Positions 1 through 46,970 of a stretch of DNA of 46,970 nucleotides are shown here, piece by piece. Below the pieces are notes generated by a model. It ran no database searches, was not told the DNA's origin, and saw nothing but the letters and a program-made list of their open reading frames with translations. Each line of letters opens with the position of its first letter. Position 1 is the first letter of the stretch. Both the position numbers and the translations under genes were made by a program. The stretch is from Clostridia bacterium (GTDB lineage: Bacteria; Bacillota; Clostridia; Oscillospirales; CAG-382): contig JAFSNK010000010.1 in the NCBI GenBank assembly GCA_017447445.1, forward strand, positions 1 to 46,970, given 5' to 3'.

Positions 1-71
1 CCATTCAAGTATGCTTGTACTGCCTCAAGCCTTAATTCTTTGCTGTATTTCTTGTTCTTTCTCCTTGACAT
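1..71 (-). CDS. IS3-family transposase OrfA, N-terminal fragment (cut by window edge)
   Basis: The minus-strand reading frame from ATG at 69-71 encodes MSRRKNKKYSKELRLEAVQ and a few more residues before the window edge. A basic start followed by a YSKELRLEAV helix is typical of the N-terminal helix-turn-helix of IS3-family OrfA, which binds the element's ends and, fused to OrfB by frameshifting, forms the transposase. Only about 23 codons are visible. Identification rests on this short motif and on the IR-like sequence just upstream. Confidence 0.6.
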   Translation of the reverse strand, partial: MSRRKNKKYSKELRLEAVQAYLN

Positions 72-141
72 AAAATAACCCCCATATTGTAGTCCTTGAA
101 TTTTTGTTTTTTCAAGTGTCTACTCTATGGGGATTATATCA
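1..141 (-). mobile_element. IS3-family insertion sequence, left end (partial)
   Basis: The outer end appears to be at base 141. Read on the minus strand it begins TGATATAATCCCCATAGAG, with the TG start usual for IS3-family inverted repeats, and is followed by a short leader, a GGGGGTT ribosome-binding site and a transposase start at 71. The rest lies outside the window, so the other repeat and any target duplication cannot be checked. It sits about 26 bp beyond the stop codon of the dockerin gene. Confidence 0.65.
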
Positions 142-167
142 GTTTTTTTGTTTATTCGGCGTTTGAG

Positions 168-1967
168 TTATTTTATGGTATAGGTATTCAGATAATGGCG
201 CTTGACCATCGCGTAGTCGGTGCCGTCGATCTTTTTGTTGCCGCTCACGTCGCCCGCGCGCTTCTGAAGATCGGTAAGCGCGTAGGTCCCGAGGTAATTA
301 CGCTTTATCATAGCGTAATCCGCGGCGTCTATCCTGCCGTTGCAGTTGGCGTCGCCCTTTACGAGCACGCAGTAAACGTCGTCGTCGGTTTCTATCCGCA
401 TTCCCGTAGCGACAAAGTCGGTATCCTTCACGGCCTTGCCGTCCTTATCGCTGAAACGGAAGGAATCCGCGTTTTCCATGCGCGACTTGAAAGTTGCGAG
501 ATCGGTCTTTTCAAGCACTCCGGTAACGAAACGCACGCCGTCGTCCTCGACCGCGGTATAGCCGCTTTCGGAGGTGAACCGGGGTTCGCCGCCCTCTCCA
601 CCGCCGTCCGTAAAGGTCGCCGAATCTCTAAGGTTTTCCTTGGTGTAGACCGCGACGGTCGCCATCGTCCAGTCGGGATCATTGCTCGTATCGCTGGTGA
701 CCGCCACACGGAATTCGTCGTTTTCCTTTATGCCCGCGGCGATCCCGTCGTCGCTGAACTGAACGCTGTCCGGTCCGAGCAGCGGGATTTTAAGCTTAAA
801 ATGATTCCGTCCGTTTTTGGTGCTGTACCTGTATCCCTCGGGCCAGCCGGTCTGGCTGCTGTCGCCTACCGTGAACGCGTTCCTTTCGAGATCGTACTTC
901 CTGCCGGAAGGATCGACAATCATCGCCCAGATATCGCTTTCCCTAAGGTCGGACGCGGGCCACGAGGTATCCGTAACGAGCCAGGTCTGCCCGCTTTCGT
1001 CCTCCTCGGTGCCGATAAGCTGCACGCTCACGCCCGAGAACTGCCGCCAGCCGTTATCCGGCTCGCCCTCGGAATAGGTCACGGTGGCGAAAACGTCGGA
1101 AGTGCCCATAAACCCGGTGACGACCGCCGGAGAAGCAGTCATACCCGGCACGCTGATGGCGGCGACGGCATATTCCGTGTTTTCCTCCCATTCCTTGCTC
1201 CAGTGTTCCGGAGGAATGGAGGACTCATCCAGCCCGGAGGGCCAGGAAGCGCCGGGAGCGAGCACGTTGGTTATATGTATGGTGTGCATAACGGGCGCGG
1301 GCGGTTCGGGCAGGTTCACCACTTTCACGGAGGTCACGCACGTCTGGCAGATCGCCCAAAGATCGCTGCTGTAAGTAGCCATCCAGGAGTGATCCTCCGC
1401 AGTCGCCGTGGCGATATAATAGTCGCTCCAGATATCCGTGCTGTCGGGATTGACGACGGGCGTTGTGGAAAAGTGCGCGACGGGATAGAGCGTGTAGGTC
1501 CTCGGCTTTGAGCTGTCGTAATAGGTAACGGGAGAAACGCCTTCGACCGCGGTACGGGTATAAAGGGTAAAATCGTAATTCGGTACCTGCGGATCGCATT
1601 TCGGCATCGGAACGGTCACGGTACCGCTTGTCGCGTCGCAGGTGATCACTCCGGGCGTCCATCCGGTAGACCAGCCGCACTGTTCGCATCTCTGGCCTTC
1701 CAGATCCATAACGTGGTCTTCCACCACCGCGGTGTCTCTGAGCACCTCCGAGCAGTCGGCGCAGACGCTGAACTTCACGTGCTGTTTCAGCGGGTCGAAT
1801 TCCCCGGAGTAAAGATAGGTGTCGCGGTGCGTGAGATAATAAGGATCTTTCCTTATATTCTCGTGCTCGCAGTGCAATATCTCCGCGGCGTTCACTGCGG
1901 CAAGCGCGGCGGCAAGACAGAATAAGAGCGCTATAACAAGCGCAAGCGTTCTTTTCGCGATTTTCAT
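168..1967 (-). CDS. secreted dockerin-containing protein of unknown function
   Basis: A 599-aa exported protein. Residues 1-28 form a signal peptide (basic start, then a long Leu/Ala core ending near VNAAE). The N-terminal part has paired cysteines (CADC, CEQC) that could bind metal or form disulfides. The middle is beta-rich with no catalytic domain I recognise. The last ~63 residues form a type I dockerin: two calcium loops, DANCNGRIDAAD and DVSGNKKIDGTD, each followed by a YAM(I/V)KR helix. Dockerins bind cohesins on scaffoldins or cell-surface proteins; no cohesin is in the window. It is monocistronic, beginning about 200 bp after the smsB stop and ending just before the IS3 end. Function beyond dockerin-mediated attachment is unknown. 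Confidence 0.85.
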   Translation of the reverse strand: MKIAKRTLALVIALLFCLAAALAAVNAAEILHCEHENIRKDPYYLTHRDTYLYSGEFDPLKQHVKFSVCADCSEVLRDTAVVEDHVMDLEGQRCEQCGWSTGWTPGVITCDATSGTVTVPMPKCDPQVPNYDFTLYTRTAVEGVSPVTYYDSSKPRTYTLYPVAHFSTTPVVNPDSTDIWSDYYIATATAEDHSWMATYSSDLWAICQTCVTSVKVVNLPEPPAPVMHTIHITNVLAPGASWPSGLDESSIPPEHWSKEWEENTEYAVAAISVPGMTASPAVVTGFMGTSDVFATVTYSEGEPDNGWRQFSGVSVQLIGTEEDESGQTWLVTDTSWPASDLRESDIWAMIVDPSGRKYDLERNAFTVGDSSQTGWPEGYRYSTKNGRNHFKLKIPLLGPDSVQFSDDGIAAGIKENDEFRVAVTSDTSNDPDWTMATVAVYTKENLRDSATFTDGGGEGGEPRFTSESGYTAVEDDGVRFVTGVLEKTDLATFKSRMENADSFRFSDKDGKAVKDTDFVATGMRIETDDDVYCVLVKGDANCNGRIDAADYAMIKRNYLGTYALTDLQKRAGDVSGNKKIDGTDYAMVKRHYLNTYTIK

Positions 1968-2066
1968 TTTTATGTTTCCCCTTTCGTTTTTCCGGCGCGC
2001 GTTTTTGCTTTGCGCCCGCGCGCGGCGTTATATTACAACTATATTTAACACGGAATACGGCAAAAA

Positions 2067-2103
2067 ACAAGCGCCGCGGCACAAACGGTAGTGTACGCGG
2101 CGC
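2067..2103 (-). terminator. rho-independent terminator of the smsCB operon
   Basis: On the minus strand GCGCCGCG pairs with CGCGGCGC (2096-2103 with 2071-2078) and is followed by TTGTTTTTTG. It lies about 70 bases beyond the smsB stop and upstream of the dockerin gene, so the two are separate transcripts. A second palindrome (2127-2144) lies between it and smsB without a T run. Confidence 0.7.
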
Positions 2104-2170
2104 AGGCGGTATTCTTTTTTTGTTCCGAAACGCGGCGCGGCGTTTCACGGCGCAAGCGGGAAAGAAGGTT

Positions 2171-3097
2171 TCAGCGTAAAAAGCCGTTAATTATCTGTTC
2201 CTCGGCTTCCTTTTCGGTAAGTCCCAACGTCATAAGCTTGGTTATCTGCTCGCCCGCGATCTTGCCGATGGCGGCTTCGTGCACAAGCTCCGCGTCGACG
2301 CAGTTTGCTTCCAGCGCGGGAACGGCGAGTATGCGCCCGTTGTCCATGATTATCGAATCGCATTCCGAATGCCCGCGGCAGACCGAATTGCCGTAAAGAG
2401 TGGCGTCGAACTTCTGGTAGGAATCGTCCTTCGCGACGGAACGCGACACCACGTCCGCGCTCGAACCTTCGCCGTTCAGGGCGACCTTGTAGGCGCTTAT
2501 CGCGCGCTGTGAGCCGTGAGTCATAAGCCGTTCGCGCACGATCAGCTTCGCGCCGGAGGCAAGCTCCGCCTTCGTGGTGCGCTCGGTATCGTCCACGCCC
2601 TCGATCTGCACCATTTCCATTTCGGCGTAACCGCCCTGCTCCAGATAAACTTCGGTAACGGGGTTGAGTATCCGTTTACCGCTTCCGGTGCCGGAGCCGT
2701 AGTGCTTTTCGACGTATTTGACCTTTGCGTTCGCGCCGACGAAGAAGCGGTGAATGCCGTCGTGCCTCGAATCGTGCGTGCCGCAGTTATCTATCCCGCA
2801 GCCGGCGACTATGACCACGTCGGCGCCTTCGCCGATATAAAAATCGTTGTAAACGACTTCGGAAAGCCCGCTTTCGGAAAGCACCACCGGGATATGCACG
2901 CTTTCGTTGCGGGTGCCGGGCTTTATGCGTATCTCGAGCCCGCTTACGTCGGTTTTGGGGATTATCTCTATGTTTTCGGTAGACTGTCTGCCCACCGATC
3001 TTCCGTTCGCGCGGATGTTATAGGCGCCTACCGGCACGGTGTGCAGGTCCGCGACCTCGCGCAGGATGCGCTGCTGTATATCGTTCAGTCCGAGCAT
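2171..3097 (-). CDS. SufB/SufD-family Fe-S cluster scaffold protein (SmsB-like)
   Basis: A 308-aa SufB/SufD-family protein, well short of SufB (about 470 aa), so it has only the beta-helix core and C-terminal helical tail. The C-terminus carries the SufB signature: Cys266 followed by VHEAAIGKIAGEQ (His273, Glu274), matching the conserved Cys and HEA region where SufB builds the cluster with SufD. It starts 4 nt after the sufC-like stop, with GGAGG inside the end of that gene. With SufC as sole partner and no sufD, sufS or sufU adjacent, the pair fits the minimal SMS (SmsCB) system described as an ancestral SUF relative in anaerobes. The family call is firm; the SMS assignment is inferred from length and gene content. 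Confidence 0.88.
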   Translation of the reverse strand: MLGLNDIQQRILREVADLHTVPVGAYNIRANGRSVGRQSTENIEIIPKTDVSGLEIRIKPGTRNESVHIPVVLSESGLSEVVYNDFYIGEGADVVIVAGCGIDNCGTHDSRHDGIHRFFVGANAKVKYVEKHYGSGTGSGKRILNPVTEVYLEQGGYAEMEMVQIEGVDDTERTTKAELASGAKLIVRERLMTHGSQRAISAYKVALNGEGSSADVVSRSVAKDDSYQKFDATLYGNSVCRGHSECDSIIMDNGRILAVPALEANCVDAELVHEAAIGKIAGEQITKLMTLGLTEKEAEEQIINGFLR

Positions 3098-3101
3098 ATT
3101 C

Positions 3102-3848
3102 TTATACCTCCGTTCCGCAAGGTTCGGCTTTCGGGCAGGTCTTCTGCGCGGAAGCGGTGCCGACGAGCCCCGGAAACACCTTCGACGCCTCGCCCTGGGA
3201 TTTCACCCTGCCTTCGCTTATAACGATTATCTCGTCGGCTATCTGCAGGATACGCTCCTGATGGGAGATTATGAGTATGGAGCTGTCTTTCGTCGTTTCG
3301 CGCATGCGGCGGAAAACGCCGATGAGGTTACGGAAGCTCCAAAGGTCGATGCCCGCTTCCGGTTCGTCGAAGATCGAAAGCTTCGCTCCGCGGGCAAGCA
3401 CTGTCGCGATCTCGATACGTTTCAGCTCGCCGCCGGAAAGACTGGCGTTGACTTCCCTTTCGATATAATCGCGGGCGCAGAGCCCGACGGAAGAAAGGTA
3501 TTCGCAGGCGTCGGAGACCGAAAGCTGCCTGCCCGCAGCGATACGGATAAGGTCGAAAACGTTGATGCCCTTGAACCTGACCGGCTGCTGGAACGCGAAC
3601 GCGATACCCATACGGGCGCGCTCCGTTACGCTTTCGGCGGTGATATCCCTGCCGTTGAAGATTATGCTGCCTTCGTCCGGCGTTTCGATCCCGGCGATCA
3701 GCCGCGCGAGCGTGGATTTCCCGCCGCCGTTCGGCCCGGTGACGACGACAAGTCTGCCGTCCGGTATTTTAAGGTCTATGTTTCTGATTATTTCTTTGCC
3801 CTGACCGGCGTCGTCCACACTGAACGAGACGTTTTTAAGCTCCAGCAC
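3102..3848 (-). CDS. SufC-like Fe-S assembly ATPase (SmsC)
   Basis: A 248-aa ABC-type ATPase that powers cluster assembly on the SufB-like partner; it is cytoplasmic with no membrane segment. Walker A GPNGGGKST is near residues 38-46, the Q-loop follows (AFAFQQPVRF), then the LSGGELKR signature, Walker B LSIFDEPEAGID and the H-loop ISHQER. I chose the GTG at 3848 (protein starting MLELKN) because GGGAGG lies 7 nt upstream and SufC proteins start this way; a longer frame from 3881 has no such site. It is the first gene of a two-gene operon with the SufB-like protein and diverges from the phage-type cassette to its right. The C-terminal tail is cysteine-containing (KTCPKAEPC), which is unusual for SufC. 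Confidence 0.9.
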   Translation of the reverse strand: MLELKNVSFSVDDAGQGKEIIRNIDLKIPDGRLVVVTGPNGGGKSTLARLIAGIETPDEGSIIFNGRDITAESVTERARMGIAFAFQQPVRFKGINVFDLIRIAAGRQLSVSDACEYLSSVGLCARDYIEREVNASLSGGELKRIEIATVLARGAKLSIFDEPEAGIDLWSFRNLIGVFRRMRETTKDSSILIISHQERILQIADEIIVISEGRVKSQGEASKVFPGLVGTASAQKTCPKAEPCGTEV

Positions 3849-4211
3849 GGCGATACCTCCCGAATTCCTTTGATTTCGCACTGTTTTTATATTTTACCAC
3901 AAAAAAACGAATTTGTATAGTGTTTTGGCAAAAAATGTTATTTTCCCGCTTTTGTCGCGGCGTTTTCCCGCACGGGGGACGCGGCGGCGGGGCGGGATTC
4001 CTTTTGGATTAATACGGGATGAATATTCCCCGCATTTGCGTTAGAATTATCGCGTCGGAGGCGAAAGCGCGGCGAAGCGTTTGCATGCGGCGCAAAGCGG
4101 CGCGCGGAGCTCCCGCAGACGGAACGGGCGGACACGTTTTTATTTTGCGCCGTGTTTACCGGCGGAGCGACGCGGGACCTTCGACAAACGCACGGGAAGG
4201 AGGAATGAGCA
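3849..4211. other. divergent intergenic region between smsC and the capsid cassette
   Basis: About 360 bases with no supported gene. The smsC side is AT-rich (TAAAATATAAAA on the minus strand near 3885-3897, a possible -10 but without a good -35). The other half is very GC-rich and contains only short low-quality frames. I found no convincing promoter driving the rightward cassette, which matters for whether it is expressed. A strong AAGGAGG lies at 4197-4203. Confidence 0.5.
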
Positions 4212-4595
4212 ATACCGGAAGAAACGAAAAAGCGCGGGCGGAGCGGTTTTGACAAAGCGGCGCTCGAAAAAGCCGTGAACGATTACTTCGGAGTTTTTCT
4301 TGCCGAAAGCGGCGAGATAGCGGATATGGAATCGCTTGCGGAATATCTGGGCACCACGCGTGACAGACTGCTTGCGCTGACGAACGACAAAAAGTGCGGC
4401 GAGGTGATTAAGCGGGCGCGCAACCGTATAGCGATGATAAAGAAACAGCTTGCTTTCAACGGGAAGATACCCGCCGCGGTGCTTTCGTTCGATCTTAAAA
4501 ACAACCACGGCTACCGCGACAAGCCGGAGGATTCCGAACCCGAGGGAGCGGAACAGATAATCATTAAGGGCCGCGCGACGGATTGGGCGAAATGA
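4212..4595 (+). CDS. terminase small subunit (P22 gp3-like DNA-packaging protein)
   Basis: The small terminase recognises phage DNA and loads the large subunit. The C-terminal part, KKQLAFNGKIPAAVLSFDL then KNNHGYRDK, matches the GP3-type packaging family, in which a helical region ends in a FNLKNNxGWxDK-like motif. The start is odd. The first standard in-frame start is GTG at 4275, but good coding sequence (KKRGRSGFDKAALEKAVNDY) lies upstream, back to ATA at 4212, 8 nt after AAGGAGG; a TGA at 4206-4208 closes the frame just before. An ATG at 4205 is only 1 nt from the SD and in another frame, ending after 15 codons. So the original ATG may have mutated to ATA, or ATA is used. Length from ATA is 127 aa. 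The stop overlaps the TerL start (ATGA). Confidence 0.75.
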   Translation: MPEETKKRGRSGFDKAALEKAVNDYFGVFLAESGEIADMESLAEYLGTTRDRLLALTNDKKCGEVIKRARNRIAMIKKQLAFNGKIPAAVLSFDLKNNHGYRDKPEDSEPEGAEQIIIKGRATDWAK

Positions 4596-5935
4596 AGGAG
4601 CTTGTGATCGACCCGAATCCGAAACAGCGGATGTTTTTCGAATCGACCGCGAAATATACCGCCTACGGAGGAGCGAGAGGCGGAGGAAAAAGCTGGGCGA
4701 TGCGCGTAAAGCTTATACTTCTGGCGCTGAATTACGAAGGCATACAGATATTGCTTTTGCGCCGCACGCTTACGGAACTGCGGGAAAACCATCTGCTGCC
4801 GATGCAGAAGCTGCTGGAAGGGATCGCGCGGTATTCCGCGGGGGAAAAGGAATTCCGGTTCAAAAACGGCTCGCGGATAAAGCTGGGCTACTGCGACAGC
4901 GAAAGCGACGTTCTGCAGTACCAGGGGCAGGCGTACGAGGTGATCGGAATGGAGGAGGCGACTCATTTCACCGAATTTCAGTTCAACGCGCTTACCGAAA
5001 GCAACCGCGCCTCCGGAAATATGAAAACGCGGTTCGCGCCGAGGATGTATTTCACCTGCAATCCCGGCGGAGTCGGACACGAGTGGGTGAAAAGGCGGTT
5101 TATCGACAGGAGCTTCCGCGGGAGCGAGAAGCCGGAGGATTACCTTTTTATAAAATCGCTTGTGTTCGACAACCGCTACATAATGGAAAACGATCCCGGC
5201 TACGTGCAAACGCTTATGAATCTTCCCGAATCGCGCCGGAAGGCGATGCTCTACGGCGACTGGAATGCTTTCGAGGGCGCTTTCTTCCCCGAATTCAATC
5301 CCGAAAAGCATACGGTGCCGCCGCCGGACATCCCGGAAGGCAGCATTCGGTTCCGCGCGCTGGATTACGGGCTGGATATGACCGCCTGTCTGTGGTGCTT
5401 TGCCGGTCCCGACGGCGGAGTTACGGTTTACCGCGAGCTTTACGAAAGCGGGCTTCTGCTTTCCGAAGCGGCGAAAAAGATCGTTGCGCTTACCGGGAAG
5501 GGCGAAAATATTCGCTACACGGCGGCGTCTCCCGACCTGTGGAACCGCAGGCAGGAAAGCGGCAGAAGCGGGTTCGAGATAATGACCGCGAGCGGGCTGA
5601 AGCAGTTGATAAAGGCGGACGACGCGCGCATCCCGGGGTGGCGCGTCGTGCGCGAATACCTTAAAGGCGGCGAGCATTCGCCGGGGCTTAAAATAAGCCG
5701 CGACTGCGTGAACCTTATACGCTGTCTGCCGCTGCTGCGGTTCGACGAGCGTGTGCGTGAGGACGCGGCGGGCACCCCGCACGAGATAACGCACGCGCCG
5801 GAAGCGCTGCGCTACGCGCTATGCTCGCGCATACCGAAACCCGCTTTGCAAAAGCGCCCGGCGGGCGGGATCTACAGCTTTTCCCCGCGTGTGACCGAGC
5901 CGCGGGCGGACTACGCCGAATTTTTGGATTACTGA
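4592..5935 (+). CDS. terminase large subunit
   Basis: The DNA-packaging motor and headful nuclease, 447 aa. Walker A is GGARGGGKS near residues 26-34; the Walker B region is VIGMEEATHF near residue 115, with the catalytic acid after a hydrophobic strand. The C-terminal RNase H-like nuclease begins at RFRALDYGLDMTACLWC, whose Asp would bind metal, and continues through AASPDLWNRR. I chose ATG at 4592, overlapping the TerS stop, over an upstream TTG at 4583. The length is usual for terminases of Firmicutes podophages. No inactivating change is visible, so the ATPase and nuclease could be active. The next gene, the portal, follows after about 10 nt. Confidence 0.92.
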   Translation: MKELVIDPNPKQRMFFESTAKYTAYGGARGGGKSWAMRVKLILLALNYEGIQILLLRRTLTELRENHLLPMQKLLEGIARYSAGEKEFRFKNGSRIKLGYCDSESDVLQYQGQAYEVIGMEEATHFTEFQFNALTESNRASGNMKTRFAPRMYFTCNPGGVGHEWVKRRFIDRSFRGSEKPEDYLFIKSLVFDNRYIMENDPGYVQTLMNLPESRRKAMLYGDWNAFEGAFFPEFNPEKHTVPPPDIPEGSIRFRALDYGLDMTACLWCFAGPDGGVTVYRELYESGLLLSEAAKKIVALTGKGENIRYTAASPDLWNRRQESGRSGFEIMTASGLKQLIKADDARIPGWRVVREYLKGGEHSPGLKISRDCVNLIRCLPLLRFDERVREDAAGTPHEITHAPEALRYALCSRIPKPALQKRPAGGIYSFSPRVTEPRADYAEFLDY

Positions 5936-5945
5936 AAGAGGTTTT

Positions 5946-7511
5946 ATGAAACTTACGAAAAACGCGCCCTTTACTGATGAATGGCTGCTCTATGAAAAGG
6001 GCAAGGAGTACAATTACTCCATCGATCTTTACAACAAGGTGAACACCAACGAGAGGTTTTACAGAGGCGACCAGTGGGATAACATCAATCCCGGCGGACT
6101 GCCGACGCCGGTGTTCAACATCTTCAAGCGCATCATCGGCTATTTCACCAGCAGTATAATGCAGAATTCGGTGAAGATGCGCTACACCATATGTTCTCCG
6201 GGCGGCGGCGGATACGGCATAAGCGAGGAGGAGGCGAACGCCGCCTCTGAAAAGCTCAACCGCATTTCCGAAATGCGGTGGCGCAAAAACAAAATGGAAA
6301 GTCTTATCGCCTCGTCGCTTACCGACGCCGCCGTTTCGGGGGACGCCGTCTGCTATACCTACTGGGACCCGGATATACGCACCGGACAGCCGTTCACGGG
6401 GGATTTCGTGACCGTGCTGATCGACAACACGAACGTATTCTTCGGGGACCCGAACTCCAAGGACGTACAGAAGCAGCCGTACATCCTTATTTCCCGCCGC
6501 GAGACGGTGGAAAGTCTTGTCGACCAGGCGAAAAAGAACGGGATCGCGCCGGAGATGATCGCAAAGATAAGGCCCGACGACGAGACCGAAACGCTTTCGG
6601 GCGATATGGCGAAAAAGGAGATAGCGGACACCAAGTGCATTTCGCTTATAAAGCTGTGGAAGGGCGAAAACGGACACGTTTTCTACCGCAAGTCGGTTAA
6701 AAACGCGGTGATAAAGGAGACGACCGACACTTCCCTGCTGCTTTACCCGGTGGCGTTCTATAACTGGAGCCCCATTAAGAACAGTTGGCACGGGCAGGCG
6801 GTGGGCACCGGACTCGTCGAGAATCAGATATTCATAAACAAGGGCTTCGCCATGGTTATGAAGCATATGATGGACACCGCGTTTTCGAAGGTCGTGTACG
6901 ATTCTACGATGCTGGACAGTTGGTCCAACCGCGTGGGCGAGGCGATAGCCGTGAACGGCCCCGTGGAGAACGTGGCAAAGGTGATCTCGCCCGGGCAGAT
7001 GCAGTCCGGCATGCTGGACGTGATCTCCATGGCGATAGCGAACACGAAGGAGTTTATGGGAGCGACGGACACCGCCCTGGGCGACGTTACGCCCACGAAC
7101 ACCAGCGCCATACTCGCGCTGCAGAACGCTTCGGCGGTGCCTTTGGAGAACGTGAAGCGCTCGCTTTACCAGTTCGTGGAGGATATCGGGCTGATCTGGC
7201 TGGACTTTATGTTCGCCTATTACGACGACAGGCGGCTGGTTGGATTTATCGAATCCGGAAGCGAAAAGTACGAAAAATTCGGGTTTTCGAAATACCGCGA
7301 CGAGATATTCAACTGCCGCGTGGACGTAGGATCGGGCAGCTACTGGAGCGAGATATCCTCGCTGAACACGCTCGACGGTCTGCTTAAGCTCGGCAAAATA
7401 AGCACCGTGCAGTATCTTGAACGCATACCCGAGGGACTTATTCCCGATAAGGACAAGCTTATCGAAGAGATCCGCGCCGCGGAACTTAACAAAGGAGACG
7501 AACAGGAATGA
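5946..7511 (+). CDS. phage portal protein
   Basis: A 521-aa portal protein; twelve copies would form the ring at one capsid vertex through which terminase pumps DNA and to which the tail machinery attaches. The identification rests on the position directly after TerL, the length, and portal-like features: an N-terminal NTNERFYRGDQW segment followed by a VFNIFKRII membrane-distal helix, a central beta-rich domain with GDAVCYTYWDP, and the long FMGATDTALGDVTPTNTSA segment near residue 370 typical of P22-type and SPP1-type portals in Firmicutes. The SD is AAGAGG, with ATG at 5946. Its last codon overlaps the scaffold start by 4 nt (ATGA). Confidence 0.9.
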   Translation: MKLTKNAPFTDEWLLYEKGKEYNYSIDLYNKVNTNERFYRGDQWDNINPGGLPTPVFNIFKRIIGYFTSSIMQNSVKMRYTICSPGGGGYGISEEEANAASEKLNRISEMRWRKNKMESLIASSLTDAAVSGDAVCYTYWDPDIRTGQPFTGDFVTVLIDNTNVFFGDPNSKDVQKQPYILISRRETVESLVDQAKKNGIAPEMIAKIRPDDETETLSGDMAKKEIADTKCISLIKLWKGENGHVFYRKSVKNAVIKETTDTSLLLYPVAFYNWSPIKNSWHGQAVGTGLVENQIFINKGFAMVMKHMMDTAFSKVVYDSTMLDSWSNRVGEAIAVNGPVENVAKVISPGQMQSGMLDVISMAIANTKEFMGATDTALGDVTPTNTSAILALQNASAVPLENVKRSLYQFVEDIGLIWLDFMFAYYDDRRLVGFIESGSEKYEKFGFSKYRDEIFNCRVDVGSGSYWSEISSLNTLDGLLKLGKISTVQYLERIPEGLIPDKDKLIEEIRAAELNKGDEQE

Positions 7512-8050
7512 AAAAGATCAACAACGAACAGATACTCGATATGATCTACGATCTCGCCGACGCGGCGGGAATGCGGATCGGCGAGTTTATGGAAAAGCTC
7601 GGCGAAGAATACGGTATAAAGCCGATCCCCGACGATCTGCCGGAGGATATCGCCGCCGAGCTTGCCGAAGCGCGCGAGCTGAAGAAGCGCGAGCGAGCCA
7701 ACGCGAAGAAGGCGGAAAGCGAGAACGCCGCCGCGGAGGAGATTAAGCGCTTCCGCGAGCTGTTCCCGGACGTCGGCGCCGATTCCATACCCGATGAGGT
7801 TTGGGAGGACGTCGCCGCCGGAGCCGACCTTCCGCACGCCTACGCCTTTTACAAGATAAAGGGCGAGGGCGAAAAGCTTTACGCCGACGCGGTGAACCGC
7901 CGCAATTCCGAAAAAGGCGCCGCGGCGTCCGGAGACGGAGCGACCGAACCCGCCTACACCAAGGACGAGGTGGAAAAGATGACCGGCGGCGAAGTACGCA
8001 AAAACTATAAAAACATCGTTCGCGCGATGAAAAACTGGAGATTCAACTGA
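7508..8050 (+). CDS. probable capsid scaffolding protein
   Basis: A 180-aa, highly charged protein. Residues ~50-90 form a predicted coiled coil rich in Ala, Glu, Lys and Arg; the C-terminus is basic (EVRKNYKNIVRAMKNWRF), as in scaffolds that contact the coat protein through a basic helix-turn-helix. It sits between the portal and coat genes, exactly where P22 gene 8 lies, and overlaps the portal by 4 nt. Scaffolds diverge fast, so the call depends on position and composition, not on sequence similarity. No protease gene is nearby, consistent with a P22-style reusable scaffold. Confidence 0.75.
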   Translation: MKKINNEQILDMIYDLADAAGMRIGEFMEKLGEEYGIKPIPDDLPEDIAAELAEARELKKRERANAKKAESENAAAEEIKRFRELFPDVGADSIPDEVWEDVAAGADLPHAYAFYKIKGEGEKLYADAVNRRNSEKGAAASGDGATEPAYTKDEVEKMTGGEVRKNYKNIVRAMKNWRFN

Positions 8051-8067
8051 AAGAAAGGATTTGAAAA

Positions 8068-8892
8068 ATGGCGAACTACAACAGCATTGAAAAAGTTATA
8101 AGCGCGGAGATCCTTCGCACAAACGAGGACAACCTGCTGGCGAACAAGATATGCAACACCGAATTCGTCGGCGACATTAAGAAAAAGGGCGACAGCGTTG
8201 TGTTCGTAGGTCTTTCCGACCCGACCGTGTACGATTACACCGGCACCGTGACCTATGAGGACATCGACGACGCCGCCACCCAGCTTCTTGTCGACCAGGA
8301 CAAGGCGTTCTCCTTTAAGATAAAGGATATCGAGGCGCTCCGTTCCTCCATCGGTCTGCAGGAAAGCCAGACCAAGCGCGCAAGCTACCTTCTGAAAAAC
8401 GAAGTCGACACCTACGTTTTCGGGCTTTACGGCGAAGCGGGCACCACGATGTCCGCGGTATCCGTTACCCCGGCGAACGTGCTTTCCACCATTGCCGAAA
8501 TGAAGCAGACGCTTGAGGAAGCGAACGTTCCCGACGGGAAGACCTGGATAGTCGTTCCCCCGTTCGTCAAGACCAAGCTTATGCTCGCGGGGATAAAATT
8601 CCAGATCAACAACGGCGTGAACGGCACCGGAGCAGTCGCATTCACCGACGAGCTCGGCTGCGACATATTCGTTTCGAACCAGCTCGCGGTTTCCGGCGGC
8701 AACACCATGATGCTCGCGGGGTCCTATTCCTCGGTCGCATACGCCGAGCAGGTGCTGGAGACGCAGGTCATTGACCGTCTCGAAAACTCGTTCGACAAAG
8801 CCGTTCGCGGCAGACTGGTGTTCGGCGCGAAGGTCATTCGCCCGGCGGAGCTCGTCTGCTGCCCCGTAAGCGACGGCGGCAATTCCATATGA
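8068..8892 (+). CDS. major capsid (coat) protein, HK97 fold, P22-coat-like
   Basis: A 274-aa coat protein. The N-terminus (MANYNSIEKVISAEILR), the GDSVVFVGLSDPTVYDYTG strand and the QLLVDQDKAFSFKIKDIEA segment follow the pattern of short P22-type coat proteins found in Firmicutes podophages, where a GDTV strand is followed by a Q(K)xFxFxIDD(V/I) motif. The C-terminal part (VDTYVFGLYGEAG, then the WIVVPPFVKTKLM strand) fits the HK97 A-domain. It is shorter than P22 coat (430 aa), suggesting loss of the inserted domain. The SD AAAGGA is 8 nt upstream. Assembly would use the scaffold encoded upstream. Confidence 0.85.
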   Translation: MANYNSIEKVISAEILRTNEDNLLANKICNTEFVGDIKKKGDSVVFVGLSDPTVYDYTGTVTYEDIDDAATQLLVDQDKAFSFKIKDIEALRSSIGLQESQTKRASYLLKNEVDTYVFGLYGEAGTTMSAVSVTPANVLSTIAEMKQTLEEANVPDGKTWIVVPPFVKTKLMLAGIKFQINNGVNGTGAVAFTDELGCDIFVSNQLAVSGGNTMMLAGSYSSVAYAEQVLETQVIDRLENSFDKAVRGRLVFGAKVIRPAELVCCPVSDGGNSI

Positions 8893-8915
8893 TCCATTAA
8901 ACAGGAGGATGAAAA

Positions 8916-9311
8916 ATGGCTACTCAGAACATTACCGTAAACAAAACCGGCGGTTTTTATTCCGCTTCGGAGCTTAAGCTCGACGCGATAACCTCGCTTA
9001 CCAAGACAGCCGACCTTGCCGCCGACATAAGCGGCGCGGGCGACCATTTCTACGCGATCGTGGACATTCCCGCGGATTCCACCGGGACCTATTCGCTTAC
9101 CTTCAAGGCGGGCGATTACAACGAAGGCGGCAAGGATATCACCGTATCGCTCACCGCCGAGAAGCTCAACGTGATCCCGTTCACCAGTCTCGAGGCGAAG
9201 AAATACAACGGCAAGGCGATGCTCACGCTTACCACCGACAACGTACTGGGGCTTGCCGCACTCGGCGTTTCCGTCGGTGTGCTGGCGCACGTCGGAGCCG
9301 TAAACCACTAA
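8916..9311 (+). CDS. possible head decoration protein
   Basis: A 131-aa small protein directly after the coat gene, with SD AGGAGG. It is beta-rich, Thr/Ala/Gly-rich and lacks cysteine. A slightly hydrophobic end (LGLAALGVSVGVLAHVG) may be a buried strand or helix. Many phages encode a capsid-stabilising decoration protein at this position, and its strong SD next to the coat gene suggests high expression. No motif proves the role; a fibre-like or minor head protein is also possible. It is followed by a hairpin terminator that would separate capsid from connector expression. Confidence 0.55.
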   Translation: MATQNITVNKTGGFYSASELKLDAITSLTKTADLAADISGAGDHFYAIVDIPADSTGTYSLTFKAGDYNEGGKDITVSLTAEKLNVIPFTSLEAKKYNGKAMLTLTTDNVLGLAALGVSVGVLAHVGAVNH

Positions 9312-9321
9312 ACGACGCAGC

Positions 9322-9359
9322 GCGGGGAGGAGCGGCGCCTCCTTCCCCGCTTCTTTTTG
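9322..9359 (+). terminator. internal terminator/attenuator after the coat and decoration genes
   Basis: GCGGGGAGGAG pairs with CTCCTTCCCCGC (one bulge), followed by TTCTTTTTG. It lies inside the cassette, 11 bases after the decoration-like stop and 20 bases before the connector gene. Such a site would keep head proteins high and connector proteins low. Confidence 0.65.
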
Positions 9360-9377
9360 AATTCAGGAGGAATTACC

Positions 9378-9761
9378 ATGACGGGACAACAATTACTTCA
9401 ATCGGCGCTCGACCTGTGCGCCCTGCGTGAAACGGACGGAACGATACCCGCCGATTCCGCCGATATGACTCAGCGCGCGCCCGCGCTGATAAACGTACTG
9501 CTTGCCGAGAACGCCTGGCTGGACGCACGCGTTTCCAAAACGGCGCTCGCGGTCCACACGATAAGCGCGCTTTCCGACACGCTGAACGTTCACCCGTTGA
9601 TCGCTTCCGGCGTACTTCCCTACGGGCTGGCGCGGCTTTTGCTTACCGGGGAGGACGACGCTTCGGCGGCGCGGTTCGGCGAGCTGTATGAAGCCGCGCG
9701 GGCGGAAACGCTTCGCAGCGGCAGAGCCGCCGCCGGATCGGTAACGGAGGTATACGAATGA
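9378..9761 (+). CDS. head-tail connector (P22 gp4-like position)
   Basis: A 127-aa, mostly helical protein (MTGQQLLQSALDLCALRE...), which matches the short helical adaptors that ring the portal in podophages (gp4-type) and siphophages (gp15/gp6-type). The start is ATG at 9378 with AGGAGG 7 nt upstream; a longer TTG frame at 9357 overlaps the upstream terminator and is unlikely. It lies between the coat-decoration genes and the gp10-like gene, as gp4 does in P22. The gp4 of P22 is also a peptidoglycan hydrolase; I see no such motif here. The last codon overlaps the next start by 4 nt. Confidence 0.6.
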   Translation: MTGQQLLQSALDLCALRETDGTIPADSADMTQRAPALINVLLAENAWLDARVSKTALAVHTISALSDTLNVHPLIASGVLPYGLARLLLTGEDDASAARFGELYEAARAETLRSGRAAAGSVTEVYE

Positions 9762-11467
9762 GCTTCGTTACTTGCTCCGGGTTCGAAGGGCTGGACGAGC
9801 GCGTAACGCTTCAAAGCGGGATAGGAAGCTCCAGATCGATGCGAAACTTCCGGCTGAACGCCGAATCGGCGCTGGAGAAGCGCCCCAACCGCACGCTCGT
9901 TCTCGACGCCCCGGCGAAGATAGAAGGGATCTGGAAGGGCGTTATAGGCGGGAGCGAGCAAACGCTGATCTCCGCCGGAGGCACGCTGTTTTCGTTTGAC
10001 CGCGACAACGCTTCGTTAGCGACGATAGGCGCCATCGGCTCGGGAAGCTGCGATTTCTTTATGTTCGGCGGCGCGCTTTACATACTCAACGGGACGAAAT
10101 ACTGCAAATACGACGGCTCCTCGGTCTGCGAGGTGGCGGGGTACGTCCCCTGCGTGGCGGTATCCAGCGCGCCGGGCGGCGAAGGCACCCCCTACGAGCC
10201 GCTGAACGCGCTGAATCCGGCGCGCAGGCAGCTTTTTAACGGAAGCGGGACCGACACGGTCTACAAGCTTGCCGAAACCGACCTCGACAGCGTTTCTTAC
10301 GTAAAGATCGACGGCACGGAGGAGCATCACTACGTCGCCGACCTCACCGCGGGCGAGATACGGTTCACCGATCCTCCCGCAAGCGGGCTGGACAACGTGG
10401 AGGTCTGCTACGTGAAAAACGACAACGGCAGGAGCAGGATAACCAAATGCCGCAAGGCGATGCAGTTCGGCGGCAATTCCGACGGCAGGATATTCCTTTG
10501 GGGCAACCCGGATTCCCCCGACTGCCGTTTTTATTCCGATATCGCCGACGGAGTTCCGAGCGCCGAATACTTCCCGGTGAACAATTTTACGGTGATCGGC
10601 GACAGCGAGATCACCTGCATCGTGCAGCAGTACGACAGGCAGCTTATATTCACGCGCGAACGCGCATATTATTCTTACTGTGAGCTGAAAGAGGACGCGG
10701 GCGGCAGGATCCGGTCCTCGTTCCCGGTGTTCAGTCTGAACGGCGGCAAGGGCTGCCTTATAAGCACCGGGGGCTGCGTTATAGACAACCGCCCGGTGAC
10801 CTTCTGCGGCGACGGGCTGAACGTGTGGGAATCCACCGGAGTGGAGAACGAGAAGAACGCCGTGTGCGTCTCCGGCGCGCTGTGCGAAACGATGCGCTAC
10901 GCGGTGCAGGCGCTTGAAAGCGGCACGGTTCCGAAGCTGTTCGACCACCAGTACCGCCGCGAGCTGTATTTCATACTCGGTCCCGCGGCGTACGTTTACA
11001 ACTACGACACGAAGCGCTGGTATTTGCTGGACGGATTCGGCTGCGACGAATACTTCGTTTACGGAAGCGCGATCTTCTTTTCCAAGGGCACGAAGCTTTA
11101 CGTTTATTCCGACGACGAAGGGTTTTCGGATTCCGGATTCTCCTGCGTGTGGCAGAGCGCGGACACGCTTTTGGGGCAGGCGGCGGGCAGATTCGACGTT
11201 GTGAACTGCGAGGCGGACGTTTTCGTCACCGGGCCGATGGACCTTAAGCTGGAGTTCGTACAGCAGAACGGAAAAGGCGGCGCGGCGAGAGAATACGCCT
11301 TTGCCTTCGGCGACGAAGGACACAAACGCATAAGCGTGCGCCCCGCGATAAAACGCGCGCTTCCGGCGTACGTAAAGATAACCGCCTCGGGCGCGGGCGG
11401 GATAAAGATATACGGGATGACCGTTAAAACAAGAAAACGTGAAAGGAGCGACAGAAATGGCATATAA
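9758..11467 (+). CDS. P22 gp10-like packaged-DNA stabilisation / tail hub protein
   Basis: A 569-aa protein with repeated beta-blade patterns: short W/F-G-D/N loops such as GGALYILNGTKYCKYDG, NSDGRIFLWGNPDSPDC, YDRQLIFTRERAYY and YNYDTKRWYLLDGFG. This agrees with a beta-propeller, as in P22 gp10, which plugs the portal after packaging. Gene order (connector, then this gene) supports it. The last ~80 residues (MDLKLEFVQQNGKGG onward) look like a C-terminal beta domain. The stop falls 8 codons into the next gene. There is no enzymatic domain. The call is inferred from order and fold pattern. Confidence 0.6.
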   Translation: MSFVTCSGFEGLDERVTLQSGIGSSRSMRNFRLNAESALEKRPNRTLVLDAPAKIEGIWKGVIGGSEQTLISAGGTLFSFDRDNASLATIGAIGSGSCDFFMFGGALYILNGTKYCKYDGSSVCEVAGYVPCVAVSSAPGGEGTPYEPLNALNPARRQLFNGSGTDTVYKLAETDLDSVSYVKIDGTEEHHYVADLTAGEIRFTDPPASGLDNVEVCYVKNDNGRSRITKCRKAMQFGGNSDGRIFLWGNPDSPDCRFYSDIADGVPSAEYFPVNNFTVIGDSEITCIVQQYDRQLIFTRERAYYSYCELKEDAGGRIRSSFPVFSLNGGKGCLISTGGCVIDNRPVTFCGDGLNVWESTGVENEKNAVCVSGALCETMRYAVQALESGTVPKLFDHQYRRELYFILGPAAYVYNYDTKRWYLLDGFGCDEYFVYGSAIFFSKGTKLYVYSDDEGFSDSGFSCVWQSADTLLGQAAGRFDVVNCEADVFVTGPMDLKLEFVQQNGKGGAAREYAFAFGDEGHKRISVRPAIKRALPAYVKITASGAGGIKIYGMTVKTRKRERSDRNGI

Positions 11468-12500
11468 CGACGCGATAGAGCAGCTTAAAAACGCGCTTAA
11501 GGGCTATTCCGACGAGGAGGACCGCATTAAAGAGCTTTACGCGAAGGCGAAGGGCGCGATAAACGAAAGCTATGCCCGCGATATCGCGGCGGCGGAGCGC
11601 GAACGCGCCGAAAAGCGCGCGGAGGCGGAAGCCGACGCGAAGCGGCAGATACGCAATACCGACCTTACCCTGGCGGCGCGCGGGCTTGCTTTTTCCGGTG
11701 AGGCGGCGCAGACGCGTCTGGATTCGGCGCTGGGATTGAACAAGCGGCTGGCGGCGATAGACGCCGAACACGCCAGGGCGGAAAACGAGCTGGCGAAAGC
11801 GCGGCTCGAAAGCGAGACCAAGGCGGACGGCGAGGAGGCGAAACGCGTTTCCGACGCGCGCGAGGGACAGAACCGGATAAAAAGCGAGATCGCGCAGTTG
11901 GAGATAAAGCGCGAAGCCGAGCAGGCTAAGGCGGCGGAGCGCGAACGCGCGGCGGCGCCCGCGGCCGCCGCAGATACGGAGGTCTCCCCCGCGGGGAACG
12001 GCTACCGCCCTCCCGTTACGGCGCGCGTGCTTGCCGAGCAGATAATAAACTCGGTGAACTCCCGCGGCTACGTTACGAAGAGCTGGGAGATGAAAAAGAT
12101 CGCCGACAAGCTGGATAACCTGGTGAAGGGTTACGAGATCGACAAGGATTACCTCGACGACCTGATATTCACGCTTCGCGCTTACGGCTACACCGAGCCG
12201 AAGCAGGAGACCAGAAGCGCGCTGCAGATACTCGCCGACGACGCGGAAGCGTTTTACAAGAGCAGCTACGCGACCACCTACGCCGCCTGCCAGATGGCGG
12301 GGTTCAACGAGGATTATTCCACGTCCCACGCGAAGGAAAAAGCCACCGCGAAGCTTTTGGAATACGTGTACGACCGCGTTTCCGACGCGCGCGAGTTCCG
12401 CAACGTCTGCACCGTGCTCGGGATAAGCGGCGCGGAGGCGAACGAATACCTTGAAAAGCAGCGCGTCGGCGGAAAAGAGCCGGCGGAGAGCTCAAAATAA
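11457..12500 (+). CDS. coiled-coil virion-associated protein, unknown role
   Basis: A 347-aa protein. Residues ~1-175 form a long Ala/Glu/Arg-rich coiled coil; after a short Ala/Pro linker, residues ~185-347 form a compact helical C-terminal region (RVLAEQIINSVNSRGYVTK..., then ...FNEDYSTSHAKEKATAK). It starts at ATG 11457 with AAAGGAG, overlapping the gp10-like stop. In P22 the genes that follow gp10 encode the tail needle and the DNA-ejection proteins, which are helical; this could fill that role or be a minor tail protein. No enzyme motif. The strong charge pattern warns against reading weak similarities as homology. Confidence 0.55.
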   Translation: MAYNDAIEQLKNALKGYSDEEDRIKELYAKAKGAINESYARDIAAAERERAEKRAEAEADAKRQIRNTDLTLAARGLAFSGEAAQTRLDSALGLNKRLAAIDAEHARAENELAKARLESETKADGEEAKRVSDAREGQNRIKSEIAQLEIKREAEQAKAAERERAAAPAAAADTEVSPAGNGYRPPVTARVLAEQIINSVNSRGYVTKSWEMKKIADKLDNLVKGYEIDKDYLDDLIFTLRAYGYTEPKQETRSALQILADDAEAFYKSSYATTYAACQMAGFNEDYSTSHAKEKATAKLLEYVYDRVSDAREFRNVCTVLGISGAEANEYLEKQRVGGKEPAESSK

Positions 12501-12515
12501 AACGGAGGTGCGGGA

Positions 12516-12848
12516 TTGAGCGAATACATAGACGAAAACCTTTATATCCTTATACCCGTGCTCTACGCGCTCGGCGCCGCGATAAAGAAAAGCCGCATAA
12601 AGGATTGGCTTATCCCCTATATCCTCGGAGGCGCTGGGATACTGCTTTCGGTGGCTTATCTGCTTGCCGTTTCGAAGATCGGCGACGCGGCGGACGTTTT
12701 CGGGATAATATTCGCCGGGACGACGCAGGGCGTGCTCTGCGCGGCGGCGAGCGTTTACACCGACAACCTTATTAAGCAGGCGCAAAAAAGAAACGAAGAC
12801 GGAAAGGGCGGCAAAATAAATGAAAAAGATGCTGAGGACGATAGCTGA
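12516..12848 (+). CDS. phage holin (Phage_holin_5_2-like)
   Basis: A 110-aa membrane protein with three hydrophobic segments (about residues 9-24, 31-52 and 60-80) and a short charged tail ending KDAEDDS. The pattern YILIPVLYALGAAIKKSRIKD, then WLIPYILGGAGILLS, matches the small holins often found in Firmicutes prophages. It starts at TTG 12516 with GGAGGTG 7-9 nt upstream. Holins open the membrane to release endolysin; no endolysin follows, so the lysis function may be incomplete, may rely on a host enzyme, or the protein may now serve another purpose. Confidence 0.75.
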   Translation: MSEYIDENLYILIPVLYALGAAIKKSRIKDWLIPYILGGAGILLSVAYLLAVSKIGDAADVFGIIFAGTTQGVLCAAASVYTDNLIKQAQKRNEDGKGGKINEKDAEDDS

Positions 12849-12900
12849 ATGGTTCGCGCACGGCGCCGACTGCATTTATCTGCTGTTATACGGCGGCTGA
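12820..12900 (+). CDS. 26-aa peptide, possible small gene
   Basis: A short frame, MKKMLRTIAEWFAHGADCIY and six more residues, stops one base before the next start at 12902 and begins inside the end of the holin gene. It is amphipathic, with a basic start and a Leu/Tyr-rich end (LLLYGG). The tight packing suggests a real gene; an SD (GGAAAGGG, about 9-11 nt upstream) is only fair. It could also be chance. Confidence 0.35.
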   Translation: MKKMLRTIAEWFAHGADCIYLLLYGG

Positions 12901-12901
12901 A

Positions 12902-13228
12902 ATGTGGTACGAGGCGGCGGGCGAGCTGATCACGCTGGCGCTTTCCTCGGCGGGGGCGGCGGGCACCCTGCTTGCCTGCGTGTTCGCCTGGATGCTTAAA
13001 AAGGCGAGGCGCGACGCGGAACGCCACCGCGAGGAGCGTCTGAAGCTGGATATTATTCGGCTGGAGGGCGAGGAAAAGCTTTCGGAGCTGGTGTACGCGA
13101 TGGTGCGTCAGGTGCGCGGCACCGGGACCGCGCGCGAGCTGGACGACGCGGAGGAGGCGTACAGCGAATATCTTGAAAGCGCCAGAAGGATGAAAAACGA
13201 AATATTGAGCTACTACACCGCGAAATGA
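12902..13228 (+). CDS. small membrane-anchored coiled-coil protein after the holin
   Basis: A 108-aa protein with one transmembrane segment (residues ~8-33, ending AWMLKK) followed by a charged helical region rich in Arg/Glu (RRDAERHREERLKLDIIRLEG). This shape, N-terminal membrane helix plus cytoplasmic coil, is common in small proteins next to phage holins (XhlA-like or anti-holin-like), but no specific family is recognised. It is the last cassette gene, ending 20 bases before the terminator stem. No lysin is present. Confidence 0.6.
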   Translation: MWYEAAGELITLALSSAGAAGTLLACVFAWMLKKARRDAERHREERLKLDIIRLEGEEKLSELVYAMVRQVRGTGTARELDDAEEAYSEYLESARRMKNEILSYYTAK

Positions 13229-13247
13229 GCGCGGGATGAAGCGAAAA

Positions 13248-13290
13248 GGGCGGCGGGGCGCGCGATTTTTGCGCCGCGCCGCCTTTTTTG
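13248..13290 (+). terminator. strong terminator ending the capsid cassette
   Basis: GGGCGGCGGGGCGC and GCGCCGCGCCGCC form a GC-rich hairpin around a CGATTTTT loop, followed by TTTTTTG. It separates the cassette from the next operon, whose promoter starts at 13294. Confidence 0.85.
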
Positions 13291-13293
13291 TTA

Positions 13294-13322
13294 TTGAAAA
13301 AGCGGATAAAGTATGCTATTAT
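13294..13322 (+). promoter_or_regulatory. promoter of the 13342-15465 operon
   Basis: TTGAAA (13294-13299), a 17-bp spacer and TATTAT (13317-13322) lie directly after the cassette terminator and 20 bp before the next ATG, making these two genes a separate host-type unit. Confidence 0.65.
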
Positions 13323-13341
13323 ATCAAAAGAGGTGATTTGA

Positions 13342-13914
13342 ATGAACTACGACAGCGGCGCGCTTTCGCCGGACGAGAACAAGCCGATTAAAACGGTGAG
13401 CGCAAAAACCAAAAAACGGCTGTTGACGCTTGCCTTCGCCGCTTTGGGCATAATAGCGGCGGCCGGCGCGATACTTGTATTCTCGCGCATATTCCGCGGC
13501 GCGGGCACCCCGCAGAAGGCGGCGGCGGAATACGTGCGCGCCTCGCTGGTGTACGATATCGACGGAATGATAGAATACGCCTCGCCCTATGCGAAGGTCG
13601 TGCTTTACGGCAACGAACAGACGAGCGACAGACTGCTTAAAAGCTACCTTAAAAAGGCGTACGCGGAATACTCCGCCCCTTCCTACAGCGGCGACCAGAT
13701 AGTTTTCAAATTGCTTGCGGTCACCGAATACCACGAAGGCGACGACACCTTTGAAAAAATAATGAAGCGCTACGGCGAGAAAGCGGACCGGAGCGAGGTG
13801 GAAGCCGCCGCCGAGGTACAGCTTACGGTGAACGACACGAAAAGCGAAAAGACGCACAGCTATATAGTCGTGAAGATAGGTCCCTCGTGGTATTACGCAT
13901 ATACGAGCAAATAG
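13342..13914 (+). CDS. membrane-anchored protein with NTF2/DUF4878-like extracellular domain
   Basis: A 190-aa protein with a Lys-rich cytoplasmic start (~30 aa), one transmembrane helix (about 31-50, LAFAALGIIAAAGAILVF) and a soluble part beginning GTPQKAAAEYVRASLVYDIDG. The pattern 'A-AEYVRASL-DIDGMIEY' is typical of DUF4878/NTF2-like cup domains found in secreted or lipid-linked proteins of Clostridia. These are often of unknown role. It starts at 13342 with GAGGTG upstream. Nine bases separate its stop from the next start, so the two genes are likely co-transcribed. It is not part of the capsid cassette. Confidence 0.7.
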   Translation: MNYDSGALSPDENKPIKTVSAKTKKRLLTLAFAALGIIAAAGAILVFSRIFRGAGTPQKAAAEYVRASLVYDIDGMIEYASPYAKVVLYGNEQTSDRLLKSYLKKAYAEYSAPSYSGDQIVFKLLAVTEYHEGDDTFEKIMKRYGEKADRSEVEAAAEVQLTVNDTKSEKTHSYIVVKIGPSWYYAYTSK

Positions 13915-13923
13915 GAGGAGCGC

Positions 13924-15465
13924 ATGAAAAAGACAGCCACGGAACGCGGATACCGCGTTGAATACACGCTTGAAAAACCGGAATACATCGCAAACGGACA
14001 GCCGTTCGAAAACAGGTTCGACCACGGCGAATTCGTTTGCGAAACGGAAGGCGTCGGGCGGGAACGCGCCGTCGTGCGGTATGAAAAACGCCCCGGCGGG
14101 ATCTACATCTACGCCAACAACCCGGAAATGCTCGCGCCGGAGGACGTGAACGTACCCATACTTCGCACCAAGGGCATTCACGGCGACGCGGTATTCACCT
14201 TTGAGCATTCGAACTACACCGGGGAGCCGCTTCATATCGGATATCAGCTTTATAACGAGGGCGAAACCGAAGTTACGGTTACGGTTTACAATATCGGTCT
14301 GCAGTTGGAGGGCGAATGGCTCGGTCAGCGCTCCTGGAGCGATTATTTCAACCGCAGGTTCGAACTGCCGCAGGACTATTTCAGGGAAGACGGCAGCGTG
14401 GACCCGATCTACGTCGGCTGCGATTATATCGACTACACGCCGGAAAAATACGATCCGCAGACGTTTAAGATACCCTCCGGGAAATACGTATACGTTCTCG
14501 GCGGCACGAGCGCAGACGCTTTTGCGAACGCGAACGCCGGAGGCACGGCGGACAGGGAGTTCCTCCCCGGGAAATGCGGCAACGGAGTGGTGAAGTTCCG
14601 CGTAGACGGCGGCGAAGTCACCGGGACTTTCTACGCGTATAACGACGCTTCGAAGCTGGATATCCGCGCGCCGGAGCAGGGCTTTGTGACCGAAAGATAC
14701 AACGCCCGCGCGGGCAAGGTCCTTGATTACAGCAGGCAATACAAGGGCGTGGACCCGACAGCCGGACTTATTGAATCGCGGATAACCTTCGTTGTCGACG
14801 ACGACACGCCCCGCGGCAATTTGCCCGTGGTCTACGCGAAGCACGCGGACGCCGGATACGCCCGCAAAACGAAGCCGTACAACGCCTATGACTGCCGCCC
14901 GGTAATTATTGAAAGCGAAAGCTGGACCACCTCGCTGGACCCGAATAGCTGCAAGGAAGCGATAGGCAGCGATATGATGGTGTTCAACTGCGTGAGCACG
15001 GACGGGCAGCCGCTTTGCATCGACACATTCCACGCCGATTCAAGCGGGAGCGCCGCGAACATAGGCAACTGGATGGTGCAGTATACCGATAACTTCACCC
15101 TGGTGAACGCCGGAAGCAAGGAACGCACTTTCGATTTTTACAAGCGCGGGAACAAAGGCGTGCTGTTTACGATGGCGCGCGGCGAAGACGGCGGCATACT
15201 TGCCGCGAAAGCGCTTACCGGGCCTTACAGCTTCGGGAGCGAGGCGGAGATATTCGCCGGAGTCGACAGATCGCTGCTTGTCGAAAAGAACGGGCGGCTG
15301 TGGTTCCGCCTTGCCGACGGGCGCCCCTACTGCGACGCTATAGACGAGCGATCCGAAGTTATAAAGATCGCCGTTCCGCCGATGAGCGTGAAGCGGATAA
15401 GCATCGATTCGGTGATACTCGGCAACTCCTGCGGCGGGATAAAGCACTGGGTCGTTCTCGGCTGA
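13924..15465 (+). CDS. unknown 513-aa beta-rich protein
   Basis: I do not recognise this family. The protein has no signal peptide or transmembrane segment, is rich in Tyr, Gly, Asp and beta-type alternation, and seems to have several beta-sandwich-like blocks (for example TGEPLHIGYQLYNEGE and GEVTGTFYAYNDASKLDIR). Four cysteines at most are scattered. SD AGGAGGAG precedes ATG 13924. It follows the membrane protein by 9 bases. Its content (aromatic and Asn-rich, like carbohydrate-binding or surface proteins) conflicts with the missing export signal, so an unusual secretion route, a misjudged start, or a cytoplasmic role are all open. A terminator follows at 15500. Confidence 0.7.
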   Translation: MKKTATERGYRVEYTLEKPEYIANGQPFENRFDHGEFVCETEGVGRERAVVRYEKRPGGIYIYANNPEMLAPEDVNVPILRTKGIHGDAVFTFEHSNYTGEPLHIGYQLYNEGETEVTVTVYNIGLQLEGEWLGQRSWSDYFNRRFELPQDYFREDGSVDPIYVGCDYIDYTPEKYDPQTFKIPSGKYVYVLGGTSADAFANANAGGTADREFLPGKCGNGVVKFRVDGGEVTGTFYAYNDASKLDIRAPEQGFVTERYNARAGKVLDYSRQYKGVDPTAGLIESRITFVVDDDTPRGNLPVVYAKHADAGYARKTKPYNAYDCRPVIIESESWTTSLDPNSCKEAIGSDMMVFNCVSTDGQPLCIDTFHADSSGSAANIGNWMVQYTDNFTLVNAGSKERTFDFYKRGNKGVLFTMARGEDGGILAAKALTGPYSFGSEAEIFAGVDRSLLVEKNGRLWFRLADGRPYCDAIDERSEVIKIAVPPMSVKRISIDSVILGNSCGGIKHWVVLG

Positions 15466-15497
15466 TACGGGCGAAGGTCTTTTTACGGAATAAAAGC

Positions 15498-15535
15498 AAA
15501 AGCGCTTCCGGCGGTTTACCGGAAGCGCTTCTTGT
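15498..15535. terminator. bidirectional terminator between the 513-aa gene and the surface protein
   Basis: AGCGCTTCCGG and CCGGAAGCGCT are a perfect 11-bp inverted repeat around CGGTTTA. T-rich tails lie on both sides (TCTTGTTTTC rightward; TTTGCTTTTA on the minus strand), so it can end transcripts from both converging genes. Confidence 0.85.
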
Positions 15536-15556
15536 TTTCAGGCGACGGTTTTTTGA

Positions 15557-16447
15557 TTATTTCTTCTTTTTCTTTGCGATGATCGCACCGCAGACAGCCG
15601 CAACGGCAATCACCGCGCAGGCAATGATTATCCAGAGAGTCCAGTTGGTGCCTTTGGACTCCGCGGGCTTGGATTCCTCCGCGGGTTTGGACTCTTCAGC
15701 GGGTTTGGACTCTTCAGCGGGTTTGGATTCCTCGGCGGGCTTGGATTCTTCCGCGGGTTTGGATTCCTCGGCGGGTTTGGATTCTTCCGCAGGTTTGGAT
15801 TCCTCGACGGATGCTTCGGATTCGGTTCCGTCGACGGATTCAACAGGTTCGATTCCGCCGCTCACGACATCGAGCTTGTTTACAGTGATAACGCCGCCGT
15901 TGACCGAGAACAGGAGTATGCCGGCGAAGGTAACGCCGCCATTGACAACGTAGGCGCTGTCGAACTGGGTGCCGGGATACCTGGAGACCGCCTCGGTAAG
16001 CTGTTTTACGGTGAAAGCGCCCTTGTAGGTGCCGCCGAGCATATCTCCGCCGCCGGCGTCATAGTCGTAGGAATCGCCGAGCAGGGTGCTGGAGATCGGG
16101 AAGCCGTAAAGCGAAGAGGAAGCGCCGTTGGTGAAAAGGAAGGTTATGTTGGCGGCGCCGTTTTCGACGGTGAAATCGTAACGGACAACGTCGTCCGGGC
16201 CGGCGGGGATATACCGATCCTCGGGGTAGACGCACTGAGCGGAAGGCCAGGTCCCGGAAGCGGAACCGGAGATCACGCAGGTGTCGCCGTTCCATTCGAT
16301 TTTCACGGAAGCGCCGCCGTGATCCTCGCGGGTCCAGGTGCCGTCTTTGGGAATGAGACCGGTATCTCCGTATTCGGCAGATGCAAACACGCAGCAGCTT
16401 ATCGCCACGAAAACGACAGCCAGCGCGATGGTGATGATACGTTTCAT
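15557..16447 (-). CDS. secreted membrane-anchored protein with EESKPA repeat stalk
   Basis: A 296-aa protein. Residues 1-25 are a signal peptide (MKRIITIALAVVFVAIS...). A beta-rich domain follows (about 26-205), then a stalk of about eight EESKPA hexapeptides (each an 18-bp DNA repeat), then a C-terminal transmembrane helix ending in KKKKK that would leave the domain displayed outside and anchored in the membrane. There is no LPXTG. The start is ATG 16447 with GGAGG; the longer frame from 16525 reads through its own promoter. It has its own promoter at 16497-16525. Surface role unknown; ligand binding is possible. Confidence 0.75.
   Translation of the reverse strand: MKRIITIALAVVFVAISCCVFASAEYGDTGLIPKDGTWTREDHGGASVKIEWNGDTCVISGSASGTWPSAQCVYPEDRYIPAGPDDVVRYDFTVENGAANITFLFTNGASSSLYGFPISSTLLGDSYDYDAGGGDMLGGTYKGAFTVKQLTEAVSRYPGTQFDSAYVVNGGVTFAGILLFSVNGGVITVNKLDVVSGGIEPVESVDGTESEASVEESKPAEESKPAEESKPAEESKPAEESKPAEESKPAEESKPAEESKPAESKGTNWTLWIIIACAVIAVAAVCGAIIAKKKKK
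15654..15810 (-). repeat. 18-bp coding repeats (EESKPA x ~8)
   Basis: Tandem 18-bp units encode EESKPA, with third-position differences between copies. The length is likely to vary between strains by slippage. They form the stalk between the extracellular domain and the membrane anchor. Confidence 0.85.
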
Positions 16448-16496
16448 GATATTCCTCCGTTCAACGCCGCCGAAGCGGCATTTTTTTGTTCTGTTG

Positions 16497-16525
16497 ATTA
16501 TAGCACAATTCGCGGGTGCAGTCAA
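16497..16525 (-). promoter_or_regulatory. promoter of the surface protein
   Basis: On the minus strand TTGACT (16520-16525), a 17-bp spacer and TATAAT (16497-16502). The -35 overlaps the stop of the GH36 gene, so the surface gene is a separate unit, although upstream read-through is possible. Confidence 0.75.
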
Positions 16526-18891
16526 GAGTTTTCGGCTTTTTCTTCGGCTTCCGCGGCTTCGATGAAATACAGGCGGGAAGCGAAATCGGCGAACACGCGC
16601 ACGTTTTCGTTGAACCCGGTGCCGGAAAACGCCTGTTTAAGCGCCACTCCGGCGTTCATCAGCGCGTCGCCGCGCAGGGTGCAGTCCTCCGCGTCGCCGC
16701 CCATTTTAACGAACTTCGCGATAATGTTGTGCAGCATCGAATCCTGACGCACGTGGATAGGCGCCATGGTGTTTATAAGACTGCCGAACTGCTTTATGTC
16801 GACGTTCGCTGGGACGCTGAAGAAGCGGTATTCCCTGTTCCCGTCCAGCCCGCGGGCAAAGAAGCGCTCGGTTTGGGTGTTCGGCTCCGCAAGCGTGCGC
16901 AAAAGCATGCCGACGGCGCGTTTTTTGTCCGGCGAGACGGCAAGCCATTCGTGCACGTTGCCGGTCTTCACGCGGTAGAAATCGCCGTATTGGAACACGT
17001 CGCGCCATTCTTTGTATATTTCGGTCTGCGCGGCTACCGCCTTTTTGTCCGCCGCGTTGAGATCGCGCAGGTCGCATTCATAGCCGAGCGCGCCGAACGC
17101 GGCGACCGCGAATCTGGTGGAAAGCGCCGTTTCACGCAGAGTCTGGTGATTCGGGCTTGCGGCGACGTGCGCGCCCACGCAGCACTGCGGATAGGCGAAG
17201 CTGTAGCCCTCCTGGATGGAAAGGCGGCTTACGGGATCGGTATTGTCGCTCCCCCATATCTGCGGGAAAAAGCAAAGTATGCCGAGATCGAACCGGTTGC
17301 CGCCGGAAGCGCAGCCCTCGAAGAGTATATCCGGGAACTTTTCGGTAAGTTCGCGCATAACGCGGTAGAGCCCGAGCATATATCTGTGCGCCGTCTCGCC
17401 CTGCTTTTCGGGCGGGAGGAAGGGCGAATACACGTCGGTGAACACGCGGTTCATATCCCATTTGACGTAGGATATCTTCGCGGAGGAGAACACCTCCGAC
17501 ATTTTTTCGACGATCCAGTCGCACACCTCGGGGTTCGCAAGGTCGAGCACGCGCTGATTGCGCCCCTCGGAATGGAGTCGGCCGGGCGCCTCCATCGCCC
17601 ATTCGGGATGGGCTTTGTAAAGCTCGCTTTCGGTATTCACCATTTCCGGTTCTACCCAGACGCCGAATTCGACGCCGTGCGAAGCCAGCTTTTCGCCGAG
17701 CCGGGCAAGCCCGCCGGGAAGCTTCTTTTTGTTCGGCTCCCAATCGCCGAGCGAGCGTTTGTCGTCGCTCCGTTCGCCGAACCAGCCGTCGTCGAGGACA
17801 AGCATTTCCACCCCGAGCTCGCGCGATTCCTTCGCCATCGAGACGAGCATCCCCTCGGATACGTTGAAATAGCACGCCTCCCAACTGTTAAGGAGCACCG
17901 GACGCGGGGCGTTCTTCCACTTCCCGCGAAGGATATGCGCTTTCACGAAGCGGTGCATATTAAGCGACTGCCTTGCGAAGCCCTGCGCGGAATAGGTCAT
18001 TACCGCCTCGGGCGAGATGAATTCCCCGCCGGGAGCGATCGTCCATTCGAAGCCCTGCGGTTGCAGACCGCACACCACGCGCGTCCTGCCGAAGGCGGAT
18101 ACCTCCGCCGCGGAATAGTGGTTGCCGCTGTAGATAAGGTTAAAACCGTATACCTCGCCGCCGGTTTCCGTCGCGCACGCGTCGTGTACCATAAAGAACG
18201 GGTTCGCGCGCGAAGAAGAGCACCCGGCGCGGGATTCGTTCACCAGCTTGCCGCCGGAAAGCGCCGCCGTGTGCCGCCGCATCTCGCGTGCCCAGGCACC
18301 GCGGAAGGCAGTTACCGAAAGGTCCGCGCGCGGGATATCGAGCTGGGCGCTGAGCAGGCGCAGAATGCGCACCTCCCCTTCCCCTTCGTTCGCTATCCGC
18401 GCCCAGCGGGTGATAACGTCGCATTCCGGGTAGACGCAGTAGTGCAGCTCCAGAACCAAACTTCCGTCGCGCAGATAAACGCACAGATGCTCGCAATTTT
18501 CGTCCGAATAAGAGCCGGGGAGCCCCCCTAACGGGGGTTTTTCGCTGTCTATAACGTATTTTTCATAAAGGAAATCCGAAGAACGGCAGCCGTCCGGGGC
18601 GCAAAGCTCCAGAAACGGCTCGCGCAGGTCGCCGTGGCCGGGAGCGGAGAACTCCAGCCCCATATCCTCCGGCACCTCGGTGGGATGGTCCTTTGAATAG
18701 GCGATGACGTTGCCGGGCTCGAATTCCCGTTTTTCGGCAAGCGGGATGATATCGTCCGCTTTTAAGAGCTTTATCCGCGCACCGTAACAGATATGCTCCA
18801 AATGCCCGGAATCGCGCACGGCGAAGCAATAGGTGGTGGTTTCGGTGTCGAGCGCGAATACGTCACGTTCGCCTTCAAGCCGTCGTATCAT
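16522..18891 (-). CDS. alpha-galactosidase, GH36
   Basis: A 789-aa cytoplasmic enzyme that releases terminal alpha-linked galactose from melibiose, raffinose-type or stachyose sugars. N-terminal beta-sandwich (about 1-320), TIM barrel (about 330-640), C-terminal beta domain. The catalytic residues are visible: nucleophile Asp479 in YVKWDMNR and acid/base Asp549 in WGSDNTD; LVLDDGWFG and EGCASGGNRFD also match GH36. Length is usual. It starts at 18891, inside the end of the symporter gene (17-bp overlap), with AAGGAG upstream. It is the last gene of the galactoside operon. No signal peptide, so the sugar must be imported first, which fits the neighbouring symporter. Confidence 0.95.
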   Translation of the reverse strand: MIRRLEGERDVFALDTETTTYCFAVRDSGHLEHICYGARIKLLKADDIIPLAEKREFEPGNVIAYSKDHPTEVPEDMGLEFSAPGHGDLREPFLELCAPDGCRSSDFLYEKYVIDSEKPPLGGLPGSYSDENCEHLCVYLRDGSLVLELHYCVYPECDVITRWARIANEGEGEVRILRLLSAQLDIPRADLSVTAFRGAWAREMRRHTAALSGGKLVNESRAGCSSSRANPFFMVHDACATETGGEVYGFNLIYSGNHYSAAEVSAFGRTRVVCGLQPQGFEWTIAPGGEFISPEAVMTYSAQGFARQSLNMHRFVKAHILRGKWKNAPRPVLLNSWEACYFNVSEGMLVSMAKESRELGVEMLVLDDGWFGERSDDKRSLGDWEPNKKKLPGGLARLGEKLASHGVEFGVWVEPEMVNTESELYKAHPEWAMEAPGRLHSEGRNQRVLDLANPEVCDWIVEKMSEVFSSAKISYVKWDMNRVFTDVYSPFLPPEKQGETAHRYMLGLYRVMRELTEKFPDILFEGCASGGNRFDLGILCFFPQIWGSDNTDPVSRLSIQEGYSFAYPQCCVGAHVAASPNHQTLRETALSTRFAVAAFGALGYECDLRDLNAADKKAVAAQTEIYKEWRDVFQYGDFYRVKTGNVHEWLAVSPDKKRAVGMLLRTLAEPNTQTERFFARGLDGNREYRFFSVPANVDIKQFGSLINTMAPIHVRQDSMLHNIIAKFVKMGGDAEDCTLRGDALMNAGVALKQAFSGTGFNENVRVFADFASRLYFIEAAEAEEKAENS

Positions 18892-20320
18892 TCTGCGACT
18901 CCTTAATGGCTTTTACCTGATCGGAGATCTCCTCGACTTTTTCGTCGGTAAGTATGAATTTCTTTTTGAACCAGAGTATCGCGATGAACAGACCGACTAT
19001 CGGGATTATTGTCATCGTCATACGCAGACCGACTTTCGCGCCGTCGGAAACGGCGGCGGAGAAATCGACCGCCTTGTCCGCCTCGGTGGTGGCGGCGTCG
19101 GAAAGACTGTTGATCTGCAGGCAGATCGAAGCGGCGAACGCGGCGATACCGGAAGCGAGCTTGACGACGAATGTCTGCATGGAGAAGATAACGCTTTCAT
19201 CGCTGCGTTTCAGCTTGATATAGCCGTAATCGACGGTGTTCGCGAGGAACACGGTGGTGAGTATGTTCATTATGCCGCTGGAAGCGAATATGAAGAAGCC
19301 GGGGACGAACAGGAGCGCAACGCTGCCCATATTGGTGAACGCCAGCGCGAGCAGCACGGCGTAGCCCATTATGGCGGACCCGAGCCCGACGTAGAATATG
19401 CGGGTGTTGCTTAATTTAAGCGCCTTGCGGAGCAGCGGATAGAGCACCATCATGGAAAGTATCTGCACCGCGCCGCCGAAGGTGTTGAACAGCGTGTAGT
19501 CGTTGAACCACCCGGTCCCGCCGAAATCGTATTTGAAGAAGTAGATAACGAGGTTGGAGGTTATGTAGATGGCGGTGTTGATAAGCACTATCGCCACGAC
19601 GACGGTAAGCGCCTGGTCGTTCTGTATAAGCGCTTTGAACATCTGCTTGACGGAAACGGTTTCCATCCGGGCGGTGGATTTTTCTTTTACGTTTATGCAG
19701 GTGAGGACGGTGAAGATCACGAACAGCCCGGCGACTATCAGCGCGAACCACTTGAATCCGATTATTTCCGCCGCGTTGCCTTCCGCGCCGCCGATGTTTT
19801 CGCCGAGGAAGCGAACGGCGATCATCGTTACGATGGTGATTATCGCGGAGCCGACGCCCGCCGCGCTGCGCGCGATGGTGGTGAGATTCTCACGCTCCCT
19901 GCCGCTGTGTGTGAACGCGGGGATCATGGACCAGTAAGGGATATCCATCATTGTGTAGGTAACGCCCCAGAGGATATATGCGATGGCGGCGTAGGCGGTG
20001 AGTCCGGCGGCGTCCAGAGAGGGCGGAGCCGCGAACATAAGGAACAGCACGACCGCGTTTGTTAACGTGCCGATGAGCAGCCACGGGCGGAATTTCCCCC
20101 AACGCGTGCGCGTTTTGGCGACGACGACGCCCATTATGGGATCGTTGAACGCGTCGAATATACGGGCGACGAGCAGGATTATGCCCATCGCGATGGCGCT
20201 TACTCCCAGCAGGTCCTGGAAGTAATAGAGCACGTAGCTTGCCGAGAGCATATAGACCATATCCTTGCCGACGGCGCCGAGTGCGTAGGAGAACTTTGCG
20301 CGTAAAGAAAGCTTTTCCAT
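18875..20320 (-). CDS. GPH-family sugar:cation symporter (MelB-like)
   Basis: A 481-aa, 12-helix membrane transporter. The N-terminus (KFSYALGAVGKDMVYM) and cytoplasmic loops DAFNDPIMG and TRWGKFRPWLLIG are the glycoside-pentoside-hexuronide family signature; MelB uses the Asp-containing loop in cation-coupled transport. The N-terminal half, a central loop and the C-terminal half are all present. It most likely imports a galactoside, which the flanking GH36 and GH2 enzymes hydrolyse. Transcribed from the GH2 promoter: gap of 23 bp after the GT-like gene, 17-bp overlap with the GH36 gene. Substrate is inferred from neighbours, not from sequence. Confidence 0.92.
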   Translation of the reverse strand: MEKLSLRAKFSYALGAVGKDMVYMLSASYVLYYFQDLLGVSAIAMGIILLVARIFDAFNDPIMGVVVAKTRTRWGKFRPWLLIGTLTNAVVLFLMFAAPPSLDAAGLTAYAAIAYILWGVTYTMMDIPYWSMIPAFTHSGRERENLTTIARSAAGVGSAIITIVTMIAVRFLGENIGGAEGNAAEIIGFKWFALIVAGLFVIFTVLTCINVKEKSTARMETVSVKQMFKALIQNDQALTVVVAIVLINTAIYITSNLVIYFFKYDFGGTGWFNDYTLFNTFGGAVQILSMMVLYPLLRKALKLSNTRIFYVGLGSAIMGYAVLLALAFTNMGSVALLFVPGFFIFASSGIMNILTTVFLANTVDYGYIKLKRSDESVIFSMQTFVVKLASGIAAFAASICLQINSLSDAATTEADKAVDFSAAVSDGAKVGLRMTMTIIPIVGLFIAILWFKKKFILTDEKVEEISDQVKAIKESQNDTTA

Positions 20321-20343
20321 TTCGAACCTCTTTGTTTATTTTT

Positions 20344-21810
20344 TTATTTGTTTTTCAGTTCCATTGCGAGCTTCACGACGTTATACGCCCCGTCGTAAAG
20401 CCCCTGCGCCTTGTTGCGCACGATGTTTTCGCACATTCCGGATATAACGCCCGGGTCCTGCATGAACAGGTCGAGCATCTGCAGCGTATGCGGGATATCC
20501 TCGCATTCCAGAGTGCCGTCGCCGTATTCGGCGGAATGGATCGCGCCCCAGCGCTCGTGGCCGCCGATGCGCTTTAAGAACAGCTTGGGGACGGGATAGA
20601 ACGCGAGCTCGCTCGGTTTGGTGAGCAGCACGTCCGCGGAGCGCATAAGCAGGTTGGTGCAGTAGACCGCTTCGAAGATGTTTTCGTGCCAGAAGGCGTG
20701 CACGCCCGAAACCTCGCCGTTTATCGCGCTTTCGGCAAAAGTTGCGGTGTCCGCCCAGTCGCCGAAGTGAAGCGTGCTCAATTCCGCGAGCCCGCTTATC
20801 TCCTCCGAAAGCTTATCCCAAACCGCCTTGTAGTCGCCCACGTTGCAGTATATGACCGCTTTTCCGGATTTTACCGCCGGGAGCAGGTGCTTTATCACGG
20901 AAGCGAACAGCTCGCGCTGGGCGCCCGCGCCGCCTATGGTGAGCAGGAAGCGCATCGGCTTGCCGTTTTGCGCCCTTGCGGTACGCAGCGCGCAGTCGGA
21001 TCCGACGTTCGCGACAAGCTCGTGGTCGATATAATGCCCGGTATAGACGAGACTTTCGGCGGGCATCGGTTTGAGTATATCCTTTTTCTGCATACCGTTG
21101 AGTATGCGGTAGCCCATATACGCCTGATGCGTCTGCACGGTGTGCACGCTGCCCTCCGCGAAGTGGAGCGCCATCGGCCAGTTGTCCGGTATGGCGTTCA
21201 CGACGTATTTCATACCGGCGTGGAGCGCCGCCTGCGCGGGCCAGACGTGCGTGCCGATAAGCGGGATATCTTTGGGCACGTTGGCGAATACCGGAGCCAT
21301 AAGCTCGGCGTTCTTCTGGTCGGAGGAATTGTAGGTGAGCTGGCGGAAGCCTTCGTAATTCATGGGCTCCCATACGAATTTATTGAAAAGCCTGCTCTTC
21401 TGCGATATGCGCGAACCGAGAGAATACAAGTCGTTCTGCGAGCTGATGACCTTGGTGCAGGTCGTTTCCGGATAGGAGTTCAGATCCATCCAGTAGGGAG
21501 TATATCCCAAAGCGTGCGCGGCGGAAGCCATTGCGATGGAAATGCGGTAGTGCCCGAACCCCATGCGGATATTGCCGACGATTATGCCCTTTCCGGTATC
21601 GAAGGGGATATCGCCCTCTCCTTCGTTGACGCGGATATCCGAAACGCCGAGCGGCGCGTTGAGCACCGCGTTGGGAACGATTTTTGCGGAATACTCCTTT
21701 GCGCTGTCGTCGCCGTATTTCTTTGCGAACTTCTTTTTGGATCTCAACGCCTTTTTATAGGCTTTTTTGCTTATTTCGTTGCCGAAGATCACTTTGGATC
21801 TGTCTGTCAT
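20344..21810 (-). CDS. GT-B-fold glycosyltransferase-like protein
   Basis: A 488-aa protein that looks like two Rossmann lobes. The first begins GIIVGNIRMGFGHYRISIAM, a glycine-rich loop with GHYR similar to the GxGHxxx loop of MurG and MGDG synthases; the second begins MRFLLTIGGAGAQRELF, similar to the GGSxG loop of MurG-like enzymes, with a late KPSELAFYP segment resembling their sugar-nucleotide site. I place it in the MurG/MGDG-like superfamily by these motifs; donor and acceptor are unknown. It overlaps the GH2 stop by 4 nt (ATGA) and precedes the symporter, so it belongs to a galactoside operon, an unusual partner for two hydrolases. It may transfer galactose or glucose to a lipid or polymer. 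Confidence 0.7.
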   Translation of the reverse strand: MTDRSKVIFGNEISKKAYKKALRSKKKFAKKYGDDSAKEYSAKIVPNAVLNAPLGVSDIRVNEGEGDIPFDTGKGIIVGNIRMGFGHYRISIAMASAAHALGYTPYWMDLNSYPETTCTKVISSQNDLYSLGSRISQKSRLFNKFVWEPMNYEGFRQLTYNSSDQKNAELMAPVFANVPKDIPLIGTHVWPAQAALHAGMKYVVNAIPDNWPMALHFAEGSVHTVQTHQAYMGYRILNGMQKKDILKPMPAESLVYTGHYIDHELVANVGSDCALRTARAQNGKPMRFLLTIGGAGAQRELFASVIKHLLPAVKSGKAVIYCNVGDYKAVWDKLSEEISGLAELSTLHFGDWADTATFAESAINGEVSGVHAFWHENIFEAVYCTNLLMRSADVLLTKPSELAFYPVPKLFLKRIGGHERWGAIHSAEYGDGTLECEDIPHTLQMLDLFMQDPGVISGMCENIVRNKAQGLYDGAYNVVKLAMELKNK

Positions 21811-24173
21811 ATCTGTTCCTCCCTGATTATTTCGAACTCAAGCGTTTCGGAGCCGGATTCCGTCCTTACGGTAACCTCCGCCCTGCCGGATTCGCCCTTT
21901 GTCTTAACGTAAAAGCCTCCCGAGCCGCCGCGAAGCTGCGCGTTATCCGGACCGATAAGCTCCAGCGGGCCTTTTATTTCTATTTGCGCGGTGCCCATAT
22001 AGAACGGAAGAACGTTGCCGTCCTGATCGGTCATGCGGATGCGCACCGCAGCGACGTCGTACGTCGCGCCCTCACGCAGCATGGCGCTGCTTACGGTAAA
22101 CGAGGTCTTCATTTCACGGAACGCCGAACGCGTAACGGTTTTAACGACTTTGCCGTCTTTTACCGCCTCGAACCGGAACTCGATCGATTTTCCGCCCCAG
22201 TTGCCTATATATTTGCCGTAGAGCGCGTACGCCTGCGTGAAGCCCATACGGTAGCGCAGCATGAGCCACGCCGCTTTTACCTTGGACTTTGCGGAAAGGC
22301 GGTCCATACCGAACCGGGTGGATTCGTTTAGTATATCCTTAACGTATTTTGCCTGTTTCGGCTTGAAGTTTTCGTTTTTTTCTATACGTTCGCCGATGTA
22401 ATCGGTTATCTCCAGCGGCGGGCGGCGCAGGTTTTTATATTCCGAATCCTTTGCCGTAAGCTCGCTTATAAACTCGCCGTTCTGATAGAACCGCACGCTG
22501 TCGGCGTTGGTGAAAACGTAGACCCTGCCGCGGTTGCTTGCCGGGTGCTCGCCTATATCCATGCTCGAGCTGACTTCAAGCACCGGATCGCCTTCCCGCA
22601 TGGAGGAATATACCGCGGCGGCTAATTTCGGATTTCGGAACATATCGCACACGCCGTGGTAGCAGATCCTGTCGCCGGAGCCGAAATCCTTGTGCGTGTT
22701 GTAATCGAAGAAGCACCAGCCGAACGAACCGGCAATATCCTCTTCCCCCGCAACCGAATCGAGAACCCGCGCGTGGCGCAGCGCGTGCTCCAGGCGGTGT
22801 TCCTCGCTGTCGAAGGTCTTTGTCGGGTACATATGCCCGCAGTATTCGGTAACGAGGTAGCCTTTTGTCATATCTGGTGTAACGTTTTTCTTCGGTTCGC
22901 AGCCGGCGTTGCCGCCGCTGTGCAGGAAATCGTTATAGGTGTAAACGTCTTCCAGCAGGCTGCTTTTTTTATTGCAGCGCACTCCGCCCGTCTGCCGCGT
23001 GGGATCCAGCGCGTGCGCCGTTTCGTTCGTGCGTTTATAGAACGCGTCGTTATCTGCAGATTCGTTTATCCTTACGCCCCAAAGGATTACAGAGGGGTGG
23101 TTGCGATACTGTTTTACCATCTCCGCGGTGTGGGAAACCGCGATATCCTGCCATTTTTCGCCGCCGATATGCTGCCAGCCGGGTATTTCGGTGAATACGA
23201 GCAGACCGATCTCGTCGCAGCGGTCGATAAAATGCCGCGACTGCGGATAGTGCGAGGTGCGGACGGCGTTCACGCCAAGCTCGTATTTAAGTATATCCGC
23301 GTCGTACCTCTGTATGGAAGCGGGCATCGCGTAGCCGACGTAGGGGTAGCTTTGATGCCTGTCGAGCCCGATTATCTTTGTCTTTTTTCCGTTAAGATAG
23401 AACCCGTCCGCCTTAAAGACCGCTTCGCGGAAGCCGATGCGCGTTTCTACCCTGTCGATCACCTCGGCGCCGTCTGCAAGCTCGGTCACCAGCGTGTAAA
23501 GGTTCGGCTCCGCAAGCTCCCAAAGCCGGACGCCGGGGACTTTTAACGCGCATTCGGCGCCCGCCTTGAATTCGCCGGAGCAGACCTCCTCTTCGCCGAA
23601 GAACACTTTTTGCCGCACGGTGAGCCCCGCGCCGTTTTCCGAAGTTACCTCGCTTTTAAGCGTGCCGTCGGACCCCGGTTTGGCGAAAACGTCCGATATG
23701 AACGATTTGTCGACTATGCGCAGATATACCTCGCGGTATAAGCCGCCGTAAGTCATATAATCTATTACATGCCCGAACGGAGGGATATCCTGCGATTCGC
23801 GGCTGTCGACCTCTATGGCGACGAGCGCTTCCCCGCCCGGGGCGATAAGCCCGGTGAGCTCGACTTCGAAGGCGGTATAGCCGCCGAGGTGCCGTTCCCC
23901 GACGGGGACGCCTTCGACGTACACCTGCGCGCTGTGAGCCGCCGCGCCTATACAAAGGAATACGCGTTTCCCCTCCGCTTCGCGCGGAAGAGCAACGCGT
24001 TTCCGGTAGCCGCACACCGTTTGATAAATACTTTCGTCGAAATAATCAAAGGGCGTTTCGCGGCAGGTGTGAGGCAGAGAAACACCGCAAAACGAACCGG
24101 AGCCGGAAGCAAAAGCTTCGTCGAACGACCCGGTGTATTCCCAATCGCGGTTAAGGTTTACGATTTTTCTCAT
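21807..24173 (-). CDS. glycoside hydrolase family 2 (beta-galactosidase-like)
   Basis: A 788-aa GH2 enzyme with the usual order: sugar-binding domain, immunoglobulin-like domain, then a TIM barrel from about residue 255. Acid/base Glu371 in WGVRINES and nucleophile Glu443 in LVTEYCGHMYP are visible; GLDRHQSYP is the typical barrel entry (usually GxNxHx). C-terminal region ~540-788 adds beta domains. Start: ATG 24173, 14 codons downstream of a longer frame that overlaps the promoter. No signal peptide. First gene of the operon; its specificity could be beta-galactoside or another beta-glycoside, and the neighbouring GH36 favours a galactoside or galactomannan-derived oligosaccharide. Confidence 0.88.
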   Translation of the reverse strand: MRKIVNLNRDWEYTGSFDEAFASGSGSFCGVSLPHTCRETPFDYFDESIYQTVCGYRKRVALPREAEGKRVFLCIGAAAHSAQVYVEGVPVGERHLGGYTAFEVELTGLIAPGGEALVAIEVDSRESQDIPPFGHVIDYMTYGGLYREVYLRIVDKSFISDVFAKPGSDGTLKSEVTSENGAGLTVRQKVFFGEEEVCSGEFKAGAECALKVPGVRLWELAEPNLYTLVTELADGAEVIDRVETRIGFREAVFKADGFYLNGKKTKIIGLDRHQSYPYVGYAMPASIQRYDADILKYELGVNAVRTSHYPQSRHFIDRCDEIGLLVFTEIPGWQHIGGEKWQDIAVSHTAEMVKQYRNHPSVILWGVRINESADNDAFYKRTNETAHALDPTRQTGGVRCNKKSSLLEDVYTYNDFLHSGGNAGCEPKKNVTPDMTKGYLVTEYCGHMYPTKTFDSEEHRLEHALRHARVLDSVAGEEDIAGSFGWCFFDYNTHKDFGSGDRICYHGVCDMFRNPKLAAAVYSSMREGDPVLEVSSSMDIGEHPASNRGRVYVFTNADSVRFYQNGEFISELTAKDSEYKNLRRPPLEITDYIGERIEKNENFKPKQAKYVKDILNESTRFGMDRLSAKSKVKAAWLMLRYRMGFTQAYALYGKYIGNWGGKSIEFRFEAVKDGKVVKTVTRSAFREMKTSFTVSSAMLREGATYDVAAVRIRMTDQDGNVLPFYMGTAQIEIKGPLELIGPDNAQLRGGSGGFYVKTKGESGRAEVTVRTESGSETLEFEIIREEQI

Positions 24174-24233
24174 ATCTGCACCCGTATAACGTTTTTTGTA
24201 TAAAATAATCATATAAATTTTATATTTAAAAGC

Positions 24234-24262
24234 ATTATACCATAATATGTATAAAAAAGCAA
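24234..24262 (-). promoter_or_regulatory. promoter of the galactoside operon
   Basis: On the minus strand a perfect TATAAT (24234-24239), 17-bp spacer and weak TTGCTT -35 (24257-24262). The region between it and the ATG is AT-rich. A weak -35 is common for activated or catabolite-controlled sugar operons; no clear activator site is recognised. Confidence 0.5.
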
Positions 24263-24282
24263 TGGTGTTTTTACAATTTATT

Positions 24283-25560
24283 TCAAGTGCCTATAAGCCG
24301 GTTATTAAGGGCGGAGGCGATGAAAACGGCGTTTTTGCCGAAGCGTTCTTTTATCGCGTCGGCGGCGGATTCCAGCGCGAGCAGTTTGCGGTGCTTTATA
24401 TCGCCGCGCGTATAAAACATAGTCTGCTGCAGCTCGCATTCCCCTATATGCACAAGGTCCTGCGCGTGGACGGTGAAGGAATATATCTCCTCGTCTCCGC
24501 GGCGGTTGGCGGCGATTATCGCAAGAGCCGCGCGGGCTATTTCGGAACCGACGCAGGTCGGCGCGGGAAGCGTCGCCTGCCTTATTACCGAGGTGAGGTC
24601 GGTGCGGCGGATGGAAACGGCGACCGTGCGGCATTCCATCCCGTGGCGACGCAGGCGCGAGGCGACGGTCCCGGAAAGATAGTGCGCGGCGAAGGATATA
24701 TCCCCCTGCGAGACGAGGTTATAGCGGAAGGTCATTCCGTTGCTTACCGATTTGGGCTCCGGCTCGAAGCCCATCGGAGTGACCTCCGAAAAATCGCGCC
24801 CGAGCGCGAAATCGCGCAGCATTAGCCCGTTTTTGCCCATAGTCCTTTTTATGTGGTCCATATCCGAGGCGGCAAGGTCGCCCACCGTTTTTATGCCCGC
24901 TTTTTCCAGCTTTTCGCAGGAAGAGCGCCCGGCGAACAACAGCGCCCCCACCGGAAGCGACCAGACGACGGAGGCGAACCTTTCGGGAGGGATAACGGTG
25001 GTCGCGTCCGGCTTTTTAAGATCGCTACCGAGCTTGGCGAAGACCTTGTTAAAAGAAACGCCGACCGAAACGGTTATCCCGAGCTCGCGCTTTACGCGGG
25101 CGCGTATATCGTCGGCTATCTCCTTCCCGTCGCCGAAAAGGCGGGCGGACCCGGTAACGTCCAGCCAGCTTTCGTCCACGCCGAACGGCTCCACGAGATC
25201 GGTGTAATCGTAAAAGATCTTATTCATTTTTCGGGAGATCTCGTTGTAAAGCCCGTAGGTCGGGCGGACGGTGAGCAAAGAAGGGCATTTCTTTTTCGCC
25301 ATCCACACCGTTTCTCCGGTGGAAACGCCGTATTTCTTCGCAAGCTCGTTTTTGGCAAGCACTATCCCGTGACGTTCCTCCGCGCTGCCGCACACGGCGA
25401 AAGGTACCTTGTCGTATTCGGGGTGCAGAGTCGCCTCGCAGGAGGCGAAGAAGGCGTTGCCGTCGCAGTGCAGCACGGTGCGCACGCGCCTGTATTTGTC
25501 CTCCTGCTCCTTGAAATTCGAATTATGGAATATCCTTCCCTCGCTCGCGCCGAGATGCAT
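24283..25560 (-). CDS. dinB: Y-family translesion DNA polymerase (DinB/Pol IV-like)
   Basis: A 425-aa error-prone polymerase that bypasses damaged bases. The catalytic acids are visible: Asp33 in LHCDGNAFFAS and Asp129-Glu130 in FGVDESWLDVTG. The fingers and thumb follow, with a helix-hairpin-helix around EKAGIKTVGDLAASD, and a C-terminal little-finger domain. There is no obvious beta-clamp motif at the very end. An N-terminal extension of about 27 aa precedes the usual start, but the start at 25560 lies about 26 nt after the predicted transcription start, so it is likely real. It is controlled by a consensus promoter with two LexA-like boxes. Confidence 0.92.
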   Translation of the reverse strand: MHLGASEGRIFHNSNFKEQEDKYRRVRTVLHCDGNAFFASCEATLHPEYDKVPFAVCGSAEERHGIVLAKNELAKKYGVSTGETVWMAKKKCPSLLTVRPTYGLYNEISRKMNKIFYDYTDLVEPFGVDESWLDVTGSARLFGDGKEIADDIRARVKRELGITVSVGVSFNKVFAKLGSDLKKPDATTVIPPERFASVVWSLPVGALLFAGRSSCEKLEKAGIKTVGDLAASDMDHIKRTMGKNGLMLRDFALGRDFSEVTPMGFEPEPKSVSNGMTFRYNLVSQGDISFAAHYLSGTVASRLRRHGMECRTVAVSIRRTDLTSVIRQATLPAPTCVGSEIARAALAIIAANRRGDEEIYSFTVHAQDLVHIGECELQQTMFYTRGDIKHRKLLALESAADAIKERFGKNAVFIASALNNRLIGT

Positions 25561-25592
25561 GACTTTTCACTCTTTCTTTATGGGGTGAAAGT

Positions 25593-25634
25593 ATTATACC
25601 ACCCGAACAAATGTTTGTCAAGAACAAATGTTCG
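25593..25634 (-). promoter_or_regulatory. LexA-controlled consensus promoter of dinB
   Basis: On the minus strand TTGACA (25616-25621), 17-bp spacer, TATAAT (25593-25598): perfect sigma-A consensus. CGAACAAATGTTTG (25604-25617) sits in the spacer and touches the -35; AGAACAAATGTTCG (25621-25634) overlaps the upstream edge of the -35. Both match the Bacillus-type LexA site CGAACRNRYGTTYC closely (one or two differences). LexA binding would block RNA polymerase, giving SOS-induced expression. Confidence 0.85.
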
Positions 25635-25647
25635 TATTCGCGAAAAT

Positions 25648-25688
25648 AAGAAGCGGCTTCCCTCTTATGCGTGGGAAGCCGCGCGTGT
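25648..25688 (-). terminator. terminator of the citrate-isocitrate operon
   Basis: Minus-strand GCGGCTTCCC and GGGAAGCCGC form a 10-bp stem with an ACGCATAAGA loop, followed by TTCTTATTTTC. It lies just after the isocitrate dehydrogenase stop and before the dinB promoter. Confidence 0.75.
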
Positions 25689-25699
25689 TTTGCCGGGTT

Positions 25700-26902
25700 T
25701 TAAGCGTTTTCAAGCCGTTCGGCGACGGCGGAAAGGAACCCTTCGGTATCGGTCTGCTGTTTGTTTTTCAGCGTGGAGATAAGATAAAGGTCCTTTGTCA
25801 TTATACCGGATCCTATGGTTTCCGTGCAGGCGTTTTCCAGCTTTCCGGCGAATTCGCAAAGTTCCGGGACGCCGTCCAGCTCGCCGCGCTTGCGCAGGGC
25901 TCCGGTCCAGGCGAATATCGTCGCCACCGGGTTGGTGCTTGTCTTTTCGCCGCGCAGGTGCGCGTAGTAATGGCGCTGTACGGTGCCGTGCGCCGCCTCG
26001 TATTCGTAAACCCCGTCCGGCGAGACGAGCACGCTCGTCATCATCGCAAGCGAGCCGAACGCGGTGGAGAGCATATCGCTCATAACGTCGCCGTCGTAGT
26101 TCTTGCACGCCCATACGAAGCCGCCGCCGGAGCGTATCACGCGCGCCACGGCGTCGTCGATAAGCGTATAGAAATAGGTCGTTCCGGCTTCCTCGAAGCG
26201 CTTTTTATACTCGGTTTCGTATATCTCCGCGAAAATATCCTTGAATCGGTGGTCGTAGGTCTTGCTTATCGTGTCCTTGGCGGAGAACCAGAGATCCTGC
26301 TTTTTGTCGAGCGCGTAGTTGAAACAGCTTCGCGCAAAGCTTTTTATGCTCGATTCGGTGTTGTGCATCCCCTGGATAACGCCTTCGCCGGAGAATTCGT
26401 GTATGAGCGACCGCGTTTCGCTCCCGTCCGGCGCGGTAACGCAAAGCTCTGCTTTGGAACCGGCGGGCACGCGCATTTCCGCCGCCTTGTAAACGTCGCC
26501 GTAGGCGTGGCGGGCGATGGTTATCGGCTTTTTCCAGGTGCGGACGTAGGGCTCGATTCCCTTAACGATTATCGGCGCGCGGAACACCGTGCCGTCCAAG
26601 ATGGCGCGGATAGTGCCGTTGGGGCTTTTCCACATCTGTTTCAGCCCGTATTCCTCCACGCGCGCCGCGTTGGGCGTTATGGTGGCGCATTTTACGGCAA
26701 CGCCGTACTTCTTCGCGGCGTTTGCCGAATCCGAAGTTACCTTATCGTCGGTCTCGTCGCGGTGTTTCAGCCCGAGATCGTAGTATTCGGTCTTGAGATC
26801 GACGTAAGGACAAATAAGGATATCCTTGATATTACGCCAGATGATGCGAGTCATTTCGTCGCCGTCCATTTCGACAAGCGGCGTTTTCATTCGGATCTTC
26901 AT
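25700..26902 (-). CDS. icd: NADP-dependent isocitrate dehydrogenase (eukaryote-type)
   Basis: A 400-aa cytoplasmic enzyme that converts isocitrate to 2-oxoglutarate, making NADPH. The N-terminal [20 protein letters not shown], then [19 protein letters not shown] are the pattern of the eukaryote/IDH1-like subfamily, distinct from E. coli Icd. The active-site Tyr lies in [24 protein letters not shown] context; [19 protein letters not shown] ([14 protein letters not shown]) carries the cofactor-binding His. Start ATG 26902 overlaps the aconitase stop by 4 nt (ATGA). It is the last gene of the gltA-acn-icd operon, which would feed glutamate synthesis rather than a full TCA cycle, as no other cycle genes are present. 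Confidence 0.95.
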
Positions 26903-28827
26903 TTCTGCACCCTCGTTTTGGTATATTGAAGCAGTCCGCCCGCCGAAAGTATATCCTTCTCGCGCGCGGAAAGCTCCGACGCGAGCGGGATGTTTTCGCC
27001 GTCGCAGACAAGGGTGAACTCCCCGTTCGCGAGCCCGGTCTTTACGTCCGGTATCGAAAGGCGGCTCCCCTGCTTTATCTTTTCGTAATCCTCTTTATTT
27101 CGGAAGACGAGAGGGAGTATCCCCGCGTTTATAAGGTTTGCCTTGTGTATGCGGGCGAAGCTCTTTGCGATAACCGCCTTTACCCCCAGGTAAAGCGGGA
27201 CGAGCGCGGCGTGCTCGCGCGAGCTGCCCTGGCCGTAGTTTTCGCCGCCGACTATTATGCCGCCGTTCTTTTCCTTTGCTCTTTCGGCAAACGATTCGTC
27301 GCAGACGGCAAAGCAGAACCGCGAAAGATAAGGGATGTTCGACCTGTAGGGCAGTATCTTCGCCCCGGCGGGCATTATATGGTCGGTGGTGATGTTGTCG
27401 CCCACCTTTAATATGCATTCGCATTCTATGCTTTCGGCGATCGGGCTCCCCTGCGGGAACGGCTTTATATTCGGCCCGCGGAGTATTTCGACTTCGCCGG
27501 CTTTTTCCGGCGGCGCGGGCGGGACAAGCATATTGTCGTTGATCACGAACGCTCCGGGCATACCGAAAGCCGGCATTTCGCCGAGCCTGCGCGGATCGGT
27601 GAGCACCCCCGTGAGCGCGGATACCGCCGCCGTTTCGGGGCTGACGAGATATACCGACGCGTCCGCGGTGCCGCTTCTGCCCAAAAAGTTGCGGTTGAAG
27701 GTGCGCAGACTTACCCCGCCGCTGCCGGGCGACTGCCCCATCCCGATGCAGGGACCGCAGGCGGATTCGAGTATGCGCGCGCCGCTTTGGATAAGATCGG
27801 CGAGCGCGCCGCATCCGGCGAGCATACCGAAAACCTGCTTCGAACCCGGAGCGATGGAAAGCCCGACCGTTTCGCAGACGGTTTTGCCTTTTAATATATG
27901 CGCGACCTTTAACAGATCGGCGAACGACGAATTGGTGCAGGAGCCGATGCAGACCTGATCGACCTTTATCCCGCCGAGCTCTTCCACGGTTTTAACGTTG
28001 TCCGGGCTGTGCGGGCAGGCGGCGAGCGGAACGAGCTTATCGAGCTCTACCGTTATCTCCTCGTCGTAAACCGCGTCTTCGTCCGCGCAAAGCGGAACGA
28101 AGCATTCCTCCCTGCCCTGCGCTTTAAGGAACGCGCGGGTGTTTTCGTCCGAGGGGAAGATCGATGTGGAAGCGCCGAGTTCCGCGCCCATATTCGTGAT
28201 AGTGCCGCGCTCCGGGACCGAAAGCGTTTTTACGCCCTCGCCGGAGTATTCGATTATCTTTCCGACGCCGCCTTTAACGCTGAGACGGCGCAGTATTTCA
28301 AGAATAACGTCCTTTGCCGACACCCAGTCCGGAAGCTTTCCGGTAAGTTCCACACGAACGACGGAGGGCATGGTTATGTGGTAGGCGCCGCCGCCCATAG
28401 CCACCGCGACGTCCAGCCCGCCCGCGCCGAACGCGAGCATTCCGATACCGCCGCCCGTGGGGGTGTGACTGTCGGAGCCGATAAGCGTTTTGCCGGGCGC
28501 GCCGAAGCGCTCCAGATGCACCTGATGGCAGATGCCGTTCCCCGGGCGGGAGAAGACGAGCCCGTATTTTTTGGCGCAGGTGCGGATGTAATTGTGGTCG
28601 TCGGCGTTCATAAAGCCGTTCTGCAAAGTGTTGTGGTCGATATAGGCGACCGAAAGCTCGGTCCGCACGCGGGGGACGCCCATCGACTCGAATTCAAGAT
28701 AAGCCATCGTTCCGGTGGCGTCCTGAGTAAGAGTCTGGTCTATGCGCAGCGCGATCTCCGAGCCCTTTTTCATCTCCCCTTCGACAAGGTGGGCGCTTAT
28801 TATTTTCTGCGCGAGATTCAAGCCCAA
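26899..28827 (-). CDS. acn: aconitate hydratase
   Basis: A 642-aa [4Fe-4S] enzyme that isomerises citrate to isocitrate. The cluster cysteines are visible in IGSCTNSSF and [24 protein letters not shown] and [18 protein letters not shown] line the active site. It is the short (about 640-aa) aconitase type. Start TTG 28827 with GGAGG 9 nt upstream, 1 nt past the citrate synthase stop. The Fe-S need links it to the smsCB system in the window, although nothing else connects them. Middle gene of the three-gene operon. Confidence 0.95.
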
Positions 28828-28828
28828 A

Positions 28829-30187
28829 TCAAAGCGCCTCCGTTCTTTTTTCGATTTCGATATACGGCTTCTTGTGCTGTATCGGGCGGTATGCCGGGCG
28901 CATTATGCGGCGGCAGGTGATTATTTCCTCCAGGCGGTGAGCGCACCAGCCGGACATACGCGCCATTGCGAATATCGGGGTGTAAAGCTCCACCGGGATT
29001 TTAAGCATACGGTAGATGAGCCCGGAGTAAAGGTCGACGTTGGCGCAGATCGCGTTGCCGTCGTGCAGTTTGTCCTGCAGCAGCGGGGGCGAAACGCGCT
29101 CGACGGCGCGCAGAAGCTCGAAATCCTCGCGCATGCCGAACCCGTCGCAGTGCTCCTCCGCGCATTCGCGCAGAATAACGGCGCGCGGGTCGCTCAACGT
29201 ATAGACGGCGTGCCCCATACCGTAGATAAGGCCGCTGCCGTCGCCGGCTTCCTTATTGAGTATTTTTTTGAGATAGGCGGCGATCTCCTCGTCGTCGCCG
29301 CGGTCGCGGACGTGTTCCTTTATATCGTCGAGCATTTCGACGACCTTTATGTTCGCGCCGCCGTGCCGCGGACCTTTGAGCGCGCCTACGCCGGCGGCTA
29401 TCGCGGAATAGGTGTCCGTGCCGGAGGATGTGAGCATCCTTACGGCGAAGGTGGAGTTGTTGCCGCCGCCGTGCTCGGCGTGGAGCAGCAGACATTTATC
29501 CAGCAGCTTCGCTTCCTCGTGGGTGAACTTTTTGTCGATACGCAGCATCGAGAGTATGTTTTCCGCCATCGACTGGCCGTAGATCGGGCTGTGCAGGAAG
29601 AACGTGTCGTTATCGTAATAGCGGCGCTTTACCTGGTAGGCGGCGGAAACTATGGTGGGCATACGCGAAATAAGCATTAACGACTGCCTTAAAACGTTTT
29701 CCACCGAGGTGTCGTCGGGATAATCGTCGTAGCTGTAAAGCGCAAGCACGCTGCGGCCGATCTTGTTCATAACGTTTATGCTCGGCGCGCGCATTATCAT
29801 ATCCTCGATAAACGAATCCGGCATTTCGCGGTATTCGTCCATTATAAGGTCGTAATACTCCAACTGCTCGGCGGTGGGAAGCGAGCCGAAAAGCAACAGC
29901 CAGGACGCCTCCTCATAGGAGAAGCCGTCTTTTTTATCGGCGGCGGCGACGAGATCGTTCACGTTTATCCCGCGGTAGAACAGTTCGCCGCGGCAGGGGA
30001 CGCGCTCGTATTCGTCGATATAGTAGCCGTGGACGTTGCTCACACGGGTGATGCCCGCCGGGACGCCGGTGCCGTCCGCGTTGCGGAGCCCGCGCTTTAC
30101 GCCGTATTTATTGTATAGCCCGTCGTCGAAGACCGAGCTTTTTTCCAGATCGTTTGCCAACGATTCTATGCTTATCTTTGCGGACAT
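28829..30187 (-). CDS. gltA: citrate synthase
   Basis: A 452-aa enzyme that condenses oxaloacetate and acetyl-CoA into citrate. The catalytic residues are visible: His in LLHAEHGGGNNSTF, His in YGMGHAVYTLSDP, and an Asp in CANVDLYSG. SGWCAHRLEE is the Arg/His-containing C-terminal motif. It is longer than E. coli GltA at the N-terminus (about 50 aa). First gene of the operon, with consensus promoter and palindromic operator-like site upstream. Could also accept propionyl-CoA, but the neighbouring aconitase and isocitrate dehydrogenase support citrate. Confidence 0.95.
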   Translation of the reverse strand: MSAKISIESLANDLEKSSVFDDGLYNKYGVKRGLRNADGTGVPAGITRVSNVHGYYIDEYERVPCRGELFYRGINVNDLVAAADKKDGFSYEEASWLLLFGSLPTAEQLEYYDLIMDEYREMPDSFIEDMIMRAPSINVMNKIGRSVLALYSYDDYPDDTSVENVLRQSLMLISRMPTIVSAAYQVKRRYYDNDTFFLHSPIYGQSMAENILSMLRIDKKFTHEEAKLLDKCLLLHAEHGGGNNSTFAVRMLTSSGTDTYSAIAAGVGALKGPRHGGANIKVVEMLDDIKEHVRDRGDDEEIAAYLKKILNKEAGDGSGLIYGMGHAVYTLSDPRAVILRECAEEHCDGFGMREDFELLRAVERVSPPLLQDKLHDGNAICANVDLYSGLIYRMLKIPVELYTPIFAMARMSGWCAHRLEEIITCRRIMRPAYRPIQHKKPYIEIEKRTEAL

Positions 30188-30258
30188 ACCGCACCTCCGT
30201 TTCCCCGCCCGCGCCTTGCCGGACGGTCCTGCAGACGATTTTTGAAATGAATGGATAC

Positions 30259-30287
30259 ATTATATACCGTTTGAGCTCGCTTGTCAA
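30259..30287 (-). promoter_or_regulatory. promoter of gltA-acn-icd
   Basis: Minus strand TTGACA (30282-30287), 17-bp spacer, TATAAT (30259-30264): perfect consensus, 72 bp before the ATG. It lies directly beside the 13-bp inverted repeat at 30291-30324, so control is likely. Confidence 0.85.
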
Positions 30288-30290
30288 CAG

Positions 30291-30373
30291 AAAATGCAAC
30301 GATTTGTGAATATCGTTGCATTTTTGCGGTATTATCACGCCGTTTTTGAGTCGATTGACGGTAAAAATGCAAC
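30291..30373. promoter_or_regulatory. operator-like inverted repeat upstream of gltA (alternatively dapB terminator)
   Basis: AAAATGCAACGAT (30291-30303) and ATCGTTGCATTTT (30312-30324) are a perfect 13-bp inverted repeat with an 8-bp spacer, 4 bp from the -35. A third half-site, AAAAATGCAAC (30363-30373), lies 38 bp further up. The three GTTGCATTTT copies favour a repressor or activator site. On the minus strand the hairpin ends in TTTT, so it could also end dapB transcripts; both are possible. Confidence 0.55.
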
Positions 30374-30385
30374 AATCACACGGTT

Positions 30386-31153
30386 TTATTGCGAATTTGC
30401 CTTTTCGGCAAGCAGATCGCGCATCGTATACCAGCCCGCCGGCTTGCCCTGAACGAACTCCGCGGCGCCGAGCGCGCCTTCCGCGAAGAGCGAACGGTCC
30501 TGCGCGGTGTGTTTTATCGAAAGCGTTTCTCCGGAACGGCAGATGAGCACCTCGTGCTCGCCGAATATCTCGCCGCCGCGCACGGAGGAGATACCTATTT
30601 CGTTGTTCGGGCGCACCTCGCGGCGGTCGGTCCTGTCGGTAACGTAGGAGGTCCCTTCGGGAAGCAGGGGCTTTATCCCGTCGGCTATCATAAGCGCGGT
30701 CCCGCTTGGGGCGTCCAGCTTGTTGCGGTGGTGCTTTTCGATTATCTCCACGTCGCATTCGCCGCCGAAGGCCTTTACCGCCGTGCGGCAAAGGTCGATA
30801 AGCACGTTTATGCCGAGCGACATGTTGCCGGAAACGAACACCGCGTTGGTCGCCGAGAGGGCACGCAGCATCGCAAGCTCGCTTTCGGTATGCCCGGTGG
30901 AAGCCACCACGCAGGGCAGCCCGTGTGCGCGGGCGAAAGCGCAGATATCCGCGGCGGAGGAATGGTTCGAAAAATCGACAAGCACTCCGCGCGGTTCCTT
31001 TATTTCCTCAAGCGAGGTAAAGAAGGGCGCGCCGCCTTTGCAGCCTTCGGCGCGCACGTCGACGCACGCCGAAACTGTCACGCGGCGTTTCTTTGCCGCC
31101 TCTATAACGGCGGCTCCCATCCTGCCTCCGGCTCCGTTAAGAATTATCTCCAC
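30386..31153 (-). CDS. dapB: 4-hydroxy-tetrahydrodipicolinate reductase
   Basis: A 255-aa NAD(P)H enzyme of the lysine/diaminopimelate pathway. N-terminal Rossmann loop GAGGRMGAAV; the conserved motif EKHHRNKLDAPSGTA carries the catalytic His and Lys and substrate contacts; GMLSV-type start and VSGNMSLGINVL strand follow. Length is usual. It starts 12 bp after the dapA stop, and both are read from the lipoprotein side. Product supplies diaminopimelate for cell wall and lysine. Confidence 0.97.
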   Translation of the reverse strand: MEIILNGAGGRMGAAVIEAAKKRRVTVSACVDVRAEGCKGGAPFFTSLEEIKEPRGVLVDFSNHSSAADICAFARAHGLPCVVASTGHTESELAMLRALSATNAVFVSGNMSLGINVLIDLCRTAVKAFGGECDVEIIEKHHRNKLDAPSGTALMIADGIKPLLPEGTSYVTDRTDRREVRPNNEIGISSVRGGEIFGEHEVLICRSGETLSIKHTAQDRSLFAEGALGAAEFVQGKPAGWYTMRDLLAEKANSQ

Positions 31154-31165
31154 GTCCGTGCTCCT

Positions 31166-32059
31166 TTATATAAGACCGTAATCCGCAAGCATGGAGGCGA
31201 GCTTTTCGTTCTCCTGCGGTTCCATCGGGCAAAGCGGCATACGGAATTCGTTGCGGCACCAGCCCATCATGGACATAGCCGTCTTTACCGGGATCGGGTT
31301 TACCTGAGTGAACATCGCGTTCATAAGGCGGTGATACCTTAACTGCATATCCGCCGCTTCTTTCGTTCTGCCTTCAAGGCAGAGCCGTGCCATTTCTGCC
31401 GTTTCGGCGGGTATGACGTTCGAAAGCACCGATATCACCCCTATCGCGCCCATACTCATAAGCGGGACGAGCAGGTGATCGTCGCCGGAATAAACGTCCA
31501 GATCGTCGCCGCATTCTGCAAGCACCTCCAGCATAAGCGGGATATGGCCGCTGGCTTCTTTTACGGCGACTATGTTCGGGTGCTTCGCGAGCGCCTTGTA
31601 GGAATCCGCGGAGATGCAGAACCCGGTGCGCGAAGGCACGTTGTAGAGTATAAGCGGCAGGTCGGACGCGTCGGCTATTTCGTTAAAATGCTTCACGATG
31701 CCCGACTGCGAGCATTTGTTGTAGTAGGGCGTAACGAGCAGCGCGGCGTCCGCCCCCGCGCGTTTCGCGAACAGAGTGAGCTCCTTTGCGTACTGCGTAC
31801 TGTTGGAGCCCGTCCCGGCGATAACGGGAACGCGGCGGTCGACCTTCGCGATGCAGAAATCGAGCACGCGGCGGTGCTCGTCGTCGTCAAGCGTGGCGGG
31901 TTCGCCCGTGGTGCCGCATATGACGAGCGCGTTTATGCCCTTTTCGATCTGGGATTCCAGAATGCGCTCCAGCGAGGCGTAGTCCACCCCGCCGTCCCTG
32001 AACGGCGTGATAAGCGCCGTAGCGGCGCCGCGGAATATCGTTTTTTTATTCTCGGACAT
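31166..32059 (-). CDS. dapA: 4-hydroxy-tetrahydrodipicolinate synthase
   Basis: A 297-aa TIM-barrel aldolase that joins pyruvate and aspartate semialdehyde. ICGTTGEPATL is the pyruvate carboxyl-binding loop; ILYNVPSRTG holds the catalytic Tyr; AVKEASG carries the Schiff-base Lys. Start ATG 32059 with GGAGG 7 nt upstream. A 6-bp hairpin (GTTTAC...GTAAAC, 32061-32079) places that SD in its loop. The upstream lipoprotein gene ends 57 bp away and no separate promoter is obvious. Confidence 0.97.
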   Translation of the reverse strand: MSENKKTIFRGAATALITPFRDGGVDYASLERILESQIEKGINALVICGTTGEPATLDDDEHRRVLDFCIAKVDRRVPVIAGTGSNSTQYAKELTLFAKRAGADAALLVTPYYNKCSQSGIVKHFNEIADASDLPLILYNVPSRTGFCISADSYKALAKHPNIVAVKEASGHIPLMLEVLAECGDDLDVYSGDDHLLVPLMSMGAIGVISVLSNVIPAETAEMARLCLEGRTKEAADMQLRYHRLMNAMFTQVNPIPVKTAMSMMGWCRNEFRMPLCPMEPQENEKLASMLADYGLI

Positions 32060-32116
32060 GGTTTACCTCCGAAGTAAACAAACCAAATAATGTTTTAATA
32101 CGTAGAGCCGCTTGGA

Positions 32117-32473
32117 TCAGCCCGCGGCGCGCTTCAATACCAGATCCTCCGCGCCGTCCTTGCCGAAAAACGTGAGCGTGTCGCCCTCTATTTTGAATTT
32201 GCCGGAAATATTCACGCTTTTGTCGACGGAATCGGCGATAAAGTCCGCCGAATCGGGATCTATCTCGTCGCCGCTGACGGAATAATGGCCGGTAAGCTTT
32301 ACGATCTCCAGATAAGTAACGTAAGTGCCGTCGGACTTGAATTCGAAAGACACGTTTTCGCCTTCTTTTTGGACCTGCCATTTGCCGAGCAGCGCGTCGT
32401 TCACGCCTCCGCAGGAAACGAGCACGGCAAGGGCTATCGCCGCGACGATAACGAAAGCAATGATTCTTTTCAT
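32117..32473 (-). CDS. small lipoprotein, unknown function
   Basis: A 118-aa protein with a lipoprotein signal peptide: MKRIIAFVIVAAIALAVLVSC with lipobox LVSC, lipid-anchored at Cys21. The rest is a small beta domain (LLGKWQVQKEGENVSFEF..., KSDGTYVTYLEI), resembling short lipocalin-like DUFs (WxxxLLGxW) in Firmicutes lipoproteins, but I do not assign a function. Has its own consensus promoter; dapA follows 57 bp downstream, so read-through into dapAB is plausible. Confidence 0.75.
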   Translation of the reverse strand: MKRIIAFVIVAAIALAVLVSCGGVNDALLGKWQVQKEGENVSFEFKSDGTYVTYLEIVKLTGHYSVSGDEIDPDSADFIADSVDKSVNISGKFKIEGDTLTFFGKDGAEDLVLKRAAG

Positions 32474-32500
32474 AAGACATCTCCTTTACGGTTTGAATAT

Positions 32501-32529
32501 ATTATAAGTCAACGCGCCGTTTTTGTCAA
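32501..32529 (-). promoter_or_regulatory. promoter of lipoprotein-dapA-dapB
   Basis: Minus strand TTGACA (32524-32529), 17-bp spacer, TATAAT (32501-32506): perfect consensus, 28 bp before the lipoprotein ATG and just after the ABC exporter stop. Confidence 0.85.
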
Positions 32530-32536
32530 TAGATAC

Positions 32537-34423
32537 TCAGCCGGGCACGTTTTTTTCGTTCTCGTACTGAAGCATATAAAGCTGATAGTATCTTCCCTTT
32601 TGCTCCAGGAGCTGTTTGTGGGTGCCCTGCTCGATTATCCTGCCGTGCGCGATATAGATTATGTTGTCGGCGTGCCGGATGGTGGAAAGCCGGTGCGCGA
32701 CGATAAGCAGCGTGCCGATCTTCATAAGCTTTTCCAGCGAATCCTGGATGAGCACCTCGGTCTCGGTGTCGATGTTCGCGGTGGCTTCGTCGAGTATCAT
32801 TATTTCCGGCTTGTGGATTATCGCGCGGGCGAAGGAGATCAACTGCCGCTGTCCGGCGGAGAAGTTGTTTCCGCGTTCGCGCACCTCTTCATCCAGCCCG
32901 TTCGGGAGCTTTTCGATTATCTTGTCCGCGTTGACGTAGCGGCAGGCGGCGTTTATCTCCTCCTCGCTCACGCCTTCCTTGCGAAGCAGGATGTTCGACC
33001 TTACGGTGCCGGAGAACAGGAACACGTCCTGAAGCATCTGCCCGAAATGGCTCCGCAGCGAGGATATTTTGATATCGCGGATGTTTATGCCGTCGACCAA
33101 TATTTCGCCCTTCTGAATATCGTAATTCCGGCAGAGGAGCGAAAGTACAGTCGTTTTGCCGGACCCGGTGGAGCCGACGAACGCTACCGTCTCGCCCGCT
33201 TTCACCTTGAACGAAACGCCGCGGAGCACCCATTCCTCGCCGACGTAGGCGAACCACACGTCGCGGAACTCTATATCTCCCTTCAGCTCGGAGACTTCAC
33301 GCGCGTTTGGGGAATCGACTATCTTCGGTTCTATGTCGAACACGGTGAATATCTTTTCCGCCGAGGCGAACGCCGACTGGAGCCAGTTGAACTGCTCCGC
33401 CAGACTCTGGATGGGGTTGAAGAACTTGGAGATATACATATAGAACGTAACAATGGTGCCGGAGGTTACCGTCTGCCCCATAAACGAAACGCCTTTTATA
33501 TATCCCCTGCCGCCCAGATAAAGCAGGCAGAGCACCGAGGACATATAGAGCATATAGACCATCGGGCGGAATATGCCGAAAACGAATATCTGCGCGCGCT
33601 TCGCCCTGCCGAGTTCGGCGTTCTTCGCGTCGAATTCCTCTTTCTTGCGCTTTTCGCGGTTGAAGATCTGAATTATCTTCATCCCGGAAAGGTTTTCGGA
33701 AAGGAAGGTGTTTATATCCGTCGTGCCGTCCTTCACCCTGCGGTAGGCGCGGCGCGAGAATTTGCGGAATATAACGGTGAACAGCACGATGAACGGCGAG
33801 AAGCAGAGTATCATAAGCGTGAACATATAGTTCAGCAGCAGCATCGCCGCAAGCACGCCGACGATTATGAACACGTTTTTAACGAGGTTCACGATTATGT
33901 TGGTGAACATCATCGAAATGGCGTTGGTGTCGTTGGTGACGCGGGTGACGAGCTTGCCGACGGGCATTGCGTGGAGCTGTTCGTGCGATAAGCTTTCGAT
34001 ATGCGCGAACAGGTCCTGCCTTATGGCGGAAAGTATCTTCTGCCCGGTCTTTTGCAGCACTATCGCCTGGACGTAGGTGCAGGCGAGCGAAACGAGCAGT
34101 ATCCCGGCGTATATCCCGACGAACACGAAGAGGTCGGAAAGCGGAAAATCGTTCTTTATCATCTCCTCGACGTTGCCGACGATAAGCGGCGCGATAATGT
34201 CGTAGGCGATGGAAAACAGCATGAGCAGCAGGACCAGCAAAAAGCTTTTCGCGTGGGGGCGCGCATAGCGCAGCAGGCGGCGGACGATCTCGGAATCCTT
34301 CATATTCCTGTCGAACCCTATCGCTTCCTTGCGGTTCTTAATGGAGAAGAACGCCGCGGTGAACACCGCCGCTAGCGTACCGACGATCGCTCCGACGACT
34401 ATAAGGGGAAAGAATTCACGCAT
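32537..34423 (-). CDS. heterodimeric ABC exporter, canonical-site subunit
   Basis: A 628-aa half-transporter: an extra N-terminal helix (residues ~5-27), six-helix transmembrane domain, then an ATPase domain with Walker A GSTGSGKTT, signature NNFSAGQRQLIS, Walker B IMILDEATANIDT (catalytic Glu present) and H-loop IVAHRLST. With the upstream half-transporter it forms a multidrug or lipid exporter of the LmrCD/TM287-288 kind. This subunit carries the intact catalytic Glu. Three bases separate it from the partner, so they are cotranscribed from the promoter at 36285. Substrate unknown. Confidence 0.93.
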   Translation of the reverse strand: MREFFPLIVVGAIVGTLAAVFTAAFFSIKNRKEAIGFDRNMKDSEIVRRLLRYARPHAKSFLLVLLLMLFSIAYDIIAPLIVGNVEEMIKNDFPLSDLFVFVGIYAGILLVSLACTYVQAIVLQKTGQKILSAIRQDLFAHIESLSHEQLHAMPVGKLVTRVTNDTNAISMMFTNIIVNLVKNVFIIVGVLAAMLLLNYMFTLMILCFSPFIVLFTVIFRKFSRRAYRRVKDGTTDINTFLSENLSGMKIIQIFNREKRKKEEFDAKNAELGRAKRAQIFVFGIFRPMVYMLYMSSVLCLLYLGGRGYIKGVSFMGQTVTSGTIVTFYMYISKFFNPIQSLAEQFNWLQSAFASAEKIFTVFDIEPKIVDSPNAREVSELKGDIEFRDVWFAYVGEEWVLRGVSFKVKAGETVAFVGSTGSGKTTVLSLLCRNYDIQKGEILVDGINIRDIKISSLRSHFGQMLQDVFLFSGTVRSNILLRKEGVSEEEINAACRYVNADKIIEKLPNGLDEEVRERGNNFSAGQRQLISFARAIIHKPEIMILDEATANIDTETEVLIQDSLEKLMKIGTLLIVAHRLSTIRHADNIIYIAHGRIIEQGTHKQLLEQKGRYYQLYMLQYENEKNVPG

Positions 34424-34426
34424 CGG

Positions 34427-36211
34427 TCAGTCCCCTCCTTTCCCGGAGTCGAGCTCGTCGAGCTTCTGCAGATCGACCATATGGCGGTATTCGGGGCATT
34501 CGTCATACAGCCGCGCCGGAGCGCCTACCGCGACGACACGCCCGCCGTCGAGGAATATTAGCTTATCCATACGCTCTATGGTGGAAACGCGGTGGGCGAT
34601 GAGCACGGTCGTCTTCCCCGCGCGGATGCTTTTGAGGTTTTCGAGTATATGCTTTTCGGTCTCCACGTCGACAGCCGAGACCGAATCGTCCAGAATGAGT
34701 ATAGGCGCGTCTTTCATTATCGCCCGGGCGATTGAAATGCGCTGCTTCTGCCCGCCGGAGACGGTGACTCCCCTTTCGCCCAGAACGGTGCCGTAGCCGT
34801 CCGGGAACTCGCGTATGTTGCCGTCCACGTCCGAAAGCGCGGCGGCGCGGGCCACCAACTCCGGATCGCCGGAATCGGAGGCGAAGGCGATGTTGCTTTC
34901 GATTGTATCGCTGAACAGAAAGTTATCCTGCGGGACGTAGGCGGCGCCGCGGCGCACCGATCCTATGGGGATGGAGTTAACGTCGTGTCCGTCGATGAAC
35001 AGAGTGCCGTCCGGCACGTTGTAGGTGCGGAGTATAAGGTCTACGAGCGTGGTCTTCCCCGCGCCCGTCCTGCCGACTATGCCGACGTTCTCGCCGGGCT
35101 TTATTTCGAAGCTCACGTCCGAAAGCACGTCGCGTTCGGTGCCGGGATAGCGGAAGGTGAGATGCCGGAACTCTATCCCGCCTTTTATGGCTCCGGGATC
35201 CTCTACGCCCTCTTTATCCGTTACGTCGGGCTTCGAATCCAGAAGCTCGCTTATGCGGTCGTAAGAAGCCCGCCCGCGCGAGCGCATATCTATAAGCTGA
35301 GCGACAGCCATAACGGGCCATACCGTGGCGGTGAAATAGCTTATGAATTCTATAAGCTGTCCGGCGTCGAAGACCTTCGACCACACCAGATATCCGCCGT
35401 AGCCGAGTATTATGCAGACGACCGATTCGACGAACAGCGTGACGGAGATATTGAGCGCGACGGAGAGCCGGGTGAATTCGACGTTCGCCTTTTCGTTGTC
35501 CCTGTTGAGCTTGCGGAAGGCGGAAAGCTCCTTCGCTTCCTTTACGAACGCTTTTATAACGGCTATCCCGGCAAAGCTTTCCTGCGAGAAATCCGAAAGC
35601 GCGGAGAACGCCTCCTGCCGCTTCTGCCATTTTTGCGCCATATATTTGCCGAGTATTATGCCGGCGCAGAGCAGCAGAAGCATAGGCGCCATCGAAAGCA
35701 GGGTCAGCGGCACGCTCATACCCGCCATTTTGAACAGCGCCATACCGCCCAGGAACAGCGCGTCGGCGAACATGAGCACGCCGGAGCCGAAGCAGTCGTG
35801 CACCGTTTCGAGATCGTTCGTGAACAGCGACATCATCCCGCCGACCTTGTTGTGCTGATAGTATTCCTGCGAAAGGTCCTTGCAGACGTCGAACATACGG
35901 GAGCGCAGGTCGGTTTCCACCTTTATCCCGGTGCCGAAGAAGCAGATGCGCCACAAAAAGCGGCAGAGCACCATCGCAAGGATAATGAATATCATCGGCA
36001 GGCAGATATTCTCCAGCAGAAAATCCATATCGAACGGCACCTTCGCGCCGTTATACTCCACCTCGCCGTAGTTTACGCCGTTAACGACAAGGCGGTACAT
36101 CGCCGGCACCTTGAGCTGCAGCCAGTCGACGACGATAAGCGCCGTTACGCCGAGCAGGAGCCACGGAAGATATTTGATGTAATAGCGGTTTACGTTCTTT
36201 CCGAAAAGCAT
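34427..36211 (-). CDS. heterodimeric ABC exporter, degenerate-site subunit
   Basis: A 594-aa half-transporter with a six-helix membrane domain and ATPase: Walker A GRTGAGKTT, signature VTVSGGQKQRIS, Walker B ILILDDSVSAVD, H-loop LIAHRVST. The residue after the Walker B Asp is Asp rather than Glu, so one of the two ATP sites is predicted not to hydrolyse efficiently, as in heterodimeric exporters such as TM287/288. The start is ATG 36211. First gene of the pair. Whether it exports drugs, lipids or peptides is not shown; there is no peptidase domain. Confidence 0.93.
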   Translation of the reverse strand: MLFGKNVNRYYIKYLPWLLLGVTALIVVDWLQLKVPAMYRLVVNGVNYGEVEYNGAKVPFDMDFLLENICLPMIFIILAMVLCRFLWRICFFGTGIKVETDLRSRMFDVCKDLSQEYYQHNKVGGMMSLFTNDLETVHDCFGSGVLMFADALFLGGMALFKMAGMSVPLTLLSMAPMLLLLCAGIILGKYMAQKWQKRQEAFSALSDFSQESFAGIAVIKAFVKEAKELSAFRKLNRDNEKANVEFTRLSVALNISVTLFVESVVCIILGYGGYLVWSKVFDAGQLIEFISYFTATVWPVMAVAQLIDMRSRGRASYDRISELLDSKPDVTDKEGVEDPGAIKGGIEFRHLTFRYPGTERDVLSDVSFEIKPGENVGIVGRTGAGKTTLVDLILRTYNVPDGTLFIDGHDVNSIPIGSVRRGAAYVPQDNFLFSDTIESNIAFASDSGDPELVARAAALSDVDGNIREFPDGYGTVLGERGVTVSGGQKQRISIARAIMKDAPILILDDSVSAVDVETEKHILENLKSIRAGKTTVLIAHRVSTIERMDKLIFLDGGRVVAVGAPARLYDECPEYRHMVDLQKLDELDSGKGGD

Positions 36212-36284
36212 ATGTCCCCCGGCTGTGATAAAGCGAAAAAGTTAAAAAACGATACCTTTATCGAAATAAAAAACGTTTTGTTGT

Positions 36285-36313
36285 ATTTTACAGCATAAAC
36301 GCCCGTTTGTCAA
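36285..36313 (-). promoter_or_regulatory. promoter of the ABC exporter
   Basis: Minus strand TTGACA (36308-36313), 17-bp spacer, TAAAAT (36285-36290): one mismatch from consensus; the leader to the ATG is about 70 nt. Confidence 0.8.
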
Positions 36314-36446
36314 CAAAAAAAACGCTTCCGCGCGGGCGTTATTCCGCGGCGCGGGATACAAACTGCCGGTCCCGCCGGCAGCGAAGGACCCGGCGGCTTA
36401 CCGGGCGGAAAAAACAAAAAGACAGATTTTTCGCAAAACCTGTCTT
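36311..36446. terminator. hairpin cluster and terminator of the glycosylase gene
   Basis: AAGACAG (36419-36425) and CTGTCTT (36440-36446), with the minus-strand TTTTTGTTTTTTCC tail, form a terminator for the glycosylase gene, overlapping its stop. Two more GC-rich stems lie to the left (TGCCGG/CCGGCA and CCCGG/CCGGG near 36364-36405) without clear T tails on the right strand. Nothing else is in this gap. Confidence 0.65.
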
Positions 36447-36933
36447 ACAGCTTGATTTTTTGCCATTCCGCGCAGAGCTTTTCTAGCCCGAAGGCGGCGT
36501 TCGCCGGGCTTGTCGAGGGCAGGCAGACCGCTTCCCGCCCGGTCGCGGGAAGGATGTATCTGCAGTAGAGAGAATATGCCTTTTTGCCGTTTACGAATAT
36601 TTTTTCGATATCAGCATCGCGCAGTATGGGAGCTATATCGTTTGCAGTAACGTCAGTGATTTTTGAATCTGCGGAGCCGGTTATTACGCAGGAACGCACC
36701 ACGTCCCACAGCGCGATCCCGTGAGCGGCGAGGAACTCTTTTTTCTCCCCCACCGTAACGGGCGTTTCCGCGCCGAACACCAGAGCGAGCGTTTTCCAGA
36801 ACCGGTTTTGCTTATGTCCGTAGAAAAAGCCCTGCTCGCGCGATTTAACGGAAGGAAAACTCCCCAGTATCAGGATGCGCGAATCCGGGCGGTAAAACGG
36901 CGGGATCGGGTGGGTTATGAACTCAGTCGTCAT
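36445..36933 (-). CDS. DNA-deoxyinosine/uracil glycosylase-like protein
   Basis: A 162-aa protein of the uracil-DNA glycosylase superfamily. RILILGSFPSVKSREQ is the first active-site motif (GSFPS, family pattern GxxPG/S), FYGHKQNRFWKTL follows, IALWDVVRSC is the usual second motif, and the late LPSTSPANAAF resembles the DNA-intercalating HPSP loop. These match the DNA-deoxyinosine glycosylase subfamily. The start is ATG 36933, 11 bp inside the end of the HTH gene; the longer frame from 36981 lies in the HTH gene and has no SD. It would remove deaminated bases. Coupling to a regulator suggests damage-responsive or stress control, but this is inference. Confidence 0.85.
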   Translation of the reverse strand: MTTEFITHPIPPFYRPDSRILILGSFPSVKSREQGFFYGHKQNRFWKTLALVFGAETPVTVGEKKEFLAAHGIALWDVVRSCVITGSADSKITDVTANDIAPILRDADIEKIFVNGKKAYSLYCRYILPATGREAVCLPSTSPANAAFGLEKLCAEWQKIKL

Positions 36934-37489
36934 CGATGTCCGGCGCCTCATAATACTGCTTTTCGAGAATGAACTCGGCAAACTCTATTACCTTTTTAAC
37001 GTTTGCGACGGTTAACGATTCGGCGATCGTTTCCAGCTTATGGCGAAGCATGACCCCTTCGTGAACGTCCTTTACTCCAACCGCTTTATCATAACAGAAC
37101 AGGTCGCCTATACTGGCTCCCAGCCCGTGCGCCAGCTTGGAAACCACCATACTGCCCGGGGTAACGCCGTCGCGCCAGATATCCACCGCGTCCGCGGAGA
37201 TACACACCTTTTCCGCAAGCTTATAAGGATCGGTCCCGCGCTTTTTGCATTCTTTGACAAGCCCGTTCCAGAACTCTCCCCTGCCGCTCAGATCGTCGCA
37301 GTCGTCGCACAGCAGATCGTCGACCGTAACGCCGAGCTTGTCCGCAAGCTTGTTAAGCGTTTCGAGGTTCGGAGTGGCGCCGGCGCGCCATTTGGCGATC
37401 GCATCCGGCGAAGCGTAAACCAGCTTTGCGATGGATTCTGGCTCCAGTTTTTTATTGCAGCAGACAGCGGTGAACTTTTCCCAAAACAT
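36923..37489 (-). CDS. tandem helix-turn-helix (XRE-like) regulator
   Basis: A 188-aa protein with two similar HTH units, residues ~10-60 (LEPESIAKLVYASPDAIAKW, then GATPNLETLNKLADKLGVTV) and ~80-130 (TDPYKLAEKVCISADAVDIW, then GVTPGSMVVSKLAHGLGASI), each followed by a DDLL/GDLF end like Xre proteins. Internal duplication of one domain would allow binding to two half-sites. C-terminal helix ~150-188 may dimerise. It overlaps the glycosylase gene by 11 bp, so both are co-expressed. No target is known. Confidence 0.8.
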   Translation of the reverse strand: MFWEKFTAVCCNKKLEPESIAKLVYASPDAIAKWRAGATPNLETLNKLADKLGVTVDDLLCDDCDDLSGRGEFWNGLVKECKKRGTDPYKLAEKVCISADAVDIWRDGVTPGSMVVSKLAHGLGASIGDLFCYDKAVGVKDVHEGVMLRHKLETIAESLTVANVKKVIEFAEFILEKQYYEAPDIDDD

Positions 37490-37770
37490 AACTGCACCGG
37501 GAACGCGCCTTTGTAATGCGCGCCCATACCTTTACATAAGTTTTGTGTCTGCCGCCAGTACGCCGGCGGCAATTTGCCGGAAGCATTACGGGCCCAGACG
37601 GACGGATCGAAGCGGCGCGTGGCGGGTTCCGCCGTATACGCCGTGCCGGCCTTATGATCCGGAGAAAGCACGCCTTCTGCCGGAACTTTTGATTTACGCT
37701 TTTATTCTACAATATTCTTTACCGAAAATCAATAGCAAAAGAATCAAACGATATTTTTTCGATTTGGGTA
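37490..37770. other. intergenic region upstream of the HTH gene
   Basis: No supported gene. A GC-rich inverted repeat, GCCGCC (37551-37556) / GGCGGC (37565-37570), lies about 60 bp before the HTH start and could be its operator or leader hairpin. The right part is AT-rich, leading to the tRNA-Leu promoter. Confidence 0.5.
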
Positions 37771-37799
37771 TTGACATACAGCCCGCTTTGTGTTATTAT
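37771..37799 (+). promoter_or_regulatory. promoter of tRNA-Leu
   Basis: TTGACA (37771-37776), 17-bp spacer, TATTAT (37794-37799), with the tRNA beginning 16 bp later. It likely drives the tRNA-Leu and tRNA-fMet as one unit. Confidence 0.8.
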
Positions 37800-37815
37800 A
37801 ATCAAGCGGGTTGAC

Positions 37816-37904
37816 GCCGGAATGGCGGAATTGGCAGACGCCCCGGACTTAAAATCCGGTGAGGTTAACCCCTCGTGCCGGTTCAAGCCCGGCTTCCGGC
37901 ACCA
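37816..37904 (+). tRNA. tRNA-Leu (anticodon TAA)
   Basis: Acceptor GCCGGAA pairs with TTCCGGC; the anticodon arm CGGA-TT-TAA-AA-TCCG is visible with loop CTTAAAA; a long variable arm (class II) and the T-arm GGTTCAAGCC follow; CCA is encoded. Type II length (89 with CCA) fits leucine, and the anticodon TAA decodes UUA. Confidence 0.95.
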
Positions 37905-37908
37905 CAAA

Positions 37909-38056
37909 TCAATATCGCGGGGTAGAGCAGTTGGCAGCTCGTCGGGGGAGCGAGCCGAGCGCCGCCGGGGGCGGATGAAGCGAGGCAAGCGAGTGGCAGC
38001 GGTCGAATAATTCGAGCGAGCCGCGCGAGCGATGAATCATTCGGGCACCGCAACAG
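37909..38056 (+). pseudogene. broken copy of the tRNA-fMet 5' half with 100-bp GC-rich insertion
   Basis: Bases 37909-37946 repeat 38083-38120 (leader, acceptor strand, D-arm and start of the anticodon stem of tRNA-fMet) with one mismatch. The copy then departs into a GC-rich stretch of small hairpins (GCTCG/CGAGC, CCGCC/GGCGG, CGAAT/ATTCG) and ends near CACCGCAACA, resembling the real 3' end CTCCGCAACCA. No anticodon or T-arm is present, so it cannot be a working tRNA. Confidence 0.7.
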
Positions 38057-38089
38057 GAACTCAGTTACGTTAACATTTTAATTCAATAT

Positions 38090-38165
<76 letters not shown>

Positions 38166-38169
38166 TTTA

Positions 38170-38212
38170 GAGAGTTCATAACGGATTTGAGTTATGGACT
38201 CTCGTTTTTTGT
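38170..38212 (+). terminator. terminator after tRNA-fMet
   Basis: GAGAGTTCATAAC pairs with GTTATGGACTCTC (a 13-bp stem with one mispair; loop GGATTTGA), followed by GTTTTTTG. Confidence 0.85.
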
Positions 38213-38213
38213 C

Positions 38214-38242
38214 TTGAAATATTCATAATCCTGTGCTATAAT
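38214..38242 (+). promoter_or_regulatory. promoter of the GNAT gene
   Basis: TTGAAA (38214-38219), 17-bp spacer, TATAAT (38237-38242), placing transcription near 38249 and leaving an untranslated leader of about 155 nt. Confidence 0.75.
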
Positions 38243-38248
38243 CATTTT

Positions 38249-38400
38249 ACAAATCAATACCGGTCATCGGAGGACAGTACGCCGTAGCGTAGGGGATCGT
38301 AAAGCGAAAGCTTTGCAGGCCGCCTGTTGGATAAGATGTCGAGTGAGCTCGGAACGATTGGCTTTTTGCCTTTTGTTGCCGGGCATATTTTTTAGGAGGC
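38249..38400 (+). ncRNA. candidate structured leader RNA upstream of the GNAT gene
   Basis: About 150 nt between promoter and SD contain several short hairpins: TACGC-CGTA-GCGTA, AAAGC-GAAA-GCTTT, CAGG-CCGC-CTG, CGAG-TGAG-CTCG, and a longer pairing ATCGT/ACGAT enclosing them. I do not recognise any known riboswitch family. A long, folded leader for a monocistronic acetyltransferase suggests control by a ligand or by translation. Confidence 0.4.
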
Positions 38401-38404
38401 ATTT

Positions 38405-38962
38405 ATGACCGCATCAAAAATCACCCTAACACCCCTTACCGAGGACGACCGCGAGCAGTTCATCCTCGACAATCAGTACGCTTTCAAATTTGGAGCCGTC
38501 GAAGAATTCGGTATGCGAGACGACCACCTTGACGGTGAAGGCGAGATCATTTCCCGCAAGACCATCGAACACTGCATCGACCACGGCGTCGCCTACCGCA
38601 TCCGCGAGAACGGAAAAATCGTCGGCGGATTGATCCTGAAGATCGACGAGCAGACGCAGCATAACGAGCTTGAGATCCTGTTCGTTTCTCCCGACGTTCA
38701 CAGCAAGGGCGTCGGAACCGCCGCATGGCGGGAAGTCGAGCGCCTTTATCCCGATACCGTCGTTTGGGAGACCTGCACGCCTTATTTCGAGAAGCGGAAT
38801 ATTCATTTCTACATCAACAAACTCGGATTTCACGCCGTCGAATTCTTCTGTGAACACCACCGCGATCCGCATGAAGACGAGCGTTACGGCCCTCAGGATG
38901 ACGTACCCGATGACAATGAAGGTCCCGATGAGATGTTTCGATTTGTAAAATATATGAAGTAA
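38405..38962 (+). CDS. GNAT-family N-acetyltransferase
   Basis: A 185-aa acetyl-CoA-dependent transferase. NELEILFVSPDVHSKGVGTA is the central motif A of GNAT enzymes: the strand, then the Q/R-x-x-G-x-G/A pyrophosphate loop (here HSKGVGTAAW). CTPYFEKRNIHFYINKLGFH is the C-terminal motif B. C-terminal tail is acidic. SD AGGAGG, ATG at 38405. Acceptor unknown; many such proteins in this position modify antibiotics, small amines or ribosomal proteins. It lies immediately left of the mobilizable element and may be cargo or host. Confidence 0.85.
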   Translation: MTASKITLTPLTEDDREQFILDNQYAFKFGAVEEFGMRDDHLDGEGEIISRKTIEHCIDHGVAYRIRENGKIVGGLILKIDEQTQHNELEILFVSPDVHSKGVGTAAWREVERLYPDTVVWETCTPYFEKRNIHFYINKLGFHAVEFFCEHHRDPHEDERYGPQDDVPDDNEGPDEMFRFVKYMK

Positions 38963-38975
38963 GTCCCTATGTATC

Positions 38976-39001
38976 GGAGCAGGTTCGCCTGCTCCTTTTT
39001 G
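38976..39001 (+). terminator. terminator after the GNAT gene
   Basis: GGAGCAGG and CCTGCTCC form an 8-bp stem with TTCG tetraloop and TTTTTG tail. It ends directly beside the serine recombinase stop at 39003. Confidence 0.9.
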
Positions 39002-39002
39002 T

Positions 39003-40742
39003 TTATCCTCCTTCCTCGGTTTCTTCTCCGTCGTCGCCGTAGTGTACCTTGATTGGCGCGCAGGAGATATACTCCACCGAAACGCCCTGACGGGTGTCCT
39101 CCGAAAAGCGGGTCTGCTCGTCCGGGATCTCGAGATACCCCACGAAGCGGTAGTAGATCACGACGCGCTGGGTGCGGTTTTTGCCCACGCCCTCGGTCTC
39201 GTAAACCTCGATCCGGTCGATCAGTTCGGTCAGAAGATTCTTTGTCAGCATCTTCATTTCCATAAAGCGGCGGATCGCGGTAACGAACTTGTCCCGCTCA
39301 TAGTGGCGGTCGTCGAGGTCTTTGAGCTTCTCCTGCAAATGGATGATACGGTCTTTGACGCTCGCCCGCTCCTCGTTGAACCCGCGGGACAGCACCATAT
39401 AATCCTCGTCGCCGACCTTGCCGCTCACGTTGTCCTCGTACAACTTCTTCATGAGCTTCGGGATCAGCTCGAGACGCTTGGTCGCCTTCGCCAGTTCGCC
39501 GGTCGTCTGCTTATGCGCCGTCTGATAGTCCTTATCGCTCTTGCGCGCAAGGATCTCGGCAAAACGCTCCTCGTCGTTTTTCAGATATTCCGCAAGTCTG
39601 CGCAGTTCCATCGTCACGATGGTGTAGAGCGCGTCGGCGCGGATATAGTGCCGGGTCTTGCAGGTGCCGCGATAGTCCTTTTCATAGTTTGAACAGGAGA
39701 AAAAGTGGATATCCTTATTGGTGGTGCTTGTGTGATACCACAGCTTTTTCCCGCAGTCCGCGCAGTAGACGAGATCGCAGAAGATGCTCTTCGGTCCGTT
39801 TTCCTCTTTCGGCGGGCGGCGCTTGGTCTTTCCGATCAGCTTCTGCACCTTTTCAAAGGTGGCGCGGTCGATGACCGGTTCGTGCACGTCGCGGAATACG
39901 AGCTGATCTTCCTTAGGCGTTTCAAGACGCTTCTTATTCTTGAAGGACTTGGAGTAGGTCTTGAAATTGATGACGTCTCCGCAGTATTCCTGTCTGGAGA
40001 GAATGCCGGCGATCGTCGAGCATTTCCATTTGCAGGGGTTTGGCTGAGTCTTCTTGCCGCCTCTGCCCACGCCCTTTTCGTTCCAGTAGGCGGTGCAGTT
40101 CAGGTGCCCCTCCTCCTGCATGATGCGGGCGATGGTGTCGATGCCGTTGCCTTCGAGATAGAGCCGGTAGATCTCCCGCACCACGGGCGCCGCCTCCGGG
40201 TCGATGATCCAGCGTTTCTTGTTCTCCGGATCTTTCATATACCCGTAGGGCGGCTGCCCGAGCGGAACACCCGATTTGCCGCGCGTTTTGTGCGCCGAGC
40301 GGCATTTCCGGCTGATATCCTTCGCGTAAAGCTCGTTGAAGACGTTGCGGATCGGCACGAAGTCGTCTTCCTCGTTGATACTGTCCACGTTGTCGTTGAC
40401 GGCGATGAAGCGGACGTTGTGTTCGGGGAAAAACTGCTCGGTGTAATAGCCGACCTGCAGATACTCACGCCCGAGTCGGGACATATCCTTGACGATTAAG
40501 GTCGAGATAAATCCGTCCTCGATATCCTGCATCAGCCGCTGAACGTCGGGGCGGTTGAAGTTCGTGCCCGTGTATCCATCGTCCACGTAAATGCGGATAT
40601 TCTCAAAACCGTGATCTTTGGCGTAAGCGGTGAGAAGTTTCTTCTGGTTTTCGATGGAGTTGCTCTCCTTATCCGTCCCGTCGTCACGGGACAGTCGGCA
40701 ATAGAGAGCGGTGATGCCGACGGGGTTGTTTTTGGGCTGCAT
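39003..40742 (-). CDS. large serine recombinase (integrase)
   Basis: A 579-aa site-specific recombinase that inserts and excises the element. N-terminal catalytic domain: YCRLSRDDG holds the nucleophilic Ser of the usual YxRxS motif, followed by IRIYVDDGYTGTNFNRP and IVKDMSRLGREYLQ (arginines). The recombinase domain is around residues 170-290 (GQPPYGYMKDP...). A zinc ribbon lies near CADCGKKLWYHTSTT...C...C, and a coiled coil and C-terminal domain follow. This is the TndX/Tn5397 type common in Clostridia. Starts at 40742, overlapping the TnpW-like stop (TAATG). It is probably the last gene of the operon. Confidence 0.95.
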   Translation of the reverse strand: MQPKNNPVGITALYCRLSRDDGTDKESNSIENQKKLLTAYAKDHGFENIRIYVDDGYTGTNFNRPDVQRLMQDIEDGFISTLIVKDMSRLGREYLQVGYYTEQFFPEHNVRFIAVNDNVDSINEEDDFVPIRNVFNELYAKDISRKCRSAHKTRGKSGVPLGQPPYGYMKDPENKKRWIIDPEAAPVVREIYRLYLEGNGIDTIARIMQEEGHLNCTAYWNEKGVGRGGKKTQPNPCKWKCSTIAGILSRQEYCGDVINFKTYSKSFKNKKRLETPKEDQLVFRDVHEPVIDRATFEKVQKLIGKTKRRPPKEENGPKSIFCDLVYCADCGKKLWYHTSTTNKDIHFFSCSNYEKDYRGTCKTRHYIRADALYTIVTMELRRLAEYLKNDEERFAEILARKSDKDYQTAHKQTTGELAKATKRLELIPKLMKKLYEDNVSGKVGDEDYMVLSRGFNEERASVKDRIIHLQEKLKDLDDRHYERDKFVTAIRRFMEMKMLTKNLLTELIDRIEVYETEGVGKNRTQRVVIYYRFVGYLEIPDEQTRFSEDTRQGVSVEYISCAPIKVHYGDDGEETEEGG

Positions 40743-41020
40743 TAACGCTCCTTTCCGGCAGCCCTGTGCGCATTCTTCGGCTTAATATTACTCTCTTCAT
40801 CGGTGTCAGTCAATTCTGCGAATTCACTGCCTATAAAGTCTTCGATACGGTCTCCGAAAGTCTTGTCGGTGTCGTCGTTTTTCCGTTCGGCGTATCTGCC
40901 GTCCACGACGTAGGTGACGCCGCCGATCTTGTATTCGCGGTGACCGCCTGACGCGCCGAGCATTTCACGCACGGACGGGCGCTCCTCCTCGGGAGTGGGA
41001 TTCTGTTTCTTTTTTGCCAT
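40742..41020 (-). CDS. TnpW-like small transposon protein
   Basis: A 92-aa protein. The central stretch YKIGGVTYVVDGRY resembles the IGGTTYIV core of TnpW-family proteins carried by Firmicutes IMEs, with a charged C-terminus. It overlaps ParB (TGATG) and the recombinase (TAATG) genes, so it is made with them. Role unknown; possible recombination directionality or regulation. The family call rests on one short motif and the position. Confidence 0.6.
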   Translation of the reverse strand: MAKKKQNPTPEEERPSVREMLGASGGHREYKIGGVTYVVDGRYAERKNDDTDKTFGDRIEDFIGSEFAELTDTDEESNIKPKNAHRAAGKER

Positions 41021-41967
41021 CAGCGCGCCTCCCGGCTCTCGCGGGCGCGCTGCTTTTTCAGCAGCTCCAGCCCCTTGAGAATATCCCGAAGCACCACGTC
41101 GTCGCTCGCTCCCGGCTTGAAATACGCCTTGATATCCTCGTACCTCAGCTTGTAGGTCGGTCTCTGATTCGGCTTTTCCTCTCTCATGATAGCGTCCACG
41201 CCGTCATGTTCGAGCTTGCCCGCCTCGAACGCCTTGCGCATCCGGATCGCCTGGTCGTGCGACGGAAACGCCTCGGTCTCGTCGATCAGATCCACCACGT
41301 CCCGCTGAGATTCCTCGTCGAGATACGAAAGTTCCACCGCGGGGCGCATTTTGATCTTGCCCTCGTCCACGAAATCCTGAAGCTCTTGAACAAGGTGCGT
41401 AAGGCGGATAAACCGCTGAATCTGCGTCTTGCTGTCATCGGAATCTTCTGCCAACGACTGGACTGAACGCGGCATTTCGGAATTGTGCCCCACTGGGTCA
41501 CAATTTTCTTTTGCCGGTCTGCCGGGCAATCTTTTGATCGCTTCAAGCTTCATCTGATACGCCCGTCCTTTGTCGCACGGCGCGATCTCCGAACGCTGAC
41601 TGTTGCTGTCCACCATCAGGATGATCGCCTCGTCGCGGCTGACGTCCACGATCTCGCACCGCATCGACGGAAGCCCGAGCCGCTCACAGGCGCGCTTGCG
41701 GCGGTGTCCCGAGATCATCTCATATCTGCCGTCGTCCTTCTTTCTGACCATCGCCGGCGTGATCACGCCGCGCTCCCTGATGCTCTCCATAAGCCCCTCC
41801 ATATCTTCGTCGTCCAGCACCCGATACGGATGCTCCGGGAAATCGTCGATCTCCGACAGCGGAATATCATAGATCTTCGGCAACCGGTTTTCCTTGCGTT
41901 CTTCATCGGTCATGAACAGCTCGTCGTAAGCCGTCATCCCGAGATCAATCTTTTTTGCTTTGCTCAT
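41020..41967 (-). CDS. ParB/Spo0J-like partition or regulatory protein
   Basis: A 315-aa protein with the ParB N-terminal nuclease-like domain: IPLSEIDDFPEHPYRV, then SGHRRKRACERLG (the CTP-binding GxRR motif), and QRSEIAPCDKGRAYQMKLEA leading to a central DNA-binding HTH around residues 150-240. C-terminal helical region. No ParA is present. In IMEs such lone ParB proteins may stabilise or regulate the excised form. Overlaps relaxase by 4 nt (ATGA) upstream and the TnpW-like gene downstream. Confidence 0.9.
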   Translation of the reverse strand: MSKAKKIDLGMTAYDELFMTDEERKENRLPKIYDIPLSEIDDFPEHPYRVLDDEDMEGLMESIRERGVITPAMVRKKDDGRYEMISGHRRKRACERLGLPSMRCEIVDVSRDEAIILMVDSNSQRSEIAPCDKGRAYQMKLEAIKRLPGRPAKENCDPVGHNSEMPRSVQSLAEDSDDSKTQIQRFIRLTHLVQELQDFVDEGKIKMRPAVELSYLDEESQRDVVDLIDETEAFPSHDQAIRMRKAFEAGKLEHDGVDAIMREEKPNQRPTYKLRYEDIKAYFKPGASDDVVLRDILKGLELLKKQRARESREAR

Positions 41968-43328
41968 TTGTCTTTCTCCTTTGTTTTCTTTTTAGCCGCG
42001 TGAGCGATATGCGCTCCGCGAAAATCGTTATCCTCGATGCGCTTAAGATTGTCTCTTATCTGACGGCTTCTCTCCAGCACCTCGTCGCAGGTCGTGACCT
42101 CGCGCCGGAGTTTTGACAGCCGCATGGAACAAATGCCGATGTTGAAGCGCGCCTTGTCCGCTTCAACGAGATCCCTTGCCGCCTCAGCCCGTTTGAGATG
42201 GTTCCGCATTTCGTTGCGAAGCCGGTAATTCTCGTCGATCTGCCGCATCGCCTCATGCTTGTAGTCGATGACGTCCTGCCCGGTCTTCAGGTTGTGATCG
42301 ACGAGAAGATCGAGAGTGTCCTCGTACAAGCGCTGTGCGCTGAAATCCTGACGGACGAGATAGTAGATGCGGAAATTCGTGTACGGGCGTTCTTTGGCGA
42401 TCTTCAACGCGCGGTTGTAGGAGCGGAAGAGCGGGATATAGGTCATGATCCTCACCGGCTCCTCCTCACCCTCGAACACCTTCTGCGGATCGTCCTGCTT
42501 CGGGAGACTGAACTCGGCGCGCCCGTTGTTTTTGTAGATGCGGCGGACGATCTCCTCAATGGAGTACCCCTCGCCGAGCGACTTGAACCGCACGAAGCGT
42601 TCCGTGCCGACGTGTTTGATCTTGGCGTGCTTTCCGCTCTCGTCGATAATAAAGCCCATCTCTACCATCGCATTCACGAACTGCTGTCTCGTGACGGAGC
42701 ACTTGATCGCAAGGTCTATCGCCGCACGGATACTGCTTCTGAGCGTCGGCGCGCCCTCCTGCTCGGTCTTCCACTCGCCGTAGGTCATGCCTTTGTCCTT
42801 CGGATGCTCGATGACCGACAGGCCGTATTCGCGGCAGAGGCGGTCGGAGACCTCGCGGATGCGGGCGTAACTCTCTTTGCAGTCGTTGTACTTCCGTCCG
42901 TCCTTGAACGACACCGCATTGATGACGATGTGGTTGTGGAAGTGATCCGTGTTCAGGTGCGTTGCGACGAGCGCTTCGAACCTGTCGCCGAATACCTCCT
43001 CAGCCAGTTTCACCCCGATCTCGTGCGCGGTCTTTGCGTCCACCTCGCCCTCCGCGAACGACTGGTACATGTGGTAGGCGACCTTTCCGGTCGTCTTGCC
43101 CCAGCGCCGCTGCGTATCGCCGAAGGTCTGCTTCGCGTTCTCAGGCAGGCAGTTCACCCCGCTGACGTAGAAACATTTTTCGGTCTTGTCGCCGTCCGCC
43201 GCGTAGTCGATCACGTTGTCGAGCGCGTGATATTTCTCGATATCGGAATCGGTCTTCTCGGCGTTGGCGGCGTAGTCGAGCACCTTGTCGAAGCGGTCGC
43301 GGACGTCCCAGATCTTCGTGACAGCCAT
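41964..43328 (-). CDS. MOBP-type relaxase
   Basis: A 454-aa relaxase that nicks oriT and leads DNA transfer. The metal-binding triad motif THLNTDHFHNHIVINAVSF is clear, with an upstream region around KVAYHMYQSFAEGEV and an N-terminal Tyr (KVLDYAANAE) that may be the nucleophile. C-terminal ~200 residues are helical (DNA contacts and oligomerisation). The real start is ATG 43328, overlapping the MobC-like stop (TAATG); a frame from 43535 extends in the wrong part of the mobC gene. Needs a foreign T4SS. It matches the Relaxase PF03432 class found in Clostridia IMEs. Confidence 0.93.
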   Translation of the reverse strand: MAVTKIWDVRDRFDKVLDYAANAEKTDSDIEKYHALDNVIDYAADGDKTEKCFYVSGVNCLPENAKQTFGDTQRRWGKTTGKVAYHMYQSFAEGEVDAKTAHEIGVKLAEEVFGDRFEALVATHLNTDHFHNHIVINAVSFKDGRKYNDCKESYARIREVSDRLCREYGLSVIEHPKDKGMTYGEWKTEQEGAPTLRSSIRAAIDLAIKCSVTRQQFVNAMVEMGFIIDESGKHAKIKHVGTERFVRFKSLGEGYSIEEIVRRIYKNNGRAEFSLPKQDDPQKVFEGEEEPVRIMTYIPLFRSYNRALKIAKERPYTNFRIYYLVRQDFSAQRLYEDTLDLLVDHNLKTGQDVIDYKHEAMRQIDENYRLRNEMRNHLKRAEAARDLVEADKARFNIGICSMRLSKLRREVTTCDEVLERSRQIRDNLKRIEDNDFRGAHIAHAAKKKTKEKDK

Positions 43329-43654
43329 TACAGACCACCTCCCGAAAGGATCTTGGAAAGCCTGCGGTCGAGCGCGGTGAGTTCGGAAAGCGTCTCTTTG
43401 ATCTCCGGAATCTTCACGTCGCCCTCGTTCGCTGCGCGGGTCAGCCGGTTCAGATCGTTGCCGATACGACGGAGCTGAACGAGCGTTTCGGCGAAATCCG
43501 CGGGCGGCAGTTCGACGATCTTCAGGCGTTTCCAAGCTGCACGGAGGACGTCGCTTTTGCTTCTGCCGGTGCGCGCCGACTGTTCCTCAAGCAGAGCGTT
43601 TTCTTCTGCGCTCAGCCGCACTTTGAAGAAGACGTCGCGTTTGCTTTCAGCCAT
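43328..43654 (-). CDS. MobC-like relaxosome protein
   Basis: A 108-aa protein. The N-terminal FFKVRLSAEENALLEEQSA region followed by RTGRSKSDVLRAAW looks like the ribbon-helix-helix of MobC-family relaxosome accessory proteins, and the C-terminal LVQLRRIGNDLNRLTRAANEG matches MobC. It helps the relaxase bind and melt oriT. Start ATG 43654, 8 bp inside the ATPase gene. Confidence 0.88.
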   Translation of the reverse strand: MAESKRDVFFKVRLSAEENALLEEQSARTGRSKSDVLRAAWKRLKIVELPPADFAETLVQLRRIGNDLNRLTRAANEGDVKIPEIKETLSELTALDRRLSKILSGGGL

Positions 43655-44852
43655 TCGCGTCACCTCCCGGGGTTTCAGGGATCTCCCTGACAAGCGGATT
43701 TGTGCCCACAAATCCAGTGCTTGTTAAACCGCTGCCGCGAGAGTCCGTGGGGTCGCCGGTGACGACGGTGACGGGCGTGACGGCTTTATCGGGGTGCACC
43801 CCGTTTTGGTCGTCACTGTTGTCACTCGCGTCACTTTTTCTAAGCGTGATGAGCCGGGCGTTGTTCTTTCTTTGGGTCTCGAACTCGATCCCGGCAGGCT
43901 TCAGAATCTCGTTGTAATACTCCACGATCGCGTTCTTCACCGCGACCGGCGCCATGATACGATCACCCGTTGCCGCGATCAGCTCGGTCGCCGTTCCCGT
44001 CCATTCGGTCTTGTCCTGCATGAACTTCACAAGGTCGGTCAGAAACGGCGGCGCTTTCTCCCGCATCATTTCCGCGCCGTCGTTGCGCTCGACGAACACC
44101 CAGCGCAGATTCTCGAACCGCAGGACGATCTGCTGCATTTCAATATCGCGCCCGGTGGCGACGAGGATGCCCATCTCCGATTCACGCTTGTCCTTCGTGA
44201 GCACGAACGAGGTGTCAACAGCTCCGGTGATTCCCGACGAGCCGGAGACCTGATTGAAGACGTCGCTGTCCTTCTGTTTTCTCAGATGGTGGACGAGCAG
44301 GAAAGAAACGCCGCATGAGGCGGAGATCTCTTTCAGTGCGGAAATGTCGTCGTAGTCGCTTGCGTACATACCGCCCGAAGCGTTGTTCTTCTGCGAGCGG
44401 ATCTTCTGCAGCGTGTCAATGATGATCAGCTTCGTGTCCGGGTAGGTGTGCAGATAACTGCCGATCTCGGTGTCCAGCCCGTTACCGATCGTCCCCGCAG
44501 TCACCGCGAAACGCAGGTTTGACGGCGCTTCGTCGGTGAGCTTCATCAGGCGGCTCTGGATGCGTGCCAGCGTGTCCTCGAGGCTGAGATAGAGCACGCC
44601 GCATTTCACCGTCTCCATGCCCCAGAACGGTTCGCCCGCCGCGAGCTTGAGCGCAAGGTCGAGCATCAGCCAGCTTTTACCGATCTTGGCTGAGCCGGAG
44701 ATAAGATGCACGCCCTGCGGGATCAGCCCGTCCACAAGGAACCCGGCTTTAGGCAGGGGCTTTTCAAGCAGCGTCGCGGCGTCGATGCTCTCGAACCCCT
44801 CTCTCCACGCTATGCGCGGATCGTACACGCCTTCAAGGTTCAGCCAGTTCAT
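43647..44852 (-). CDS. RepA-like AAA ATPase / helicase
   Basis: A 401-aa RecA-fold protein. Walker A SGSAKIGKSW near residues 45-55, LYLSLEDT, Walker B TKLIIIDTLQKIRS, and sensor region LLVHHLRKQKDSD fit RepA/DnaB-type hexameric helicases. C-terminal winged region (about 290-350). Many IMEs encode such a helicase to replicate after excision. Start ATG 44852 with GGAGG upstream, overlapping the small gene by 4 nt; the frame from 44930 is a longer artefact. Confidence 0.88.
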   Translation of the reverse strand: MNWLNLEGVYDPRIAWREGFESIDAATLLEKPLPKAGFLVDGLIPQGVHLISGSAKIGKSWLMLDLALKLAAGEPFWGMETVKCGVLYLSLEDTLARIQSRLMKLTDEAPSNLRFAVTAGTIGNGLDTEIGSYLHTYPDTKLIIIDTLQKIRSQKNNASGGMYASDYDDISALKEISASCGVSFLLVHHLRKQKDSDVFNQVSGSSGITGAVDTSFVLTKDKRESEMGILVATGRDIEMQQIVLRFENLRWVFVERNDGAEMMREKAPPFLTDLVKFMQDKTEWTGTATELIAATGDRIMAPVAVKNAIVEYYNEILKPAGIEFETQRKNNARLITLRKSDASDNSDDQNGVHPDKAVTPVTVVTGDPTDSRGSGLTSTGFVGTNPLVREIPETPGGDANG

Positions 44853-45082
44853 CTGCCTCCCTCCCAGTCGGGTCCGAAGAGGCACTTCATCAGATCGTCT
44901 CTTTTGATGATGAGCTTGTCGCCGTCCCAATAGGACGGTACCGAGCCGATGTGCCTCACGCCTTTTGCACGTTTCATCTGCTGAAGTGTTTTCGCCCTCC
45001 TTCTGTCTGTGACCGACGCTTCCGGGATGTCAAAAACAATGATGTCGTTGGGCTTGTTCAGCCCGTTTGGTTTCCTTTTCAT
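44849..45082 (-). CDS. small basic DNA-binding-like protein (first gene of the element)
   Basis: A 77-aa basic protein. It lacks a named family, but the helical ASVTDRRRAKTLQQMKRAKG and the C-terminal SYWDGDKLIIKRDDLMKCL segment resemble excisionase or MerR-like wing regions. Starts at ATG 45082 with AAGGAGG. It is the first gene of the overlapping series, where a regulator or excisionase would be expected. Confidence in the gene is high; in role, low. Confidence 0.7.
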   Translation of the reverse strand: MKRKPNGLNKPNDIIVFDIPEASVTDRRRAKTLQQMKRAKGVRHIGSVPSYWDGDKLIIKRDDLMKCLFGPDWEGGR

Positions 45083-45471
45083 AATAAGGAACCTCCTTGA
45101 AATAAATTTACGGATCGCTCCGTATGTAATGCCGGTCACTGGAAGGTGGGCGCAGTATCTAAAATTGTAAAAGTGGGGGCAGTTATTAAATAACGGATTT
45201 TTAGTTTCACTCACTATGTAGGCGGCGAGAAAAGCACATTTTTACAACACCCCTCAATAGGTAGCCAGCGAAAGATGGCAAAAATCGCCCATTTTCCGAA
45301 ATCATTACAAAGCATTTACATTTGCCGTTTTACCCGAACGTCGTTTCTTTGTTCCTGCCCCGGAGTCTCACCGCAGCGTCGCCGCGCTCATATCATCGCG
45401 CAGTCATATCCCGTTCGGACGGTCATTCAGTTGTCAAGGATCAGCGAAGAGATACAAAAAACCCTTCCAAG

Positions 45472-45625
45472 CGTAAGCAGGAAGGGACTCGCAGTACCGT
45501 ATGAAGCGTGTCGGCGGAAACAAAAAACACCGCATGACAATAAAAACAGATCTCTCTGTTTCATTCTTCATACGGTGCCTGGGAAGTCTAATCGGAACGG
45601 ACGCCCGATACTCTCAGCCTTTCGG
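45472..45625 (+). ncRNA. candidate hairpin array / structured RNA
   Basis: CCCTTCC/GGAAGGG, then ACCGTATGAAG (45496-45506) paired with CTTCATACGGT (45566-45576) enclosing AAACAGA-TCTC-TCTGTTT, and finally TCAGCC-TTT-CGGCTGA near 45614. Three nested or serial stems without a gene. Could be a control RNA for the element or a folded oriT/origin. Confidence 0.35.
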
Positions 45626-45754
45626 CTGACGTGCAACTCAATGCTGCTCCGCTTACGCGCTACAAAGTGTATTATTCAGTTGTGGGGGTATTATAGCACG
45701 ACCTTTCGTGTTTTGCAATAGGTCAGACGAACATTTTTTCGTCCTCTGGGTCAG

Positions 45755-45774
45755 TTGTCGGTATTTACCGACAA
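45755..45774. repeat. 20-bp palindrome (operator or oriT arm)
   Basis: TTGTCGGTA and TACCGACAA form perfect 9-bp arms with a 2-bp centre. It could bind a symmetric dimer or be an oriT hairpin. It lies 680 bp upstream of the first element gene. Confidence 0.6.
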
Positions 45775-46301
45775 GTCAACTTTTTCTTTGCCGTTATACC
45801 CCTTTTGTGTTGTTCTAAAATGGGGGTATAATGGGTATAACGCGGTCACTTTCAAACAAGAGAAAAATATAAAAAGTTGCAAAAATCTTCGATAGGAACC
45901 GGCTGAATGAAGAAGCTGAAAGCGACACATTTATTTGGGTTCGAATTTTGCGTTTTTCTCCCCAATTTCTCCTTTTTCTGCAAAAAATTTCGCCAAATCA
46001 AAAAACGCCGAAAACCATTGTAAATAGGGCGTTTTAGGGCTCTCGCCCTCATTTTCGGACGAATGGACCGAAACCGGAAAGGTGCACTAAAGTACGTCAA
46101 ACGTACACTAAAGTGCACTATCTTCCATTTTGCATACCGGACTCGAAATCAGTGATGCAGAACGTAAGCCCCATCCTCGAAAACCCGTTATTTATAAGGG
46201 TTTTCCGCAGGTTCGAATACAATAAAATACTTGAGTTCTCCCCATCAGTTCTCCCCATTTTCCAGGGTGTTTTTTGAGGCTTCGGTGGGTGAAACATACC
46301 C

Positions 46302-46393
46302 GGAGGTGTATCGAAGAGGTCATAACGGCCCCGACTCGAAATCGGGTAAGCGTGTAAAAGCGCCCGTGGGTTCGAATCCCACCGCCTCCGCCA
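46302..46393 (+). tRNA. tRNA-Ser (anticodon CGA)
   Basis: Acceptor GGAGGTG pairs with CGCCTCC; discriminator G; encoded CCA at 46391-46393. The anticodon stem CCCGA/TCGGG encloses CTCGAAA, anticodon CGA. A long variable arm and length 92 with CCA fit serine. It is the likely integration target of the element to the right. Confidence 0.93.
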
Positions 46394-46395
46394 AA

Positions 46396-46440
46396 AAAGC
46401 CAGTCAGTAAGCGATTTTGTCGCTTGCAGGCTGGCTCTTT
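46396..46440 (+). terminator. terminator after tRNA-Ser
   Basis: AGCCAGTCAGTAAGCGA pairs with TCGCTTGCAGGCTGGCT (bulged) around TTTTG, followed by CTTTCTTTAT. It separates tRNA-Ser from the integrated element to the right. Confidence 0.75.
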
Positions 46441-46549
46441 CTTTATGTGTTCAATGGCAAAATCCGTTTGTTCTCCCCAAGGCTTTTATTCCATTCGATC
46501 TTTCATTAGGGGAATCAAACTGATATGTAAGGAGGACTATGCCTCCTTC

Positions 46550-46651
46550 TCACTGGATGACTTTGAGTGCATCACCCATCCCGCCGAGCATTGCCTGTGC
46601 GGAATTCAGCTTTGCCGCATAATCCAAGTGAGCGTAAATATTTGCCGTTGT
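46550..46651 (-). pseudogene. tyrosine integrase, C-terminal remnant
   Basis: Minus strand, 33 codons to a TGA at 46550-46552, encode TTANIYAHLDYAAKLNSAQA then MLGGMGDALKVIQ. TTANIYAHLDY is the end of a tyrosine recombinase catalytic domain (the region of its active Tyr), followed by the usual C-terminal SAQAM helix. It joins in frame to the 3' end of the serine recombinase across a TGA, so the rest of this gene is missing here, probably displaced by the second element. Confidence 0.75.
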
Positions 46652-46666
46652 TAATATCAAAAATCC

Positions 46667-46970
46667 TCACTTGTTTTGTTCCCACGATTGGAGTAGTTCG
46701 GATTTAGCGGATTTGTTGATGAGTTTGTAGTAGATGTGGATCTCGCGCGGCGCCTTGCTGTACTTGCCCGGGCACTCGTCGACCGTGACGAATTCGATCA
46801 GTTCCATACACATTTCACGGGTAAGCTCCGGCACGTCCATGTACGCCTTCAGCCGCTTGATGAATTCGTCCACGTCGGCGGCATCCTTGCCCGCTTCGCT
46901 CAGCTTGCGCTCGATCTCCGTCACCGTCGCTTTGAGGGTGACTTTTTCGTCCTGATACTTTTTCAGAAGC
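46667..46970 (-). CDS. large serine recombinase, C-terminal part (cut by window edge)
   Basis: The last ~100 residues of a second serine recombinase, open to the window edge. Helical coil LLKKYQDEKVTLKATVTEIE then ELTREMCMELIEFVTVDECP and EIHIYYKL match the C-terminal coiled-coil and DUF4368-type end of such enzymes (compare LLTELIDRIEVYETEG in the first recombinase). The stop lies at 46667-46669, with no space before the integrase remnant. Its element should extend past 46970. Confidence 0.8.
   Translation of the reverse strand, partial: LLKKYQDEKVTLKATVTEIERKLSEAGKDAADVDEFIKRLKAYMDVPELTREMCMELIEFVTVDECPGKYSKAPREIHIYYKLINKSAKSELLQSWEQNK

Follow-up and report, generated by a model that had tools for sequence, protein, structure and literature searches.

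To our knowledge, few gene transfer agents (GTAs) have been described outside Alphaproteobacteria. RcGTA of Rhodobacter and the other alphaproteobacterial GTAs are vertically inherited, phage-derived structural clusters without replication or integration genes, in which they resemble the locus analyzed here; RcGTA is long-tailed and its gene content differs. Another likeness is to PBSX of Bacillus subtilis, a domesticated DNA-packaging particle of a Gram-positive bacterium with a long tail and its own lysis and regulation genes, whereas the present cassette is short-tailed and has no recognized regulator. Among phages, Bacillus phage Page (Pagevirus) has the same gene order terS-terL-portal-scaffold-major capsid protein (MCP), except that an additional gene precedes the portal gene, and a portal that is 32% identical; Page is, however, a complete 39.9 kb phage with a tail spike and fibers, none of which is recognized in the cassette.

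The first GTA to be called podovirus-like was described in 2026 from one genus of gut Clostridia, Faecalibacterium (PMC12946183). Operon I of this agent (FpGTA) spans ~10 kb and encodes TerS, TerL, portal, scaffold, MCP, and short-tail proteins; FpGTA has no replication genes and occurs in 12 of the 12 Faecalibacterium genomes examined. Its lysis, fiber, and receptor-binding genes are in a second operon, its particles carry ~9 kb of DNA, and its TerS is reported without an obvious DNA-binding domain. Delivery is unproven, and an option resembling PBSX, which is mentioned by name, is raised in the discussion; the accessions given for F. prausnitzii ATCC 27766 are RCH50849.1 (MCP) and RCH50851.1 (portal) (PMC12946183).

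The cassette at positions 4212 to 13228 of the window (the whole stretch of DNA that was analyzed, 46 970 nucleotides) appears best read as comparable to FpGTA (PMC12946183), a likeness that we draw by gene content and not by sequence. Both are single operons of ~10 kb in gut Clostridia with the same kind of genes, short-tail structural proteins included (here a nozzle fold), and with no recognized replication gene. The cassette differs in belonging to another host group and in holding a holin, a 26-residue peptide, and the gene g108 within itself. A literature search of open-licence papers found no other report of this cassette. We consider it an intact podovirus-type gene set, inherited mainly vertically and kept by its host, and most likely (probability about 0.7) a GTA whose small, short-tailed particles would carry fragments of host DNA to other cells.

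Packaging, head, and tail genes

All cassette genes are on the plus strand and have open frames in the ORF check, and recognized Pfam and PHROGs families confirm the P22-like capsid and packaging gene set proposed in the preliminary description of this DNA. The small terminase gene terS (gp3-like; 4212-4595; PF16677, E = 4.6e-8; phrog_606) has 21 invariant columns in an alignment of 22 sequences (A5). The start given for it calls for a correction: the frame at 4212 opens with ATA, 8 nt 3′ of AAGGAGG, there is no ATG, GTG, or TTG at that position, and the next listed start codon is the GTG at 4275. We also noticed by eye that TerS retains a conserved HTH-like stretch, in which it differs from the FpGTA protein as reported (PMC12946183). 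The large terminase gene terL (4583-5935; PF04466, PF03237), with matches in 118 of 149 relatives, is followed by a P22-type portal gene (5946-7511; PF16510, E = 9.9e-15; alignment A9). Stops in the portal genes of two relatives (G044 and G054) were considered as internal and rejected, being the genes' own 3′ ends by ORF coordinates, and both portals are therefore counted as complete.

The scaffold gene (7508-8050) is assigned by position, its only PHROG match (phrog_2303, E = 0.93) being at chance level; the scaffold family model matches the Page ORF between portal and capsid with E = 1.3e-16. The MCP (8068-8892; 274 aa; PF25209, E = 1.5e-9; phrog_267, E = 3.8e-39) was found in 42 of 63 family genomes. 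From their positions, g131 (8916-9311; weak match to phrog_1859, E = 0.011) is likely a head decoration protein and g134 (9378-9761; alignment A3), in the gp4 position, likely a head-to-tail adaptor. The former is present in 22 of the 26 complete loci and was not detected in genus g6, and the latter is present in all 26. The head genes of P22-type phages have the order 3-2-1-8-5-4-10, and the cassette follows it as had been claimed, with gp3, TerL, portal, and capsid recognized by Pfam, gp10 by fold, and the gp8 and gp4 equivalents placed by position only.

The preliminary description had the cassette without a tail, which is wrong because g569 (9758-11467) has the podovirus nozzle fold of P22 gp10 and T7 gp12, a likeness to P22-like phages; the nozzle model also matches an ORF of Page. 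The adjacent g353 (11457-12500; 347 aa from ATG) was modeled as a long helical hairpin with a C-terminal helical domain (pLDDT 82.9, pTM 0.40) and is likely a tail-tip, needle, or ejection protein. Comparison of g353 with viral folds yielded nothing clear; a weak homologue lies downstream of the tail-fiber gene of Page (E = 3.8e-7). Sequence searches of solved structures with profiles of g569, g134, g353, and TerS returned nothing convincing. As anticipated for the cassette itself, neither a fiber nor an endolysin is recognized within it by Pfam or PHROGs, and a fiber-base model from other families has only two weak matches among the 63 family genomes.

Putative release genes and flanks

Downstream of g353 lies a holin gene of the Hol44 family (12516-12848; PF16079, E = 8.9e-22; phrog_1129). 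Its end is overlapped by an ORF for a 26-aa micropeptide, MKKMLRTIAEWFAHGADCIYLLLYGG (12820-12900), which stops beside g108 (12902-13228; alignment A4), a putative lysis-module partner. This possible 26-codon gene proved to be real: of the 24 related loci that have both neighbors, 23 hold an equivalent ORF of 21 to 34 codons in this position, ending within ~20 nt of the g108 start, the shared pattern being judged by eye across the 24. The g108 protein has a membrane segment (by eye) and a helical tail, and its sole Pfam match, to EACC1, is sub-threshold. It is present in 21 of 26 complete loci. Neither holin nor g108 was detected in G009 or in genus g2 (five of the five loci that extend beyond g353), and g108 additionally not in G014, G039, and G044.

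The G+C-rich inverted repeat that precedes a T run 3′ of g108 (13249-13290, plus strand), noted by eye, is likely part of an intrinsic terminator. Host genes flank the cassette on both sides. To the left is smsCB (SufBD-core and ABC-ATPase; the smsC-like ATPase gene at 3102-3881, minus strand, PF00005), and to the right are f190 (13342-13914, plus strand) and f513, both also retained in related hosts. The GC content of the cassette resembles that of the flanking DNA within the window, in agreement with the host-like composition noted before. A LexA-type box upstream of terS is confined to genus g10 (3 of 40 loci); SOS control of the window's cassette is therefore not supported and was rejected.

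Retention, inheritance, and function

TerL or MCP matches were found in 43 of 47 genomes, covering eight genera, and neither protein was matched in the other four. The cassette is normally present in one copy per genome, with the same genes, order, and spacing across the eight genera. Among the 26 loci that span it, terS, terL, portal, mcp, g134, and g353 are complete in all 26 and the nozzle gene in 25, as counted with gene models built from these same loci; in G044 the nozzle gene is split into two ORFs. All 125 finite gene-by-pair estimates of dN/dS, from 13 chosen species pairs, are at or below 0.48, which indicates purifying selection, with no rate at pseudogene level.

The position of the cassette is also conserved. 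Fifteen genomes of five genera have lepA-hemW near the cassette on its upstream side, and 13 genomes of g1, the genus of the window (the window counted), have f190 at most ~3 kb downstream. The synteny expected of a domesticated set is observed, and the cassette is not scattered over variable sites. The lepA-hemW vicinity is the shared ancestral site of the cassette. An empty site is shown for one genome, G006, where a deletion scar at lepA-hemW holds a g108 remnant. In G012, G017, and G002 (in the rpoB tree, G002 and G006 are sisters), lepA-hemW is at a contig end and absence of the cassette may therefore be an assembly gap.

Across 32 genomes, cassette distances are correlated with those of rpoB (Pearson 0.89; Mantel 0 of 2000), and the two trees have 22 of 29 splits in common; one strongly supported cassette split, joining genera g8 and g10, contradicts one strong rpoB split. 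Values of dS are uneven within g6. Between G028 and G048 the cassette has dS of 0.08 to 0.83, mostly above the 0.05 to 0.30 of host neighbors, and between G048 and G059 lepA has 0.53, above most cassette genes; some exchange or recombination has therefore occurred. The history of the cassette is one of long, mainly vertical inheritance under purifying selection, not of decay.

Synteny and dN/dS favor a particle that is both domesticated and GTA-like among the four options offered in the preliminary description. As in GTAs, phage-derived structural and packaging genes stand without integration or replication genes (for tyrosine integrases on the contig and for recognized families), inheritance with the host has been long and vertical (with the one strong tree conflict), and selection is purifying in the 125 finite estimates. 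Points against the GTA reading are the lack of a recognized fiber or endolysin in the cassette, the loci in which holin or g108 is not detected, the split nozzle gene of G044, the tree conflict, the uneven dS, the four genomes with neither TerL nor MCP matches, and the HTH-like stretch of TerS. In a working GTA, scaffold and MCP would make a small capsid, which TerS and TerL would fill with host DNA by way of the portal. The stub tail would consist of g134 and the g569 nozzle, with g353 as its tip or as a part used in ejection. Opening of the membrane would fall to the Hol44 holin, together with the micropeptide and g108, and would let particles exit along with a host autolysin. Any receptor-binding protein would be encoded at a separate locus, the arrangement reported for FpGTA (PMC12946183).

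A domesticated particle may instead have another job, as a PBSX-like DNA-filled killer or in group-benefit lysis of a few cells, with no useful delivery of DNA. This is the most serious alternative, though an unlikely one. It is consistent with a cassette in which no receptor-binding fiber or endolysin is recognized and with the unproven delivery and the PBSX-like option in the FpGTA report (PMC12946183); against it, terminase, portal, adaptor, and nozzle are all under purifying selection and are not obviously needed without DNA release.

It is improbable that the cassette is a satellite capsid source or supplies the structural genes of a larger mobile element that has been split. Tyrosine-recombinase matches occur in 61 of the 63 family genomes, but these include ordinary host Xer-type genes, and among the matches listed only G036 has one on the cassette contig, ~22 kb off. 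The absence of an integrase stated earlier holds for tyrosine integrases on the window's contig, the four matches in the genome all being on other contigs. No integrase or phage replication or regulation gene was recognized beside the head genes (tyrosine integrases, Pfam, and PHROGs, several cassette proteins having no family), and no long direct repeat pair was seen around the cassette among the largest 20 of at least 60 repeat families. An integrase of its own, as expected of a satellite, is not found for the tyrosine type on the contig, and near-universal, mainly vertical inheritance also speaks against it. Slightly less probable still is a decaying prophage remnant that lost its integrase, replication, and tail-fiber genes by chance. 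Mobile functions are indeed absent, the nozzle gene of G044 is split, and holin and g108 are undetected in G009 and g2, but the synteny over eight genera, the host-like tree, the dN/dS values, the shared site, and the completeness of the 26 loci largely contradict it. Host-specific phages that infected again and again, each time independently, and follow the host tree by coincidence would account for the tree conflict and the uneven dS in g6, but this reading is highly improbable given the lepA-hemW position over five genera, the scar and remnant there, and best MCP, portal, and TerL matches in phage records that are all below 60% identity (for isolated phages in the collection, 32% for portal and 29% for MCP at most).

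Related cassettes in the order

Other families of the order have homologous cassettes as well. A tentative extension, to which we give somewhat less than even odds, is that short-tailed GTAs were domesticated anciently and are a standing trait of the whole order, with single-copy cassettes that have been relocated, pruned of fibers, or split into motor and capsid parts, with release by a holin and the conserved peptide of 21 to 34 residues, and with a routine channel for small pieces of chromosome as the outcome. If so, uncultured bacteria would routinely exchange such pieces. The GTA reading of the present cassette, if true, would account for virome-database contigs that look like phage but are in fact bacterial chromosome. 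Why bacteria keep GTAs becomes a testable question in Gram-positive gut bacteria with a set that is family-wide and mainly vertically inherited, that has both an ancestral site and a deletion scar, and whose record of selection can be measured.

In the sister family f17, the terS-terL pair and the capsid genes are on separate contigs in all three species checked (G117, G078, and G145). A prophage has to move as a single unit and would not be expected to show such a separation, which suggests that these genes no longer serve a phage.

Distribution and intactness of the cassette

Two kinds of cassette divide the family, type A, to which the cassette of the window belongs, and type B. A TerL search matched 118 of 149 relatives, with matches in 18 of the 23 other species of the window's genus (g1) and in 38 of the 39 other species of the family. 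Type A was found in eight genera. Its MCP occurs in 42 of the family's 63 genomes, namely in 19 of the 24 from g1 and in all 23 from the other seven genera, and MCP and TerL matches combined place type A in 43 of 47 genomes, at one copy each apart from pieces on two contigs (TerL and MCP of G058; MCP of G020). The TerL and MCP searches gave no match in G002, G006, G012 and G017, all from type-A genera, or in the one genome of genus g11. TerL is ~50% identical in all 15 genomes of g3, g4, g7 and g9; the nine loci examined there (L090, L094, L096-L102) contain the type B cassette, whose portal, capsid and other genes are its own and which has, in loci reaching that far (L100 ends early), a distantly related nozzle. 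The ribosomal gene rplJ comes after the type B cassette in both g9 loci examined.

Among the 40 type-A loci, 26 are long enough to contain the whole cassette. With completeness defined as at least 85% of a model within one ORF, the models having been built from the same loci, every one of the 26 has complete terS, terL, portal, mcp, g134 and g353 genes. The nozzle gene is complete in 25, the holin gene in 24, g131 and the scaffold gene in 22 each (the scaffold is shorter in g6) and g108 in 21; all eleven genes are present in 17 of the 26. Pfam and PHROGs do not recognise the scaffold. Counting against intactness are the split nozzle gene of G044 and the holin and g108, which were undetected in g2 (5/5 loci extending past g353) and in G009. 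Stops flagged in the portals of G044 and G054 proved to be the ends of the genes themselves. At window position 4212, the likely terS start has no ATG, GTG or TTG, and the frame instead begins at an ATA codon 8 nt downstream of a strong Shine-Dalgarno sequence.

Inheritance, selection and chromosomal site

A cassette tree from TerL, portal and MCP, covering 32 of the 37 genomes having all three (the others are without rpoB), has 22 of 29 splits in common with the rpoB tree. Of its 24 strong splits, 19 are recovered in the rpoB tree, and one of the remaining five (g8 with g10) conflicts with a strong rpoB split. Cassette and rpoB distances are correlated (Pearson 0.89, Spearman 0.68, Mantel 0 of 2000), with single-gene Pearson values of 0.74-0.85 and a terS Spearman value of 0.45. 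The per-gene dN/dS check proposed in the preliminary description, computed on stop-to-stop frames for 13 chosen species pairs, gave finite values in 125 of 128 cassette gene comparisons, all ≤0.48 and 106 of them ≤0.25, with dS near saturation in several pairs. Cassette dS is comparable in magnitude to that of neighbouring host genes (for G028/G040, 0.21-1.25 against 0.63 for lepA and 0.49 for hemW). It is uneven between pairs, mostly exceeding the neighbours in G028/G048 and falling below lepA for most cassette genes in G048/G059, which points to some recombination.

The synteny comparison suggested in the same description revealed a recurrent site. The lepA-hemW pair lies upstream in 15 genomes (G013, inverted; G015; G016; G020; G022; three of g5, five of g6, one each of g8 and g10), with a gtrA-like gene separating hemW from terS in g5, g6 and g8, and the host gene f190 lies within about 3 kb downstream in 13 g1 genomes. 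The window's genome has lepA-hemW on a different contig, and smsCB takes its place beside the cassette; f190 and a second host gene, f513, are still downstream. Three g10 genomes have trkA-trkH as common neighbours, and five g2 genomes have other neighbours in common. In G006, lepA and hemW are followed by a 46-codon ORF, then by two genes encoding DUF4855/F5_F8 and esterase-like domains, and lastly by f190 and f513. In this ORF (L157:8310-8447), 31 residues match the end of g108 (E 1.1e-8, ORF searched alone); the remnant, between hemW and host genes, is the scar of a deletion at the ancestral site. Beside the cassette in the window, the protein f322 (322 aa, 15557-16525) contains tandem EESKPA repeats.

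Virus records and other families of the order

That the cassette lacks an integrase was upheld for tyrosine recombinases, with four matches in the window's genome and none on the cassette contig; among the matches listed for the family, G036 is the sole genome where one is on the cassette's contig, at a distance of about 22 kb. The best MCP, portal and TerL matches in phage records are all below 60% identity. For the portal the best match reaches 32%, in Bacillus phages, Page among them. The best MCP and TerL matches, at 30% and 54%, are in a 9.6 kb scaffold from human faeces, an unverified record which itself looks like a related cassette, and the two IMG/VR contigs whose MCP comes closest (L006, L007) are pieces of the cassette itself. 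Virus collections catalogue such cassettes as viral (L007, L184; IMG/VR 3300025154_002811; GenBank MT836592.1).

Across the order, 396 genomes were sampled, and a portal profile matches 129 of them at E 1e-20. Family f17 has matches in 20/22 genomes and 8/8 genera, one copy each; in family f13 (36/54 genomes), six genera are complete or nearly so and others have none. TerL and portal are on different contigs in G117, G078 and G145 of f17. In the first two, terS-terL forms an isolated pair among host genes (L087, L088), the downstream ones being the same in both, and a different contig holds the genes for capsid and nozzle (L168, L170); in G145 the neighbourhood of terS-terL includes a GH25-like lysozyme gene (gene names by eye). 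A fibre-like protein occurs in the cassette region of at least one genome in 6/8 other families examined and is absent from type A; its N-terminal model gave 2 weak matches among the 63 genomes of the window's family.

Likeness to FpGTA and the micropeptide gene

FpGTA is described as a 10.5 kb Faecalibacterium operon of ten ORFs encoding TerS, TerL, portal, scaffold, MCP and short-tail proteins, together with a second operon for fibre, receptor-binding protein, holin and endolysin; its particles are 40 nm in size and contain about 9 kb of DNA (PMC12946183). The cassette, whose gene content, predicted nozzle fold, inheritance, selection and site are established here, most likely works like FpGTA I. 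Its particles would package host DNA in a small capsid, receptor binding would be supplied from another locus, and release may proceed via the holin and the micropeptide. A LexA-like palindrome (CGAAC-N4-GTTYG) precedes terS in just three genomes, all of g10 (L080, L081, L083).

The possible 26-codon gene of the preliminary description (window 12820-12900, between holin and g108) is taken as a real micropeptide gene. An ORF of 21-34 codons, in a frame other than the holin's and stopping no more than about 20 nt from where g108 starts, is present in 23 of the 24 loci with both neighbours, some of them close relatives. Its place suggests a role in release. Judged by eye, many of these ORFs resemble one another at both ends, starting with basic residues and finishing with an aromatic IYE or LYG-like motif.
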